Source: Bacteroidetes bacterium HLUCCA01 (GTDB taxonomy: Bacteria > Bacteroidota > Rhodothermia > Balneolales > HLUCCA01). Taken from it: a stretch of DNA of 64,000 nt. The translations under genes were made by a program, and so were the position numbers. The stretch spans positions 62,001 through 126,000 of the forward strand of contig LIHN01000018.1 in NCBI GenBank assembly GCA_001314545.1, read 5' to 3'. Shown here one piece after another: positions 1-64,000 of the stretch. The notes below the pieces were generated by a model. The model made no database searches, was not told where the DNA came from, and saw only the letters and a program-made list of their open reading frames with translations. The number at the start of each line of letters is the position of its first letter. Positions within the stretch are counted from its first letter, which is position 1.

Positions 1-1
1 T

Positions 2-1720
2 GAATATGATACGTACAATCCCATATCGGAGCGTAACAGTATCCGCCGGGAAACCGTGAATCCCTCCCGCGGACTGATTTACGACAGGAACGGGGTTTTG
101 CTTGTTGAGAATACCCCGATTTTCAGCATCTATGTTACACCAACTGACTTCGACAGAAGCAATATTCCCCTGCTTGCAAGCCTTATGGAAACGAGTGAGG
201 AAAACATTCAGGATGCCCTTCAGCAAGCCCAAAATTTTTCCTGGCATCGTCCATCACGTTTGTTTTCAGAAGTTGAATTCGATGTTTTTTCGCGTATTGA
301 AGAAAATATCTGGCGCTTGCCGGGTATTACGCATCAGATTGAAAGTAAACGGGTTTACCCCGCCAATGTAAAAGCAGCCCACGTACTCGGATATCTTCGT
401 GAAGTCAGTGATGCAGACTTCCGTACCACAAATATCTATCGCCTCGGCGACAAAGCGGGGCGAACCGGCATTGAAAGAACCTATGAATCGTATCTGCGCG
501 GGGAAACCGGTGTCCAGCTTCGACGTGTCAATGCGTTCGGACAAGGTATCGGAAACTATAGCGAGGGTATATTGGATCTGGCACCCGTAAAAGGTGCGAA
601 TCTCGAGGTTACCCTGGACGCCGACCTTCAGCGTATTGCCGAACAACTGATGGTGGGCAAAACCGGTGGTTTGGTCGCACTGGACCCCAACAACGGAGAA
701 ATCCTGGCCCTGGTCAGCTCACCGGATTTCGACATCGCCCGCATGTCGGGCCGGGTCGATCCGGAATATCTTGCCTATGTGACCAGCGACAGTACACGAC
801 CAATGTTCAACAGAGCTATTGCCACCCGACAGCCACCCGGCTCTACCTTTAAGCCCATCATGGGACTCCTCGGTCTGCGTACCGGTCTTATAACACCTGA
901 AACCACCATTTTCTGTAATGGGGGTTACGTACGTGGCAGGCTGTACCGGTGTACTGCCATACATGGAAACCAGGATCTGGAGGAAGCCATCATGAATTCA
1001 TGTAATACCTACTTCTTTCACATGATGAACCGGGTTGCCAATACCATCGGACTCAATGAGTGGCATCGACTTATCCGTGAAATGGGACTTGGCAGAATTA
1101 ACGGAATTGATATACCATCGGAGCAGGCGGGCATTTTACCTGACAGTACCCAGATGGACCGGATTTTTGGAGTACGTCAATGGGGCCTGGGTGATCAGAT
1201 TAACCTGGGTGTGGGCCAGGGTGTGGTATCGGCCACCCCGCTACAAATGGCCTTGTCAACTGCTGAGATAGCCAATGGCGGTTACTGGGTTCAGCCACAT
1301 CTTGTACGGGCTATACACTATGATAGCGGTGAAACGGAGTTCGCAAATCCCGGCAGGCAACGTATTGAATGGATCCGTGATGAAGACCTGGAACCGGTTC
1401 GGGCAGGAATGCGGAGAGCTGTGACCGAGGGAAGCGGACGGTTTTATGCGAATCTCGCCTCGGTACCCACGGCTGGCAAAACCGGGACGGCACAAAATCC
1501 GCACGGACGCGATCACGGCTGGTTCATAGCCTATGCACCTTATGATAATCCACAAATAGCTGTCGCAGTTATCATTGAAAATGGAGGTTTTGGGTCTGTA
1601 TCAGCCGCACCCGTGGCGTCCCTGCTGATTGAACAGTACATGAATGGAGAAATTCTACGATCCAATCTGTTTGATATGATGCTCAACTTTGTACCCCGAG
1701 ACAGCGATATTGAACGATGA
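2..1720 (+). CDS. mrdA: Penicillin-binding protein 2 (peptidoglycan transpeptidase), 5' end cut by window
   Basis: This is a cell-elongation transpeptidase that cross-links peptidoglycan in the periplasm, working with RodA. The reading frame is open from base 2 and encodes the PBP2 hallmark IRRETVNPSRGLIYDRNG across the GTG at 56, so that GTG is internal; the start codon and membrane anchor lie left of the window. The visible 572 residues hold the dimerisation domain and then the transpeptidase domain. SxxK (PPGSTFKP, Ser codon at 842-844), SxN (SCN, from about 998) and KTG (AGKTGTAQ, Lys codon at 1478-1480) are all present, so the enzyme looks active. The stop overlaps the rodA start by 4 nt (ATGA), indicating translational coupling. 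Only the upstream end is uncertain. Confidence 0.96.
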   Translation, partial: EYDTYNPISERNSIRRETVNPSRGLIYDRNGVLLVENTPIFSIYVTPTDFDRSNIPLLASLMETSEENIQDALQQAQNFSWHRPSRLFSEVEFDVFSRIEENIWRLPGITHQIESKRVYPANVKAAHVLGYLREVSDADFRTTNIYRLGDKAGRTGIERTYESYLRGETGVQLRRVNAFGQGIGNYSEGILDLAPVKGANLEVTLDADLQRIAEQLMVGKTGGLVALDPNNGEILALVSSPDFDIARMSGRVDPEYLAYVTSDSTRPMFNRAIATRQPPGSTFKPIMGLLGLRTGLITPETTIFCNGGYVRGRLYRCTAIHGNQDLEEAIMNSCNTYFFHMMNRVANTIGLNEWHRLIREMGLGRINGIDIPSEQAGILPDSTQMDRIFGVRQWGLGDQINLGVGQGVVSATPLQMALSTAEIANGGYWVQPHLVRAIHYDSGETEFANPGRQRIEWIRDEDLEPVRAGMRRAVTEGSGRFYANLASVPTAGKTGTAQNPHGRDHGWFIAYAPYDNPQIAVAVIIENGGFGSVSAAPVASLLIEQYMNGEILRSNLFDMMLNFVPRDSDIER

Positions 1721-2973
1721 ACAAGACCTGGTACAAAGAATTTGACTGGTTAACCATCCTGATCTGGATGAGCATTACGGCATTCGGTCTGGCGGGTATT
1801 TATTCGGCTACTCTTGGACCGGTATCCCAGTTTCTGCCAGCCCATATCCAGGATAATTTCGCCCGACAACTAACCTGGGTCACGCTATCTGTGATTGTGA
1901 TTGTTTTTATACAGTTCACATCGCCACGCAGTTTTCAGCAGCTGGCGTATCTGATTTACGCGATAGCCCTTCTGCTGACGGTAAGTACGCTGTTTTTCGG
2001 TGTCGAGGTTAACGGAGCGCGAAGCTGGCTGCAGCTCGGCGGCGTGAGGTTTCAGACCTCCGAAATCATGAAAATTGCCACGGTTCTTGCCGTAGCCAAT
2101 TACCTGACTTCCCGAAGAAACATCGAGGCAGTGAATCTGAAATCGGCTATTATCGCCACCTTCATGATCCTCATGCCGGTAATCATCATCATGCTGCAGA
2201 ATGATACGGGTTCGGCTCTGATATTCATCCCGCTGATACCGGTTATGCTGTTCCTTTCCGGACTTCCCTACGGTATAGCCCTTTTTATGATTTCACCGGC
2301 TATCATCGGGTATCTGAGTATCATCGACTGGCAGTATGGTGTCATTGCAACCCTCGTACTGACCGTTGTAATCTATTTGCTGCAGAAACGTCCGTGGTTA
2401 GGGCTGACCAGCCTGGTCTTCGGGCTCCTGCTCGTTGTTTCGGTAAACTTTGCCCTGACCGAAATCTTGCAACCGCACCAGCAAAATCGCATCGAAGCGT
2501 TTGTCAACCCGTTTCAGGATCCACAAGGGGCAGGATGGAACATCATTCAGGCCAAAACAGCTATCAGCTCAGGTGGAATTTACGGCAAGGGATTTATGCA
2601 GGGAACGCAAACCCAACTGCGATTTTTACCCGAACAATGGACCGATTTCATCTTCTGTGTCATAGCTGAAGATTTCGGTCTGGTTGGCGGTTCGCTGGCA
2701 ATTATGGCCATGCTGCTGCTGCTTATGCGACAGCTGAGTAATGCCGTAAGTATCAAAACCCCCTTCGCACAACTCGTCATTGTGGGCGTAGTCACGATTC
2801 TGTTTACCCATATACTGGTCAATCTGGGCAGTGCGATGGGAGTGGTTCCGGTTATTGGGGTACCCCTGCCATTTGTAAGCTACGGAGGCAGTTCTTTCTT
2901 GTCGAACAGCATTATGCTGGCGGTATGCCTGAACTTGCATTTCAGGCAGCGGGAAATGAGCTTGTTTGCCTGA
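1717..2973 (+). CDS. rodA: RodA, SEDS-family peptidoglycan glycosyltransferase
   Basis: RodA polymerises lipid II into glycan strands during side-wall growth as the partner of PBP2. The 418-residue protein is almost entirely hydrophobic, with about ten membrane segments. It shows the SEDS signatures IAEDFGLVGG in the second half and GVPLPFVSYGGSS near the C terminus, which separates it from other polytopic proteins. Its length is normal for RodA. The ATG overlaps the mrdA stop by 4 nt. FtsW is a paralogue, but the PBP2 neighbour makes RodA the better name. Confidence 0.96.
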   Translation: MNKTWYKEFDWLTILIWMSITAFGLAGIYSATLGPVSQFLPAHIQDNFARQLTWVTLSVIVIVFIQFTSPRSFQQLAYLIYAIALLLTVSTLFFGVEVNGARSWLQLGGVRFQTSEIMKIATVLAVANYLTSRRNIEAVNLKSAIIATFMILMPVIIIMLQNDTGSALIFIPLIPVMLFLSGLPYGIALFMISPAIIGYLSIIDWQYGVIATLVLTVVIYLLQKRPWLGLTSLVFGLLLVVSVNFALTEILQPHQQNRIEAFVNPFQDPQGAGWNIIQAKTAISSGGIYGKGFMQGTQTQLRFLPEQWTDFIFCVIAEDFGLVGGSLAIMAMLLLLMRQLSNAVSIKTPFAQLVIVGVVTILFTHILVNLGSAMGVVPVIGVPLPFVSYGGSSFLSNSIMLAVCLNLHFRQREMSLFA

Positions 2974-3104
2974 TTGGTGATACCTGGCCGGATTGTGCGC
3001 TTCACCACTCAACACCATGTGTACCAGCCGGCTGCCAAAAACCGGATTGGGGATATAAAGGATGTACTGACCTTGCTGAAATAACCGCTGATTTTATTGG
3101 AGGT

Positions 3105-3758
3105 TCAGGACAAGCCGTTCGACCGATCTTTATCCGGGTATTCCAATGATGTCCGCAGCTTGAACGACCTTCGGTGCAGGGGTGTAATGCCGTGACAAGC
3201 CAGCGCATCGTAATGCTCGCGGGTCGGGTACCCCACGTTCCGATCCCAGCCAAACTCCGGATACGAAGTATGCAAGGCAGTCATCAACTCATCCCGGTAA
3301 ACTTTAGCCAGGATGGAGGCAGCAGCTATGCTCACACATCGGCTGTCGCCCTTGACCACACACTGATGAGGTAGCAGCACGGGCAGGTATCGGTTCCCAT
3401 CCACCAGCAGGTAGTCGGGTTGAGCACCGGTCGCTGAGGCACACCTGTCCATCGCCCTGAGTGATGCCCATAAAATATTGTATTCATCGATTTCGGCCGG
3501 CGAGCAAACCTGAATGGTCCAGTAAGTTGCGTGTGCTTTAATCTGTTCACTCAGCTGAAGCCGCTTTTTCAGGGAAACCTGCTTACTGTCGAAAATTCCG
3601 TCAGGGATCGTATCAGGGTCAAGGATCACTCCCGCAGCTACCACAGGTCCGGCCAGACACCCCCTTCCCACTTCATCCAGCCCCATAATCCGGGTGAATC
3701 CCTGCTCCCACAGAGGTTTTTCGAAGGCTTCAGGTGAAATAATTTTCTGTACTGCCAT
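3105..3758 (-). CDS. rnhB: Ribonuclease HII
   Basis: This cytoplasmic endonuclease cuts RNA in RNA-DNA hybrids and single ribonucleotides misincorporated into DNA. The 217-residue protein carries the diagnostic N-terminal motif GLDEVGRGCLAGPV with the first catalytic Asp-Glu pair, a second acidic site in LLVDGNRYLP, and the SIAAASILAKVYRD segment. Its length is usual for the family. It is convergent with rodA (131 bp apart) and divergent from the VWA gene, so it is probably its own transcription unit. Confidence 0.95.
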   Translation of the reverse strand: MAVQKIISPEAFEKPLWEQGFTRIMGLDEVGRGCLAGPVVAAGVILDPDTIPDGIFDSKQVSLKKRLQLSEQIKAHATYWTIQVCSPAEIDEYNILWASLRAMDRCASATGAQPDYLLVDGNRYLPVLLPHQCVVKGDSRCVSIAAASILAKVYRDELMTALHTSYPEFGWDRNVGYPTREHYDALACHGITPLHRRSFKLRTSLEYPDKDRSNGLS

Positions 3759-3839
3759 ACAAAAAAGTTAACTATTTAAATCGACAACGCTGAAACGATG
3801 TTCAAACAATGTCTGTTTTTGGCAGAAACCAAGGAACAC

Positions 3840-4946
3840 ATGCATTTTCACTACTCCGCATTTGATCCGTCAAAAGCAGACGGAAAAAAACCAGCCTTCG
3901 ACCGGCTCTTTGATATCTTCCAGCAATTGCTGATGATTGCCAGCGGCGATGTAGGACAGGCTTTGCGATGGCTGACCGAACTCGATAAAATCCACAATCT
4001 GGCCCCGAAGGACGATGGCTATGGATTGGGTAATTTCATAGAAGATCTGGAAGACCGCGGGTATCTCAAATACAATGAAGATACCACCAAGGTGGAGATT
4101 ACCGGAAAAACAGAGCGTTCTCTGCGGCAACGTTCGTTGGAAGAAATATTTAAAGGCCTGAAAAAAGGCGGGGATGGGAGCCACAAAACCACGTATTCCG
4201 GTAAAGGCACGGAACGCGAGCCGGAAACCCGCAACTGGCAGTTCGGCGATGATATTACCCATATCGACAGTACCTCTACCCTGATGAATGTGCTGCGACA
4301 CAGTTCCATTGACCAGATGCAAATGCAGGAAGATGATCTGGAGGTCTATGAGACGGATCATCATACTTCAACCTCGACCATACTGATGATTGATCTGAGC
4401 CACAGTATGATTTTGTATGGGGAAGACCGAATCACTCCGGCCAAGAAGGTTGCTATGGCCTTGTCGGAGCTGATCATGAATCAATATGCCAAAGACTCCC
4501 TGGATATCATTGCTTTTGGAAACGATGCCTGGCCGGTCAGCGTCAAAGACCTGCCCTATCTGAAAGTTGGTCCGTTTCACACCAACACCCTGGCCGGACT
4601 TGAACTGGCAAGACACATGCTCCAGCGCAAAAAATTTGCCAATAAACAGATCTTCATGATCACAGACGGTAAACCCTCCGCTATGTTTGAGGGAGGCCGT
4701 TTATATAAGAACAGCTTCGGATTGGACCGTAAAATTGTTAACCGTGTACTGGATGAAGCCGTGAAATGTCGCAGAGAACGCATTACCATTACGACCTTCA
4801 TGATTGCAAGTGATCCGTATTTACAAGGATTTGTCCGGGAATTGACCGAAGCAAATAAAGGTCGGGCCTATTACGCCAGCCTGGATGAGCTGGGAGGGTA
4901 TATTTTTGAAGACTATATCCGCAACCGCCGCAAAAAGATGCTGTAA
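3840..4946 (+). CDS. VWA-domain protein (orphan, MoxR-associated type)
   Basis: This is a soluble 368-residue protein whose C-terminal half is a von Willebrand A domain. It has an intact MIDAS: DLSHS, a Thr in HTNTLAG, and the Asp of ITDGKPSA. The N-terminal half is charged and lacks recognisable motifs. VWA proteins of this shape usually act with a MoxR-type AAA+ ATPase as metal-insertion or complex-remodelling factors, but no such ATPase lies beside it. I chose the ATG at 3840 because it has AAGGAA a few bases upstream and gives MHFHYSAFD; an upstream in-frame ATG at 3798 would add 14 residues. Its function is unknown. Confidence 0.85.
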   Translation: MHFHYSAFDPSKADGKKPAFDRLFDIFQQLLMIASGDVGQALRWLTELDKIHNLAPKDDGYGLGNFIEDLEDRGYLKYNEDTTKVEITGKTERSLRQRSLEEIFKGLKKGGDGSHKTTYSGKGTEREPETRNWQFGDDITHIDSTSTLMNVLRHSSIDQMQMQEDDLEVYETDHHTSTSTILMIDLSHSMILYGEDRITPAKKVAMALSELIMNQYAKDSLDIIAFGNDAWPVSVKDLPYLKVGPFHTNTLAGLELARHMLQRKKFANKQIFMITDGKPSAMFEGGRLYKNSFGLDRKIVNRVLDEAVKCRRERITITTFMIASDPYLQGFVRELTEANKGRAYYASLDELGGYIFEDYIRNRRKKML

Positions 4947-5044
4947 GCAGCCCTATCCCTTTAGAACGACCGATTAATTATACGCTGTATGTTGCAACGC
5001 AGCATATTCCGTCCTTTTCACAGATCTGCGTCCCGTTTTCAGGC

Positions 5045-5083
5045 AAAAAAAAGGCCTGTCCGACCGAAGAAGCAGGACAGGCC
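5045..5083 (-). terminator. Intrinsic terminator of the bamA-ompH operon
   Basis: On the minus strand a 9-bp perfect stem (GGCCTGTCC / GGACAGGCC) with a 13-nt loop is followed by eight T residues. It lies 28 bp after the last ompH stop codon and closes the long envelope operon. Confidence 0.9.
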
Positions 5084-5111
5084 ATAGAAACAAAAGCCTC
5101 AGCTAAGCCGC

Positions 5112-5660
5112 TTAAAGCTCAAGTATATCGGCAACACGGGCCGTAATATCGTAGTTCTCCTGCATTTCAGGAGATGCATACAGAATAATGAAATCACCAT
5201 TATTGGTCATGGTGTTCAGCACATAGGTTAATCCCAGCTCTGCTGCCACATCATTGATAGCAGTCTGAACCCGCTGAAGAAGTGGTCCCATCAGTTCAGC
5301 CTGTTGCTGCTGCAGTTCAACGGAGTAATTTTGTTCAAATTCCTGCAGTTCGACGTAGGCTTCAGTAAGCTGCTGCTCTTCACGGGCTACGGCCTCGGCT
5401 GAAATAACGGATCGACGTGCCTCCAGGTTCTCTGACTGAGCCTGCAGATCTTCCTGCAAACTCATAAACTCACGACGCTTACGGTCGGCAAAGTTCTGCA
5501 ACCGGCGCTCGATGGCTGCCATCTCCGGCATACGCATCAGAATGCTGTTCGGGTCAACGTAACCGATTTTCAGTTCGTCGGACTGAGCCTGGCTTTCATT
5601 GGTATTCCAACCCAGCGTTACAGCAACAACGATAAGGCTAAGGAAAAGTATTTTTTTCAT
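5112..5660 (-). CDS. OmpH/Skp-family periplasmic chaperone, third copy
   Basis: This 182-residue secreted protein is the last of three tandem OmpH/Skp paralogues downstream of bamA. It has a cleavable signal peptide ending near SQAQ, then the family opening KIGYVDPNSILMRMPE. A long Gln/Glu-rich coiled coil follows (about residues 50-140), and the conserved C-terminal patch ELGLTYVLN comes next. Skp-like trimers hold unfolded outer-membrane proteins in their coiled-coil arms for delivery to BamA. It starts 21 bp after the second copy and ends just before a strong terminator. Confidence 0.92.
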   Translation of the reverse strand: MKKILFLSLIVVAVTLGWNTNESQAQSDELKIGYVDPNSILMRMPEMAAIERRLQNFADRKRREFMSLQEDLQAQSENLEARRSVISAEAVAREEQQLTEAYVELQEFEQNYSVELQQQQAELMGPLLQRVQTAINDVAAELGLTYVLNTMTNNGDFIILYASPEMQENYDITARVADILEL

Positions 5661-5681
5661 AATCTTTTGACTTTCAGGTAG

Positions 5682-6215
5682 TTATTTAAGTTTGTCAGCA
5701 ACTCTGCCGGTTATATTCAGTGTATTTTCACCCTCGGCGGAAATAAACAGAAGAATCATTTCGCCATCACTGGTCATCTCGTTAAGTACATAGGCCAATC
5801 CAAGCTCGGTTGCGACCTCTTCGATAGCCTGATCTATTGATTCCAGAACTGGCTGTAAAAGCTCCTGCTGGCGTCGTTGTACGTCCAGCTGCTGGGAGCG
5901 TACCAGTTCGGTAAGCTCTTCCTGTTCAACTTCCAGACTGGCCCTTTCGGTCTCAAGTTGGCTATCACTGATGGTTCCGGCCTCTACGCGTTCCTGAACT
6001 TCACGCACACGGGCGAGAAAAGCTTCTTCCCTGGCACTGAAATCAGCCTCTTTTTCCTCGATAAGTTCGGCGAGCTGCTGTTCAATAGCCTGTCTTTCGG
6101 GCAGCTGCTGGAGAACCTCCTGCGGATTAATATATCCGATGCGGATCTGCGCCCAGCTGCTGGTGACAGCGATCCCCAGCATCAGCACTGCCAGCATAGT
6201 AATCTTTCGTTTCAT
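5682..6215 (-). CDS. OmpH/Skp-family periplasmic chaperone, second copy
   Basis: The protein has 177 residues: a signal peptide (MKRKITMLAVLMLG... ending SSWAQ), IRIGYINPQEVLQQLPE, a very Glu/Gln-rich coiled coil, and ELGLAYVLNEMTSDGE. The last patch closely matches the third copy, so these two look like the more recent duplicates. I chose the ATG at 6215 because it starts a canonical signal peptide; a longer frame from 6254 would put 13 polar residues in front of it. The predicted role is the same as its neighbours: periplasmic holding of outer-membrane precursors for BamA. Confidence 0.92.
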   Translation of the reverse strand: MKRKITMLAVLMLGIAVTSSWAQIRIGYINPQEVLQQLPERQAIEQQLAELIEEKEADFSAREEAFLARVREVQERVEAGTISDSQLETERASLEVEQEELTELVRSQQLDVQRRQQELLQPVLESIDQAIEEVATELGLAYVLNEMTSDGEMILLFISAEGENTLNITGRVADKLK

Positions 6216-6272
6216 ATGTTTGGTTTTGGTGTTAAACGGTGTGGAAAATATCAACTAAACCGCAATTATGCT

Positions 6273-6809
6273 TTACTCATTAATCTGAATACCCATCTCC
6301 AGTAAAACGTCTTCACTCAGATTCCATTGTGAACTGGTGTATAAAAACAGAAAATCTCCGGAGCGGTCGAATACAAAATCAAAGTTATCACGCCCGGCAA
6401 CCACCTCAACAGCTTCCATAATCCGACGCTGTAGGGGTTCCAGAATTTGTTGCTGTTGACGAAAATACTCACCCTCCGGACCATATCGGGCGTTGATAAA
6501 CTGATTCATAGCGTTTTTTTTCGCTTCAATTTCATTGAGCCTTTGCTGGCGGACTTCATCGGTGTATAGAATTTCCCGGGCCGTAAATTCTTGTTCAAGT
6601 CGATCTATCTCACGCTCCATCTCTTCAATTTCTTCGCGCCAACCATCGCTCAGGGCCCTGAGGCGCTGTTCCAGACCGGCGTATTCCGGCATTCTGGACA
6701 AGATAAACTCCGAGTCGATAAACCCGATTTTTTGATTCTGCGCCTGTAGTTGTACCGGTATAACAGACCCGATCAGAACCATAGCTATAAGTACGGCACG
6801 TAGTTTCAT
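6273..6809 (-). CDS. OmpH/Skp-family periplasmic chaperone, first copy
   Basis: This 178-residue secreted protein has a signal peptide ending LQAQ, then KIGFIDSEFILSRMPEY, a charged coiled coil, and a C-terminal segment NFDFVFDRSG. It is the most divergent of the three copies. I chose the ATG at 6809 because it overlaps the bamA stop by one base (TGATG), a classic coupling arrangement, and begins a proper signal peptide. A longer frame from 6845 would run into bamA. Confidence 0.92.
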   Translation of the reverse strand: MKLRAVLIAMVLIGSVIPVQLQAQNQKIGFIDSEFILSRMPEYAGLEQRLRALSDGWREEIEEMEREIDRLEQEFTAREILYTDEVRQQRLNEIEAKKNAMNQFINARYGPEGEYFRQQQQILEPLQRRIMEAVEVVAGRDNFDFVFDRSGDFLFLYTSSQWNLSEDVLLEMGIQINE

Positions 6810-9295
6810 CAGAACGGTGCTCCTATATTGAACAGAAACTCCCACCGACCCGGCTCAATTGCCGTGTTCGGTATTCCGTCAAATCGGTACCCGTAACTCA
6901 GGTCAACCAGCCCGAGAATGGGCAGAAATACCCGCATACCAAAACCTGCCGAGCGCTTCACATTGAACGGATCAAACTGGGATGGTTTCAAGTACGCATT
7001 TCCGGCTTCCGCAAAGGTGTAGGGTATTAACTGAATTTGCTCGTTTGCCACCAGCGGATACCGCATTTCGGAAAAGTATTTGGTATACATCTGGCCTCCA
7101 ACAGCTTCATTATCTACATACGGACTGATAGATCCGCCGAAACCACCGGGAAATCCTTTCAGGTCGATGTTATCCCGATAAAAAGTCTGCTGCTGCTGTA
7201 AAGGCGTTCCACCCAGATAAAATCGGTTGAACTGACTACGCTGCGAGTCGCCGAACCAACCGATGTAGCCAAATTCAATCCCATTGGTAAACGTAAGCTT
7301 TTCAATCAGTGGAATATGGTGCTGGAAGGAAGACAGAATTTTATAAAATTCCTGGAGCTGTCCGATTGGCGGAGCGACCTCGGCCGAGACAGAGAATTTT
7401 GAACCAATTCGTGGCGATATAAAGTTATCCAACGAGTTTCGCTCCAGCACCTGACGCAGCGAAATAATTCCGGCCCTACCGGGCTCAATGAACCCTTCCC
7501 GACCGAATACATCGAACATCTGATACTGCAGGATGGTGGTCTGCTGGAAGAAATCATCCGGCCAGGTTAACCTTCGTCCATATGCAATATTTGCTGAAAA
7601 TTGCTCAAACTGGCGATCGGATGAGAACCGATACAAACTGTAGGAAGATCCAAAGCTCAGCGAATTGGGTCGGCCGCGGAACCAGGGTTCGGTAAACTGG
7701 AAGTTGAAATTACGGTATCCCCTGCCTGTTACCTGTACTCCCAGGGAGAGCTGCTGTCCGTCACCGCCGGGTAAGGGTTGCCAGGCTTCCCGGTTAAACA
7801 TGTTCTGCGCCGAGAAGTTATTAAAATTAACCCGTGCTGACAGAATTACACCAAACTGCCGGCCACCAAAGCCGCCTGAAAACTCGAAGTTATCCGTGCT
7901 TGCCGACTCATCCAGCGAATAAATGATATCCACGGTTTTATTTTCGGGGTCAGCGTCAAGGTCTGGACGAATGTTTTCCGGCACAAAATAACCGAGCGTT
8001 GACAGCTCCCTGATTGAGCGCATGATGGCCGACCTGTTGTAGTTCTGACCGGGTATATTTCTCAGGTTCCGACGTACAACATCATCGTGGGTCTTCACAT
8101 TTCCGCTGAAGGTTACGCGGCGCACCTTAGCGATTTCATCTTCTATGACATAAAAGTGCAGATCCAATGAATCTCCGGGAACTGGCCGTGTTTCCGGCTG
8201 AATATTAAGGAAAAGGTACCCGGCATCATGATACATGCTGAATACATCACTGTTTTCCTGATTACCATACAAGTTTTGTTCGAATTTCTCCTCGTCAAAG
8301 ATGTCGCCGCTGCGCATATCCAATGCGGTGAGCAACTGCTCTTCTTCGAAAACCGTATTCCCTTCCCAGGTGACATTGCGTACAAAATATTGCGGACCTT
8401 CGTGCAGTGTCAGGTGGATGGCGATGCCCTGTCTGCGTCGATTATGGTCATATACAAAAACGGAATCGGAAACCACCCTGAAATCCCGGAAGCCGTTCTT
8501 GCGATAGAAGGCATGCAGATTATCCAATGATTCCTGGTATTCATCACGTTTAAACAGCTGTCGGCCGAGTCGCCACCAGGTATTCATCTTGGTTTCTTTC
8601 ATAGCGCGACGCAACCGGCGGTCTGAATAGGTTTCATTTCCTTCGAAACTGATATCCCGTACCTGAATTCGGTCACCTGCATCAATATTAAAAACCAGGG
8701 TTACCCGATTGCGCAAGGTATCGGTGGGCAGGGTTTCAATCTCAACGGAAGTGTTTCGGAAGCCCTTATCACGGTAATACCGGTGTATGGTATTCACCGC
8801 CTGTGCTTTTCCTGATTCCGTAATCGCAAAACCGGGGATGAGATTGATTTCATCACGAAGATCATTTCGCTGGCTGCGGCGCACACCCTCAATTCGGAAT
8901 TCCTGAAGGCGGGCCTGCTCACGCACCTGAATTTCGATCTGAACTGTCGCTACCGTGACAAACCGGTGGAATATCTGCACATCAGAGAAGAGCCCGGTTC
9001 GGTACAGTCTGCGTAGCGCGGCCGGAATCTGATCTCCGGGTATAGTTATTTCTTCACCGGGATTAAGATTGGCCGAGGCGCGGATAAACGATTCGTTTTG
9101 TGGCTCGGCACCGGTGACAACCACTTCAGCAATCTGAAACGTGCGTGGCCGATTTTGGGTAGGATCCTGAATTTCAATTCGGGGTAGTGCTGGTCGGGTA
9201 TCCTGTGCAGCGGCGCCGGCCGGCAGCAAAATGAACATAGCCAGAACCATCATCAGGACCTGGCGTGGTTGGGGTGCGAAAAATACTGAATTCAC
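6809..9295 (-). CDS. bamA: BamA, outer-membrane protein assembly factor
   Basis: BamA is the essential Omp85 insertase that folds beta-barrel proteins into the outer membrane. The 828 residues divide into a signal peptide (ending AGAAAQ), about five POTRA domains (roughly 50-440) and a 16-strand barrel (about 470-828). Seen features are the FxGN-type turns of POTRA repeats (FEGNETYSD, WEGNTVFEEE, FSGNVKTHD), the conserved loop motif LKGFPG in the barrel, and a C-terminal Phe (FNIGAPF) typical of barrel proteins. The frame opens with GTG at 9295; an ATG at 9253 would give a shorter signal peptide. It is followed by three OmpH/Skp genes. Confidence 0.96.
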   Translation of the reverse strand: MNSVFFAPQPRQVLMMVLAMFILLPAGAAAQDTRPALPRIEIQDPTQNRPRTFQIAEVVVTGAEPQNESFIRASANLNPGEEITIPGDQIPAALRRLYRTGLFSDVQIFHRFVTVATVQIEIQVREQARLQEFRIEGVRRSQRNDLRDEINLIPGFAITESGKAQAVNTIHRYYRDKGFRNTSVEIETLPTDTLRNRVTLVFNIDAGDRIQVRDISFEGNETYSDRRLRRAMKETKMNTWWRLGRQLFKRDEYQESLDNLHAFYRKNGFRDFRVVSDSVFVYDHNRRRQGIAIHLTLHEGPQYFVRNVTWEGNTVFEEEQLLTALDMRSGDIFDEEKFEQNLYGNQENSDVFSMYHDAGYLFLNIQPETRPVPGDSLDLHFYVIEDEIAKVRRVTFSGNVKTHDDVVRRNLRNIPGQNYNRSAIMRSIRELSTLGYFVPENIRPDLDADPENKTVDIIYSLDESASTDNFEFSGGFGGRQFGVILSARVNFNNFSAQNMFNREAWQPLPGGDGQQLSLGVQVTGRGYRNFNFQFTEPWFRGRPNSLSFGSSYSLYRFSSDRQFEQFSANIAYGRRLTWPDDFFQQTTILQYQMFDVFGREGFIEPGRAGIISLRQVLERNSLDNFISPRIGSKFSVSAEVAPPIGQLQEFYKILSSFQHHIPLIEKLTFTNGIEFGYIGWFGDSQRSQFNRFYLGGTPLQQQQTFYRDNIDLKGFPGGFGGSISPYVDNEAVGGQMYTKYFSEMRYPLVANEQIQLIPYTFAEAGNAYLKPSQFDPFNVKRSAGFGMRVFLPILGLVDLSYGYRFDGIPNTAIEPGRWEFLFNIGAPF

Positions 9296-9393
9296 GTGTG
9301 TGATTTAATTTCTGATAATCTTATCGATGCTGTTTAACGGACAGATGGCCTCTGGATTGCACGCCGAACGTAAATCGGTGAGGGTAGCAGGAT

Positions 9394-10215
9394 TCAGGTA
9401 GACACTTGCTCCGATGTTTTGCCGAATCGACGTTCCCGCTTCTGGTAGGAACGGATGGCCTCATAAAGCTCGTTACGCCGGAAATCCGGCCAGTAGGTAT
9501 TGGTGATATACAATTCAGAATAAGCCAGCTGCCACAATAAAAAATTGCTGATGCGAAACTCGCCGCTGGTCCGGATAATGAGGTCCGGATCGGGGATATC
9601 TGCCGTAACGAGTTCTGAGGTAATGAGATCGTCACTGATGTCTTCCGGGTTAATTTTGCCCTGCTTCACCTGAACCGCAAGCTTCCTGACGGCCTGCGTA
9701 ATATCCCATCGCCCTGAATAACTCAGGGCAAGGCACAAATTCATGCGCTTATTATCCCGGGTAAGATCAATGGCTTCCCTGAGTTCACGCTGGCACGACT
9801 CCGGGAAACGTTCCAGCTGACCAATGGTGAGCAAACGGATATCATTATCATTGAGTTTTCTGGTTTCATTGCGAAGACTTTGTACCAGCAACTGCATCAG
9901 GCCGGTAACTTCGTCCATCGGCCGACCCCAATTTTCCGTTGAAAAGGCATAGAGCGTGAGGTATTCAACACCAAGCTGCGCGCAGGCTTCCGTGATATCA
10001 CGCACCGAATCAACACCCGCCTTATGGCCAAATAAACGGATATTTCCGCGCGACTTAGCCCATCGGCCGTTGCCGTCCATAATCACGGCAATGTGACGCG
10101 GTATCCGCCCTTCCTCACCCAGGCGGGACTGCAGCAGGCGGTCGTCAGACGTCTGCTTTTTGTTGGTCAGTGTCAGTGTGTCCAAATTATACTCAGCATA
10201 GTTAGTGTATAGCAA
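9394..10215 (-). CDS. uppS: Isoprenyl transferase (undecaprenyl diphosphate synthase)
   Basis: This enzyme condenses isopentenyl diphosphate units onto farnesyl diphosphate to make the lipid carrier for peptidoglycan and O-antigen synthesis. The cis-prenyltransferase signature VIMDGNGRWA holds the catalytic Asp. YAFSTENWGRP, SGEFRISNFLLWQLAYSEL and the C-terminal YQKRERRFG follow in family order. The 273-residue frame opens with TTG at 10215 and has no ATG before the active-site motif, so the exact start is uncertain; about 20-30 N-terminal residues may be non-native. It lies 40 bp after ribH and 98 bp before bamA, on the same strand. Confidence 0.94.
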   Translation of the reverse strand: MLYTNYAEYNLDTLTLTNKKQTSDDRLLQSRLGEEGRIPRHIAVIMDGNGRWAKSRGNIRLFGHKAGVDSVRDITEACAQLGVEYLTLYAFSTENWGRPMDEVTGLMQLLVQSLRNETRKLNDNDIRLLTIGQLERFPESCQRELREAIDLTRDNKRMNLCLALSYSGRWDITQAVRKLAVQVKQGKINPEDISDDLITSELVTADIPDPDLIIRTSGEFRISNFLLWQLAYSELYITNTYWPDFRRNELYEAIRSYQKRERRFGKTSEQVST

Positions 10216-10255
10216 AGAAAATTAGGGCTTTATATTGCTATAAACAACTCAAAAG

Positions 10256-10726
10256 CTACCGGATTCGGCTACCCAGAGATACCATTTCCAGCAGTGCCAT
10301 AGCAGCTTCTTCCCCTTTGTTTCCGGCCTTGGTGCCGGCCCGCTCGATGGCCTGTTCGATGGTGTCTGTGGTAAGAACACCGAATATAACGGGCTTGCCG
10401 TAGTCCAGATTCAGACGCGCAACACCGTTGGTCACAGCGCTGCTTACATAATCAAAGTGCGCTGTTGCACCGCGAATTACCGTTCCAAGGGTGATGATAC
10501 CATCATAGGAACCGGTTTCCAGGAGTTGCCGGGCTGTCAGCGGAATTTCGAATGAGCCGGGACAATAAACTACGGTAATATCGTCTTCTGAAATGCCATG
10601 ACGTTTCAGCGCCTCAACAGCTCCTTCTTTGAGTCGTTCCGTGATAAAACTGTTCCATCGTGATACCACGATGGCGGTCTTACAGGATTCCAGTCTGAAA
10701 TCACCTTCAATTACCTTCATACTCAT
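10256..10726 (-). CDS. ribH: 6,7-dimethyl-8-ribityllumazine synthase
   Basis: RibH makes the penultimate intermediate of riboflavin from 5-amino-6-ribitylaminouracil and dihydroxybutanone phosphate. The protein shows VVSRWNSFITERL, PGSFEIPLTARQLL, GTVIRGATAHFDYV (with the proton-transfer His) and GVLTTDTIEQAIER in the standard order. I chose the ATG at 10726 because it overlaps the upstream PHP gene's stop as ATGA and gives 156 residues, the normal size. A longer frame from 10801 would lie inside the PHP gene. Finding riboflavin synthesis inside an envelope operon is unexpected. Confidence 0.95.
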   Translation of the reverse strand: MSMKVIEGDFRLESCKTAIVVSRWNSFITERLKEGAVEALKRHGISEDDITVVYCPGSFEIPLTARQLLETGSYDGIITLGTVIRGATAHFDYVSSAVTNGVARLNLDYGKPVIFGVLTTDTIEQAIERAGTKAGNKGEEAAMALLEMVSLGSRIR

Positions 10727-11577
10727 ACCATATCCGATTTTTTGTCCATATTTACCTGGCACTGATCCAGAATGTTCTCCATCCTGACGGCGTCTACACA
10801 CACCGTTCCTACCAGCTGTTCTTCAAAAGGTTTGATTCCGTGAAAATCACTGCCTCCGGTTAGGAGCAGTCCGTAATTCACGGCATAGTCCTTGATTTTT
10901 TTCTGCGTCTGAAAATTATGACTGGGATGTATGTATTCCATGCCATCTATGCCCGCTTTAAGAAAATAGCGGAAATCCTCGAATATGTAGTACGGACCCG
11001 GATGAGCCAGTACACATACCCCTCCGCATTGGTGAATCCGGTCAATCACATCGGATACATCGGCATATTCATTTTGCACATAGGCAGGTCCGCCCGTGTG
11101 CAGGTAGCGGTCAAAGGCCTCTTTTCGACTGGCCACATACGATTTTTGCAGCATGGCATCAGCAATGTGGTTCCGGCTGATGGTGGCTCTTCCGGATTCA
11201 GCCATAATTTCATCGAAACTGATATCAAATCCCAGCGCTGCAAGCCTTTCAATAATCTGACGGGTCCGTTTCCTTCGTACATGACGCTGCTGAGCCATAA
11301 AATCCCTTAGCTCCTGCTGGTCTGCATCGAAACCATAGGCCAGCATATGAATCTCGCGACCTTCATAATTACATGATATTTCCACACCAGCGAGGAGTTC
11401 CAGGTCCGGATAGATTACCTGATCGCGGATTTGAAGGTAACCGTCAATGGTATCATGGTCGGTTATGGCCAGCCCTTTCAGGTTACGCGATGCGGCCAGG
11501 TGAAGACACTCCTCCGGTGTCAGACGACCATCAGAAGCTGTTGTGTGAAAGTGCAGGTCGGCCTTGGGCGAAATCAT
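10723..11577 (-). CDS. PHP-domain metal-dependent phosphoesterase (TrpH/RNase AM type)
   Basis: This 284-residue protein has the PHP metal-binding motifs ADLHFHTTASDG, GLAITDHDT, GVEISC and, late in the protein, GGSDFHG. This arrangement matches the YciV/TrpH group, whose characterised members hydrolyse 3'-phosphoadenosine 5'-phosphate or degrade short RNA 5'-3'. Which substrate applies here cannot be told from sequence. It overlaps both neighbours by 4 nt (S41 protease upstream, ribH downstream), so it is translationally coupled in the operon. Confidence 0.9.
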   Translation of the reverse strand: MISPKADLHFHTTASDGRLTPEECLHLAASRNLKGLAITDHDTIDGYLQIRDQVIYPDLELLAGVEISCNYEGREIHMLAYGFDADQQELRDFMAQQRHVRRKRTRQIIERLAALGFDISFDEIMAESGRATISRNHIADAMLQKSYVASRKEAFDRYLHTGGPAYVQNEYADVSDVIDRIHQCGGVCVLAHPGPYYIFEDFRYFLKAGIDGMEYIHPSHNFQTQKKIKDYAVNYGLLLTGGSDFHGIKPFEEQLVGTVCVDAVRMENILDQCQVNMDKKSDMV

Positions 11578-13223
11578 GGAGTCTCCAGCACCCGGGCAAC
11601 TTCTCCCGGATTTGCAAGCAGTCTGCCGGCTTGTGAAACCAGATCGTCTCGACGAAGTCCATCCAAAAAGCGTTGTTCATCCGTGTAATAGCGCGATGAG
11701 AGTTCGGCAAAGAGCGCCTGTGCAATTGGTTCTCGATACGCCTGTAAATCGGCCATTTTCCGGTCTGTAAGTTCGTCCTGAAGCACGTTCATTGCCCGGT
11801 CCAGTTCCGGTTCATCAGCTCCGAGTGATTCCCGAAGACCGTTCAGATGACGCTGTGCCCTGCTCTCGTAGGTGAACCCCACGTCCACCAGGTAGGCTGC
11901 AAAAGCCTGAAACACCGAGTCCGGAAGTTCTGCGTAGTCAAATTCCTCATTGGCAGCACGATACTCATTGGCGAAATCGAAGTACACATTGTTCTGAATG
12001 AGGGCAATTTCAAGCAAGGATGCACGGGGTATCGGTACCAGAACGTCCGGTTCCACGCCCACGCCATCGTACACCGTTCGTCCGCCCAGGGTCTGAAACG
12101 CATTTCGCAGGGAATCAGGCAGCTGCATGGATTCATCCGGATTTTCAGGACTGTAGGATGGTGATTGTATGGATCGGCCGCTGGGAATGTAATACCGCGA
12201 TGTCGTTATTTTCAGCGTGGTGTTGTACGATAAGGACCGTACGACCTGCACCAGCCCCTTACCAAAGGATCGCTCCCCCATAAGCACGGCACGGTCATAA
12301 TCCTGCAGCGCACCTGCAGCAATTTCCGAGGAACTGGCACTTCCATTATTTTGCAGAACTACCAGCGGCCCCTGATAAAAAGCAGGCGATTCGGTACTGG
12401 ACGTGAACGTACTCTCGAGTCCCCGCCCCTGCGTTCGGACCACTTCCAGCTCCGGACCTACAAATAAATCCACCAGCTTAACTGCTTCGTCAATCAGGCC
12501 ACCGGGATTATTCCGAAGATCCAGTATGAGGCCCTGCATGGATCCTTCCTGTTGCAACCGGGTAATGGCTTCACGTACTTCAACCGAGGCGTTCTGACCG
12601 AATCGTGACAACGCCACATAACCTATGGTACTGTCCGGGTCGGCGAAGGACGCGTACATTACATTTTTAATTTCAACCTTCTCCCTGGCAAGAACAAAGT
12701 CGAGGGGTTCATCAAAGCCGATCCGCCGGATAGTAAGCGTGACTACAGAGCCGGGTTCACCGGCAATGAGAGCCTGCATGTCATCCACCGTCAGTCCCTG
12801 AACCGACAGTCCGTCTACTTCAAGGATGATATCACCGGCCCGGATTCCCTGACGCTCTGCGGAATACCCTTCAATGGGCGCAATGATTACGATCTGATCT
12901 CCTCTGGCTCCGATTTCGATACCCACTCCCGCATAACTGCCGCGTGTGAGTATTTCAAGGCTCTGCTGCTCGGCCTGGTCAATCAGCACTGTGTAGGGAT
13001 CCAGGCTCTCAAGCATGGCATCAATGCCGGTGCGCAGCAGGGTTTGAGGATCAACTTCATCCACGTAACGGAGTGTTACTTCTTGGTAGACCTCGCTAAA
13101 TACCGTGAAGTTCTGCTTTATCTGAAAGAAAATGTCTGAATTCTGAAGGCTCGCTCCTGCCGTAACTACGGAAAAAAGAAGCAGAAAAGCCCATAAAACA
13201 CGTTTTTGGGTGGGTTTCATCAT
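11574..13223 (-). CDS. S41 C-terminal processing peptidase
   Basis: This periplasmic or membrane-anchored tail-specific serine protease has an N-terminal hydrophobic signal or anchor, a PDZ domain (GVGIEIGARGDQ through VVTLTIRR, about residues 95-180) and a CTP catalytic core. The nucleophile Ser lies in NNGSASSSEIAAG and the catalytic Lys in GERSFGKGLVQ. The 549 residues include about 150 beyond the core, typical of Bacteroidota CtpA proteins. It starts 4 bp after the lytic transglycosylase gene and overlaps the PHP gene start. In the operon it may trim peptidoglycan hydrolases or outer-membrane proteins (inference). Confidence 0.93.
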   Translation of the reverse strand: MMKPTQKRVLWAFLLLFSVVTAGASLQNSDIFFQIKQNFTVFSEVYQEVTLRYVDEVDPQTLLRTGIDAMLESLDPYTVLIDQAEQQSLEILTRGSYAGVGIEIGARGDQIVIIAPIEGYSAERQGIRAGDIILEVDGLSVQGLTVDDMQALIAGEPGSVVTLTIRRIGFDEPLDFVLAREKVEIKNVMYASFADPDSTIGYVALSRFGQNASVEVREAITRLQQEGSMQGLILDLRNNPGGLIDEAVKLVDLFVGPELEVVRTQGRGLESTFTSSTESPAFYQGPLVVLQNNGSASSSEIAAGALQDYDRAVLMGERSFGKGLVQVVRSLSYNTTLKITTSRYYIPSGRSIQSPSYSPENPDESMQLPDSLRNAFQTLGGRTVYDGVGVEPDVLVPIPRASLLEIALIQNNVYFDFANEYRAANEEFDYAELPDSVFQAFAAYLVDVGFTYESRAQRHLNGLRESLGADEPELDRAMNVLQDELTDRKMADLQAYREPIAQALFAELSSRYYTDEQRFLDGLRRDDLVSQAGRLLANPGEVARVLETP

Positions 13224-13227
13224 AGTC

Positions 13228-15195
13228 TTAGCGCAGTCGGAGAACCTGTCCTACCACAATCCGGTTAGACTGCAGGTTATTGAGTTGTTTAATCCGGTCT
13301 ACACTGGTGTTATGCGCACGGGCAATATCCCACAGGTTGTCGTTAGCACGAACGGTATAGGATTCCGGTCCGCTGCCGGGCGATGATGCGGCAACCGTTG
13401 TGGTCCTGCCGGCAGCACGGTCACGCACCAGGGATTGCTTCTGTGCGAAGGTCATGGAATTGATATTTTCAAAGCTGGATACATTGTTTGAAGGGACAAA
13501 AATGGTCAGCCGCTGACCTACCCGGATAGTATTCCCAATATTGTTCCAGTTGCGTATACGCCAGGCCTGAGTTCCATACCACTCGGCAATATGCCCCACC
13601 GTGTCACCGGACTTAACCGTGTAGGTGAGCCGGGTAGTATTGGCTGGCGCTGAGGCCGACTGAGCCGGGGCGCTTGCTGAAGATGTAGCAGCAGTACGTG
13701 CCCTTGAAGGCGTATTGGCTGCTATGGCTACATTGCTTCCCTCCGGTATGGGTATTACAACCTGCTGTCCGGGATGAATGGTGGTTGAAAGCCGGTCATT
13801 GGCCGCAAATAAGTCCCGCACCGTAACCCCGTAACGGTTGGCAATGCTACCCAGATTTTCACCTCTGGAAACGGAATGTACTACAAGCTGCCGTCGGGCC
13901 GCATCAGGCAGCTGCTGATACGCCTCCTGAAATCGTTCTTTGGTTCCAACCGGAATTTTCAACGGATACGGATGTTCGCCGGGCGGTGTTGCCCATCGCA
14001 GCAGTTCGGGATTCAGGTTGCGTAATTCCTGGGTTGTGATTCCGGCAAACTCGGCCAGTGTACTCAATTCAATCGATCCCTGCACTTCAACCAGATCATA
14101 GGCAAAGGGTTGAGCGTCCATTCGTGGCTCAAAACCAAATTCGCGTGGATTCATGGCTACGATGGTGGCTGCGATGTAACCGGGAACATACCCGCGGGTT
14201 TCACGGGGGAGGTAGGGGAAAATCGCCCAGTAGTCGCGCTGCCCACCGGCCCGGCGTATACCGTAGCGAATTCTGCGCGGACTCACATTATAGGCTGCCA
14301 GTGCCAGATGCCATTCGCCCCAGGTATTGTACAAGTCACGCAAATGACGCGCCGCGGCCCGGGTAGCCTTTTCGGGATCCCGGCGCTCATCAATCCACCA
14401 GTTGGCTTCCAGACCATAGTGGGCACCGGTAGCGTAAATAAATTGCCACAGACCTACCGCCCGGGCATGACTCCTTGCCGTGGGAACAAGTCCGCTCTCA
14501 ATCATCGACAGATGAATAAGTTCCAGAGGCACCCCCTCTTCTTCAAAAATTTCACGCATCATGGGGAAATACACCGCCGAACGCTCAAGCCATCGTTCCA
14601 TGATTTCAGGACGTCGGTTGACCAGGAAATTAATCTGATTTTGAACCTGCGTATTCAAGATCAGAGGCACCTCGGTACGTCGCAGTTCAATATCGCCGGG
14701 TATTACCAGTTCATCGGTGATAAACGCATTCTCATCAACAGAAAACATCTCCTCAAGAACCGCAAAAATATCGCCTTCACTGGCGGGCGGGGGCTCGGTG
14801 ATGCCGTAAAACAAGTAGTATTCGGTCATTACGGTGCGATAGAGCTCGGTGAGCCGGCTGCTGGTCCGTACTTCCGGATACTCATCAACAAGCAGCTGAA
14901 TAGCACTCAATGCGCTGGTAATATGCTCCTCGGCCGCTACAAGATCTTCACGTGAGAGTGCCTGAAGGGCATCAGCGTGTATGGTGTAGATTACGGCCAT
15001 TCGCTGGAGCACTTCCTCAGCATCTTCCGAAGACCCCGAGGGAGTGAGAAACGAGCGGGTTGGTGCTGACGGAATGTCTACCGGTTCTTCATAGGGCAGA
15101 CGAAACTCAGAATTTGTGGTGGGCTCTGTAAACTGGGAGTAAGCCGGCACAACCAGCACAGCCGTGAAAAATATGGACAGTAAAAAACGCATCAT
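13228..15195 (-). CDS. Membrane-bound lytic murein transglycosylase D with three LysM domains
   Basis: This 655-residue secreted peptidoglycan lyase cleaves the MurNAc-GlcNAc bond to form anhydro-MurNAc ends. It has a signal peptide ending VPAYSQ and an SLT catalytic domain at about 195-330: the catalytic Glu in SMIESGLVPTA, then AVGLWQF and LALAAYNVSPRR. Three LysM peptidoglycan-binding repeats follow, each opening with a hxVxxG/NDxL-like segment (VVHSVSRGENL, YTVKSGDTV, YTVRANDNL), separated by a Ser/Ala/Thr linker. The third LysM ends at the C terminus. It is the first gene of the long envelope operon. Confidence 0.95.
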   Translation of the reverse strand: MMRFLLSIFFTAVLVVPAYSQFTEPTTNSEFRLPYEEPVDIPSAPTRSFLTPSGSSEDAEEVLQRMAVIYTIHADALQALSREDLVAAEEHITSALSAIQLLVDEYPEVRTSSRLTELYRTVMTEYYLFYGITEPPPASEGDIFAVLEEMFSVDENAFITDELVIPGDIELRRTEVPLILNTQVQNQINFLVNRRPEIMERWLERSAVYFPMMREIFEEEGVPLELIHLSMIESGLVPTARSHARAVGLWQFIYATGAHYGLEANWWIDERRDPEKATRAAARHLRDLYNTWGEWHLALAAYNVSPRRIRYGIRRAGGQRDYWAIFPYLPRETRGYVPGYIAATIVAMNPREFGFEPRMDAQPFAYDLVEVQGSIELSTLAEFAGITTQELRNLNPELLRWATPPGEHPYPLKIPVGTKERFQEAYQQLPDAARRQLVVHSVSRGENLGSIANRYGVTVRDLFAANDRLSTTIHPGQQVVIPIPEGSNVAIAANTPSRARTAATSSASAPAQSASAPANTTRLTYTVKSGDTVGHIAEWYGTQAWRIRNWNNIGNTIRVGQRLTIFVPSNNVSSFENINSMTFAQKQSLVRDRAAGRTTTVAASSPGSGPESYTVRANDNLWDIARAHNTSVDRIKQLNNLQSNRIVVGQVLRLR

Positions 15196-15353
15196 GCAGA
15201 TTTTGGGGTAAGAAAAAAGGACAATCGTTGCTGGTTCGAGTGGATCTGCCAGACTGAAACAGTGACTGGCACCTCATATTGCCGGAACAAGATTATCCGG
15301 ACAATATAGGGATTATGACGGCCAATACGGAGCCGGTACCACCAAAAGAGACG

Positions 15354-17027
15354 TTAAAGTCCGTGACGGGTCCAGCCCTGTACAATGGGAAGTCGTCTGC
15401 CAATGCCAAAAGCTTTGGCACTGAGTCGCAGGCCGGGCGGACTTTGACGACGCTTATACTCGTTTAAATCCACCAGCCCGATTACACGGTCAACAACAGC
15501 GGTATCAAAACCATCCCTGACAATTTCTTCACGGGAACGCTGTTCTTCAATATAACGTCGCAGAATTCCGTCAAGTACATCGTATTCCGGCAAACTGTCA
15601 GAATCTTTTTGATCCGGACGAAGCTCGGCACTGGGTGGTTTGACCAGCGTTTCAGCAGGAATCACTTCCCTGCCATAGTAGCTGTCGTTCAACCAGTTAG
15701 CCATATTGTACACCTCGGTTTTATACAAATCGGCAATCACAGATAGTCCCCCGTTCATATCGCCATAGAGAGTACAATACCCGACGGCCAGTTCCGATTT
15801 GTTACCGGTATTCAGCAGGATGCTGCCAAACTTATTGGACATCCCCATCAGCAGCACACCCCGGATGCGACTTTGCAGGTTTTCCTCGGCAACATTAAAC
15901 GGTGTTCCTGTAAAAAGCGGCGCGAGTACCCGGGAAAACTCCGTGTACAGGGAGGCGATGGGAACCTCATGGAGTTTCATGCCCAGGGCACGGGCCAGTT
16001 TATGTGAATCAGACACGCTTCCTGCCGATGAAAATTCCGAGGGCATGGTCAGACCGGTAACTCCGGCGGCGCCAACGGCCTCACAAGCCAGGGTTGCCAC
16101 CAGGGCCGAGTCAATACCACCGGATAGGCCCAGGACCACGCGGGGAGGCAGTGCAGATTTATTGAGGTAGTCACGAATTCCCATAACCAACGCCCTGAAG
16201 GTGCGCTCTTCAACACTGAAATCGCGTTGTACAAAAGGACTTTCGGGCGTGAGCGTACCGTCGTCCGTATTAAGATTCACATCGGTGCAGGACGACTCGA
16301 ACATGGTTGTGGTTGCCACCACATTGCCGCGCCGGTCCAGTGCCATAGTATCACCATCAAAGAGCACCTCGGTGTTTGCCCCTACCTGATTGGCATAGAG
16401 AATGGGCAAATCCAGGCTCCGGGCGTGATTTTGCAGCATTTTAAGTCGGATGGGTGCCTTCCCCTTGCTGAATGGTGAAGCCGAAACATTCACAATAACG
16501 CGGGCACCGGCCTGCTGCAGGCGACGTGCCGGATTTTCATCATACACATGGTAGATGATTTCGTTTTCGGAGTTCCAGATATCCTCGCAGATGGTGATTC
16601 CAAACAGACACCCGTTAATTTCAACCGGAGCAAAAGTTTGATTGGGTTCAAAATAGCGGTATTCGTCGAAGATATCGTAGGTTGGCAGCAGGGTCTTGTG
16701 GGTCTCTGCAAGAAGTCGGCCGTCCTGACAGCTCAGCGCAGCGTTGAACATCTTGCGGCCGCTGCCCGGATTGTTGGTAAATGTGCCAAAAATCAGGGCC
16801 GTTGAACGGGTTTGTGAAATAATCTGTTGATTGGCCTGGTAAACCGAATTACGAAAAACTTCGCGCTCCAGCAGGTCCATTGGCGGATATCCGCTTACCG
16901 CCAGCTCCGGCAAAATGAGCAGGTCCAGACCCTGTTCACAGGCCTGGCGATAGGCCGTGAGGATTTGTTGGGTATTTCCCTTAATATCACCGACAATGGT
17001 GTTCAGTTGCTGCAATCGGATTCGCAT
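15354..17027 (-). CDS. nadE: Glutamine-dependent NAD+ synthetase
   Basis: The enzyme makes NAD+ from deamido-NAD+ using glutamine. An N-terminal nitrilase-type glutaminase domain (about 1-270) has its Glu in LPELAVSGYPP, Lys in HKTLLPTYD and Cys in TICEDIW. A C-terminal synthetase domain has the PP-loop LGLSGGIDSALVA and later GNKSELAVGYCTLYGD. The ATG at 17027 gives MRIRLQQLN and 557 residues, matching short two-domain NadE proteins. A frame from 17153 would add 42 implausible Cys-rich residues reaching past the divergent GNAT gene's start. Confidence 0.95.
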   Translation of the reverse strand: MRIRLQQLNTIVGDIKGNTQQILTAYRQACEQGLDLLILPELAVSGYPPMDLLEREVFRNSVYQANQQIISQTRSTALIFGTFTNNPGSGRKMFNAALSCQDGRLLAETHKTLLPTYDIFDEYRYFEPNQTFAPVEINGCLFGITICEDIWNSENEIIYHVYDENPARRLQQAGARVIVNVSASPFSKGKAPIRLKMLQNHARSLDLPILYANQVGANTEVLFDGDTMALDRRGNVVATTTMFESSCTDVNLNTDDGTLTPESPFVQRDFSVEERTFRALVMGIRDYLNKSALPPRVVLGLSGGIDSALVATLACEAVGAAGVTGLTMPSEFSSAGSVSDSHKLARALGMKLHEVPIASLYTEFSRVLAPLFTGTPFNVAEENLQSRIRGVLLMGMSNKFGSILLNTGNKSELAVGYCTLYGDMNGGLSVIADLYKTEVYNMANWLNDSYYGREVIPAETLVKPPSAELRPDQKDSDSLPEYDVLDGILRRYIEEQRSREEIVRDGFDTAVVDRVIGLVDLNEYKRRQSPPGLRLSAKAFGIGRRLPIVQGWTRHGL

Positions 17028-17143
17028 GGATGTCTGGTACGTGTGCCTGGTTTGCGTGAATATCGTTGGTATCTGATGGTACATACACACTGCTCGGGTG
17101 CAGCGTTTCAAAAAGCAAAATTTACATAAAATAGCGGTTAATC

Positions 17144-17674
17144 TTGGAATCACCCCTGTTAAATCCCCCGTTGGAATACACCCACTTGCACATTTCCAAC
17201 TTGTCGCTGACGGAGTTAGACCAGTTGCGCGACCTGAACGTGCTGCTTTTTCGTGAGGAACGGCTGATTACCCGGTACGATGTGCCCGACCTCATTGCAC
17301 TGTTGCTGCGTATTGACGGCATCCGGGCCGGATTCAAAATCGGGTATGGCAAAGCCGACGGTATTTTTTACAGTGCAAAGGGAGGTATCATGCCGGCATT
17401 CCGCCGGAAAGGATACGCCCGGACGCTGCTGATAACCATGATGCGACAGGCCTTGGAACTGGGCTATCACACCTTCCGCTACGACACCTTCCCAAAACAC
17501 TTCAGAGAAATGTTAATTTTTGGCTTGCAGGAGGGTTTCGAGGTGACCTCCACCGCGTACTATCCACGCATGAACGACTACCGCATTGAACTCAGCGTAT
17601 CCATTCCGGAGTACCTGAACCGTGTTGCAACAGGGCTGGAAGTCGGCTCTGAAGAAATGTCGGAATCAGATTGA
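17144..17674 (+). CDS. GNAT-family N-acetyltransferase
   Basis: The 176-residue protein contains a GNAT core with the acetyl-CoA-binding motif FRRKGYARTL (R/QxxGxG/A-like) near residue 90, followed by a helix and a beta bulge. The substrate cannot be predicted. No ATG occurs before the core; TTG at 17144 is the outermost possible start and the true start may be a later TTG. Its last 83 bp overlap the 3' end of the convergent Nudix gene. It diverges from nadE across about 115 bp that must hold both promoters. Confidence 0.8.
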   Translation: MESPLLNPPLEYTHLHISNLSLTELDQLRDLNVLLFREERLITRYDVPDLIALLLRIDGIRAGFKIGYGKADGIFYSAKGGIMPAFRRKGYARTLLITMMRQALELGYHTFRYDTFPKHFREMLIFGLQEGFEVTSTAYYPRMNDYRIELSVSIPEYLNRVATGLEVGSEEMSESD

Positions 17675-18059
17675 GTGTACCCAGCTCAGAAACCTTGACA
17701 AACTGCACATCCTGTATCATCTGACGACCTTCTTCCAGCTCCGGATCATGTCCCTTGACGGCATCCGCCCCGGCGGCCGTACACAGAAAGTAACACTCAA
17801 CGGCGTGCCAGGGTGGCTGAACAAATTCTGTGACATACAGCAACTGCTGAACCGCAATTTCTACACCGGTTTCCTCCATAAACTCCCGCCGGAGGGCATC
17901 GGTCATAGGTTCACCGAATTCAACCCCGCCGCCCGGGGGCGACCAGAACGGTTCATGGCGGGTAGGCGATTTCAGGTTCACCAGTAAAACCGTGTCTTCG
18001 CGCAGCAGTATACCACAAACCCTGACACGAACTTTGTTTCCGAAAGGACTGCTGCTCAT
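17592..18059 (-). CDS. Nudix hydrolase
   Basis: This 155-residue hydrolase of nucleoside-diphosphate-linked substrates has a complete Nudix box, PPGGGVEFGEPMTDALRREF followed by MEETGVEI (G-x5-E-x7-REuxEExGu). The N-terminal sheet VRVCGILLREDTVLLVNL and a Trp-rich segment are typical of MutT-like proteins. The substrate is unknown. It starts 4 bp after pyrG, so it is likely co-transcribed with it; a nucleotide-pool cleaning role is reasonable but inferred. Its tail overlaps the convergent GNAT gene by 83 bp. Confidence 0.9.
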   Translation of the reverse strand: MSSSPFGNKVRVRVCGILLREDTVLLVNLKSPTRHEPFWSPPGGGVEFGEPMTDALRREFMEETGVEIAVQQLLYVTEFVQPPWHAVECYFLCTAAGADAVKGHDPELEEGRQMIQDVQFVKVSELGTLNLIPTFLQSRLPALLQHGSGTPEWIR

Positions 18060-18063
18060 GGCC

Positions 18064-20133
<2,070 letters not shown>

Positions 20134-20213
20134 ACCGGGGAATGAGCTCATGGGCGGAGACGGCGTATCAACAGGGCGAAGCACCCTGTGCACACATTGC
20201 CGTTTATCCGGAC

Positions 20214-20555
20214 TTAGTTCCGGTGGTTGATGGCATCGTGCATAGCACGCGAAACCAGTCCTCCGTGCCCACCATCACTGCCAAGGGCATCATAGAGCTG
20301 GTAGCCACTGAGAATCACGCTTACGCAACCGGCCACATTTACCAGGCCCGCTACCCACAGAGGTTGAACCAGTCCAACCATTGATAATCCTACAACGGTG
20401 AGTCCAAAAATAAGCTGCAGGATGGCCGACAGAATATAAACCGGTTTCCGACGCCGGGCGGCAAGTACCATCCGGCCTCTCCAGTCAGACCGGTACCGGG
20501 GCTTGGTTTGGGGACTTGTGTTATCAGAATTGGGTTTTGGCGATGCAGCCGGCAT
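20214..20555 (-). CDS. Small membrane protein, unknown
   Basis: This 113-residue protein is not recognised. A hydrophilic Pro/Ser-rich N terminus of about 35 residues, with a basic stretch LAARRRKP, precedes two hydrophobic helices (about 40-60 and 66-84). A Gly/His-containing tail (SDGGHGG) follows. The basic residues next to the first helix suggest a cytoplasmic N terminus. It is convergent with the 19819 gene and divergent from rlmB. Coding status rests on amphipathic composition and length only. Confidence 0.6.
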   Translation of the reverse strand: MPAASPKPNSDNTSPQTKPRYRSDWRGRMVLAARRRKPVYILSAILQLIFGLTVVGLSMVGLVQPLWVAGLVNVAGCVSVILSGYQLYDALGSDGGHGGLVSRAMHDAINHRN

Positions 20556-20669
20556 GGCGATAAATGATGTTAAGCGATGTGTGGTTGGTAAGAAGTATCG
20601 ATTATCGGCAGGTATGGTTAACTTAGCATTTACCCACTCGAATTACAACGAAATGAGAGCAACGTACTA

Positions 20670-21404
20670 ATGGATGAAAATCAGCTTGTCTTTGGCCGGA
20701 ATCCGGTAGAAGAACTTCTCCTGCACGACCCTGATAAAGTGGAAAAAATCTACCTGCGGGACAATGCCGGGGGCGGACTTGGAAAAATAATTGCCCTTGC
20801 CTCAGAAAACCGCATTCCATTGCAGCGCGTTCCGGGCAAGAAACTTTTCGAACTGGCCGGGGCTGTGAACGATCAGGGGGTGGTTGCACAGGTGAGTATG
20901 GTCAGCTATATGGAGCTGGAAGATTGGTTGCTTCAGGTATCTGTTGCAACCAACCCGGTAGTTTTGGTGATGGATGAAATTGAGGATGTATCCAACTTCG
21001 GAGCCATACTCAGAACTGCTGCTGCAGCCGGTGTTCAGGCCGTGATTGTACCCAAACACCGACAAGCTCCCGTTAATGCGACCGTTTTCAAAACCTCTGC
21101 AGGAACAGCCGGTCGAATTCCCATCATACGGGTAACGAATACCAATCAGTCGTTGCAGAAATTAAAAGACGCAGGTTTCTGGGTTGCCGGCCTCGACCAG
21201 CACGCAGAAACTCCGCTGTGGAAGCAAAATCTGATATTGCCGCTGGCAGTCATTGTGGGCAGCGAAGGGAAGGGCATCCGCAGGAAAACACTGGAACATT
21301 GCGATTTTACCGTAAGCCTGCCTATGGCCAACCGGGTTGAATCGCTGAACGCATCTGTCAGTGCAGCGCTGCTTTGCTACGAAATAGTGCGACAGCGCCA
21401 ATAG
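20670..21404 (+). CDS. rlmB: 23S rRNA (guanosine-2'-O)-methyltransferase RlmB
   Basis: This SpoU/TrmH-family knotted methyltransferase uses S-adenosylmethionine to methylate a ribose in 23S rRNA. The N-terminal L30e-like substrate-binding domain begins FGRNPVEELL. The catalytic domain has motif 1 (SNFGAILRTA), motif 2 (IVGSEGKGI) and motif 3 (ESLNASVSAALL). The 244-residue length fits RlmB better than TrmH, though related SpoU enzymes cannot be excluded by eye. It ends 27 bp from the convergent NamZ-like gene. Confidence 0.9.
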   Translation: MDENQLVFGRNPVEELLLHDPDKVEKIYLRDNAGGGLGKIIALASENRIPLQRVPGKKLFELAGAVNDQGVVAQVSMVSYMELEDWLLQVSVATNPVVLVMDEIEDVSNFGAILRTAAAAGVQAVIVPKHRQAPVNATVFKTSAGTAGRIPIIRVTNTNQSLQKLKDAGFWVAGLDQHAETPLWKQNLILPLAVIVGSEGKGIRRKTLEHCDFTVSLPMANRVESLNASVSAALLCYEIVRQRQ

Positions 21405-21431
21405 CACCAGCAACCCCCCTCCGTTACGCAT

Positions 21432-22670
21432 TTAGTAAATCAGATAGGGCTGGCGCTGAGCACGGAAAGCATCTACTTCGACCTGCCATGCATCCGGCGC
21501 CTGTAATTCACCGTTCAGGTAGCCCGTAATACGGTTGGTTCCGGCAAGTCTGAATAAAAAATTATTAGTCTGCGATGCAGGACTGGCACCGAGCGTCACG
21601 CGCAGCAGCTCGTGACCGAAAACAACCGGGTCTACCAGATTGTAACCGTTCTCAGGAACCTGAATTTTAAGGCCCTGCACTGCTGTATTCTGATGTTTGG
21701 GTCGCAGGGCACGACCCGGAATCTCAACGGGAGTGAACACCGTATCGGAAATACTGAGGTTAAACCGGTTGGCAATTTCCTGCAGTTCCGGGTCTGTCAG
21801 GTTCAGATCGGGCGCGCCCAGCAGCAGGAAGGGGTTTTCGGTGCCTCTTCCCTCCGACATGGTGGTCCCCTCGATCAGACAAGTTCCCAGATAGATATAG
21901 GCATGCTCAAAAGTTGGCAGATTGGGGGATGGAGGCACCCAGGGCAGATCCGTTTCAGGCCAAAGCATATCCCTGCGCCAGTTTTCCATGGGGATTACCT
22001 TGAACTGCAATTCATTTTCGGATTCTTGCTGCAGCCAGCCTTCCCCATGAATCATTTGAGCGAGTTCACCCAGCGTCATTCCATGGGCTATAGGAATGGG
22101 GTAGGCACCAACGAAGGATGTGTGCTCGGGTTCACGAATCCAACCGCTCACATAGTTTCCACCGGCGGGATTAGGCCGGTCCAGAATCCACAGTTCAACA
22201 CCATGGTCGGCAGCGGCTTCCATGACCAGCCCCATCGTAGACAGATAGGTATAAAAGCGGGCTCCCACATCCTGCATATCAAAGAGCAGTAAGTCTACAT
22301 TTTCCAGCATGGCAGCCGTAGGTTTGCGATTTTCACCATACAGCGAGTATACCGGCAGTCCGGTCTGCTCATCTACCCCGTCGCTGATCCGTTCACCGGC
22401 GCCATAATCGCCACGAAAGCCATGTTCAGGCGCAAACAAAGCCACAACATTGACATTCCGTGCAATCAGGGTATCCAGAACATGCGTTCCATGAATGCGG
22501 GCTGTGGGGTTCATGACCAGTCCGATACTGCGACCTTCAAGCTGGTCGGCATAATCGGAAAGCATAACCTCTGCTCCGGTTCTCACCGGCTCCGGGCCGG
22601 GTTCCGGTGTGCAGGCGTAGGATATCAGGATGGCAGCGAAGACCGGCAGAAGCCTCAGGCGGAGTATCAT
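21432..22670 (-). CDS. DUF1343 / NamZ-like exo-N-acetylmuramidase lipoprotein
   Basis: The protein has 412 residues with a lipoprotein signal (MILRLRLLPVFAAILISYAC, lipobox Cys). The DUF1343 core shows ALFAPEHGFRGDYGAGE, LPVYSLYGE, LLFDMQDVGARFYTY, ILDRPNPAGG and EGTTMSEGRGTENPF. Characterised relatives (NamZ) remove terminal MurNAc from peptidoglycan fragments, so a cell-wall recycling role on the periplasmic face is likely. I chose the ATG at 22670 because the ndk terminator lies at 22688-22724; a longer frame from 22739 would translate through that hairpin. Confidence 0.9.
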   Translation of the reverse strand: MILRLRLLPVFAAILISYACTPEPGPEPVRTGAEVMLSDYADQLEGRSIGLVMNPTARIHGTHVLDTLIARNVNVVALFAPEHGFRGDYGAGERISDGVDEQTGLPVYSLYGENRKPTAAMLENVDLLLFDMQDVGARFYTYLSTMGLVMEAAADHGVELWILDRPNPAGGNYVSGWIREPEHTSFVGAYPIPIAHGMTLGELAQMIHGEGWLQQESENELQFKVIPMENWRRDMLWPETDLPWVPPSPNLPTFEHAYIYLGTCLIEGTTMSEGRGTENPFLLLGAPDLNLTDPELQEIANRFNLSISDTVFTPVEIPGRALRPKHQNTAVQGLKIQVPENGYNLVDPVVFGHELLRVTLGASPASQTNNFLFRLAGTNRITGYLNGELQAPDAWQVEVDAFRAQRQPYLIY

Positions 22671-22687
22671 AGGGCGTTGTACAAAAT

Positions 22688-22724
22688 AAAAAAGGGTTAT
22701 CGATACACTGAAAATCGATAACCC
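22688..22724 (-). terminator. Intrinsic terminator after ndk
   Basis: On the minus strand a perfect 11-bp stem (GGGTTATCGAT / ATCGATAACCC) with a 9-nt loop is followed by six T residues. It ends only 17 nt before the start codon of the downstream DUF1343 gene. Confidence 0.9.
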
Positions 22725-22753
22725 TGAAACGTTAAGCAAATATCTTTGCGTTT

Positions 22754-23182
22754 TTACTGATTGGCAATGAGTTCAGACTCTGCAAAAAAGTAGGCTACCT
22801 CGATGCGGCCATTTTCAACGGAATCAGATCCATGGGCAATGTTTTCCGCCTTGCTGTCGGCATAGAGCTTACGCACGGTGCCTTCCTCGGCTTCGGCAGG
22901 ATCGGTAGCACCGATGAGTTTGCGGTAATCGGCTACAGCATTTTCTTTTTCAAGAGCAACAGGCACGCAGGGACCGCTGGTCATGAATTCAACGAGTTCG
23001 CCAAAAAACGGGCGTTCTTTGTGTACAGCGTAAAAGCCACCGGCCGTTTCGGGGGTGAGGCGAATCATTTTCATGCCCAGGACTTTGAAACCGGCATCCT
23101 GGATTTGTTTGAGCACGGCACCCTGGAGGTTTTTGCGTACACAGTCGGGCTTAAGAATGCAAAGTGTTCTTTCAATAGCCAT
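22754..23182 (-). CDS. ndk: Nucleoside diphosphate kinase
   Basis: Ndk transfers the gamma-phosphate of ATP to nucleoside diphosphates by a phospho-His ping-pong mechanism. The 142-residue protein starts [15 protein letters not shown] and has [11 protein letters not shown]. It carries the catalytic His in [12 protein letters not shown], the universal NDK signature, and its length is standard. It is probably monocistronic: a strong terminator follows within 30 bp. A 9-bp dyad lies upstream in the region shared with a divergent acetyltransferase gene. Confidence 0.97.
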
Positions 23183-23232
23183 AGTAATTTCGAATATTTT
23201 CGTGGTAGTTTAGATACAGAATATAAAATTAC

Positions 23233-23258
23233 GCATTTCAGCACGGATACTGAAATGC
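23233..23258. promoter_or_regulatory. Operator-like inverted repeat between ndk and GNAT genes
   Basis: A perfect 9-bp inverted repeat (GCATTTCAG, 8-nt spacer, CTGAAATGC) lies in the 100-bp divergent intergenic region, 50 bp upstream of ndk and 24 bp upstream of the acetyltransferase gene. Size and position fit a dimeric regulator's site. No T-tract follows on either strand, so it is not a terminator. Confidence 0.45.
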
Positions 23259-23282
23259 AAACCCATATCAAAAATTCATCAC

Positions 23283-23873
23283 ATGCTTCGTATCCAGCGC
23301 TTCAGCGGCAGCCACATCACGCCGTACATCCCTGATCTGGCCCGGCTGCGTATACAGGTATTCCGGGAATTTCCCTACCTGTATAACGGCAATCTCATGT
23401 ACGAGGAAAAATACCTGCAGCGGTACCTCAAATCGAACCTTACGGTAGTTGTTATCGCCTTCGATGGCCGGGACGTTGTGGGTGCTTCCACCGGAATGCC
23501 CATGAGTGACGAGGATGCCCCCATCCGAAGGCCTTTTGAACTGGCCGGTTACGACCTGAGCGATATTTTCTATTTCGGTGAATCGGTTTTGCTGGCTGAT
23601 TACCGCGGTCAGGGTACCGGTGTGGCATTTTTCCGCGAAAGGGAGGCGCACGCATGGAAACACGGCTATAAAATCACCACTTTCTGCGCCGTCGACCGTC
23701 CGGCTGATCACCCCCGCAGACCAGCCGGTTATCAATCCCTCGACGCGTTCTGGCTGCGCCGTGGCTACACCAGGAAGCCGGAGCTACGATCACTTTTCAA
23801 CTGGCGTGATCTCGACGAAGAAACGGAATCGCCCAAACAGCTGACCTACTGGCTAAAACACCATCCCGACTGA
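23283..23873 (+). CDS. GNAT-family N-acetyltransferase
   Basis: The 196-residue protein has a GNAT fold. The N-terminal segment PDLARLRIQVFREFPYLY matches the alpha1-alpha2 region, and the motif A equivalent LADYRGQGTGVAFFREREAH binds acetyl-CoA. The C-terminal third is Arg/Trp-rich (AFWLRRGYTRK). The substrate is unknown. It diverges from ndk across a dyad-containing region and precedes the peptidase cluster by 69 bp, with no clear terminator between. Confidence 0.85.
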   Translation: MLRIQRFSGSHITPYIPDLARLRIQVFREFPYLYNGNLMYEEKYLQRYLKSNLTVVVIAFDGRDVVGASTGMPMSDEDAPIRRPFELAGYDLSDIFYFGESVLLADYRGQGTGVAFFREREAHAWKHGYKITTFCAVDRPADHPRRPAGYQSLDAFWLRRGYTRKPELRSLFNWRDLDEETESPKQLTYWLKHHPD

Positions 23874-23942
23874 GGAATTTCCCGATTTTTAAGGTATTTT
23901 GGATGTTTGTAACCATAATCTCAAGTACCTAATATCCATAGC

Positions 23943-25610
23943 ATGAAACGTTTGGCTTCACTGGCAGCCGTGGCTTTTGCCCTTTTTGCTGCATCCTGCT
24001 CCTCAGGCCCGGACCTCTCAGACGGTCTGGAACAAATCAACGAGGAATCGTTGCGTACCCATTTGATGACCCTGTCTGACGATTCCATGATGGGAAGAGC
24101 ACCGGCCACACCCGGGGAACAAATGGCTGTTGACTACATCGTATCAGAATTTGAACGAATTGGTCTGCAGCCCGGCATGCCTGACGGCAGTTGGGTGCAG
24201 CACTTCCCCATACTGGCTCAGCAAACCGACCGGAACACGTCCCTTCGTGTCACCCAAAACGGTCGAACCGTTCACAATTTTAGTTTTGGTCCGGAACTTA
24301 TCGTATCCCCGGCACAAGATCAGACCGAAGTCGCTATTCGTAATGCCGAGCTGGTATACGTTGGCTACGGAATTGTAGCCCCTGAAGCAGACTGGGATGA
24401 TTACAAAGGGCTGGACCTGACCGGTAAAATTTTGGTTGTAAAAAATAACGATCCATCCAACTTCCCTGATATTTTTGACGGGGAAGCACGTACCTACTAC
24501 GGCAGATGGACCTACAAATATGAAATTGCCCAGGAACTCGGGGCCCTGGGGGTCTTGATTGTGCATACCACACCAACAGCGGGTTACCCCTGGAGCGTCG
24601 TAGCCAACAGCTTTGGTCGGGAGCGTTTCATGCTGAAGCCTGAAGGCCAGCGAACGCCGACGGAAATACAGGGCTGGCTGAATGCCTCGGCCAGCAGGGC
24701 CCTGTTTGAGTCGGCCGGTCTGGATCTGCAGGAGCTGTTTGACCAGGCCGAAAGCCGGGATTTCACCCCCGTCTCGCTGGGTAATCTGCGGGCCAGTATT
24801 GACGTGGAGGCCACCAACCGGGAAATTACAGCTCAGAATGTGGTTGCAGTTTTACCGGGCAATGATCCTATATTGCGTGACGAGTATGTAGTTTTCTCCG
24901 CGCACCACGACCACCTTGGTGTCGGGGCTGCTGTGAACGGGGATTCCATCTACAACGGAGCCCTCGATAACGCCAGTGGCGTGGCGGCCATGCTGGAAAT
25001 GGCCAAAGGGTTCAAGACGATTCAACCCCGACTCAAACGTTCCCTGCTGTTTACCGCCGTAGGCGCGGAGGAATCCGGACTGCTCGGTGCCAAGTACTTT
25101 GTACAAAACCCCACAGTACCCGTTGGATTTATGAGCGCCAACATCAATCTGGATGGCCTGAATGTATTTGGTCCTACCAGCGACCTGGTTTCTATAGGTC
25201 TGGGCAAAACCAGTATTGATGCCATCATGCAACGGCTTGCAGGCGAATTAGGCCGAACCATAGAACCCGATCCGAATCCGGATCAGGGCTTCTTCTACCG
25301 CAGCGACCACTTTGCTTTTTCCCAGCTCGGAGTTCCGTCTACGTTCACCAGGATGGGTACGCAGTTCATTGGTCAGCCCGAAAACCACTACCGTGACGTT
25401 ATCCAGCCCGAGATGAATCAGATCTACCATACCGTATTGGATAATTTCAATCCGGACTGGGATCTGTCAGGCGGTGTTGAAGATACCCGGTTCATGTTCC
25501 GTGTTGCCTTTGAAATAGCCAACACCCCGGAAATGATGAGCTGGACCCCCGGCAACGAATTCGAAGTTGCCCGCCAGCGCGCCCTTGAATCACGACAATC
25601 CATGGAGTAA
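23943..25610 (+). CDS. M28 family zinc aminopeptidase (lipoprotein)
   Basis: The 555-residue protein has a lipoprotein signal (lipobox FAASC), so it is probably anchored in the outer membrane or facing the periplasm. Residues about 110-270 resemble a PA insert domain. The M28 zinc ligands are visible in order: His/Asp in SAHHDHLGV, Asp in GALDNASGVAAMLEMA, Glu-Glu in GAEESGLLGAKYF, Asp in NINLDGLNV and His in RSDHFAF. It likely removes N-terminal residues from peptides. The S9 peptidase gene follows after 6 bp. Confidence 0.93.
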   Translation: MKRLASLAAVAFALFAASCSSGPDLSDGLEQINEESLRTHLMTLSDDSMMGRAPATPGEQMAVDYIVSEFERIGLQPGMPDGSWVQHFPILAQQTDRNTSLRVTQNGRTVHNFSFGPELIVSPAQDQTEVAIRNAELVYVGYGIVAPEADWDDYKGLDLTGKILVVKNNDPSNFPDIFDGEARTYYGRWTYKYEIAQELGALGVLIVHTTPTAGYPWSVVANSFGRERFMLKPEGQRTPTEIQGWLNASASRALFESAGLDLQELFDQAESRDFTPVSLGNLRASIDVEATNREITAQNVVAVLPGNDPILRDEYVVFSAHHDHLGVGAAVNGDSIYNGALDNASGVAAMLEMAKGFKTIQPRLKRSLLFTAVGAEESGLLGAKYFVQNPTVPVGFMSANINLDGLNVFGPTSDLVSIGLGKTSIDAIMQRLAGELGRTIEPDPNPDQGFFYRSDHFAFSQLGVPSTFTRMGTQFIGQPENHYRDVIQPEMNQIYHTVLDNFNPDWDLSGGVEDTRFMFRVAFEIANTPEMMSWTPGNEFEVARQRALESRQSME

Positions 25611-25616
25611 CCCACA

Positions 25617-27692
25617 ATGAACCAACAAATCAAACTTCTGGTCTTCACCCTGCTCCTGCTTGGCACAGCTGGTCAGCTCACCGCTCAGGAGCATACCCTG
25701 TCTGCTGTACGCATGCTTGACATACAGCGCGTAGGCTCGCCGGTAATTTCCCCTGACGGAGAGATGGTGGCCTACACGGTCACCCGAATGCACATTGCCT
25801 CGAACAACTCCACAACCGTTGTTATGATACAGCCAACCGATGGTCGTCCTGCACAGGAGCTGACCACTGGCAGTGCACCGGTCTGGCGGCCCGACGGAGC
25901 CTGGATTGGATTCATGCGGGGCGGTCAGTTCTGGGAAATCAAACCCGATGGCAGCGATGAACGACAGGTAACCGATGTGGATGGTGGTATTGCATTTGTA
26001 CAGTATGCGCCAAATGGCACCTATCTGTCGTTTACCCGAAACATCAAACTGGATCAGACAGCCGGTGACCTCTATCCGAGCCTGCCACTGGCTAATGTCC
26101 GGATTATAGACGACCTGATGTACCGGCACTGGGATACCTGGCATGACGGCACCTACCGACACCTGCACATTGCCCCCTATCAGGACGGCCAGCTAACCGG
26201 TGACCCGGTAAACATAATGGAGGGACAAAAATTTGATACCCCCCTGAAACCGTTCGGTGGAGCTTCCCAGATTACCTGGCAGCCCGACAGCAAGGGCATC
26301 ATCTACACCTCCAAAAAACTGTCCGGGGCCGAGGCCGCCTACTCCACCGACTCAGACCTGTACCTGTACAAACTGGACGAAGGCGTAACCCTCAACCTCA
26401 CCGAGGGGAATACCGGCTACGATTACTACCCCGCTTTTTCTCCGGATGGAAGCCAACTTGCCTGGTTAAGCATGGAAACTCCCATGTACGAAGCCGACCG
26501 TTACCGGCTCATGCTGCGCGATATGTCCAGCGGAGAAACCCGGGAACTTTCAGTCGATTTCGACCAGAATGTCAACAGCCATCAATGGAATGCTGCCGGC
26601 GACAAAATCTACTTTCTCAGCGGGATTGAAGCTACGGTACAGTTGTTCTCATACGATTTTTCCGCAACACCAGATCAAACCCCCATCCGCCGTATCACCA
26701 GCGGCGTACATGACTACACCGGTTTTGCCATCACCGGAACTGGCAATTCGGAGCGCCTGATTGCCTCCCGAATGTCCATGTCGGCCCCGGTTGAACTTTA
26801 TGAAGTTGATCCTCAAACCGGTCAGGCAACCAATTTTTCACGTGTCAATGAGGAGCTCCTCGCCCAAACCAAAATGGGTAATGTGGAAAAACGATGGGTA
26901 CCAACCACGGACGGAAAACAGATGCTGGTCTGGGTAATTTATCCGCCTGATTTTGACCCCGAACAATCCTACCCTACCCTGTTATACGCGCAAGGTGGTC
27001 CGCAGGGAACCGTATCCCAGTTCTTTTCTTACCGATGGAATTTCCAGGTAATGGCAGCGCAGGGTTACATCGTTGTTGCCCCCAACCGCAGAGGACTTCC
27101 GTCTTTCGGGCAGGAGTGGAACCTGCAGATCAGCGGCGACTGGGGAGGACAGGCCATGCAGGATCTGTTGAGCGCTATTGACCACGTAGCTGAAGAACCG
27201 TATGTAGACAACGAGCGGCTCGGAATGGTTGGAGCCAGTTTTGGCGGTTATTCCGTTTTCTGGATGGCCGGGAACCACGAAAAACGCTTCAAAACTTTCA
27301 TCGCGCATGCAGGGGTCTTCCACCTGGAAAGCATGTATGGGGAAACTGAAGAAATGTTTTTTGTTCATCACGACATGGACGGCGCCTACTGGGAATCGCC
27401 CCGTCCGGTCAGTTATGACCGTCATTCACCACACAGTTTCGTGCAGAACTGGGATACGCCCATTATGATGATTCACGGTGAGCTTGACTACCGGGTTCCC
27501 CTCGGACAAAGCATGCAGGCCTTCACCGCGGCACGTCGCATGGGGATTCCCAGCAAAATGGTCATTTTCCCGGAAGAAAATCACTGGATACTGACACCAC
27601 AGAACAGCCTGATCTGGCACAATGAGTTTTTTAGCTGGCTGGACTATTGGCTTGAGAATTATTATTCCGATTACAGTAATGGGGACTACTAA
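25617..27692 (+). CDS. S9 family prolyl oligopeptidase / acylaminoacyl-peptidase-like
   Basis: This 691-residue secreted serine peptidase has a signal peptide ending GQLTAQ and a beta-propeller (about 35-420, with WD-like turns such as PAFSPDGSQLAWLS and WRPDGAWIGF). An alpha/beta-hydrolase domain follows, with YAQGGPQG, the nucleophile Ser in VGASFGGYS, Asp in HGELDYRVP and His in EENHWI. The layout fits the S9B/S9C dipeptidyl- or acylaminoacyl-peptidase groups. It lies 6 bp after the M28 gene and 39 bp before the S46 gene. Confidence 0.93.
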   Translation: MNQQIKLLVFTLLLLGTAGQLTAQEHTLSAVRMLDIQRVGSPVISPDGEMVAYTVTRMHIASNNSTTVVMIQPTDGRPAQELTTGSAPVWRPDGAWIGFMRGGQFWEIKPDGSDERQVTDVDGGIAFVQYAPNGTYLSFTRNIKLDQTAGDLYPSLPLANVRIIDDLMYRHWDTWHDGTYRHLHIAPYQDGQLTGDPVNIMEGQKFDTPLKPFGGASQITWQPDSKGIIYTSKKLSGAEAAYSTDSDLYLYKLDEGVTLNLTEGNTGYDYYPAFSPDGSQLAWLSMETPMYEADRYRLMLRDMSSGETRELSVDFDQNVNSHQWNAAGDKIYFLSGIEATVQLFSYDFSATPDQTPIRRITSGVHDYTGFAITGTGNSERLIASRMSMSAPVELYEVDPQTGQATNFSRVNEELLAQTKMGNVEKRWVPTTDGKQMLVWVIYPPDFDPEQSYPTLLYAQGGPQGTVSQFFSYRWNFQVMAAQGYIVVAPNRRGLPSFGQEWNLQISGDWGGQAMQDLLSAIDHVAEEPYVDNERLGMVGASFGGYSVFWMAGNHEKRFKTFIAHAGVFHLESMYGETEEMFFVHHDMDGAYWESPRPVSYDRHSPHSFVQNWDTPIMMIHGELDYRVPLGQSMQAFTAARRMGIPSKMVIFPEENHWILTPQNSLIWHNEFFSWLDYWLENYYSDYSNGDY

Positions 27693-27731
27693 ATTGCCCC
27701 CCTTTAAACACAGACACATATCACCAAATAC

Positions 27732-29924
27732 ATGAAACATCTGAATTTCAAAGGACTCGCCTTCCTGCTGCTGCTTTTCAGTGCAGGTTGTGCCGGTACC
27801 TCAGAAACCCTCGCCCCACAGTCCACCGAAAGTCAACCCTCCACACCTTCATCAGAAGTTACCACAACGCCGCTTCCTGTATTTGAACCGGTTCCTTCCG
27901 AAATATTCGATAACGGTCGGATGTGGACCTTTGAATACCCGCCGGTTGAATATTTCAGTGAAACCTACAACTTCAATCCGGACGAAGCCTGGTTCGAGCG
28001 TGCACGACTCGGTGCGGTCAGGCTGCCAAACTGTTCCGGGTCTTTTGTATCAGCCAACGGTCTGGTCATGACCAATCATCACTGCGCCCGCGGACAGGTA
28101 TCTCAGGTCAGCCTGGAAGGCGAAAACCTTCTGGATGAAGGATTCTATGCCGAAACCCTCGCCGATGAACGTCCCATCGAAAATTACTATGTAGACCAGC
28201 TTATCGATATTCGTGACGTAACCGATCAGATTCTCGGTGCCATCGATGCTGCCGTTGATCAGGATCCCGCCGCTGCGCGTAATGCCGCGATTCAGGCCGT
28301 TCAGACCGAAATGAATGCCGCCATTGAAGGACAAGACAACCTCACGGTACAAGTTGTATCACTCTACAACGGAGGTCGCTACTCCGCATATACTTTCAAG
28401 CGCTACACCGATATCCGCATGGTTATGGCACCGGAATTGGTAATCGGTTACTACGGCGGTGATACCGATAATTTCACCTACCCGCGCTACAACCTGGATA
28501 TGACCTTCTACCGGGTCTACGAAAACGACGAACCCGTCTCCTCGCCCCACTTCTTCCCCTTCGCCAAAACCGATCTTCAGGAAGGTGACGCAGTGTTCCT
28601 GATCGGGAATCCGGGCAGCACAACACGCCAGCAAACCGTGGCCCAGCTGACCTACCGTGGAATTTATGGCGACCATTTCCGGGCCCGTTACATCAACAAT
28701 GTTATTGCCGGTCTGGAAGGCTTCACCCGTGAAGACCCGGAGAATGCAGAAGAAATGGACCTTCGGAATTTCATTTTCAGCCTGAAAAATGCCGATAAAT
28801 TCTACGGCGGACAGGTTCTCGCCCTGCGGGATCCCTATCTGATGGGCAGACGAACCGATAACGAAAATCAATTCCGTCAGTCGCTCTCACAAGATCCTGA
28901 ACTGGCCGAACGCTACCTTCCGGTCATTGACCGCATCGCTGAAATCCAGCAGGAAAAAATTCAGTGGGCTCCCTTCAACTACCCTGGACTTGGAATCAGC
29001 CCGAATTCACGCCTGTCATCTGCCGTGATGCAGCGCGGATTGTTTGCCTTCCTCTACGATTATTACAAGCAAACCGGCATGCCCCAGGAGCAGGTGGATG
29101 GATTACGCAACCGGCTGCTTGCCATTGAAGACAAACCCGAAGCCCTGGACCGCAACCTGCTCACGAGCCGGCTCAACCTGTTTACCGAAGTTCTGGGCGA
29201 AGACCATGAAGTACTCGCCGACATGCTGGAGGGTGCCACTCCGGAGCAGGCCGCCGCCATGATCATGCAGGAGTCTGTACTAACAAGCCGGGAAGGTACT
29301 CAGCAACTGGTTGAATCCGGCAATATTCTGGAATCCGGTGATCCCCTGATCACTATGGTCAGCGCCTTTGCACCCAACCTGCTGGAAGCCCAGCAACGCT
29401 ATCAGCAGCTGGCTATGGAAGAAAGGGAACTGCTCAGCCAGCTCGGTCGCGCCTGGTTTGCCGTATACGGAACCGATGTGCCCCCGGACGCTACGTTCTC
29501 GCTGCGTATTTCTGATGGTGTGGTAGCCCGCTACGAATACAACGGCACCGTAGCACCGGCCTTTACGACCTTTTTCGGCCTGTACAATCGCTATCACTCC
29601 CATGTTGGAGAACCCGAATGGGATCTTCCCGCACGATGGAGTCAGCCGCCGGTCACCATGGATCTGGCCACACCGCTTAACTTTGTCTCTACCAACGACA
29701 TTATCGGCGGCAACTCGGGTTCACCGGTTGTGAACAGCAACCTCGAAGTAGTGGGCCTGGCCTTTGACAGCAATGTGGAAGGTATGGGATCCAGTGATTT
29801 CATCCTCGACAGTCGCAGCGCCAGAGCGGTAAACGTAGACGCGCGCGGGATGCTGGAGGCTCTCCGTCATGTCTATAACGCCGGACGGATCGTGGAAGAA
29901 ATCGAAACCGGTACCCATCCGTAA
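27732..29924 (+). CDS. S46 family dipeptidyl-peptidase (DPP7/DPP11-like), lipoprotein
   Basis: The protein has 730 residues with a lipoprotein signal (lipobox SAGC) and a Ser/Thr/Pro-rich spacer to about residue 50. The chymotrypsin-fold catalytic residues are visible: His in VMTNHHCARG, Asp in YNLDMTFYR and Ser in IGGNSGSPVVN. S46 peptidases release dipeptides from oligopeptides in the periplasm. The residue 18 after the catalytic Ser, Gly in DPP7 and Arg in DPP11 types, is Ser here. The NW pair of the N-terminus-binding site reads NF (DTDNFTYPR). It is the last gene of the peptidase cluster, followed by a terminator. Confidence 0.93.
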   Translation: MKHLNFKGLAFLLLLFSAGCAGTSETLAPQSTESQPSTPSSEVTTTPLPVFEPVPSEIFDNGRMWTFEYPPVEYFSETYNFNPDEAWFERARLGAVRLPNCSGSFVSANGLVMTNHHCARGQVSQVSLEGENLLDEGFYAETLADERPIENYYVDQLIDIRDVTDQILGAIDAAVDQDPAAARNAAIQAVQTEMNAAIEGQDNLTVQVVSLYNGGRYSAYTFKRYTDIRMVMAPELVIGYYGGDTDNFTYPRYNLDMTFYRVYENDEPVSSPHFFPFAKTDLQEGDAVFLIGNPGSTTRQQTVAQLTYRGIYGDHFRARYINNVIAGLEGFTREDPENAEEMDLRNFIFSLKNADKFYGGQVLALRDPYLMGRRTDNENQFRQSLSQDPELAERYLPVIDRIAEIQQEKIQWAPFNYPGLGISPNSRLSSAVMQRGLFAFLYDYYKQTGMPQEQVDGLRNRLLAIEDKPEALDRNLLTSRLNLFTEVLGEDHEVLADMLEGATPEQAAAMIMQESVLTSREGTQQLVESGNILESGDPLITMVSAFAPNLLEAQQRYQQLAMEERELLSQLGRAWFAVYGTDVPPDATFSLRISDGVVARYEYNGTVAPAFTTFFGLYNRYHSHVGEPEWDLPARWSQPPVTMDLATPLNFVSTNDIIGGNSGSPVVNSNLEVVGLAFDSNVEGMGSSDFILDSRSARAVNVDARGMLEALRHVYNAGRIVEEIETGTHP

Positions 29925-29946
29925 TTAAAAGCGGATATTTTGATCA

Positions 29947-29976
29947 GGCTCCGGTTCATTACCGGAGCCTTTTTTT
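29947..29976 (+). terminator. Intrinsic terminator after the S46 gene, abutting the next start codon
   Basis: A perfect 9-bp stem (GGCTCCGGT / ACCGGAGCC) with a 5-nt loop is followed by seven T residues. The T-tract runs directly into the ATG of the next gene at 29977. Confidence 0.92.
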
Positions 29977-30642
29977 ATGCAACTGACTAAAGAATCCGTA
30001 CAAAGCGCCTTGCAGAGCCCACTCCCCGGGTTACCTGCACAGCTTCTGATGGCTCCCCTGCCGGAGGGCGAGTCCGGAAGGACCATCCCTGCACCCCCGC
30101 CCGGTGTTCGGAAAAGTGCCGTCTTACTGTTGCTCAGCAACAACGATGAGTCCGGCCTCACGGAGTTGACATTAACGCTGCGAAGCAGCAGACTTCTATC
30201 CCACAGCGGACAACTGAGTCTGCCGGGCGGGCGGATAGAACGGGACGAAACCATAGAAATGGCCGCTCTGCGAGAAACTCGCGAAGAAATTGGGATTAGC
30301 GAGGAATCCCCGCATGTTCTGGGGGAGCTGACCTCCCTGCACGTCCCCCATTCCGGGAATCTGATCTTCCCGGTCGTAGGATGGATTGACGCCCTGCCCC
30401 CGTTACACCTGGAGCCTTTCGAAGTCTCCGAAGCCTTTCAGGTACCACTATCGTATCTCTATGAACCTGGCCGTAAATACGTTGAAGAGTGGAACCTGCG
30501 CGGACAAACATACCATGTCCCCTACTGGAAGGTCCATCACTCGGTACCGCTTTGGGGTGCTACAGCCATGATTCTGAGTGAGTTCATGGCGCTGACGCAG
30601 CGTATTACAGACCATCAGGGACTTTCAGACTCCACAGCATAA
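29977..30642 (+). CDS. Nudix hydrolase, CoA pyrophosphatase type
   Basis: The 221-residue protein has the Nudix box GGRIERDETIEMAALRETRE then EIG, and the upstream UPF0035-type element SHSGQLSLPGG that marks the CoA/acyl-CoA pyrophosphatase (NudL/PCD1) group. It would split CoA to 4'-phosphopantetheine and 3',5'-ADP. The N-terminal PLPGLPAQLLMAPLPE matches family N termini, supporting the ATG at 29977. That ATG follows a terminator T-tract with no room for a ribosome-binding site other than the hairpin itself. It is convergent with rluF, 10 bp away. Confidence 0.9.
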   Translation: MQLTKESVQSALQSPLPGLPAQLLMAPLPEGESGRTIPAPPPGVRKSAVLLLLSNNDESGLTELTLTLRSSRLLSHSGQLSLPGGRIERDETIEMAALRETREEIGISEESPHVLGELTSLHVPHSGNLIFPVVGWIDALPPLHLEPFEVSEAFQVPLSYLYEPGRKYVEEWNLRGQTYHVPYWKVHHSVPLWGATAMILSEFMALTQRITDHQGLSDSTA

Positions 30643-30652
30643 ACAGCTGTTC

Positions 30653-31492
30653 TTATTTCCGGGTCCTGCGTGTCTTTGATGCTGCCGCACGTGACCCGGG
30701 TTTTCCGTTTTTTTTGGGGGATCGAACAGGTTTCTTTTGAGCAACCTTCCTGCCAAAGGAATGTACCTTTTTTGGAGCAGGTTCAGCTTTCGTTTCACCT
30801 ACTTCTGACATCAGCACTTCCTCTTCCTTATCTGTCAGGAAGCGCCAGGTTCCCATCGCCAGATTTTCAAGGTGAATGTGCATAATACGTGTGCGCTGCA
30901 AGTCTTTCACTGTGTACCCCAAAACCTTACACATTCTTCGTATCTGACGGTTCAGCCCCTGCTGCAATATAATCCGAAAGGTATGGCTATCCGTCTGAAT
31001 AACCCTGCACGGCCGGGTACGGGTACCTAAAATGGAAACCCCTTCCGACATTTTTTTCACGAAATCATCGGTGACGGGCCGGTCAACATGAACCAGGTAT
31101 TCCTTATCGTGTGCATTGCTGACCCGAAGAATATTATTGACGATATCTCCGTCATTGGTCAGCAATATGAGGCCATGCGAGTCTTTGTCGAGCCGGCCTA
31201 CCGGGAAAATCCGGCCTCCATGGTATCCCACTGCCTTGATGATATTATCGGGATCAGACCGCTCGGTAGTGGAGGTAACACCTACCGGTTTATTGTAGGC
31301 CAGGTACACCCGTTGCATCCGGTGTTCCAGCGGATTTCCATCAACCAGAATGCGGTCTGAGGAGTCAACCAGGTCGCCCAGGGTGGCGGCCCGACCATTT
31401 ACCCGAACCTTACCCTGTTCAATTTTGCGGTCGGCCTGCCGACGAGAGCAGATACCGGCCTCGGCAATGTATTTATTCAGTCTAATTTTCAT
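30653..31492 (-). CDS. rluF: 23S rRNA pseudouridine synthase RluF-like
   Basis: The enzyme isomerises a uridine of 23S rRNA. It has an N-terminal S4 RNA-binding domain (IRLNKYIAEAGICSRRQADR) and the RsuA-family catalytic motif PVGRLDKDSHGLILLTNDGD, followed by LNRQIRRMCKVLGY. The segments ILGTRTRPCRV and RTRIMHIHLENL resemble RluF more than RluB or RsuA. The last 45 residues form a Lys/Arg/Pro/Ser-rich basic tail, also seen in RluF. Its ATG overlaps the M20 gene stop by 4 nt. Confidence 0.9.
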   Translation of the reverse strand: MKIRLNKYIAEAGICSRRQADRKIEQGKVRVNGRAATLGDLVDSSDRILVDGNPLEHRMQRVYLAYNKPVGVTSTTERSDPDNIIKAVGYHGGRIFPVGRLDKDSHGLILLTNDGDIVNNILRVSNAHDKEYLVHVDRPVTDDFVKKMSEGVSILGTRTRPCRVIQTDSHTFRIILQQGLNRQIRRMCKVLGYTVKDLQRTRIMHIHLENLAMGTWRFLTDKEEEVLMSEVGETKAEPAPKKVHSFGRKVAQKKPVRSPKKNGKPGSRAAASKTRRTRK

Positions 31493-32706
31493 ACGTCATC
31501 TATGGGTGGGTGGGGCGTAGCTTTCGTTTTTAAAACAAGTTCGGCAAGTACAGACATCCCGGTCAGCATAGCTTTTTCATCTACATTAAAGCGTGGATGG
31601 TGCCAGTTCCAGCTGTTGCTTTCTGCCTCGTTGCTGCCGGTTCCCAGATAAAAATACGCCCCCGGAAACTCCTGCAGATAAAATGAAAAATCCTCCCCGG
31701 CCATAAGCGGCTCGGGCAGAGTAACGACTGACACGCCCGGTATACCATCAGCTGTTTGTTTCAGCGCGTCAACAGCCCAATCGGTATTGACAACGGCCGG
31801 ATACCCGGAAATATACCTGTATGAAATGGTCGCCCCGGCAGCTTCGGCTATGCCCCGGGCCATACCTTCAATACGGGCACTGATCTGCGTGGAAAGCGCC
31901 TGCGAGAATGACCTGATCGTACCCAGCATAGCAACTTCATCGGGAATTACATTGCACACAGATCCCCCCGCAATCTTCCCTACCGTCACCACGGCTGCGT
32001 CCAGCGGATTCACATTACGTGAGACAATACTTTGCAGTACCGTAACAATCTGGGCAGCGATGACTACCGGATCAACGGTTTTTTGCGGGATAGCGGCATG
32101 GCCGCCCTTTCCGTGAACGGTGAGCTCAAATTCATCCGGTCGGGCCATCATCGGACCCTTGATCAAGGCTATTTCTCCAACCCCGGCATAGGGGTATGCG
32201 TGTAGCCCGTAGATAGCCTGGACCCCAAGTTTTTGCAGCAGACCTGTTTCCATGAGCAATCGCGCACCACCGGGTGGCTTCTCCTCCCCGGGTTGAAAAA
32301 CAAGAACAACTGTACCGGCAACATATGCTTTCAAAGACGCCAGAATATGGGCTGTACCCAATAAATTTGCCGTATGCAGGTCGTGACCACAGCAGTGCGC
32401 CGCACCGGGTACCTGTGAAATAAACTCCTGCTTGTGTTCACCCTCCTCGTCCATTGGCAGCGCATCAATGTCGGCGCGAAGGGCAAGTACGCCTTTGCCA
32501 CCCGCATCGCCGCGGAGTACCGCTACACAACCGGTCTGCAGCGGACGATGGATTTCGTAACCGAGGGCCGCGAGTTCGGCGATGATCCGCTCGGTTGTCC
32601 GGAATTCCTTATAACTGATTTCAGGGTTTCGATGCAGATCGCGGCGAAATGCGACCATCTCCGGGAACACCTTCAGGGCCTGCTGCCCAATAAGATCGGA
32701 AATCAC
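31489..32706 (-). CDS. M20 family amidohydrolase
   Basis: This 405-residue zinc or manganese amidohydrolase is of the IAA-amino-acid hydrolase / N-acyl-amino-acid deacylase type. The metal-site motifs are ADIDALPMDEE, AAHCCGHDLHTANLLG, QPGEEKPPGGARLL, HGKGGHAAIPQ and MAGEDFSFYLQ; CGHD plus the downstream Cys identifies the amidohydrolase subgroup. The substrate is not predictable. It starts with GTG at 32706, overlapping the upstream hydrolase stop as GTGA, and overlaps rluF at its end, so all three genes are coupled. Confidence 0.92.
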   Translation of the reverse strand: MISDLIGQQALKVFPEMVAFRRDLHRNPEISYKEFRTTERIIAELAALGYEIHRPLQTGCVAVLRGDAGGKGVLALRADIDALPMDEEGEHKQEFISQVPGAAHCCGHDLHTANLLGTAHILASLKAYVAGTVVLVFQPGEEKPPGGARLLMETGLLQKLGVQAIYGLHAYPYAGVGEIALIKGPMMARPDEFELTVHGKGGHAAIPQKTVDPVVIAAQIVTVLQSIVSRNVNPLDAAVVTVGKIAGGSVCNVIPDEVAMLGTIRSFSQALSTQISARIEGMARGIAEAAGATISYRYISGYPAVVNTDWAVDALKQTADGIPGVSVVTLPEPLMAGEDFSFYLQEFPGAYFYLGTGSNEAESNSWNWHHPRFNVDEKAMLTGMSVLAELVLKTKATPHPPIDDV

Positions 32707-33413
32707 GATTCTTCCGGTAAGACAATGCGTTCGCCCGGCTTCGGAATGAGTACCTGTGTGTCCGAACTTTCAGCGGCGTGTGCCTGAAACAGTTCCGGCG
32801 AACCGGTGAGTACCGGAAAAGTGCCATAATGGATGGGTATGGCATAAGGTGCCCCGATGAGTTCACAGCACAAGGCTCCCTCAAAATCACCCATCGTATA
32901 GTGGTCACCGATGGGTACCGCCACCAGATCGGGTTTGTACATCTGACCGTAGAACTCCAGATCGGCAAAGATGTTGGTATCACCCATGTGATAGAAGGTA
33001 ACGTCGTCTTCAACCCGGACAATCAGTCCGCCGGCCTCACCGGCGTAGGCAAGTCCATAGGATGAACTGTGGTTGGCAGAAACCAGTGTTACCGAAAAAC
33101 CCTCGAAATTCACCGTCCCTCCCTTGTTGAATTCAACGGCCTGATCTTCGGCCAGACCGGCCTTTTTCAGCAGGGCAATAAGTTCCACAATGCCAACCAC
33201 TTTGCATCCCGTTTCACGGGCAATGTCAAGGGTATCGCCCACATGATCTTCATGCCCGTGCGTGAGCAGGATGTAATCCGCCCGCGTTACCTTCTTGAAT
33301 GCCTCGGGAGTTTTGGGGTTACCCGACAAAAACGGGTCAATGTAAATGACCTTATCTTCAGGTGTGGTCAGTTGAAAAGCGGAGTGTCCCAGCCAGATTA
33401 AATTGGATTTCAT
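32703..33413 (-). CDS. Metal-dependent hydrolase, UPF0173 / metallo-beta-lactamase fold
   Basis: This 236-residue protein opens WLGHSAFQLTTPEDKVIYID and has the metallo-beta-lactamase motif LLTHGHEDHVGD, with later His/Asp ligands in SANHSSSYG, FYHMGDTN and PIHYGTFP. This matches the UPF0173 group related to YtkL and RNase-Z-like enzymes; the substrate is unknown. It is the first gene of a three-gene coupled operon with an M20 amidohydrolase and RluF. It is divergent from the beta-helix protein gene. Confidence 0.92.
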   Translation of the reverse strand: MKSNLIWLGHSAFQLTTPEDKVIYIDPFLSGNPKTPEAFKKVTRADYILLTHGHEDHVGDTLDIARETGCKVVGIVELIALLKKAGLAEDQAVEFNKGGTVNFEGFSVTLVSANHSSSYGLAYAGEAGGLIVRVEDDVTFYHMGDTNIFADLEFYGQMYKPDLVAVPIGDHYTMGDFEGALCCELIGAPYAIPIHYGTFPVLTGSPELFQAHAAESSDTQVLIPKPGERIVLPEES

Positions 33414-33531
33414 AAGCGTTACTTAATTTCGCAGATTGGTTGTGTACCCTTTACGCGTCGTTGGTATTTTCATTGTACAAAAGTACGTAAAATGTACCAG
33501 CATTTGAGAATCCAACTTACCGCAGGCACAA

Positions 33532-33566
33532 ACGTACTGAGTGTTATATCTCATGCTCAGTAACGT
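33532..33566. promoter_or_regulatory. Bulged inverted repeat upstream of the beta-helix protein gene
   Basis: ACGTACTGAG and CTCAGTAACGT form a 10-bp dyad with a single-base bulge around a 14-nt loop that contains TTATAT. It ends 12 bp before the ATG at 33579. It could be an operator flanking a -10 element or a hairpin at the ribosome-binding site. Confidence 0.35.
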
Positions 33567-33578
33567 AATTTATTTGTT

Positions 33579-34862
33579 ATGAAATCACAATTTTCCTGGG
33601 AAATGGCCGCCGTTGGCCTGCTTATTATTGCCGTTTCGATATGGCTTACCACCAGTAAGAACGATAATCAGACCGATCTGCGTGAACCGGGACTTGCCAA
33701 TGTACTGAACGAAGAGCCTGAGCAGCATCACCGGGCTTCCGCTGACCAACACAACGGTAAACCATCCGGTATGGATACCTTACACACACCCGCTGAACCC
33801 GCACAGGCGGGGAATACCGTTGATCAAACCGCTGCAGCTTCCCCGGCAGATCCGGCACCCGACGCGTTGAATGCAGCAGCCGATACAGCCCCGCGCAATG
33901 GTGCATCCGGTACTGCGGGTGATGTAGAAACCGACTCAGCAGCCAGGTCCTTTGATAATTCAGCCGTTACCAACGCCGCCACCTCGGACAATAATCCAGA
34001 AAACAGTGCCTTTAACCAGCTATTTGATCCTGCTACCGCCACCCTGATTGCAGAAGAGCGATTTGATGCCTTCGCGGTGGCTTCTGTAGAGGTCGATGCA
34101 GCCATCGGGCACATTCAGATACGCAGCCATAGCGGCAGCGAAATTATCGTACAGATATGGCTGGCCGAGGGTCTGAGTGAGCAGGATTTCAACCGATATT
34201 ACCGAAGTGAAATCGCCCGCTCGCCGGAAAAAATTCAGGCATTTATCAGCAACCGCCAGCAGGATGAGTCATGGATTGACCAACTGTCCCGACTCTGGAA
34301 CAGTACCGAAGGCTCCACCACCGTTCGAGCCGGTATCCGGATAACGATTCCCGAGGGCGCACTCACATCCACTGCTAAAACGGGTGCCGGAAATATTGAA
34401 GCAGCCCATACCGGAGGCGATATCAATCTGAATACAACGGCAGGAAACATTACCCTGACTGGCCTTTTCGGCCGGACGGTTGCCGAAACCACTGCCGGAA
34501 ACATCCGGGCTGATGCGCTTCAGGGTACCATCGCACTGCGTACCCGGGCCGGAAACATCGTGGCAGAGAATCTGGATGCCAATACCGAACTTCGTACCAT
34601 AGCAGGAAATATTTCCGCAAGCGCAGTTGGCGGAACACAACGCATGGACCTTGAGTCGCGGGTAGGTAATGTATCGTTGATCGTACCGGCTCAGGTAAAC
34701 GGCGATCTGCGCATGGACGGATCTACCGTAGATCTTCATGAGGCATTCCCTTTTGAAGGCGAACGGGAAGATCGCTTTATTCGGGGTACAATCAATGGCG
34801 GCGGACCCCTGCTTCGGATTCACTCAGGCATAGGCAACGCAAGTCTGAACATTCCGGAGTAA
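33579..34862 (+). CDS. Membrane-anchored beta-helix protein (DUF4097-like)
   Basis: The 427-residue protein has one N-terminal membrane helix (about 10-25). An Ala/Pro/Asp-rich disordered linker follows (about 30-145), then a DUF4097-type domain built of regular 20-residue turns with the repeated signature T-x-A-G-N-I (TGAGNIEA, TTAGNITL, TTAGNIRA, TRAGNIVA, TIAGNISA, SRVGNVSL). Such domains are right-handed beta-helices or beta-rolls found in putative surface proteins and polymerising cytoskeletal-like factors. The function is unknown. The mnmD-like gene starts 4 bp downstream, so the two are co-transcribed. Confidence 0.8.
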   Translation: MKSQFSWEMAAVGLLIIAVSIWLTTSKNDNQTDLREPGLANVLNEEPEQHHRASADQHNGKPSGMDTLHTPAEPAQAGNTVDQTAAASPADPAPDALNAAADTAPRNGASGTAGDVETDSAARSFDNSAVTNAATSDNNPENSAFNQLFDPATATLIAEERFDAFAVASVEVDAAIGHIQIRSHSGSEIIVQIWLAEGLSEQDFNRYYRSEIARSPEKIQAFISNRQQDESWIDQLSRLWNSTEGSTTVRAGIRITIPEGALTSTAKTGAGNIEAAHTGGDINLNTTAGNITLTGLFGRTVAETTAGNIRADALQGTIALRTRAGNIVAENLDANTELRTIAGNISASAVGGTQRMDLESRVGNVSLIVPAQVNGDLRMDGSTVDLHEAFPFEGEREDRFIRGTINGGGPLLRIHSGIGNASLNIPE

Positions 34863-34866
34863 ACGC

Positions 34867-35628
34867 ATGACCACTGCCCGTATTGAACTATGCCGTGATG
34901 GCTCCCATACGCTGTATTCAGACACATTCGGTCAATTTTATCATAACCCGAACGGCGCTGTGGCTGAGAGTCTGCATGTTTTTTTTGAAACATCCGGCGT
35001 CCTCAGTGACCTGCAAAAGAATAAACCGGTTAATGTACTGGAAATTGGTTTCGGGACCGGATTGAATGCCTTATTGCTGGCCGATGCCCTGTTGCAGTTG
35101 AACAGCAGCTCAACCGTTACTTTTCAGAGTGTAGAGGCTTTTCCCATTGGTATCGACACCGCGAAAAATCTTAATTACAGTGAGTTTCTTGCCAATCCGT
35201 GGCTTGGAAACCATCTTCTGCCGGTATTCAGACAATTACAAACTGAATCAGCATCCTACGAATTTCCGGGCATATTGCAGCTGGATGTATTCCGCGGAAC
35301 GGTGAAGGATGCCCAATTTAAAAGTCGTTTTTTCAACTACGTGTTTCACGACCCCTTCTCCCCGGAGGTGAATCCGGAATTATGGACGGCAACCTTGTTT
35401 GAAAAACTAAAGGCAGCCTGTACACCGCAATCGGTTCTCACCACCTACTGCGCAGCCACCAAAGCGCGCGCCGCCATGGTGGTAGGCGGATGGCACGCAG
35501 CACGTGCCCCCGGAGCTCTGGGCAAGCGTGAAATGACGGTGGCATCATTGGACCCCGAAAAACTATCGGGGTTCAGCAGACTCAACGAAGATCGACTCCG
35601 GGAGCGGTTCGCTTCACAACAGCGTTAA
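34867..35628 (+). CDS. MnmC/MnmD-like tRNA 5-methylaminomethyl-2-thiouridine methyltransferase
   Basis: The 253-residue SAM-dependent methyltransferase has SDTFGQFYHNPNGAVAES at its start, the SAM loop VLEIGFGTGLNALLLAD, and the MnmD-type motif VFHDPFSPEVNPELWT. It corresponds to the methyltransferase half of bifunctional MnmC without the FAD oxidase domain, as in stand-alone MnmD proteins that finish wobble-uridine modification. It lies 4 bp after the beta-helix gene and its stop is 9 bp from the convergent mscS stop. Confidence 0.88.
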   Translation: MTTARIELCRDGSHTLYSDTFGQFYHNPNGAVAESLHVFFETSGVLSDLQKNKPVNVLEIGFGTGLNALLLADALLQLNSSSTVTFQSVEAFPIGIDTAKNLNYSEFLANPWLGNHLLPVFRQLQTESASYEFPGILQLDVFRGTVKDAQFKSRFFNYVFHDPFSPEVNPELWTATLFEKLKAACTPQSVLTTYCAATKARAAMVVGGWHAARAPGALGKREMTVASLDPEKLSGFSRLNEDRLRERFASQQR

Positions 35629-35637
35629 TCCGTCTGA

Positions 35638-36483
35638 TCAACGAGATGGATCTTTTTCAACCACCGATACCGGAAAGGGTCGGGTCGATTCTCCGGCATA
35701 CAGCGATACGTGAGGAAATGGTATTTCAATACCCTCACGGTCAAACCGCTGCTTAATGGCCAGATAAAGCTCATCACTTACCACCAAAAAATCATCCTTC
35801 GCCACCCAGACACGCAGGAACAATTCAACCGATGAATTGGCAAAGCTGCTGATGTTTACCATGGGTGAGGGCTCCTGAAGTGCCAGCTTATGTTCGGCAG
35901 CAATTTCGAATAAAATTTTCCGTACCCGCTCTACATCTTCTTTGTAGGCTATACCAACACTGATATCAATACGCCGAATCGGGAAACGGGTGATGTTGAC
36001 AACCACCTGTTTAATAATCATTTCATTGGGAATCCGGACAAATCGGTTATCGAAGGTGCGGATTTTGATAGAGAGCGTATCGATGGATAATACCACGCCT
36101 GTAAGGTCATTTACCGTTATCACATCCCCTACTTCAAAAGGTTTTTCGGCAATTAAAAACAAGCCACTAATCACGTTGGACACACTCGTCTGGGAGGCAA
36201 AACCAAGGGCTACACCCACAATCCCTGCAGCCCCCAAAAGTGGTCCCAGGCTGAATCCAAGCTCCGTGAGAAAAGCCATGAGAACGACGCCCATCAGAAC
36301 GTAGTAAAATACCTTGGCTGAGAGCATCCCGTAATGCGGACCGTAGCGATGGGTGACAGAACGTCGCAGTATTTTGCGTAAATACAGGATGACCGGGATA
36401 GAAATCACCAGAAACAACCCAGCCCTAACAAAATTATTCCAGAAGTCTTCGTTGAGATAATCCCAGATACTAAACTCAATCAT
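35638..36483 (-). CDS. MscS-family small-conductance mechanosensitive channel
   Basis: The 281-residue protein has an N-terminal membrane helix (about 17-35) and further helices around 60-110. The pore-lining TM3 is Gly/Ala-rich (LGAAGIVGVALGFASQ) and is followed by the MscS beta domain (KPFEVGDVITVNDLTGVV, then FVRIPNEMII) and a mixed C-terminal domain. The channel would open under membrane tension to release solutes on osmotic downshift. It starts 8 bp after a DUF432-like gene. Confidence 0.93.
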   Translation of the reverse strand: MIEFSIWDYLNEDFWNNFVRAGLFLVISIPVILYLRKILRRSVTHRYGPHYGMLSAKVFYYVLMGVVLMAFLTELGFSLGPLLGAAGIVGVALGFASQTSVSNVISGLFLIAEKPFEVGDVITVNDLTGVVLSIDTLSIKIRTFDNRFVRIPNEMIIKQVVVNITRFPIRRIDISVGIAYKEDVERVRKILFEIAAEHKLALQEPSPMVNISSFANSSVELFLRVWVAKDDFLVVSDELYLAIKQRFDREGIEIPFPHVSLYAGESTRPFPVSVVEKDPSR

Positions 36484-36491
36484 GTTTTACC

Positions 36492-37277
36492 CTATGAAAA
36501 GATGTTGATTTCTTTGAAAATCCGTTCTGCGATTGATTTTTTCATCGGCAATCTCGGTGAACGAACAAATACAGCCTGTTGGGCAACAGCAGGTGCCTGA
36601 CCTCTCATGGCAATTTCACTATGCTGATTTGAGCCCTTGTACACCACATCCATTTCGTCCGTCCAGAACCGTCCGGCATGATGAAACAGTGAAAGACGCT
36701 CCACGAGAACATTGATTTTTTCGATGAGTAAATCTTCCCCTGATTCATTGGATATGTTCATGGTAGCCACGGCCAGATGGGCTTCATTCTGTTCAAAGTC
36801 GGCCTCCCGACGGGCTCTTGTCTCCAGCCAGTACCCGGGTTTACCATGAGTGAGGTCGCCAATCCAGGTACGGCTCAGCTCAACAGCAGGAACCTCCAAT
36901 AAGGTATGGTCCGGATTTATCGAGGTATGAACCGTTATCCAGATAGGTATTCGGGTATAAATCTTCACCCGGGCACCCGGACTCAGTCTGAAAGGCGAAT
37001 CGGGCTTGACCACCACCTGCATATCGGGCATAGCAGGCTTCAGAATAATCTGAAAATCTTCCCGTTGCAATGCCCATCGCGACCAGGTACGATTTTCTGC
37101 ATCGGATTCACTGCCATCAGCACGCTCACTGGCAATCCTGAGCTCATTGAGTATTCTTTGAAAATACAACCTCAACGGACCGGCGTTCAACACCAACACT
37201 CCATTTTCGCTTTGTTGGAGCACTAAACCATAAGTACCCGGGTTGAGTGTCTTTGCACCGTCTTTACCTTTTCTCAT
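36492..37277 (-). CDS. DUF432-like soluble protein paired with MscS
   Basis: This 261-residue protein has no signal peptide or membrane helix and many beta-strand-like segments. I tentatively assign it to DUF432, a family I recall as often adjacent to mechanosensitive channels, especially in archaea; the middle segment RIPIWITVHTSIN fits its pattern. It is co-directional with mscS, 8 bp apart, and probably first in that operon, so a role as channel-associated or osmoregulatory partner is a reasonable inference. The function is unknown. Confidence 0.7.
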   Translation of the reverse strand: MRKGKDGAKTLNPGTYGLVLQQSENGVLVLNAGPLRLYFQRILNELRIASERADGSESDAENRTWSRWALQREDFQIILKPAMPDMQVVVKPDSPFRLSPGARVKIYTRIPIWITVHTSINPDHTLLEVPAVELSRTWIGDLTHGKPGYWLETRARREADFEQNEAHLAVATMNISNESGEDLLIEKINVLVERLSLFHHAGRFWTDEMDVVYKGSNQHSEIAMRGQAPAVAQQAVFVRSPRLPMKKSIAERIFKEINIFS

Positions 37278-37589
37278 GTCGAACTGCTAAGCTGCGTTAA
37301 ATTCATATCATTCATAATATATAATCATTTCTGCCCATTTAATGCAGTCCGGGTTTTGATCTGCCTCAGACAACCTGCCTGATCTTCGATTCGGGTTGAT
37401 TTAGGAGTAATCATCAGCACAGCACTGCTGTACTATCCGCTGCGATGTTCGTCTTGGCACATAAAAACAGATACAAGAAAACCGAAAAAGCCCTTTTTCA
37501 GCATAATTTGTTTAGCAATTGCCAAGATTTATGTACCCTTTTTGACTACATTACTCTATAGATACACCCATCGAAAAAAAGGAGCCGTT
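37278..37589. other. 312-bp divergent intergenic region
   Basis: This is the longest gene-free stretch in the window, between the DUF432-like and universal stress protein genes. It is AT-rich next to the DUF432 start (ATAATATATAATC at about 37315-37327). AAAAAAAGGAG lies just before the downstream ATG. I see no convincing -35/-10 pair, RNA structure or short gene. Confidence 0.5.
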
Positions 37590-38471
37590 ATGGAAAAAAT
37601 GAAGATTCTCGTACCAACTGATTTCTCGGAACTGAGCTTCAAAGCTTTTGAGGCGGCCGGACACTTTGCCCGCGTTTTCGATGGTAAAATCGTACCCTTT
37701 CACGCGTACATTCCGCTGAGTGAAATGGATAGTTTTTACTATAGTGGTGTGGGTTTAAGTGGCAATGTTGATTACACTCAGGTTGAAAAAACCGTTGAAA
37801 CCCGGTTGCTGGAAGTAGCCTCTGACCACGTTGACGAACGGCTGCTGGATAAACCCCTGCTGGGAGTAGGCAACCCCGCCCATGCCGTCTCAGAAGCAGC
37901 GGAAGACTGCGGTCTCATCGTACTTACAACACATGGCAGAACCGGATTCAGTCGATTTCTGATGGGTTCCGTAGCCGAAAAAGTCCTCCGGCTTACCCAT
38001 ACTCCAGTACTTGTGGTGGAGGAGAAGTCGGTCATCAAACCCATCGAACGAATCCTGGTGACCACGGATTTCTCAGATAATTCAACAAAGGCTTTCCCGT
38101 TTGCCGCACAAATTGCCTCGAAAACCGGGGCTGAAATTCACTTGATCAACATTCTGATGCGCGAAGGGTTCGACACCGACACAGTCATAGCCGCCGATGT
38201 AAAACTACGCGAAAAAGAATTGGGCGAAATGAAAGATAATTGGTTCAGTGACGTGAAAGACAAAGTTCAAACGCGGGTGATTGTTTCCTTCAAGTCGGTT
38301 CATGAAGCAATTGTTCATGAAAATTCAGCCAGTCCGTATGACCTTGTTGTTATATCTACGATTGGACGCACCGGTCTGGACTACCTGATGCTTGGATCTA
38401 CCGCCGCAAGTGTAGTCAGACATGTAACATCCCCCGTGTTGAGTATAAATCCACGCAGAATAGAAAAATGA
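37590..38471 (+). CDS. Universal stress protein with two Usp domains
   Basis: The 293-residue cytoplasmic protein is a tandem Usp. Each half begins with ILVPTDFS / ILVTTDFS and ends with the ATP-binding signature G-x2-G-x9-G-S/T (GRTGFSRFLMGSVAEKV and GRTGLDYLMLGSTAASVV). Both nucleotide sites look intact. I chose the ATG at 37590 because GGAG lies 5 nt upstream and the Usp fold starts right after it; an upstream TTG frame would add 16 residues. A strong terminator follows. Confidence 0.93.
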   Translation: MEKMKILVPTDFSELSFKAFEAAGHFARVFDGKIVPFHAYIPLSEMDSFYYSGVGLSGNVDYTQVEKTVETRLLEVASDHVDERLLDKPLLGVGNPAHAVSEAAEDCGLIVLTTHGRTGFSRFLMGSVAEKVLRLTHTPVLVVEEKSVIKPIERILVTTDFSDNSTKAFPFAAQIASKTGAEIHLINILMREGFDTDTVIAADVKLREKELGEMKDNWFSDVKDKVQTRVIVSFKSVHEAIVHENSASPYDLVVISTIGRTGLDYLMLGSTAASVVRHVTSPVLSINPRRIEK

Positions 38472-38517
38472 CATACCGAGGCTGATGTAATTTGGTTATG
38501 ACACCAACCTAAAACGA

Positions 38518-38558
38518 AACGCCCGGCAGGTCTTCCTGTCCGGGCGTTATTCTTTTTA
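38518..38558 (+). terminator. Intrinsic terminator after the universal stress protein gene
   Basis: A 12-bp stem with one bulged T (ACGCCCGGCAGG, loop TCTT, CCTGTCCGGGCGT) is followed by a T-rich tail. It lies 47 bp after the usp stop in a convergent intergenic region. Confidence 0.88.
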
Positions 38559-38654
38559 ATTACCGGCCAGCTCATTTGGTTGCAGTCGACCTCATTATTT
38601 GCGTAAGCAGTGGCCGTACATTTGACAGACCATCCTGTGGTGTGTCAATTATTG

Positions 38655-40106
38655 TCAGAAATTAAAGGTAATACCAAACATAGCCTGTAACCGGTTGACC
38701 TCCTGGGATGAACTTGCTATTCCGGCATCACTGAACTGATAGATGTCCAGCACATCATTGTACATGGCATATTGGAAACCAAAGTCCAGGTTAATCCCTT
38801 CACTGAGCAGCAGTGTAGCTCCGGCACTCAGAAACCCGATATCACCATCAAAAGCCTTGCGCGGACTCGGATGCCAGGCATAGCCCACCCTCGGTGTAAA
38901 CTGCGGAGTTACACTAAAACTGGCTCCAGCCCTGAGGTTGACAACATCGTTGAAATCATCCCGGATAGCACGGTTTTCATCGCGATCCTGGGTCAGGCCC
39001 AGTCCGTTGAATTCAATACGGCTGTAATTGATACGCTCTGCACTGAGTTCCAGGTCAAGTTGGGGAATCAGCCCTACTCCAACGCCAAATGTAGTTACCG
39101 ATGGTCGGGTTAACCGGTAACTGAACTCCCCGTTAAAAGTATCCTCATAACGGTTGAATCCGTCCTGATCCAGGCTGTAGTAGTCTGTCCGAATGAACGT
39201 ACTGTAAATCTCATCGATGTCATAAACCGTTCGGCTGGTAAAACTTCCTCCCAGACGAAGGCCTTCAACCGGCTCGTAGAGGGCACCTATGCGAACGTTC
39301 GCACCACGAATACTGGCATTGATGCGGTCTTCGGTCAGCAGCATGCTTATATCAAAGGGGGCATCCACATAGCGTTCGAGCAAATCCTCTTCTACAAAGT
39401 CCCGCCGGTATCGGTAATCGCCAACAATCACACCAATGGAAGCACCTACATAAAAATTGGGCTGGAACTCGGTACCAAGCACAAAGCTATACTCTCCAAG
39501 CTGGCCCCGCTCGGTCAGTTCGGCGTACTGATTCATACCACGGAATGTTCCGTCAGCCCGCAGCACGTTAAAATATTCCTCGAATTCTTCATCAAACTCA
39601 ATAGCAAAGGCATTGAACGCCGTAGTAAAGTACTGGTCGCCGGGATCGCGAAGAAAAAAATCCACGATACTGTGACTCTCATTGAAGGCATTAATGGAGC
39701 TCGCACGATTAAAATCGGCCAGTTCGGTATACCCTCCGCCTACAACAAGACTCCCCCTGGAAGTTGGGAAACGGTACAGATAACCTACATTGCCTATGGC
39801 TGTCTGGTTATCGTTGAAAGACGTGGTATTGCCAAGATAGGTGCTGGACTCACGCACATCCCGCGTACTCAATCCAAAGGAAAACTGACTTTGTTCGATG
39901 AGTGCGATGTTGGCTGGATTTTGAATGTAAGAGCCATATCCTGCAAAACCGGTCACGGTAGCACCACCCAGTGAGAGGGAGGCTGCATCGTAGGAAGGCA
40001 TGGTCTGGGAAAACCGGAGTCCGTCGAAACGGTTTTGCGATTCAGCCAGCGAAGGGTTCATAACCCAGAACATCAGGCATAGGGTAAACAGTGCAATCGG
40101 TTTCAT
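38655..40106 (-). CDS. FadL/OmpP1-like outer-membrane barrel protein
   Basis: The 483-residue protein has a signal peptide ending SLAESQ. A Gly/Asn-rich N-terminal segment, ASLSLGGATVTGFAGYGSYI then QNPANIAL, resembles the OmpP1/FadL/PorV-type hatch region. Alternating amphipathic beta strands follow, ending in Phe (FGITFNF), the outer-membrane barrel signature. It may import hydrophobic compounds or be a type 9 secretion PorV relative; sequence alone does not decide. It is 87 bp downstream of the lipoprotein gene on the same strand, with a hairpin between. Confidence 0.82.
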   Translation of the reverse strand: MKPIALFTLCLMFWVMNPSLAESQNRFDGLRFSQTMPSYDAASLSLGGATVTGFAGYGSYIQNPANIALIEQSQFSFGLSTRDVRESSTYLGNTTSFNDNQTAIGNVGYLYRFPTSRGSLVVGGGYTELADFNRASSINAFNESHSIVDFFLRDPGDQYFTTAFNAFAIEFDEEFEEYFNVLRADGTFRGMNQYAELTERGQLGEYSFVLGTEFQPNFYVGASIGVIVGDYRYRRDFVEEDLLERYVDAPFDISMLLTEDRINASIRGANVRIGALYEPVEGLRLGGSFTSRTVYDIDEIYSTFIRTDYYSLDQDGFNRYEDTFNGEFSYRLTRPSVTTFGVGVGLIPQLDLELSAERINYSRIEFNGLGLTQDRDENRAIRDDFNDVVNLRAGASFSVTPQFTPRVGYAWHPSPRKAFDGDIGFLSAGATLLLSEGINLDFGFQYAMYNDVLDIYQFSDAGIASSSQEVNRLQAMFGITFNF

Positions 40107-40140
40107 AACAGTGTTCCTTTCATAGACATAGTGGGGGTGT

Positions 40141-40164
40141 AGGAGCCTGATTTTCAGCGCTCCT
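40141..40164. repeat. Stem-loop between lipoprotein and outer-membrane protein genes
   Basis: AGGAGC-CTGA, loop TTT, TCAG-C-GCTCCT forms a 10-bp stem with one bulged base. No T-tract follows on the minus strand, so it is more likely an mRNA stability or processing element than a terminator. It ends 34 bp before the outer-membrane protein start. Confidence 0.5.
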
Positions 40165-40193
40165 GATCAATGAATCAGTAATGTGGCCGGATT

Positions 40194-41642
40194 TTAATCG
40201 CGGTTGCGGGAACGAGCGGTACTGCGCTCCGTGGTGCGACTGCGTTGCGGGGTTGCGGCAGATTGACTACGTTGCGCAGGTGCAGGACGAGCAGCAGGTG
40301 CGGGGCGAGGCGCCGGGGCCGGACGAGCGGAGGGCTGTACAGACCGTGGTGTCGGGGCAGGTCTTGCCGAGGGTTGCCTGGTCGCAGACGAAGTCTGCGG
40401 TCGGTTCATATTCCGGCTCACACCGGTTGAAGCGTTTCGGTACATACCCGAAGGGCGGGTCGATTCTTCGCGATAACCCGCGCTGCCTGACCTGCCGTTA
40501 GTGCGGGTATTGTACACCCCCTGATCTGCTGACGATCGATTGATACCGGTTCGGGAGGTGGTACGCGGCGGCTGGGGCAGTTGATCACGGGTATTGACCA
40601 GACGCTCCCTGCTACGGGTATCGCCTGGTAATACTACGGGCAAATCGTTGGACGATTGAAGATCATTTCCGCGGGGCCGACGCGTTCTTCCTTCGGTTGA
40701 ACTGCTTCCCGATCTGCTTCTGCCGGATCGCACAGTACCTGAGCTGCGACCGGTATTTCCGCGCTGTACGGTTCCGGATGAGCCGGGTCGGGACGTTCCC
40801 GTTCTGACCGTTCGGCCTGAACTGCGACCGGTTTGCGATGTAGAACGGCCTACGGTACCACGTGAACGACCCTCGGTTGCCGGAGATCGGCGCACAGTGG
40901 TATTGTCACGACTGACGCCGCTGTTACGGGATCCGGAAGATACTGTAGTACGGTTATCGCCACGTACGTTGGTTGAAGCTACACCTCTGCCAACATTCCT
41001 GCCGTCACGGCTGACGCCGCTGTTTCGGGGCCCACGGTACACGTTATTGTTGACTGTATTGTGATTATATACTATCCAGGTATTGCCGTAGCCACCCCAC
41101 CCATGATGTGGTCTGTGATAACCATAAAAGAAAACCGGATGAGCGTAACCGTAGTAACTGGAATAGTAGTACGGACTGTAATGCCAGAAATGGTGGGGTC
41201 GGTTCCAGCCCCAACTTACGTGAAATGCCCAGTAGCTGTCATACCAGAAGGGATCCCAGTAGCCGCCGTAAAATCTGCTATGAAAGCGGTTGCGGTAGTA
41301 CGACCAGGAAGCATCATGATACCCGTCGCTATACCCTAGTGAATACTCATTACGGGATGATACCGGCTGGTAACGATCATAATCACGGTAATAAATTTCC
41401 AGATCACTGAAACCATCGTCATAACCGGCATAGTAGGAGTCTTCGCTGAACTCATCAAGCTCATAGGCCCGCTCATCCAGGCGGACTTCATCCTGCGGGT
41501 TGTAGGCCCGGTTCGGTTCAGGCCGTTCGTAGGGTTGCGAGTACGGTGCAGGACGCTCCACAACCTCGAGTTGTGTATAACAACCACTGAGCATAATGGC
41601 CAGCATGCTGAAACTAAAAATTCGGGTAGGGGTTGTTTTCAT
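40194..41642 (-). CDS. Lipoprotein with aromatic/His-rich core and disordered Ser/Arg/Thr tail
   Basis: The 482-residue protein has a lipoprotein signal with lipobox MLSGC. Residues about 30-100 are acidic and Tyr-rich with two similar GYxDGYxD-like motifs. About 100-185 is extremely rich in Tyr, Trp, His and Phe. The rest is a low-complexity Ser/Arg/Thr/Gly, then Pro/Ala/Arg, tail with repeats such as SGVSRD. I do not recognise a family with a known function. The ATG at 41642 starts the signal peptide; a frame from 41723 would add 27 residues. It follows a response-regulator gene and a 16-bp palindrome. Confidence 0.8.
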   Translation of the reverse strand: MKTTPTRIFSFSMLAIMLSGCYTQLEVVERPAPYSQPYERPEPNRAYNPQDEVRLDERAYELDEFSEDSYYAGYDDGFSDLEIYYRDYDRYQPVSSRNEYSLGYSDGYHDASWSYYRNRFHSRFYGGYWDPFWYDSYWAFHVSWGWNRPHHFWHYSPYYYSSYYGYAHPVFFYGYHRPHHGWGGYGNTWIVYNHNTVNNNVYRGPRNSGVSRDGRNVGRGVASTNVRGDNRTTVSSGSRNSGVSRDNTTVRRSPATEGRSRGTVGRSTSQTGRSSGRTVRTGTSRPGSSGTVQRGNTGRSSGTVRSGRSRSGSSSTEGRTRRPRGNDLQSSNDLPVVLPGDTRSRERLVNTRDQLPQPPRTTSRTGINRSSADQGVYNTRTNGRSGSAGYREESTRPSGMYRNASTGVSRNMNRPQTSSATRQPSARPAPTPRSVQPSARPAPAPRPAPAARPAPAQRSQSAATPQRSRTTERSTARSRNRD

Positions 41643-41749
41643 AATGAGCCTCACTGCTAGTTTGGTTCCGGTTATCAAATACTGTAACGCAGCAGACACG
41701 CGATTCATTTCAGTGAAATTCACCTGCTAAATACACGTTTCTTGATAAC

Positions 41750-41794
41750 AGTATACTTTTGAAAATCAAATGCTACAATAACATCATGATGTTA
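41750..41794 (-). promoter_or_regulatory. 16-bp palindrome abutting a possible lipoprotein-gene promoter
   Basis: TAACATCATGATGTTA at 41779-41794 is a perfect 16-bp palindrome. Reading the minus strand, it is directly followed by TTGTAG, 17 nt, then TATACT at 41750-41755. That gives a weak -35 and a good -10 about 100 nt upstream of the lipoprotein ATG. The layout suits an activator site next to the -35 box. Confidence 0.4.
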
Positions 41795-41842
41795 CAGCTG
41801 AAATGACGGCTTAAACAGTTGTTTTTTAAATATATAAGAGCT

Positions 41843-42493
41843 TTAAATTTCGCCCCGGAGCGATTTGGCGATGACTTCGGCCTTGGAATTCACATGGAGT
41901 TTTTTGTAAATATTGCGAATGTGTGCCCGAACTGTGTCAATTGATATATCCATGCGATCAGCGATCATCTTATAACTGAGCCCATCCACCAGTCCAACCA
42001 CAATTTCCTGTTCCCGCATAGTCAGACCTGAATCGGGTTTTTCCTCTTCTTTGCCTGCTGGTTCACTGAAATGCGTAATTACCTTCCGGGCAATCTGGGG
42101 TGACATGGGTGCTCCTCCCTGTAAAACCACATCAATGGCGTCTTTAATCTCAGGCAGTGAAGTATGCTTGAGCAGGTAGCCGCTGGCTCCGGATCGTAAT
42201 GAGTTAAAAATTTTATGCGAGTCGTGGTATACCGTAAGCATAATAATTTCTACTTCCGGATATTTGGATTTAATCAGTTTCATACCATCAATCCCCGACA
42301 TACCTTCCAGGTCAATGTCCATCAGAACAATATCCGGCATATCGCCTTCACGCATCACGGCAAGCAGGTTCTCCACCGAACTGAAAGCATTTCGGCATTC
42401 CATATCTGCCTGCATATTCAGAAACTGTTGAATAAGGTCCCGGATTTTGACGTTATCTTCTACAATTGCGATTTGTTTTTTTGACGCTGACAT
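41843..42493 (-). CDS. LuxR/NarL-type response regulator
   Basis: The 216-residue DNA-binding response regulator has a receiver domain (phospho-acceptor Asp in IVLMDIDLEGMSG, Lys near residue 105). Its C-terminal LuxR helix-turn-helix has LTMREQEIVVGLVDGLSYKM then TVRAHIRNIYKKLHVNSK. It starts 5 bp after the sensor kinase gene and is its evident partner. The target genes are unknown, but a palindrome lies directly downstream, before the lipoprotein gene. Confidence 0.94.
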   Translation of the reverse strand: MSASKKQIAIVEDNVKIRDLIQQFLNMQADMECRNAFSSVENLLAVMREGDMPDIVLMDIDLEGMSGIDGMKLIKSKYPEVEIIMLTVYHDSHKIFNSLRSGASGYLLKHTSLPEIKDAIDVVLQGGAPMSPQIARKVITHFSEPAGKEEEKPDSGLTMREQEIVVGLVDGLSYKMIADRMDISIDTVRAHIRNIYKKLHVNSKAEVIAKSLRGEI

Positions 42494-42498
42494 GGCTT

Positions 42499-45402
42499 TT
42501 ATTTTTTTCCGGTGATGGTGATGGTTAATCCATTTTCGTTTTTGTATTCAAGTGCCGCATGAATTCTGGAAGCACGTAGGGCTATATTTTTAAGCCCATG
42601 CCCGCCCGGGCGTGTCTTCTCAGGCAGCCCCTTACCATTATCTTTGATTTGCAGGGTGTATGCGGATGCATCCATGCTAAGGGTCACTTCAACCGTGGTA
42701 GCTTCTGCATGTTTTGCCGCATTGTTGAGTGATTCTTTAAAGATAAGGTACAGATTTTGACGCAGTTCAAGTGGAACAACGGCCTGCGAATCAATTCCCC
42801 TGAAATGAAAAACCGGTTCAATCCCCTTTGGCGAAAGTACGTTGGTCGCATAATCCTGCATACGGTCCAGCAGGTCTCCGTAAGAATCGTTGCGGGCATC
42901 AATTGACCATACAATATCATCCATCGTTGTTACAATACGTCTGGACATTTCCCCGATCTGTTTTAACGACTCTCCGGTCTTCGGGTCTTTTTGAATAGCC
43001 TGGAGGAAGTCAGACTGCAGAGCAATTTCCGTCAGTGATGCGCCTACATCATCATGGAGATCGCTGGCAATTCGGATTCGGATGCGCTCCAGATCAACCA
43101 TTCGGGAAATCCGGTAGTAGTTGTACAAAAAGGCGGCTACCAGCAGCACTGCGAACACGATCAATACGGCAAACCACCACGTTTTCCAGAAGGGTGGCAG
43201 AATTACAAAGGAAATAACATCCGGCTGCGGGCTCCAGTACCCGTCACTGTTTCGGGCACGTACTTCAAATCGGTATTCCCCGTCAGGAAGGGTGGTATAG
43301 CGCACGGAGCGTTGCGTGGTTCGCTGCCATTGCTGATCAGCACCCCGGAGTCGGTATTCATAGACAAGTTCCGAGGGATTTGCAAAGGCCAGTCCTGTGA
43401 AATTGAACCCGATAAAGTTCTCGTCATGACGAAACTCATAGGCTCCCGCAGGCAGCCGTTCACCAAAGAGGGTCATTTCTTCAATATGAACGGGGGGACC
43501 GGAGGTAATTTCAAGGTCCAGACGCCATCGGAAATGGTTCGCACCCGTCACCGTACCCATCCAGAAACTCCCGTCACGGGCAGTATACACAGCGTTGGCG
43601 ATGTTCTCATTGGATATCAGCCCGGATTCGGTTGTGTATTGCTTGAATCGGATCATATCACGTACACGGGCCGGATCGGTGTCTTCCTGCAGAATTTGCG
43701 GGTTATATCGAAGCAACCCGTTATTGGATCCGATCCAGATGAACCCTCGCTCATCTTCGGTTATGAAATAAGCTACCGGCTGAGGCAACCCGTTACTGCT
43801 GTTAAGGGTACGAAGCTGTCCGCCAAAGTAAATGCTGATCCCGTCGAATGTCCCAATCCATATCTGACCCAGACTGTCCTCAAACAATGTCATGGCATTA
43901 TTGTTGGCCAGACCGTTATCGGTGTTGAATACTTCCGTTCGCTCCCCGTCAATGCGGACAACCCCTCCATAGGTAGCCGCCCAGAGGACACCGTTACGGT
44001 CTTCGAGTACATCCATGACGATATTGTTGGGTAACCGGTTATTGGAGGTATCCAGAACGGCAACCTGTCTGCCGGCGGTGTACCTTGCCAGGCCACCACC
44101 ATAGGTTGCGACCCAAAAATCACCCTTACTGTCTTCCAGTATGGACCGAACTTTCGGATCCGGCAGATCCGGAAATTGATTGCCCGGATAAATCCGACCG
44201 TTTTCCATCAAACTAACCCCGTTACGCGTGCCAATCCAGACCCTGTCTTCCCGGTCACGCATCATGGTGTAAACACGGTTATCAATGAGATTATCTGCTG
44301 TGGTAATATTCCGCACCCGGAACCCGTCGATCACTGCTATCCCTCCACCGTAAGTCCCGATCATCATCCTGCCCGACCTGTCTTCCATGAACGAGGTGGT
44401 CAGATTGCTCAATAAGCCCTGTTGAACGGAATAATGCTGAATTTTCTCGCTGACCAGTAAATCCAGTCCCCCACCGTAGGTACCAATCCATATATTATTT
44501 TCACGGTCACGCATCAGACTGGTGATAATATTGTTAGACAACCCATTAGCGTCAGTAAAATTAGAAATTCTGCCTTCGTAGTAATGCGAGAGACCTCCCT
44601 CGGTTCCAATCCAGACACCTCCCTTACCATCTTCCATCAGCCGGGTAACCCGGGGATGAATCAACCCGTCAGCTACATTCAGATACGAAAGCTCCCCGTC
44701 TTTCAGGATGGTAATTCCGTCTCGGGTTGCAGCCCAGATACTGCCGTCCGACATTCTCACCAGACTTCGTGTCCGGTTTTCACTCAGTCCGTCGGCCTCA
44801 TAATAACTCTGAATTACGCTTCGATCTGTAATTGACAATACCGATATCCCGCCGCGAGTTGCCACAGCCAGACGTTCTTCATCCAGCCGGATAATATCCC
44901 GCACCTCATTGTCTGCCAGACCGTTCGCTGTGGAGTAATACTGGTAGGTATCGCTGCGAAAGTGATGCAATCCCTCATTCTCGGTACCTACCCATAAGCC
45001 ACCGGACTGATCTTCGAACAGCACATTGACCTTGGTGCCACGTAGAATCTGAGTGCCCGGAAGGGGTTCAAAACGGCCATCCGGGCGGATATAATCCAGG
45101 CCTCGTTCTGTCCCGATCAGTATAGTCCGGTCGCGTAGTTGCAACAGCGAGGTAACGCCGTTGTTCGACAAGCCGTCGGCTTCAAAATACTGTTCAAACT
45201 GATAACGATTAAACCGGTTGAGTCCAATCTCCGTGGCAATCCAGACATATCCTTCATGATCTTGTATAACATCGTTGATGACCGACTGGCTCATGCCGGA
45301 CTGAATCGAGAAATTCTTAAACGGCAGTCCCTGACCCCGGGCAAGACCTGCCGTCAAGGCAATACACAAAATTCCGGTTAGCAATGGTACTATTTTCATC
45401 AT
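42499..45402 (-). CDS. Sensor histidine kinase with two Reg_prop beta-propellers
   Basis: This 967-residue sensor has a signal peptide ending LARGQG and about 14 Reg_prop repeats with the W-I-G-T-x-G-G-L signature (e.g. VWIGTEGGLSHY, IWIGTYGGGLDLL), enough for two seven-bladed propellers. A Y_Y_Y domain (RSVRYTTLPDGEYRFEVRAR) and one membrane helix (about 770-790) follow. The kinase has a HisKA_3 dimerisation motif with phospho-His in SDLHDDVGASLTEIA and an ATP-binding domain (DNGKGLPEK, GGHGLKNI). Unlike Bacteroides hybrid systems it has no fused receiver or AraC domain. I chose ATG 45402; a TTG at 45411 is an alternative. Confidence 0.93.
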   Translation of the reverse strand: MMKIVPLLTGILCIALTAGLARGQGLPFKNFSIQSGMSQSVINDVIQDHEGYVWIATEIGLNRFNRYQFEQYFEADGLSNNGVTSLLQLRDRTILIGTERGLDYIRPDGRFEPLPGTQILRGTKVNVLFEDQSGGLWVGTENEGLHHFRSDTYQYYSTANGLADNEVRDIIRLDEERLAVATRGGISVLSITDRSVIQSYYEADGLSENRTRSLVRMSDGSIWAATRDGITILKDGELSYLNVADGLIHPRVTRLMEDGKGGVWIGTEGGLSHYYEGRISNFTDANGLSNNIITSLMRDRENNIWIGTYGGGLDLLVSEKIQHYSVQQGLLSNLTTSFMEDRSGRMMIGTYGGGIAVIDGFRVRNITTADNLIDNRVYTMMRDREDRVWIGTRNGVSLMENGRIYPGNQFPDLPDPKVRSILEDSKGDFWVATYGGGLARYTAGRQVAVLDTSNNRLPNNIVMDVLEDRNGVLWAATYGGVVRIDGERTEVFNTDNGLANNNAMTLFEDSLGQIWIGTFDGISIYFGGQLRTLNSSNGLPQPVAYFITEDERGFIWIGSNNGLLRYNPQILQEDTDPARVRDMIRFKQYTTESGLISNENIANAVYTARDGSFWMGTVTGANHFRWRLDLEITSGPPVHIEEMTLFGERLPAGAYEFRHDENFIGFNFTGLAFANPSELVYEYRLRGADQQWQRTTQRSVRYTTLPDGEYRFEVRARNSDGYWSPQPDVISFVILPPFWKTWWFAVLIVFAVLLVAAFLYNYYRISRMVDLERIRIRIASDLHDDVGASLTEIALQSDFLQAIQKDPKTGESLKQIGEMSRRIVTTMDDIVWSIDARNDSYGDLLDRMQDYATNVLSPKGIEPVFHFRGIDSQAVVPLELRQNLYLIFKESLNNAAKHAEATTVEVTLSMDASAYTLQIKDNGKGLPEKTRPGGHGLKNIALRASRIHAALEYKNENGLTITITGKK

Positions 45403-45441
45403 TTCAGACAAACGGTTTCACCAAAAGGCATATTTCAACAT

Positions 45442-45473
45442 AAAAAAACCCCGGGTGATCTGCCCGGGGTTTT
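45442..45473 (-). terminator. Intrinsic terminator after rpoD
   Basis: On the minus strand AACCCCGGG, a 7-nt loop and CCCGGGGTT form a 9-bp perfect stem, extendable to 11 bp, followed by seven T residues. It lies 17 bp after the rpoD stop and ends 39 nt before the sensor kinase ATG. Confidence 0.92.
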
Positions 45474-45490
45474 CAGAAAAAAGGTTGTCA

Positions 45491-46384
45491 TCAGCCCAGA
45501 TACGTACGTAATGCCATACTCCGGTTGTGGTGCCGCAGTTTACGCAACGCCTTTTCCTTGATTTGCCGTACCCGTTCACGGGTTAAATCAAAGCGTTCGC
45601 CAATTTCTTCCAGAGTAAGGGAATGCTCCCTGCCAATGCCGAAATACAATCGCACAACCTCGGCTTCCCGCTTGCTCAGCTTAGATAAGGCACGCTCAAT
45701 TTCTACCTTAAGCGACTCTCCCATCAGCTCATTATCGGGATTGGGTGTCTCTTCGTTTTCAATGACATCCAGCAGTCTGTTGTCTTCTCCCTGGGCAAAC
45801 GGTGCATCCATCGAAAGGTGCCGGCCTGAAATCCGAAGCGTATCGGATACCTCCGCAATGGTCATACCCAGGCTTTCTGCCAGCTCTACGGCCGATGGCG
45901 CTCTTTCATAATTCTGCTCCAGCTTGGAGAGTTCTTTCCCGATTTTGTTGAGTGCACCCACCCGGTTAAGAGGCAACCGGACGATACGACTCTGCTCGGC
46001 CAGTGCCTGCAGTATGGACTGACGAATCCACCATACAGCGTATGATATAAATTTAAATCCACGCGTTTCGTCGAAGCGCTTGGCAGCTTTAATCAGACCC
46101 AGGTTTCCCTCGTTAATCAAGTCACCAAGTGAAAGTCCCTGATTTTGATACTGTTTTGCTACCGAAACCACAAAGCGCAGGTTGGCTTTGGTGAGCTTTT
46201 CCAGGGCATCCTGATTACCGGCCTGAATTTCTTTGGCCAGTCGAACTTCCTCATCCGGTGTTATGAGCGAAACCTTGCCAATTTCCTGCAAGTAACGATC
46301 CAACGATTGCGACTCGCGGGTGGAGATGCCAGACGGGGTCGGATTTTTTGCTTCTTTCTTCTTTTTAGCCACGGCAGTTTCCAT
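45491..46384 (-). CDS. rpoD: Primary sigma factor RpoD (region 1.1 absent)
   Basis: The 297-residue housekeeping sigma-70 factor has region 1.2 ([16 protein letters not shown]), region 2 ([20 protein letters not shown], then [16 protein letters not shown]), region 3 and region 4 ([20 protein letters not shown] then [11 protein letters not shown]). The short basic N terminus and missing region 1.1 are typical of Bacteroidota-type RpoD. I chose the ATG at 46384 ([10 protein letters not shown]); a frame from 46411 would add 9 residues. A TATAAT lies about 97 nt upstream and a terminator follows. Confidence 0.95.
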
Positions 46385-46480
46385 CAGGTTCCGGTTTCTT
46401 GAGAACAGCATTGACCGGCAGGCACCGGTCGCTCCTCATACTGCGGTGAAAGTACATACTTTACCCGTAATATTCCATTG

Positions 46481-46486
46481 ATTATA
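46481..46486 (-). promoter_or_regulatory. Candidate -10 element for rpoD
   Basis: A perfect TATAAT on the minus strand lies 97 nt upstream of the rpoD ATG, in the gap after deoB. The matching -35 region (TCGAAC at 18-nt spacing) is poor, so this is only a candidate. Confidence 0.3.
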
Positions 46487-46516
46487 CGCCCGTACGACAG
46501 GGTTGTTCGACAGAAT

Positions 46517-47683
46517 TTACGGGCTTAGGAAACTCACGCCCTCAAATGGATTTTCCTTGCCAAACACCGCTGCAACAGAGGCTGCAACATCACGAAATGA
46601 AGAACGCACACCCAGAGAAACCGATACTGCCCGATGCGCAGGGTACACCAGCAAGGGCACAAACTCCCGCGTATGGTCAGTACCCGGAAAGGTTGGATCG
46701 TTGCCATGATCACCCGTGATTATCAGCACATCATCCGGACCCATTTTCGACTGAATGGCAGGCAATGAACGGTCAAATTCCTCGAGAGAATGGCCGTAAC
46801 CCACCGGATCATTGCGATGCCCGAAGAGTTGATCCGTATCAATCAGGTTCACAAATATAAAACCATCATCTACAGCCTGCATCACGTTCAGCAGCTGCGC
46901 AATACCCTCCGCATTGCTCTTGGTTCTTCGATATTGGCTGAACCCGCGCTCAGCGAACAGATCAATAATCTTACCTACCGAATAGGTGGCAACTCCTTCG
47001 TTTAAAAGATATTCCGGGAGATTGGGGTACGGAGGGGCCAGAGAGTAGTCGTGACGCTGGTCAGACAACCTGTAGAATTGACCGGGGTCTCCGGCAAAAG
47101 GTCGTGCAATTACCCTGCCGACCGCGTGCTCGCCGGTCATGACTTCATTGCGGGCGATCTGACAGAGTCTATAGAGCTCATCAAGTGGAATACAATCGGT
47201 ATGCGTGGCTATCTGAAATACACTGTCGGCCGAGGTGTAAACTATCGGCTTACCCGTCTTGAGGTGTTCAACCCCGAATTTATCGATGACGTCCGTGCCT
47301 GAGTAGGGTGCATTTCCCAGAATACCCTCCACTCCGGCCTTTTTGCAGAACTCTTCAACTACGTCTGAAGGAAAGCCATCCGGATAAACCGGAAACGCTC
47401 GGTCCAGCGTTATTCCGGCGATCTCCCAGTGTCCGGTTGTACTGTCTTTCCCGACAGAGACTTCCCGCATTTTTCCCCAGGCGGCAAGCGGAGTGCGTAC
47501 CGGGTTCACGCTGTCCAAAGGAATGATGTTGCCAAAACCTAACGCTTCCATATTCGGCAGCATACACCGGGTCAGGGCGCTCACATGACCGGCCGTGTTG
47601 GAGCCCGCATCACGATATTCATGGGCGTCTTCCTGAGCCCCCACACCAAGTCCGTCTACAATAATTAGAACAACTTTTGGCAT
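46517..47683 (-). CDS. deoB: Phosphopentomutase
   Basis: DeoB interconverts ribose (or deoxyribose) 1-phosphate and 5-phosphate in nucleoside salvage. The 388-residue alkaline-phosphatase-fold protein has the first metal site IIVDGLGVGAQEDA, the phospho-acceptor Thr in GKDSTTGHWEIAG, and the second-half metal sites NLIDTDQLFGHRND and IITGDHGNDPT plus DHTREFVPLL. Its length is normal. It starts 3 bp after the GAF/GGDEF-like gene and is the last gene of that operon. Confidence 0.95.
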   Translation of the reverse strand: MPKVVLIIVDGLGVGAQEDAHEYRDAGSNTAGHVSALTRCMLPNMEALGFGNIIPLDSVNPVRTPLAAWGKMREVSVGKDSTTGHWEIAGITLDRAFPVYPDGFPSDVVEEFCKKAGVEGILGNAPYSGTDVIDKFGVEHLKTGKPIVYTSADSVFQIATHTDCIPLDELYRLCQIARNEVMTGEHAVGRVIARPFAGDPGQFYRLSDQRHDYSLAPPYPNLPEYLLNEGVATYSVGKIIDLFAERGFSQYRRTKSNAEGIAQLLNVMQAVDDGFIFVNLIDTDQLFGHRNDPVGYGHSLEEFDRSLPAIQSKMGPDDVLIITGDHGNDPTFPGTDHTREFVPLLVYPAHRAVSVSLGVRSSFRDVAASVAAVFGKENPFEGVSFLSP

Positions 47684-47686
47684 AAA

Positions 47687-49183
47687 TTACAATTCAACAG
47701 CAATTTTTCCGGACTTTCCAGCCTCGGAGAATGCTCTTTTTATAGTTTTCGATACGCTGTACGCGTCGGTATGCGATTCACCCAGGCGGGTGTAGCCAAT
47801 ATTGAAATCAATATCCACATCCTCCTCTCCGCAGGTTATTCCTGTGAGATTCTTCAGCGATGTCAACCAGTGCTCAATCCCGTGCTCATCGCCAGACTGA
47901 ATCACCGCAGTATAGATATAATCAGCATGAAAGCCCACCACACCGGATACCTGGTCACCTGCAGGAGTGGTTCGCTGAACGAGTTGCCGCTGAAACTGTC
48001 GCAGATCATCCAGCCCGAACCGGGTTCTCAGCGCGTTGGTTTGCTCGGCAGAGTACATCGCCACCCAGGTATGTTCGCGCGGATTCAGTCGCGCGCGTTT
48101 TAATTGATTGTAGATGATGCGTTCCATTAAAGAGGCCGTAAAGGCACCGGTATCATTAACCATAAAGTCAGAACTCACCTTGTAAGACTCCTTTGCTGCC
48201 ATCATCTTAAGGGCACTGATGCGCACCAGGTTGGCCATTTTATGCTTGAGCGACTCCTTGAAGAGCAACGGATTCTGATCATAGATTACGTAAACCGCCT
48301 GCCTGCGGTCGTGCAGGAGTAACGGTACCGCAAGGGTAGCCCCCTGAGAAAGGGGTTCACTTCCGGCAACACGCCTGGGGTTCCCGTTGAAATGAATGGC
48401 AAATTCCGGGTTACCTGATTTCAGCGCCCTGTAGGCAATGGTGTTCTCCTGCAGCACGGTTCCGATATGGGGTGCACCAACAGCATAGGCTGCATTTAAA
48501 ACTACTCTCCAGCCTTCAGCTCCTCTGCAAAGCAGCGATACACCGCCTTTTTGCACAAAACTCAGCAGTTGCGTTGCCACATTATCAAGAAGAGTGGCAT
48601 GGTCTTCGCGGCTGTTGACCTGATCGAGCATTTCATCATAGTGTCCCCATTGCGACTCATCGGCGGAAAGGTCACTGAGCTCCAGAAAAGTATAAAGCAG
48701 GTTTCCCAGGGCATTCGTGTACGAAACTACCGCTTCCTCATCTTCCGTTGTTACTGACGAACGATTGGTCTCAAGTACCGTAACCGCAACCGTTTCTCCT
48801 TTGTTCATGAACGGCAGCACATTCAGGTACCGCACCGGAGCAGGATCTGCACCGTTGTACTGAACAAGTCCGGCCGGGTCTACATGCACACCTACCTCCA
48901 GCTGAACCGGTTCCTGCAAGTCTTTATAGGGATGCAGCCAGGAATTCTCGAACTGTACCCGGTCCTGAAATGTGGCATGCTGAATCCGGCTGGAGGATGA
49001 TTCCAGTACAAACTGACCCCGCTCCTTATTCACCCAGTACAGACTGGCGGTTTCACTGCGCGTTGCCTGCATGAGCAGGTAGACCATTTCGCGCAATACC
49101 TGCTTGAAATTACGCAATGCACGCTCTTCACGACGTTCAGAAACCGGGTCGTTGTCAATCTTGTAATTCTTTACCGTACTCAT
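47687..49183 (-). CDS. GAF-like protein with degenerate GGDEF C-terminal domain
   Basis: I do not recognise this 498-residue soluble protein as a named family. Residues about 30-170 and 190-335 each look like GAF domains (for example ATRSETASLYWVNKERGQF, and VQKGGVSLLCRGAEGWRVVL). About 350-498 follows GGDEF-domain order: a MERIIYNQLKRAR helix, GVVGFHADYIYTAVIQ where GGDEF should be, and FNIGYTRLGE then AYSVSKTIKRAFSEAGKSGK. The GGDEF signature itself is missing, so diguanylate cyclase activity is unlikely. It overlaps the pepF stop by 4 nt and precedes deoB by 3 bp. Confidence 0.7.
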   Translation of the reverse strand: MSTVKNYKIDNDPVSERREERALRNFKQVLREMVYLLMQATRSETASLYWVNKERGQFVLESSSSRIQHATFQDRVQFENSWLHPYKDLQEPVQLEVGVHVDPAGLVQYNGADPAPVRYLNVLPFMNKGETVAVTVLETNRSSVTTEDEEAVVSYTNALGNLLYTFLELSDLSADESQWGHYDEMLDQVNSREDHATLLDNVATQLLSFVQKGGVSLLCRGAEGWRVVLNAAYAVGAPHIGTVLQENTIAYRALKSGNPEFAIHFNGNPRRVAGSEPLSQGATLAVPLLLHDRRQAVYVIYDQNPLLFKESLKHKMANLVRISALKMMAAKESYKVSSDFMVNDTGAFTASLMERIIYNQLKRARLNPREHTWVAMYSAEQTNALRTRFGLDDLRQFQRQLVQRTTPAGDQVSGVVGFHADYIYTAVIQSGDEHGIEHWLTSLKNLTGITCGEEDVDIDFNIGYTRLGESHTDAYSVSKTIKRAFSEAGKSGKIAVEL

Positions 49184-50982
49184 TGACCCATCCCGGCTTG
49201 TGCCGATAGCTGCTCTGCCTGATCTACCAGCTGGTCAATAATAGCCAGGCCACTTTCCCAGAATGTACTGTCTTTGATATCCACATCCAGCTTACTGACC
49301 AGATTTTCCGGCCAGTCGCTGCCTCCGGCGCGCAGCAACTGCTCATAGCGTTGGGGGAAATTTTCCGCGCCGTTTTCGTACCGGTTGTACAGAGCCAGTA
49401 CCAGCAGTTCGCCAAACGCGTAGGCATAAACATACCCCGGGGTATGCAAAAAGTGCGGGATATAGCACCACCACAAGTCATAGTTTTCGGTCAGCTGAAC
49501 CGAGTCGCCATACAAATCGGTCTGGGTTTTACGCCAAAGCTCACTGAACCGTTCAGCGCTGAGTTCCCCTTCCTGCCGGCGCGCCGTGTGAATGGCATCC
49601 TCGAAACGGTTCATACTGACCTGACGGAATACCGTAGCGATGGTATCATCAATTTTACCCATGAGCAGAGCCAGCTTTTCGCGGGGGTCCGTCAGTTCAG
49701 CCAGCAGTTTTTGAAATACCAGCATTTCAGCAAAGACCGATGCCGTTTCAGCGGTAGTAAGCGGTGTATCCGCCTGCAAAATTCCCTGCTCGCGCGACAA
49801 ATACTGATGAACGCCATGGCCAAGCTCGTGGGCCAGGGTCTGCACATCCCGTAATCGGCCGTCGTAGTTCATAAACACATAGGGGTGTACCGAGGGTACC
49901 GTGCTGGCCGAGTATGCCCCGCCCCGTTTGCCCGGACGAATTGCCGCATCAATCCAGTTTTCATCAAAAAAACGCCGGGCGATGCGACCCATTTCAGGAT
50001 TAAACCCATTAAATGCGTCCAGCACCATCGTTTGGGCGTCGGACCATGAGACGCGAGACTCCGTCTGAAGCAAGGGTGCATAGCGATCGTACTCAAAAAA
50101 GCTGTCGTAGCCGAGCAGTTGCTTCTTGAGTTTGTAGTAGCGTTGAACCGTGGGATAAAATTTCTGTACCGATTCTACCAGGGTCTCAACCGTATCGTCT
50201 GCTATTTGATTGGATAAATTCCGGCCGGATATCCACGAGGGATACTTGCGAAGCGTGTCGTTGGTGAACTTGTCGACCAGAAGGGTATTGAAAATAAAGG
50301 TTAGCGTTCGACGGTGTTCTCGAAAACCACGGGTCAGGCTGTCAGCGGCGCGCTGGCGAAGTTCACGGTCAGGTTCGTGCATCTTGCTGAGAACTTCCTG
50401 CTCGGTCAACTGCTCCCCATCCAGCTCAAATCGGGCCGCACCCAGCGTCTCGTCAAAGTACCGTACCCAGGCCTGCGAACCCGTTACCGACTTGGCGGTG
50501 AGAATCTGTTCTTCCTTCTCGCTGAGTATATGCTTTTTATAGCGCCTGGAGGCCGTCAGGTAGTGTTTCCAGGATTTAAGACGCTCGTCTGCAATAAGTT
50601 CGGCTGCACGCTCTTCCTCCAATGCAAGCCATTCCACATCAAAGAATACCAGCTGCTGGGAGAGCTCCGATGAAAATTCGTTGATTTGCTGCATGAGCTG
50701 GCCATAGGAAATGTTTTCGGTATTGGTAGACCACTGCAGGTAGGCGAAGCTTCCCATTTTCCCCAGCAGATCATTTATTTCCTCATAGGTGCGCAGCGCC
50801 TCGGCCAGATCACCTGCGTGCGCTGTTGCCAGCGTCCCCCTGTAACGGGCGGCAAATGTGGAAGCCAGATCCCGAAGACGATGCTGGTCTTTTCTGATGT
50901 TGGGATCCTCACCTGAGGTATACAGGTCAGACAGGTCCCAGTAGATGGTTTCAGCGCCGTTTGAGGTTTTTTTTTCAGACAT
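49180..50982 (-). CDS. pepF: Oligoendopeptidase F (M3 family)
   Basis: This 600-residue zinc metallopeptidase degrades oligopeptides in the cytoplasm. The metal-binding motif is TLAHELGHGVHQYLS (HExxH), with the third ligand Glu in TTAETASVFAEMLVF. M3B features such as YWDLSDLYTSGEDP at the N terminus and the late IPHFLHTPGYVYAYAFGELL are clear. There is no signal peptide. It is the first gene of an operon with the GAF-like gene and deoB, and is divergent from the sucA fusion. Confidence 0.95.
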   Translation of the reverse strand: MSEKKTSNGAETIYWDLSDLYTSGEDPNIRKDQHRLRDLASTFAARYRGTLATAHAGDLAEALRTYEEINDLLGKMGSFAYLQWSTNTENISYGQLMQQINEFSSELSQQLVFFDVEWLALEEERAAELIADERLKSWKHYLTASRRYKKHILSEKEEQILTAKSVTGSQAWVRYFDETLGAARFELDGEQLTEQEVLSKMHEPDRELRQRAADSLTRGFREHRRTLTFIFNTLLVDKFTNDTLRKYPSWISGRNLSNQIADDTVETLVESVQKFYPTVQRYYKLKKQLLGYDSFFEYDRYAPLLQTESRVSWSDAQTMVLDAFNGFNPEMGRIARRFFDENWIDAAIRPGKRGGAYSASTVPSVHPYVFMNYDGRLRDVQTLAHELGHGVHQYLSREQGILQADTPLTTAETASVFAEMLVFQKLLAELTDPREKLALLMGKIDDTIATVFRQVSMNRFEDAIHTARRQEGELSAERFSELWRKTQTDLYGDSVQLTENYDLWWCYIPHFLHTPGYVYAYAFGELLVLALYNRYENGAENFPQRYEQLLRAGGSDWPENLVSKLDVDIKDSTFWESGLAIIDQLVDQAEQLSAQAGMGQ

Positions 50983-51245
50983 ATTCCGCTTTTTTTGCTT
51001 GGGATTAGTTCATGGCAGGAATATAGCAAATATGCATCACCATCGCTTTTTTTAATCGGCTGCAAGGGCTTTTTTGGTGCAGCAAACCAGCAGAAATGAC
51101 ATCGCTATTTATTCCAAATATGGGTAATTTTGGTGTTACTCATTTTGCAAAGGCACGGCAGCTCGAAATCATAGGTTCAGGTTACCCCATTGCTGTCAGG
51201 CACAGATACAGACCGCCCGTATTAACTTAAAAGAACGCAAACACG

Positions 51246-54200
51246 TTGAAAAATTTTGAAGAAGTATTCGGCCCGAATACAGCACTCGTTGAGGAGTTAT
51301 ACAACCAGTTTCAGAGCGACCCTGACTCGGTACCCAATCACTGGAAACAGTACTTCACCGAATTTGAAGCGAACGGAAATACGGATACCACTCCGCGGGA
51401 AAGCCGGATTGATCAGCAGCCCGTTGCTGTAGCTGAGCAGCCGAAAAAAACCGATACCCCCACGCCCAAACCGGCACCGGCAAAGCCCGCTGCTGCAAAA
51501 GCTGCAGATAAACCCGCGCCGGCCACCCTCGGAACACGGAATCTGCTGCGCGGAGCAGCCAGTAAAATTGCCGAAAACATGGAGGTCAGCCTGGAAATCC
51601 CCACGGCTACCTCATTGCGGGTCATACCGGTCAAAATGCTCTGGGAAGACCGTACGCTGCTAAACCGCTACCTTGAACAACGCTCAGGACGCAAGGTTAC
51701 CTTCACGCACCTGATTGGCTGGGCCATCATTCAGGCCATGAAATCCTTCCCCGCCCTGAACCATTACTACGATGAAGACGAGAACAAAACCTACAGCGTA
51801 GATCCCGGACAGGTAAATTTCGGTGTTGCCATCGACCTTCCCGGCAAAAACGGATCGCGGTCGCTGATGGTGCCAAATATCAAGGCTGCCGACACCATGC
51901 GGTTTCATGAGTTTATGGATGCCTTCGATGACCTGATTGCCAGAGCCAGAAAAGGAAAACTGGAAATTGACGATTTTCAGAATACCACGATATCGCTGAC
52001 CAATCCCGGCACCATCGGTACGGTCTCATCCATGCCTCGCCTGATGAAAGGACAGGGCGCCATTATTGCAACCGGTGCAATGAATTACCCCGCAGAATTT
52101 CAGGCAATGTCTCAGGAAGTGCTCAACCACCTGGGAATCAGCAAAGTCATGACTATGACCTGCACCTATGATCACCGCATTATTCAGGGCGCAGAGTCGG
52201 GCTCCTTCCTGGCCAAAGTTCACTCTCTGCTCATCGGTGAAGAAGATTTTTACGATGAAATTTTTGCCGATCTGGACGTCCCTTTCCGGCCGATTTCCTA
52301 CGGAAAAGACAATTATGCCGGTTTTCTCAACGGCAAAGAAAGCGGTCTTGAAGCCAATAAAAAAGCCATCGCTGTTATCCAGCTGATTCAGGCCTACCGT
52401 TCACGAGGACACACCATAGCCGACCTGAACCCGCTTCGCGAGTCGCCCAAACGAAATGAGGAACTCGAACTGGAAACGTTCGGTCTCTCCATGTGGGACC
52501 TGGACCGCGAGTTTTATTGCGGCGGACTGGGTGGAAAGGAAATCGCAACACTCCGTGAAATCATCCAGCTGCTTCGCGATACCTATTGCCGCAAAATCGG
52601 CGCTGAATTCCTGTATGTGCAAAATACACCGGAGCGTGAATGGCTCCGTGAACACATGGAATCAACCACCAATACCCCTTCGTTTTCCAAAGACGAAAAA
52701 GTTGGGATTTTGCGAAAACTCAACTATGCATCGGCATTTGAGGAGTTTCTGCATAAAAAATACGTGGGGCACAAACGATTTTCCCTGGAAGGTGCCGAGT
52801 CGCTTATTCCTATGCTGGATGTCATGCTCAATCATGCCGGCAAGTATGACGTGAACGAGGTATTCTTTGGCATGGCCCACCGTGGAAGATTGAACGTTCT
52901 GGTGAACACACTCGGCAAATCATACACCAAGATTTTTGCTGAATTTGATGGCAACATCGACCCATCAAGTTTTCACGGATCCGGAGATGTAAAATACCAC
53001 CTGGGTACCACCGGTAAACACGTCACTCCGGATGGCAAGGAAATCAAGCTGGACCTGCTCCCGAATCCAAGCCACCTGGAAGCCGTTAATCCTGTAGTTG
53101 AAGGCGCCAGCAGGGCCTACCAGGACGGCCTGCAGGAGGAACTAAAAAGCTCCGTTCTGCCGCTGCTGATTCACGGAGACGCCGCATTCGCCGGACAAGG
53201 CGTTGTTGCAGAAACGTTGAATATGTCGCAACTGCGAGGGTACTCCACCAACGGAACCATCCACGTAATCATCAACAATCAGATTGGATTCACCACACTG
53301 CCTATTGACGGAAGAAGCACAAAATACGCCTCCGATCTGGCTAAGATGATCCTGGCTCCGGTTTTCCATGTTAACGGCGATGATCCCGAAGCATGTGCCC
53401 ATGCCATGCGGGTAGCTCTTGATTACAGACAAACATTTGGCAAGGATGTGGTCATCGACCTGATGTGTTACCGAAAACACGGCCATAACGAGGGTGACGA
53501 ACCCGCTTTCACCCAGCCCGGTCTGTACAAAGAAATCAACGACCACCCCAGTGTCCGGGAGATATATAGCCGTGAACTTATTCGTAAAGGCGAACTTTCC
53601 GGCGACGAGGTAGATGAGCTCTTTCAGGAATTCGATGTAATTCTGGAGAAGGCCTTTGAAGATGCGAAATCCGAACCTGCTTTTGAAGTAAAGGAAGAGC
53701 ATATTGAACGAATGGACTCCAGGCAGGAAGACCGTCTGCAGCCCGTAGATACCCGCGTTGCTATGCAGGTGCTGCAACATGTCGCTACCCGCATTAACAC
53801 CGTCCCTACCGATTTTGATGCAAATCCAAAGTTGTTGCGGATTCTTGCTAAACGGGCCGAAGTTGTAGCACGCAATGAACCTAAAATTGAATGGGGATTT
53901 GCCGAGGCACTGGCTTTCGGAACGCTGCTGGTTGAAGGGAAAGACATTCGTCTGTCCGGGCAGGATGTGGAACGGGGCACATTCTCTCACAGACATTCTG
54001 TTCTCCACGGTACGGAATCCCTCGAACGGTTTCTGCCGCTGAACAACCTGCAGGAGGATCAGGGTAAGTACATGGTTTACAACTCTTTCCTAAGTGAATT
54101 TGCCGTACTTGGATTCGAGTTCGGGTACAGCGCGCTGCGTCCTGAAGCGCTGGTAATCTGGGAAGCCCAGTTTGGAGATTTCAGTAATGGCGCACAGATT

Positions 54201-54914
54201 ATTATAGACCAGTTCATATCCAGCAGTGAAGCCAAGTGGGGACAAACCTCGTCCGTAGTATTGCTCCTTCCGCACGGGTATGAAGGCCAGGGACCGGAGC
54301 ATTCCTCCTGCCGTATTGAGCGCTATCTGCAGTTATGTGCAGAAGATAATATGCAGGTCGTGAATTGTACCACCCCGGCTCAATATTACCACGTGCTCAG
54401 ACGCCAGGCCATGCAGGCCAAGAAACGTCCGCTGGTAATTGCTACACCCAAGAGCCTGCTGCGCCATCCCCTGGCTCTCTCCAGCGCATCGGAATTGGCG
54501 GAAGGTGTTTTTAACCCGGTTATCGCACAGGAAACGGATAACCAGGATGGCATCAATCGGGTAGTTTTCTGTTCCGGCAAGGTATACTACGATTTACTCA
54601 AGTTCCAGCAGGATGAAGGGGTTGACGATGTGCTGCTGGTACGACTTGAGCAGTTTTATCCATTCCCGAATGCAGATGTAAAACAGGTGATGGATGACTA
54701 TAGCCATGTCACAGACATCGTGTGGTGCCAGGAAGAGCCCAAAAATATGGGGGGGTGGTCGTTCGTCTGGCCACGACTCATGGATCAGGTCAATGATGAC
54801 CAGGCAGTAAGTTACGCAGGTCGGGTAGCATCAGCTTCACCTGCAACCGGCTCAGCCAAACTGCATGCCGCTGAACAGGAACGACTGGTACGCAGGGCGA
54901 TGCTCAAAGATTAG
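51246..54914 (+). CDS. sucA: Multifunctional 2-oxoglutarate dehydrogenase E1 with fused E2 acyltransferase domain
   Basis: This TCA-cycle enzyme of 1222 residues resembles mycobacterial Kgd / corynebacterial OdhA. A short E1 N-terminal peptide (EELYNQFQSDPDSVPNHWKQ) is followed by an Ala/Pro/Lys linker (about 50-95). An E2-type acyltransferase core (about 100-360) has the active-site His at about 310 in YDHRIIQGAESG. The thiamine-dependent E1 (about 390-1222) has FFGMAHRGRLNVL and the TPP motif HGDAAFAGQG through INNQIGFTT. No lipoyl or subunit-binding domain is present, so a separate lipoylated E2 is expected. The start is TTG at 51246, preceded by AAAAGAAC. Confidence 0.95.
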   Translation: MKNFEEVFGPNTALVEELYNQFQSDPDSVPNHWKQYFTEFEANGNTDTTPRESRIDQQPVAVAEQPKKTDTPTPKPAPAKPAAAKAADKPAPATLGTRNLLRGAASKIAENMEVSLEIPTATSLRVIPVKMLWEDRTLLNRYLEQRSGRKVTFTHLIGWAIIQAMKSFPALNHYYDEDENKTYSVDPGQVNFGVAIDLPGKNGSRSLMVPNIKAADTMRFHEFMDAFDDLIARARKGKLEIDDFQNTTISLTNPGTIGTVSSMPRLMKGQGAIIATGAMNYPAEFQAMSQEVLNHLGISKVMTMTCTYDHRIIQGAESGSFLAKVHSLLIGEEDFYDEIFADLDVPFRPISYGKDNYAGFLNGKESGLEANKKAIAVIQLIQAYRSRGHTIADLNPLRESPKRNEELELETFGLSMWDLDREFYCGGLGGKEIATLREIIQLLRDTYCRKIGAEFLYVQNTPEREWLREHMESTTNTPSFSKDEKVGILRKLNYASAFEEFLHKKYVGHKRFSLEGAESLIPMLDVMLNHAGKYDVNEVFFGMAHRGRLNVLVNTLGKSYTKIFAEFDGNIDPSSFHGSGDVKYHLGTTGKHVTPDGKEIKLDLLPNPSHLEAVNPVVEGASRAYQDGLQEELKSSVLPLLIHGDAAFAGQGVVAETLNMSQLRGYSTNGTIHVIINNQIGFTTLPIDGRSTKYASDLAKMILAPVFHVNGDDPEACAHAMRVALDYRQTFGKDVVIDLMCYRKHGHNEGDEPAFTQPGLYKEINDHPSVREIYSRELIRKGELSGDEVDELFQEFDVILEKAFEDAKSEPAFEVKEEHIERMDSRQEDRLQPVDTRVAMQVLQHVATRINTVPTDFDANPKLLRILAKRAEVVARNEPKIEWGFAEALAFGTLLVEGKDIRLSGQDVERGTFSHRHSVLHGTESLERFLPLNNLQEDQGKYMVYNSFLSEFAVLGFEFGYSALRPEALVIWEAQFGDFSNGAQIIIDQFISSSEAKWGQTSSVVLLLPHGYEGQGPEHSSCRIERYLQLCAEDNMQVVNCTTPAQYYHVLRRQAMQAKKRPLVIATPKSLLRHPLALSSASELAEGVFNPVIAQETDNQDGINRVVFCSGKVYYDLLKFQQDEGVDDVLLVRLEQFYPFPNADVKQVMDDYSHVTDIVWCQEEPKNMGGWSFVWPRLMDQVNDDQAVSYAGRVASASPATGSAKLHAAEQERLVRRAMLKD

Positions 54915-54919
54915 GCATA

Positions 54920-54954
54920 AAAAAAGGGGCTTCCGTATACGGGGCCCCTTTTTA
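54920..54954. terminator. Bidirectional terminator between sucA and folE2
   Basis: AAAGGGGC and GCCCCTTT form an 8-bp stem extended by A-T pairs, with an A-tract before and a T-tract after, so it can stop transcription from both sides. The loop itself contains a palindrome, CCGTATACGG. Confidence 0.85.
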
Positions 54955-54972
54955 ATAGTAAGCAAGTTGGTT

Positions 54973-55872
54973 TTATCGGAGTCCGCCCCGAACGCCCTTG
55001 CAAATCCGTGATACGGCGTCGTGACTGTGAAGACTTTCCATATGCACACATCGTACAACGAAATCTTTGACGGCAGGATGCGCGTTGAGCTGCTCATAGA
55101 ATAGTCTGGCAGCATCTTCTACAAATTTCTGATATGCACCGTTCAGCTCGGCAAACGCTTGCTCATCTTCGCGCTTTACCATAACCTGTGTTTCAGTTTT
55201 TACAGCTTCACGACACAGATCTACCATATCCTCTACCCACATGGCCTCGTTCAGTTCAACCGTAATGTAGGCTACACTACGCTGACTGTGCGGGATTGCA
55301 GCCACCTCTCGTGTTTCTCTGGCGTGTTCTGCCAGCTCATAGGAACACGGGCAGGCCGAGCTGTAGACGAATTCAAAGTGCATGAAACGCCGCATAACAC
55401 CCTTCTCATCCATAGAACCTTCGTGTGTAACCGAATAATACTGATATCCGGCCAGATCGCTTCGAAGACTTTGGGTCAGTACAGGGTAGTTAATGTGCAG
55501 ATTTATGTAAGCATCATGCGACTTGAGATCGTCACGATACATTCTAAGCACATATTCCAGTACATCCTGGTGAAAAAGCTCATCCTGAAACTTGTAGAAC
55601 GACCGCATGATCCGGCTCATATTGATGCCTTTTTTTCCGGCATCCAGACTTACATAACCGTCTACTGATGTTTCCAGGAGCAGTTCTTTTCCATCACGCG
55701 AAGGGTAGCGAAGCGGGAGTTTGAAATTGGATATACCCACCTGTTGTATAGGTACATCGCTTCCCTCAATCAAAGATGCAGGTCCGTTCTGCAAATCAGG
55801 AAGTGACTCTTTGTATGGAGGGGTAACAACAAAGGTGGGGTCGTATGTACGCTTCAGGTTAGAAGTAATCAT
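54973..55872 (-). CDS. folE2: GTP cyclohydrolase FolE2 (type IB)
   Basis: FolE2 converts GTP to 7,8-dihydroneopterin triphosphate, the first step of folate synthesis. The 299-residue protein has the family motifs VGISNFKLPLRYPSRDG near the start, GVMRRFMHFEFVYSSACPCS with the active-site Cys, and RCVHMESLHSHDAV at the C terminus. FolE2 replaces zinc-dependent FolE in many bacteria and can use other metals. It is a single gene, convergent with sucA across a shared terminator. Confidence 0.95.
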   Translation of the reverse strand: MITSNLKRTYDPTFVVTPPYKESLPDLQNGPASLIEGSDVPIQQVGISNFKLPLRYPSRDGKELLLETSVDGYVSLDAGKKGINMSRIMRSFYKFQDELFHQDVLEYVLRMYRDDLKSHDAYINLHINYPVLTQSLRSDLAGYQYYSVTHEGSMDEKGVMRRFMHFEFVYSSACPCSYELAEHARETREVAAIPHSQRSVAYITVELNEAMWVEDMVDLCREAVKTETQVMVKREDEQAFAELNGAYQKFVEDAARLFYEQLNAHPAVKDFVVRCVHMESLHSHDAVSRICKGVRGGLR

Positions 55873-56113
55873 GATATAGAGTAAGTTCTTGTAACATCGT
55901 GTTCTGAGATACTAATAACTCAGCCGTTGCCAAAAACATTCACTATGGATGTTGTTTTTTTGGAGCGAATTGAAAAACCGGTCACATCCTTATTTATTTT
56001 CAGAATCATCTGCACTGCCTGCCGATGATTCGCCCGTATCGGAACTTCCCGCCGTATTCCCCCCGGGATTCGTTCTTTTGTCAGATTTTGTTCGCCGGTC
56101 AACGTTGTCACGC

Positions 56114-58243
56114 TCACTGGTTTTGAGCTTCATCACCCGCAGAATCACCTTCACCAGCAGATGAAGACCCGTCTGTTGCCTCTCCACCGAGTCGGGGTTT
56201 AGTTGCTGTAAGCGAGTCGTCATGGCCGGTAATTTCAGCCAGAATCTTCTTTTCTGCTTCAATACGTTCTTCCTCTTCAATTTCGGTCTGTCGGATTTCA
56301 CGGATTTTTTCAACATCCTCTTTTGAAATAGGATAGTTACCGTGTGGTCGTTCACCAAGCATATCAATGAGGTCAGCACCATTGAGAATCTCTTTCTCCA
56401 GCAGAGTTTTAGCCATTTGCTCAAGTTTGTCTCTGTGTTGAGTGAGCAACGCTTTGGTGCGCTGATAACATTCATCTATCACGGCACGGATGGTTTCATC
56501 AATACGCTGCGATGTACTCTCAGAATACTTTTTATTGAAACCGAAACTACCGTCAGGATTGCCGGAGTCATAATACGAAATGTTGCCAAGTTCATCGCTC
56601 ATTCCATAAACAGCAACCATGGCAAATGCCATATTGGTGATCCGCTCGAGATCATTCTGAGCACCGGTTGAAATTTTCCCGAATATGATGTCCTCAGCAA
56701 CCCTTCCACCAAGTAAGGCACAGATTTTATCCATGAGCTCTTCCCGTGTCATCAGGAAGCGGTCTTCAAGGGGAGTTTGCAGGGTATATCCGAGCGCGGC
56801 AAGACCTCTGGGAACGATACTGACCTTCATAACCGGATCGGTATGCTCAAGATACCAGCCCACAATAGCATGACCGGATTCGTGATAGGCCACAATCTCA
56901 CGTTCGCGAGGACTGATAATTTTATTCTTCTTCTCAAGACCGGCTACTACGCGTTCGATAGCATCCTGGAAATCTATCATTTCCACGAATTCTTTATTAC
57001 GTCGGGCTGCCAGAAGTGCCGCTTCGTTACACATATTGGCTAATTCCGCACCTGCAAAGCCCGGGGTTTGGGTAGCCAGTAATTTAACATCGAGGTCTTC
57101 GGCAACCTTAATTTTTTGCAGGTGTACCTGAAGTACTTCTAATCTGCCATGTAAATCAGGTTTATCAATCAGAATTTGCCGGTCGAATCGGCCGGGTCTG
57201 AGAAGGGCAGAGTCCAGGATATCAGGTCGGTTGGTGGCTGCCATCATAATCACACCCTTTTCCGTTCCGAATCCGTCCATTTCAGCGAGGAGCTGGTTCA
57301 GGGTATTTTCACGCTCATCATTCGAGCCTGTCATTGCGTTTTTGCCTCTGCTGCGACCAATTGCATCAATTTCATCAATAAAGATGATACAAGGTGCCTT
57401 TTCCTTGGCTTGTTTGAACAGGTCCCGTACCCTGGCGGCACCAACTCCTACAAACATTTCCACGAAATCCGACCCGCTCAAACTGAAAAAAGGTACATCG
57501 GCCTCACCGGCTGTGGCTTTCGCCATCAAAGTTTTACCGGTTCCGGGAGGACCAACCAACAATACACCTTTGGGAATTTTACCTCCCAGCTTGGTAAATT
57601 TGTCAGGGCTTTTTAGAAATGCCACCACCTCTTCTACTTCTTCCTTGGCTTCCTGAAGCCCGGCTACATCCTTGAATGTTACCTTATTTTCGCTGGACTT
57701 ATCATAAAGCATGGCTTTGTTCTTGCCAATATTCAGAACCTGCTGGCCCGGATTCATTCTTCGGAATATAAAAATCCAGAATGCAACCAGAACGAGCAGA
57801 AACAACAACCAGGTAAAAATTCCCGAAAACCAGTTCTCCTCAATTTTGGCATCGTAATTCACACCATACTCTTCGAGAATCGGCCGGATATCATCGCCCT
57901 CGAATTTCGTGGTCGTAAACTGTAAAATCGGTTCTGCAGGTGTGTTGGTCCAGCTTGATGCAGGTCGCTCAGGTACTGTGACCTGTCCGCTTTCAACGGC
58001 ACTCTGCTTAAATTTTCCACGGATTTCTACACTGTTTACAACCGTTACTTCATCAACGTTTCCGTCCCGAACGTGATTCAGGAATGTGGAATACTCGATA
58101 CGGTCGGCTGATTCCGGTACAGAAAAAAGTGAATGAATAGACAGAAGAATCAGCAGTACCGCCAGGTAAATCCAGATTGAAATTTTCGGGCCTTTACCTG
58201 GAAGCTGTGAATTCGGGTCTTTTTTGGGTTTGTCGTTTGACAT
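56114..58243 (-). CDS. ftsH: ATP-dependent zinc metalloprotease FtsH
   Basis: This membrane-bound AAA+ protease degrades misfolded membrane proteins and short-lived regulators. The 709 residues hold two N-terminal membrane helices (about 22-41 and 140-158) around a periplasmic domain. The AAA module has Walker [11 protein letters not shown], Walker [14 protein letters not shown] and the second region of homology [20 protein letters not shown]. The zinc site is [12 protein letters not shown]. The C terminus is an acidic, Ser/Gly-rich tail ending GDEAQNQ. Past the stop, another frame continues a similar hydrophilic tail to 55990. It lies 107 bp downstream of thiL. Confidence 0.96.
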
Positions 58244-58350
58244 TGGTTATCGTTTTAAAAAAAATGAGACAGCGTTCTGTCTGAAAGTGATGAAATAAAT
58301 CGTGAAACCGGAGGTAGGTTACAGATATCAAAACGGAAAAAATAGGGAAC

Positions 58351-59403
58351 TCATTCCATATCTGATGTATCAAAATGCAGTGTATTACCATCAGCGGTCT
58401 GCATTTGCATACCTTTACTTCTTGGCAGAATTTTTCCGATCACTACAAAGTCTTTGAAATGTTCTACCAGACGATTAACATCGTCTTCCGGAAGGGTAAA
58501 CAATAGCTCGTAGTCCTCTCCGCCCTGAAGCGCGTACTGGTCAACATCTTCTTCAAACTCATCCGCAACCGCCCTCGTTTCCAGTGCTATGGGGATGGCT
58601 CCGCTATATAATTTGACCCCAACACCTGAAGCCTGTGTAAGTTGCATGGTATCCCGAAGCAGGTTTTTACTGATATCAATCATTGACGTAGGTGTAATAC
58701 CCTGCTGGCCCAGTACATTAATAAGATCATTCCGGGCCTGTGGCACCAGTTGCCGTCTGACTACGTAGTCGTAATCATCCAGCTCCGGCTGAAACTCACG
58801 ACCAGCTCCGTTTTCAACCCAGAACTTCTTTTCCCGAAGCAGTATTTTCAGCCCGGCAAATGCCCCGCCAAGGTCCCCGGTTACGCAAAGGGCATCATTA
58901 ACTTTTGCCCCGGAGCGATAGCATATGGTTTGCTCATGTGCAGAACCGTTGATAGAAATGCTTATGACCAAACCCGCGGCCGATGCCGTGATATCACCTC
59001 CAACCAGTGGACACGCATACACCCTGGAAGCCCGGGCGATGCCCTCAAAAAAAAGGGTGATCATTTCGTTGGAGATTTTATTAGGCAGGGCAATGTTTAC
59101 GAGCATACTTTCAGGTATCCCGTTCATTGCAAATATATCGGAAATGGCTGCCGAAACCAGTTTATACCCAATATGCTGTAATGGGGTATAGGTAAGATCA
59201 AAGTCAACGCCCTCAACATAGGTCTCTGACGTTGACAGCCGAAGTGCTGACTGACCGGCTGATCTGATTACAGCACTATCATCCCCAATACCATGAACAA
59301 CATGCGCCAGATCCGGCTCCGACTTTGAAACAATAGTCTGTATGTTGCGGATTACATGGTAACGGCTTAACTCAGAAATAGGGGTAAAATCCTTCTCGCT
59401 CAT
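58351..59403 (-). CDS. thiL: Thiamine-monophosphate kinase
   Basis: ThiL phosphorylates thiamine monophosphate to the active cofactor thiamine pyrophosphate, which the neighbouring SucA needs. The 350-residue protein has VVHGIGDDSAVI, the metal-site motif CPLVGGDITAS, CVTGDLGGAFAGL and the late MIDISKNLLRD and LQGGEDYELLFTLPED, all in family order. I chose the ATG at 59403 (MSEKDFTPISELSR). A longer frame from 59547 would run through the exbD terminator and into the exbD gene. Confidence 0.94.
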   Translation of the reverse strand: MSEKDFTPISELSRYHVIRNIQTIVSKSEPDLAHVVHGIGDDSAVIRSAGQSALRLSTSETYVEGVDFDLTYTPLQHIGYKLVSAAISDIFAMNGIPESMLVNIALPNKISNEMITLFFEGIARASRVYACPLVGGDITASAAGLVISISINGSAHEQTICYRSGAKVNDALCVTGDLGGAFAGLKILLREKKFWVENGAGREFQPELDDYDYVVRRQLVPQARNDLINVLGQQGITPTSMIDISKNLLRDTMQLTQASGVGVKLYSGAIPIALETRAVADEFEEDVDQYALQGGEDYELLFTLPEDDVNRLVEHFKDFVVIGKILPRSKGMQMQTADGNTLHFDTSDME

Positions 59404-59417
59404 AATAGTATAACAAT

Positions 59418-59450
59418 AAAAAAGGCCACCTGCGGAAAACAGATGGCCTT
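59418..59450 (-). terminator. Intrinsic terminator of the exbB-exbD operon
   Basis: On the minus strand an 11-bp stem with one G-U wobble (AAGGCCATCTG / CAGGTGGCCTT, 7-nt loop) is followed by six T residues. It ends 14 nt before the thiL ATG. Confidence 0.9.
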
Positions 59451-59479
59451 GAAAAATACGAATAAACTCAGAGTTTACC

Positions 59480-59926
59480 TTATTGCAATCGTCTGGTGGA
59501 GTAGTTGATCTGCAAGGTTCCCGCTTCACGCAACTCCTGCTGCACATCGTTTACCATACCCATTTCAGATTCCCTGTCTACACGAAGAGATACAATGAGT
59601 CGAGGTTGCTCAAGCAGCTTATCATACATGATACGTCTTATAAATACCAGCTCGTCGATGAGAGCATCATCGATTTGTACTCTGGTTTCGCCGTAAACAT
59701 TGTTTCCAACAATTCTTGGTCCAATGTAAATGTAGCTCACTAATCGTTTTTGTTCAATTTTCTCTATGTTTTCAGCACGAGTTAACTCAACGCGCACCTG
59801 AAGTGTAACCTCACGGAGTACGGTTGTTACCATAAAGAAAATCAGAAGCATAAAAACGATATCTGGCATAGCCGTTGTTGGTACTTCCTGCTTTGCCTTA
59901 GCGTTTTTTTTCTGAAATTTTGACAT
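59480..59926 (-). CDS. exbD: ExbD/TolR-family biopolymer transport protein
   Basis: This 148-residue inner-membrane protein has a Lys-rich cytoplasmic start. One helix (TAMPDIVFMLLIFFMVTTVL) carries the conserved membrane Asp that conducts protons, and a periplasmic domain follows. It works with the ExbB/TolQ-like channel to couple proton motive force to outer-membrane processes. It is 15 bp after the other exbD, is the last gene of the operon, and is followed by a terminator. The periplasmic domain differs clearly from the first ExbD. Confidence 0.93.
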   Translation of the reverse strand: MSKFQKKNAKAKQEVPTTAMPDIVFMLLIFFMVTTVLREVTLQVRVELTRAENIEKIEQKRLVSYIYIGPRIVGNNVYGETRVQIDDALIDELVFIRRIMYDKLLEQPRLIVSLRVDRESEMGMVNDVQQELREAGTLQINYSTRRLQ

Positions 59927-59941
59927 AAAATAATCCTTGGT

Positions 59942-60502
59942 CTAGTTGCCCGGATCCGGTTCCGCGATGGATACATTCATTGGGTACATCTGCCTGATTA
60001 CATCATCGGCCGGTCGCTCAACTGAATCACTGTATTGATCATATCGTACACCGAACTGCTGCATACTGGCCGAGTTACGGAGTTCCGCATAAGCTCCCCT
60101 AACCTCATCAAGCATATTGATGTAAACATCATAGGGTGTCTGCCTGGCAGTCTGTATAGATACAATAGCTGCCTGTGGTGACACCGACAAATCAGGACTG
60201 TTAGCGCGGTTTGCATTGTCAACGAATTCAACAACACGTTCCCGAACCTCTTCAACGGCTGTTGGTTGACCGTTAATCAGTACCATTCCCTGTGAGTTCA
60301 CCAATATCTTCATGAGATTACGTTCACGAATTGGCGGCGGCGGTGTAGTATCATCCGGGGGTGGAGGTAAAACCAGCCCAATCCCGGTATCTACGTCAAT
60401 AGTAGTTACGACCAGAAAGAAGACCAAAAGCAAAAAAGCGATATCGGCCAGCGATGAGGATGGTATTTCAGCCTCACGCCTTTCTTTTTTCTTTCCAAAC
60501 AT
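59942..60502 (-). CDS. exbD: ExbD/TolR-family biopolymer transport protein
   Basis: The 186-residue ExbD paralogue has a basic N terminus (MFGKKKERRE), one membrane helix with the proton-carrying Asp (SLADIAFLLLVFFLVVTT) and a Pro-rich neck (PPPPDDTTPPPP). Its periplasmic domain is about 40 residues longer than that of the second copy, with a Ser/Tyr-containing insert. The pair of different ExbD proteins suggests a heteromeric motor. It lies 19 bp after the small membrane protein gene. Confidence 0.93.
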   Translation of the reverse strand: MFGKKKERREAEIPSSSLADIAFLLLVFFLVVTTIDVDTGIGLVLPPPPDDTTPPPPIRERNLMKILVNSQGMVLINGQPTAVEEVRERVVEFVDNANRANSPDLSVSPQAAIVSIQTARQTPYDVYINMLDEVRGAYAELRNSASMQQFGVRYDQYSDSVERPADDVIRQMYPMNVSIAEPDPGN

Positions 60503-60521
60503 GGTTGACCTTTACGGTTGG

Positions 60522-60794
60522 TTAAAATTTGAACGAACTTCGTACACCACCGAAGAATATCATCAGAACCATAGCCCCGATGAGTACCAACAGCGTTGTA
60601 AGAGCTGATTCAGTAGTCTGACCAGTAACACCAAAGGTGATACCGAAGACTACGAAAGGTGACATTACCACAAGTATCTTCGTGAGTTCATGCTTGCCTG
60701 ATACGACATTCTTGATGCCGAATATTACTATCAGCAACAATGCAAGACCCAAAAGAACCAATGATCCTGTCAGCGCAATTTCTTGTATGCTCAT
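60522..60794 (-). CDS. Small three-helix membrane protein in the exb operon, unknown
   Basis: The 90-residue, very hydrophobic protein has three predicted helices (about 8-28, 39-56 and 63-82), short loops and a C-terminal FKF. It is not a recognised family. It sits between exbB (22 bp) and the first exbD (19 bp) on the same strand, so it is almost certainly co-expressed and may be an accessory of the ExbB-ExbD complex (inference). Confidence 0.8.
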   Translation of the reverse strand: MSIQEIALTGSLVLLGLALLLIVIFGIKNVVSGKHELTKILVVMSPFVVFGITFGVTGQTTESALTTLLVLIGAMVLMIFFGGVRSSFKF

Positions 60795-60816
60795 GATTTG
60801 CGTTTTATAAGGTTAG

Positions 60817-61554
60817 TTACTCTTTGCTGTCGCCCTTGGCAGCATCTACTTTAGCTTGTTCTTCGGCAGTAAGCAAATTTTTACCCTGACTCATCAGTGC
60901 TATGGAGTCAATCAAAACGATAGAACTTTCTTCCATTTCAACCACTAGACGGTCAATTTTGGAAATACAATAGTTGTAACCAATCTGCAATACAATAGCA
61001 CCAAGCAGACCTGCTACAGTCGTCAAAAGAGCTACTTTAATACCACCGGCTACCAGTGAAGGAGAAATATCACCCGCAGCCTCAATGGCGTCAAAAGCAA
61101 TAATCATACCTACTACCGTCCCGGTAAAACCAAATAGCGGAGCAAGTGCAATGAACAGTGAAATCCAGACAACTCCGCGTTCCAGGAAACTCATCTCAAT
61201 AGAACCGTAGGAAGTAATAGCTTTCTCTGCAGCTTCAATGCCTTCGTCAGCACGCAGCAAACCGGCTTGAAATACCGATGCAACCGGGCCCCGTGTCTGT
61301 GAGCACAATTCTTCGGCGGCAGGAATGCCACCCGTTTGCAGAGCATCCTTGACATCAAGAATAAACTTACGGGTGTTAATGTCAGCACGGTTGAGCGTAA
61401 TTACGCGCTCCAGGAAAATGGCCAGGCCGATGATTACACAAATCAATACCGGCCACATAAATGTGCCACCTTCGTTAAAGTAATATACAAGTACGTTAAA
61501 TGGACCTTCTTCCAATCCAACTTGCATAAGCAGGGTGCCAAATGACAAGGACAT
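60817..61554 (-). CDS. exbB: MotA/TolQ/ExbB-family proton channel protein
   Basis: The 245-residue protein has three membrane helices (about 27-45, 132-155 and 170-190). The family core is ISLFIALAPLFGFTGTVVGM followed by LLTTVAGLLGAIVLQIGYN, and the C terminus is charged. It forms the channel that powers TonB- or Tol-type energy transduction. I chose the ATG at 61554 (GGAG 7 nt upstream); a frame from 61650 would translate through the promoter at 61610-61638. It is the first gene of a four-gene operon. Confidence 0.94.
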   Translation of the reverse strand: MSLSFGTLLMQVGLEEGPFNVLVYYFNEGGTFMWPVLICVIIGLAIFLERVITLNRADINTRKFILDVKDALQTGGIPAAEELCSQTRGPVASVFQAGLLRADEGIEAAEKAITSYGSIEMSFLERGVVWISLFIALAPLFGFTGTVVGMIIAFDAIEAAGDISPSLVAGGIKVALLTTVAGLLGAIVLQIGYNYCISKIDRLVVEMEESSIVLIDSIALMSQGKNLLTAEEQAKVDAAKGDSKE

Positions 61555-61609
61555 AGATTCTCCAGTTTTTCTTTTGTTGGTTGTCTGTCTTAAAAATTGA
61601 GAATTTAAA

Positions 61610-61638
61610 ATGATAGATGATTTCTGCCTAAATGTCAA
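61610..61638 (-). promoter_or_regulatory. Near-consensus sigma-70 promoter of the exbB operon
   Basis: On the minus strand a perfect TTGACA (61633-61638), a 17-nt spacer and TATCAT (61610-61615, 5 of 6) form a classic promoter. Transcription would start near 61603, about 50 nt before the exbB ATG. It shows that an E. coli-like consensus is used in this genome. Confidence 0.75.
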
Positions 61639-61754
61639 AGCAGTGACCATCTGTATTTTTAAACTCGAGTCAATAGGTTATAGGTATACATTTTAACAAT
61701 ATTACCCCCCTTTTCAAAGTAACAATGTGAACTTAACAGATATTATTTACACCG

Positions 61755-64000
61755 TCAGAATCGGGCTGTGACCCGAATACGAATACGGTGAATCACACGC
61801 GATGAAGCCCTTGTTCTTCCATCGTAGTCAAACATGGTTGTTATCGTGTCATTATGAGTCCACCGTACCTGACTGAGCCATAGCAAAGACCGTCCGGCAC
61901 CGGCTCCATCGGTCAACTCAAATTCAGCAAGTGCACCCGTATCGGCATTCAATCGCATCGACCGATACTCCCCTTTGACCGAAATCTGGATATCCCGGAT
62001 CACATTTGCATTTACCTCCATACGTAACTTATCGTAGCGAACTCCTACCTGCGGGGCCTGATATCGATCTGCTCGCGCACCGAACTCCAGATATAAACTG
62101 CTGCTGATATTGGTCGCACTCCTAAAATGCATGGCCGGTTCGGCCAGCCACCCTGTAATTTCATAGTTTCTTGGCGCAAGATCGGTGCTGCTTCGGTCAC
62201 TTTCCTTCCATTCCATCCGCATTTGACCGGTAAGATCGCGGGTAAAACGATATCGTGATACAATGGCATAACGTTGCAGATACGACGTCTCGATACCTGC
62301 TGACAATCGATTCAGCCGCTCAGATAGGCTGGCCGTTATTTCAGTATCAACCTCCCGCAGGTGCCGGAATAACTCCAGACGCTGATCCCAACGCAATGAA
62401 CCCGCTATAGTGGCGGTTTCATTCCTCAGGCTTTCACCTCGAAGCAAATAGATACCTTCCTGATTCTGCGTTTCACTTTCTTCAGTCAAATTTATTTGAC
62501 TTGAATAGCGAAGCCCGCGGAATACCGGTGCACTCCAGTAGGATTGTGGCTCCATTGTTATACTCCAACGCGCCTGTAGGGCGATTACGGGGATTAAATC
62601 ATCGGAGGGTATCAGCTGCTGTATATACAAGCCTTCACCGGGCGTCTGTTCCGGGAAAAATTCATCTATCTGCGGGATGCCATCGTTGTTGAGGTCGACC
62701 CATACATACTGACCGAACTCTGGACCAACTTCAAGGTATGTTTCCTGAAAAACAGACCGTACCTGTGTGGATGCGTCATACAAAAAACTGGTCTGCAACC
62801 CACCATTAAGAATAGTTATGTCCTGTGAAGAACGAACAGATACGCCGGTTGCCCCCGATTCACCAGCTTCCGCAATGAAGAGCGGTGTGATTGTTTCCCT
62901 TCGATATGCCAGCCTGTTATCTGATGACAGCCAGGTTCCCGACCGTAAACGTACGCTCAGCTCCGGCGCATGTGCCCTTGACGCTGGAATAATTGTGCCT
63001 GAATGCACCATAGATTCAGTTCGATAGGCATAACGAACACCGATTTGCCAGGTATCTTCTCCCGCCAGAAGAAGAGCCGGACTATGCTCAATAAACGAAA
63101 AACTGTCTCCCCGAAGCAGACCATTTCCGGTAACCGCTTTCCGGTATTCTGCTTCAAGCGTATACTCTGGTCGTAAGGTAGCACCCCCTAACGAAATCTG
63201 AATCCCGCTGTTGACATTGGCATTGTACCAGCTGGTTGTGCCCAACGAATCATGTTTTGACATTAGCTGACCTGCATCTGCACGAAAATCCCAGCGATCA
63301 AACAGCAGGATATTTGCATGAATATCATTGCGATGTCCGTTTTGCGCATCCCTGCTCAGGTGCTGGTAATGCCATCGTGCATCCATATTGTTGCCACGTT
63401 GAAGACCGAGCCCGGCCTGCAGCCGCATCTCGTCTGACGGGTTTACATCCACGATATCCCACTTTCGGTCAAACTCTACATCTCTGACCGGGTCAAAAAC
63501 AACAAAATCAGCAGACCTAAGTTCCAGATCAGCCCAGCTCCGCATTTGTACTTCTTCAGCTATTTCAAGGTCCCATTGCAGCCCTGTCTGAAGTTTCTGC
63601 GACGGATCCAATCCAGTAGTGCTATATCGGTTACGTTGCTGCTGACTTATACCCCACTGTGCAGAAAATGACAAGCCTTGAACTGGCCTGGCTATAGCCC
63701 GTAGTGCCAGAACCTGCTGCATTCCCGGCGGGCGTATGGATCGTATGGGTTCGTAGCTGCCTCTTCCCGGGCCGATCCACTCGTATATGATACCATTTAC
63801 CCCCTGACTGGACCTTCGGTAGCTTCCGTTACCATCACCAACCTGGGTAAACCGGACTCTGAAGTGCGATTGTGTATTCATCGGATCGTAACGGTATATA
63901 GTGTAGTTCGTCGAGGCAAGTACCGTATCTGTTCTTGTATAGAGAATGAAGGGCGAATCGGGTCTGTAGCCAACACTATCTACACCCGATACATTGATTT
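61755..64000 (-). CDS. Large outer-membrane beta-barrel protein, unknown, 5' end cut by window
   Basis: The frame is open to the right edge: codons upstream of the Met at 63881 encode a continuing protein (RYDP just before that Met), so that Met is internal. At least 747 residues are visible, made of alternating polar/hydrophobic beta strands rich in Arg, Tyr and Trp. The C-terminal VTARF ends in Phe, as barrel proteins do. An EF-hand-like calcium loop (DLNNDGIPQIDE) lies near the middle. I cannot name the family. It is co-directional with exbB, which has its own promoter 120 bp downstream. Confidence 0.8.
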   Translation of the reverse strand, partial: INVSGVDSVGYRPDSPFILYTRTDTVLASTNYTIYRYDPMNTQSHFRVRFTQVGDGNGSYRRSSQGVNGIIYEWIGPGRGSYEPIRSIRPPGMQQVLALRAIARPVQGLSFSAQWGISQQQRNRYSTTGLDPSQKLQTGLQWDLEIAEEVQMRSWADLELRSADFVVFDPVRDVEFDRKWDIVDVNPSDEMRLQAGLGLQRGNNMDARWHYQHLSRDAQNGHRNDIHANILLFDRWDFRADAGQLMSKHDSLGTTSWYNANVNSGIQISLGGATLRPEYTLEAEYRKAVTGNGLLRGDSFSFIEHSPALLLAGEDTWQIGVRYAYRTESMVHSGTIIPASRAHAPELSVRLRSGTWLSSDNRLAYRRETITPLFIAEAGESGATGVSVRSSQDITILNGGLQTSFLYDASTQVRSVFQETYLEVGPEFGQYVWVDLNNDGIPQIDEFFPEQTPGEGLYIQQLIPSDDLIPVIALQARWSITMEPQSYWSAPVFRGLRYSSQINLTEESETQNQEGIYLLRGESLRNETATIAGSLRWDQRLELFRHLREVDTEITASLSERLNRLSAGIETSYLQRYAIVSRYRFTRDLTGQMRMEWKESDRSSTDLAPRNYEITGWLAEPAMHFRSATNISSSLYLEFGARADRYQAPQVGVRYDKLRMEVNANVIRDIQISVKGEYRSMRLNADTGALAEFELTDGAGAGRSLLWLSQVRWTHNDTITTMFDYDGRTRASSRVIHRIRIRVTARF

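Follow-up and report, generated by a model that had tools for sequence, protein, structure and literature searches.

A conserved operator-like palindrome behind a NarL-type response regulator gene and its predicted regulon in the order Balneolales

The window, the whole stretch of 64,000 nucleotides that was analysed, contained a two-component system, a palindromic site and a lipoprotein gene on its minus strand. The features of the locus, in the direction of transcription, were as follows.

45491–46411, minus strand: rpoD-like sigma gene, upstream of the sensor kinase gene
42499–45411, minus strand: sensor histidine kinase, with Reg_prop propeller, Y_Y_Y, HisKA_3 and HATPase_c domain matches; likely partner of the regulator
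41843–42493, minus strand: NarL/LuxR-type response regulator, 216 aa, with Response_reg and GerE domains; proposed operator binder
41778–41794, minus strand: predicted operator, 17 nt, TAACATCATGATGTTAT (family consensus TMACATNNNNATGTKAT); found in 59/59 usable spacers, matrix score 24.0
41750–41755, minus strand: –10-like element TATACT, 22 nt after the 17-nt operator; TANNNT at the same offset in relatives
41741–41743, minus strand: predicted transcription start, at the purine-rich columns 51–53 counted from the operator start
40194–41642, minus strand: CYTQ lipoprotein, 482 aa; lipobox LSGC followed by YTQ, from the sequence
38655–40106, minus strand: FadL/Toluene_X-type outer-membrane protein, downstream of the lipoprotein gene; possible co-transcribed target

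The sequence-only reading had reported a perfect 16-bp palindrome between the response regulator and lipoprotein genes, and this palindrome, TAACATCATGATGTTA, was confirmed at positions 41779–41794. On the minus strand, the response regulator gene, whose stop codon ended at 41843, was followed by the palindrome, the hexamer TTGTAG (41778–41773), 17 nt, the element TATACT (41755–41750) and the ATG of the lipoprotein gene at 41642. The exact 16-mer had a single occurrence in the window, as in the whole 3.37-Mb genome. A matrix composed of the sites of relatives and the window's own site gave the palindrome site a score of 24.0, and no other place in the window exceeded 11 when both strands were scanned. 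The number of perfect 16-bp palindromes in the window was three, with 0.98 ± 0.91 expected by chance, and the chance of finding one in a single 200-nt spacer of the same composition was ~0.6%. The bare palindrome is at chance level, and the significance of the site lies in its conservation, not in its palindromy.

The regulator was composed of a receiver domain (PF00072, 79.8 bits) and a LuxR/GerE domain (PF00196, 56.9 bits), both over the cut-off, which supports the comparison with LuxR/NarL-type regulators made in the sequence-only reading. The closest solved structures were VraR and then NarL, while none of the 25 NCBIfam models listed reached its cut-off, the top one being MctR with 126 bits against 300. 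The recognition helix, SIDTVRAHIRNIYKK, was invariant in 62 orthologues. The combination of receiver and GerE domains with an inverted repeat of ~16 bp resembled NarL and VraR. The sites of NarL are 7-2-7 heptamer pairs, comparable to this inverted repeat in size, whereas the half-site TMACAT differs from the NarL heptamer. The HisKA_3 and HATPase_c domains of the kinase were both over the cut-off, and a kinase homologue was located directly upstream of the regulator at 63 of 63 loci. No operator was found before the kinase gene in the window, and thus there was no sign of autoregulation there. The lipoprotein matched no Pfam or NCBIfam model at an E value of 0.001. A CYTQ-type lipoprotein also lay behind the regulator in relatives, and a homologue of the outer-membrane protein was located downstream at 54 of 63 loci.

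Of the 128 genomes searched in the order, 88 gave a regulator match (E ≤ 1e-50), and the comparison drew on the best 80 of 162 confirmed loci. The spacer set contained the 62 loci with a regulator identity of at least 65%, minus four and plus the window, which gave 59. Three loci (L038, L060, and L071) were dropped because a contig end cut the spacer, and L074 was dropped as a regulator with neither an adjoining site nor a CYTQ gene next to it. In L062, one of the 59, the sequence ended before the would-be start of the lipoprotein gene, and the CYTQ gene was not seen. Conservation in relatives had been named in the sequence-only reading, beside binding, as a point on which its proposal would stand or fall, and the site, recurring as TMACATNNNNATGTKAT, was found in all 59 usable Balneolales spacers behind the regulator. 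All 10 core positions were matched in 50 spacers and 9 of 10 in the other nine, figures that include some bias toward a match from choosing the best match per spacer within 400 nt; the downstream element was not used in this choice. Eight operator columns (T0, C3, A4, T5, A10, T11, G12, and A15) were invariant (n = 59). The site was located 5–151 nt from the stop codon of the regulator in relatives.

When the own genome and its relatives were searched with the pattern, sites also appeared before an ECF-type sigma-factor gene. In the own genome the sigma gene was located on contig C7 and the two-component genes on C9. The gene adjoining the sigma gene matched the NCBIfam 'antisigma' model with 48.1 bits, below the cut-off of 100. 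An orthologue of the sigma gene was present in 116 of 124 genomes, some having the regulator and others lacking it, and therefore served as a natural experiment on the link between site and regulator. The scan used a matrix from the lipoprotein-gene sites and a threshold of 13.8, which was the 99th percentile of shuffles, the largest shuffle scoring 17.5. In the first scan, 72 of the 73 genomes with the regulator and 6 of the 36 without it had a site; among six added genomes, all five positives had the site and the negative, G102, had none. In total, the same operator with the same spacing was found in 77 of 78 regulator-positive genomes versus 6 of 37 genomes with no detected regulator, which covered 115 of the 116 genomes with the sigma gene; G061, a fragment starting at a contig edge, was left out. 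All sites in the positives scored best in one common orientation, and those of the first scan were 79–327 nt from the matched sigma start. The weakest positive site (G088, 17.1) was under the largest shuffle, and the remaining ones scored at least 18.5. The G083 genome had the regulator and the lipoprotein site, but the sigma-gene site was absent. Conversely, G107 had the regulator and the sigma-gene site, but behind the regulator there was no site and no CYTQ frame among those listed.

The six regulator-negative genomes with a site (G037, G049, G051, G053, G060, and G070) were 62–91% complete assemblies of genera g8 and g14, and their sister genomes contained the regulator. A lenient search of these six gave no full regulator orthologue and, in five, no trace at all; G051 contained a 35-residue piece identical to the C-terminus of the regulator. 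We infer that the regulator is missing merely from these incomplete assemblies. The other 31 negatives belonged to family f3 (11 genomes), family f5 (18) and family f2 (two small genomes, G040 and G094); four of the 31 (G113, G124, G117, and G098), with just 128–466 nt of upstream sequence, carry less weight.

The promoters of the two genes shared one geometry. The TATACT element of the window was located exactly on columns 39–44 counted from the operator start. Of the 59 lipoprotein promoters, 32 had a TANNNT starting at column 39, as did 66 of the 77 distinct sigma-gene promoters; in both sets, the highest count reached by any of 1000 shuffles, whatever the offset, was 12. The relaxed A-N3-T occupied this position in 53 of the 59 and 72 of the 77, respectively. 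The 77 distinct promoters were drawn from the 78 sites of the first scan, with the five later-added positives not among them; the two sets came largely from the same organisms, several of the genomes being the same assemblies as the named loci. The sequence-only reading had placed a –35-like box directly beside the palindrome, 17 nt from TATACT. The positions were as described, while the box itself, TTGTAG, was not conserved in relatives: columns 17–23 of the lipoprotein promoters contained 0.1–0.6 bits, and columns 17–38, which cover most of the supposed box, did not exceed 0.62 bits. In the sigma-gene promoters, columns 17–21 contained a moderate 0.25–1.05 bits, which tended toward AGAAA and not toward a TTG-type –35. 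The purine signal near the predicted start peaked at column 53 in lipoprotein promoters and at column 51 in sigma-gene promoters.

The palindrome could also be read as a chance inverted repeat or as a weak hairpin ending the transcript of the regulator, and the chance frequency of 16-bp palindromes in the window and the position of the site 5–151 nt behind the stop codon of the regulator would agree with this. However, conservation in 59/59 spacers ruled out a chance palindrome, and a spacing fixed to the –10 element rather than to the stop codon of the regulator ruled out a terminator. The sigma gene, at another place in the genome, was also preceded by this site with identical spacing, and the terminator scan listed none at the palindrome, so that a reading of this kind is extremely improbable.

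The fixed spacing between operator and –10 element, together with the lack of a conserved –35, was of the class II type. In class II activation, a site near –43.5 with no conserved –35 is expected when the activator takes the role of the –35. Since the '–35 box' was not conserved, the operator probably replaces a –35 rather than abutting one, and probably serves an activator. The regulator could instead bind the palindrome and repress the lipoprotein gene, as binding-site data alone cannot separate activation from repression, but a centre near –43.5 and the missing –35 consensus are the arrangement expected of an activator, which makes repression quite improbable.

Genome-wide counts were compared with the presence of the regulator. 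The pattern TMACATNNNNATGTKA occurred on average 3.31 times in each of 85 regulator-positive genomes, 82 of which had at least one. In regulator-negative genomes the mean was 0.36 (n = 33, with the six exceptions set aside), or 0.51 in all 39, 15 of which had at least one. The reversed-pattern control gave 0.66 and 0.15 in regulator-positive and regulator-negative genomes, respectively. Part of this difference comes from phylogeny and base composition, and ancestry explains part of the co-occurrence, since regulator and site are both absent from family f3 and from nearly all of f5. With one mismatch allowed, the pattern and its reversed control matched 8 versus 2 times in the own genome, 7 versus 10 in G001, 3 versus 1 in G002 and 17 versus 3 in G003. 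Since the count in G001 was not above the control, single loose matches mean little and many are chance.

Outside the close relatives, a composite pattern joining the operator core to the spaced A-N3-T was searched for at 18 distant regulators (43–54% identity). Pattern A gave three matches versus 0.3 per shuffle (maximum 1). Two of them were at L095, a metagenome-assembled genome (MAG) labelled Melioribacteraceae, one of these being before a lipoprotein-like gene, and the third was at L097, a MAG labelled Saprospiraceae, directly 5' of its own regulator gene. These two were the regulators whose helix-turn-helix (HTH) domain ended in K-x-L-K-G-E-I, as in Balneolales, and pattern A had no match at the remaining 16. 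Pattern B gave three matches (one at L100) versus 0.8 per shuffle (maximum 3), so that only pattern A was telling.

These data bear on whether a different transcription factor binds a real, conserved operator while the regulator is merely a conserved neighbour. Sites were also located far from the regulator gene, and the co-occurrence could reflect ancestry. Nevertheless, the presence of the site followed the regulator, both at the sigma gene and in the genome counts, and the distant pattern A sites stood solely beside regulators of the same HTH type. In the excerpted text of a comparative-genomics study of the LexA regulon of Balneolaeota, the same phylum, the LexA motif is a direct repeat, TTACACATATTTTWTACATA, with SOS genes as targets (PMC7739468). 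That regulon differs from the palindrome regulon in regulator, motif and targets as far as the excerpt goes, and the motif published there ruled out a LexA site (PMC7739468). A different binder is therefore unlikely.

Sequence comparison showed that the operator is conserved, that its spacing to the promoter is fixed, that it recurs at two or more targets and that it co-occurs with the regulator. The most probable reading, to which we assign a probability of about 85%, is that the neighbouring NarL-type response regulator binds the palindrome and activates the lipoprotein gene, within an order-wide regulon. Control of the lipoprotein by this regulator, suggested from the window alone, thus gained support from a site kept in 59/59 spacers, which tracks the regulator across genomes and the HTH type in distant homologues. 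In the proposed mechanism, the propeller-type sensor kinase (42499–45411) would phosphorylate the regulator, and the phosphorylated dimer would bind TMACATNNNNATGTKAT in the place of the –35, with its centre ~43–44 bp before the predicted start. The bound regulator would help RNA polymerase use the TANNNT –10 element, leading to transcription of the CYTQ lipoprotein gene rather than to its repression. The transcript would perhaps read on into the outer-membrane protein gene, a suggestion drawn from gene order; the window had no further site. The same regulator would activate the ECF sigma gene with the possible anti-sigma gene next to it, as well as a small RNA in the window's family.

The pattern TMRCATNNNNATGYKAT matched four distinct sites in the own genome (reversed control, one match): before the lipoprotein gene, the sigma-factor gene and a tonB-like gene, and at an intergenic place on contig C8. 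Each of the four was matched by a counterpart in the single congeneric genome. None of the short frames listed after the C8 site was shared as a gene between these two genomes. A 68-nt block there was identical in both, with a terminator-like hairpin and a T-run at its end, and its folding z-scores were –1.65 to –2.83. The block is a probable small RNA.

G000:C8:155220–155287 (L327; L320:2721–2788): candidate small RNA, with homologues in G001, G002 and G003

In the alignment of three genomes, the candidate showed a conserved 25-nt block and, after it, the terminator-like hairpin. A covariance model built from three of the four genomes of family f1, the window's family, matched all four with 79–98 bits, G003 being the new match. 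In each of the four, an operator-like site started 41–101 nt before the block, with scores of 13.1, 13.1, 13.2 and 23.7, the first three being just under the threshold of 13.8. A TANNNT was located at column 39 in three genomes and one base off in G002. No known Rfam-type RNA family was found in the window at gathering scores, and two matches of L327 and L330 to known families were implausible, both being far below the gathering score. Matches of the RNA model outside f1 (13 genomes, 27–33 bits) had no operator ahead and were rejected as terminator look-alikes; the best site in these ~3-kb loci scored 13.0 and was more than 1 kb away (L338). The tonB-side site (L322:3505–3521; G000:C9:250004–250020) was conserved in the congener but lacked the spaced –10 element whichever way it was read; as a candidate it is weaker, and may act differently or not at all.

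The regulon is probably envelope-related, by analogy: a lipoprotein of the surface is among its predicted targets, as is an ECF sigma factor whose neighbour is weakly anti-sigma-like, and the logic resembles that of CseBC-SigE. CseB is an OmpR-type regulator, in contrast to the NarL-type regulator of Balneolales. According to the excerpted account of Streptomyces coelicolor, the two-component system CseBC drives transcription of the ECF sigma gene sigE, and a lipoprotein gene, cseA, is located beside the two-component genes (PMC6767563). A lipoprotein gene also adjoins the two-component genes in Balneolales, where control of the sigma gene by the regulator is predicted. In that account sigE is part of the cseABC operon and has no anti-sigma factor (PMC6767563), whereas the Balneolales sigma gene is located elsewhere in the genome and is followed by the weakly anti-sigma-like gene. 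Since the phyla are distant, the likeness is convergent at most.

A wider and more tentative proposal, given somewhat less than even odds, is an order-wide, two-layer envelope-response circuit in Balneolales, convergent with CseBC-SigE. The kinase and regulator would act through one strict operator–promoter geometry on an ECF sigma/anti-sigma operon, on a surface lipoprotein with possible feedback to the sensor and, in f1, on a small RNA that ends in a terminator and may adjust outer-membrane proteins; the operator code would also reach the L095 and L097 regulators. A search of open-licence papers found no description of the regulon of this regulator; the kind of system is familiar, while the regulator, operator and targets appear to be undescribed in the literature searched. 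The phylum is described, in the excerpted LexA study, as having scant experimental data (PMC7739468). The present analysis offers a predicted regulatory code for this little-studied phylum, composed of a regulator, an operator, a promoter geometry and a set of conserved targets, among them the ECF sigma factor and the candidate small RNA.

Further sites were found in genus g4 (Balneola) before genes for VWA/YfbK-type, TPR, SPOR-domain and HU-like proteins; some of these sites may be chance. For reading in context, 20 regions were chosen among the genome-wide pattern matches listed. A short AAGACGAG-like string recurred promoter-distal of several g4 operators, within ~55 nt (L174, L175, L178, L181, L183, L184, L187, and L190). 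At L326:302–5510, the ECF sigma frame, as listed, overlapped an anti-sigma-like frame, with parA- and parB-like frames downstream and a uvrC-like frame upstream (names given by eye). In G107 (family f4), two operator-like sites were located 33 bp apart before the sigma gene (C45:31252–31301), and one of them was identical in sequence to an L095 site.
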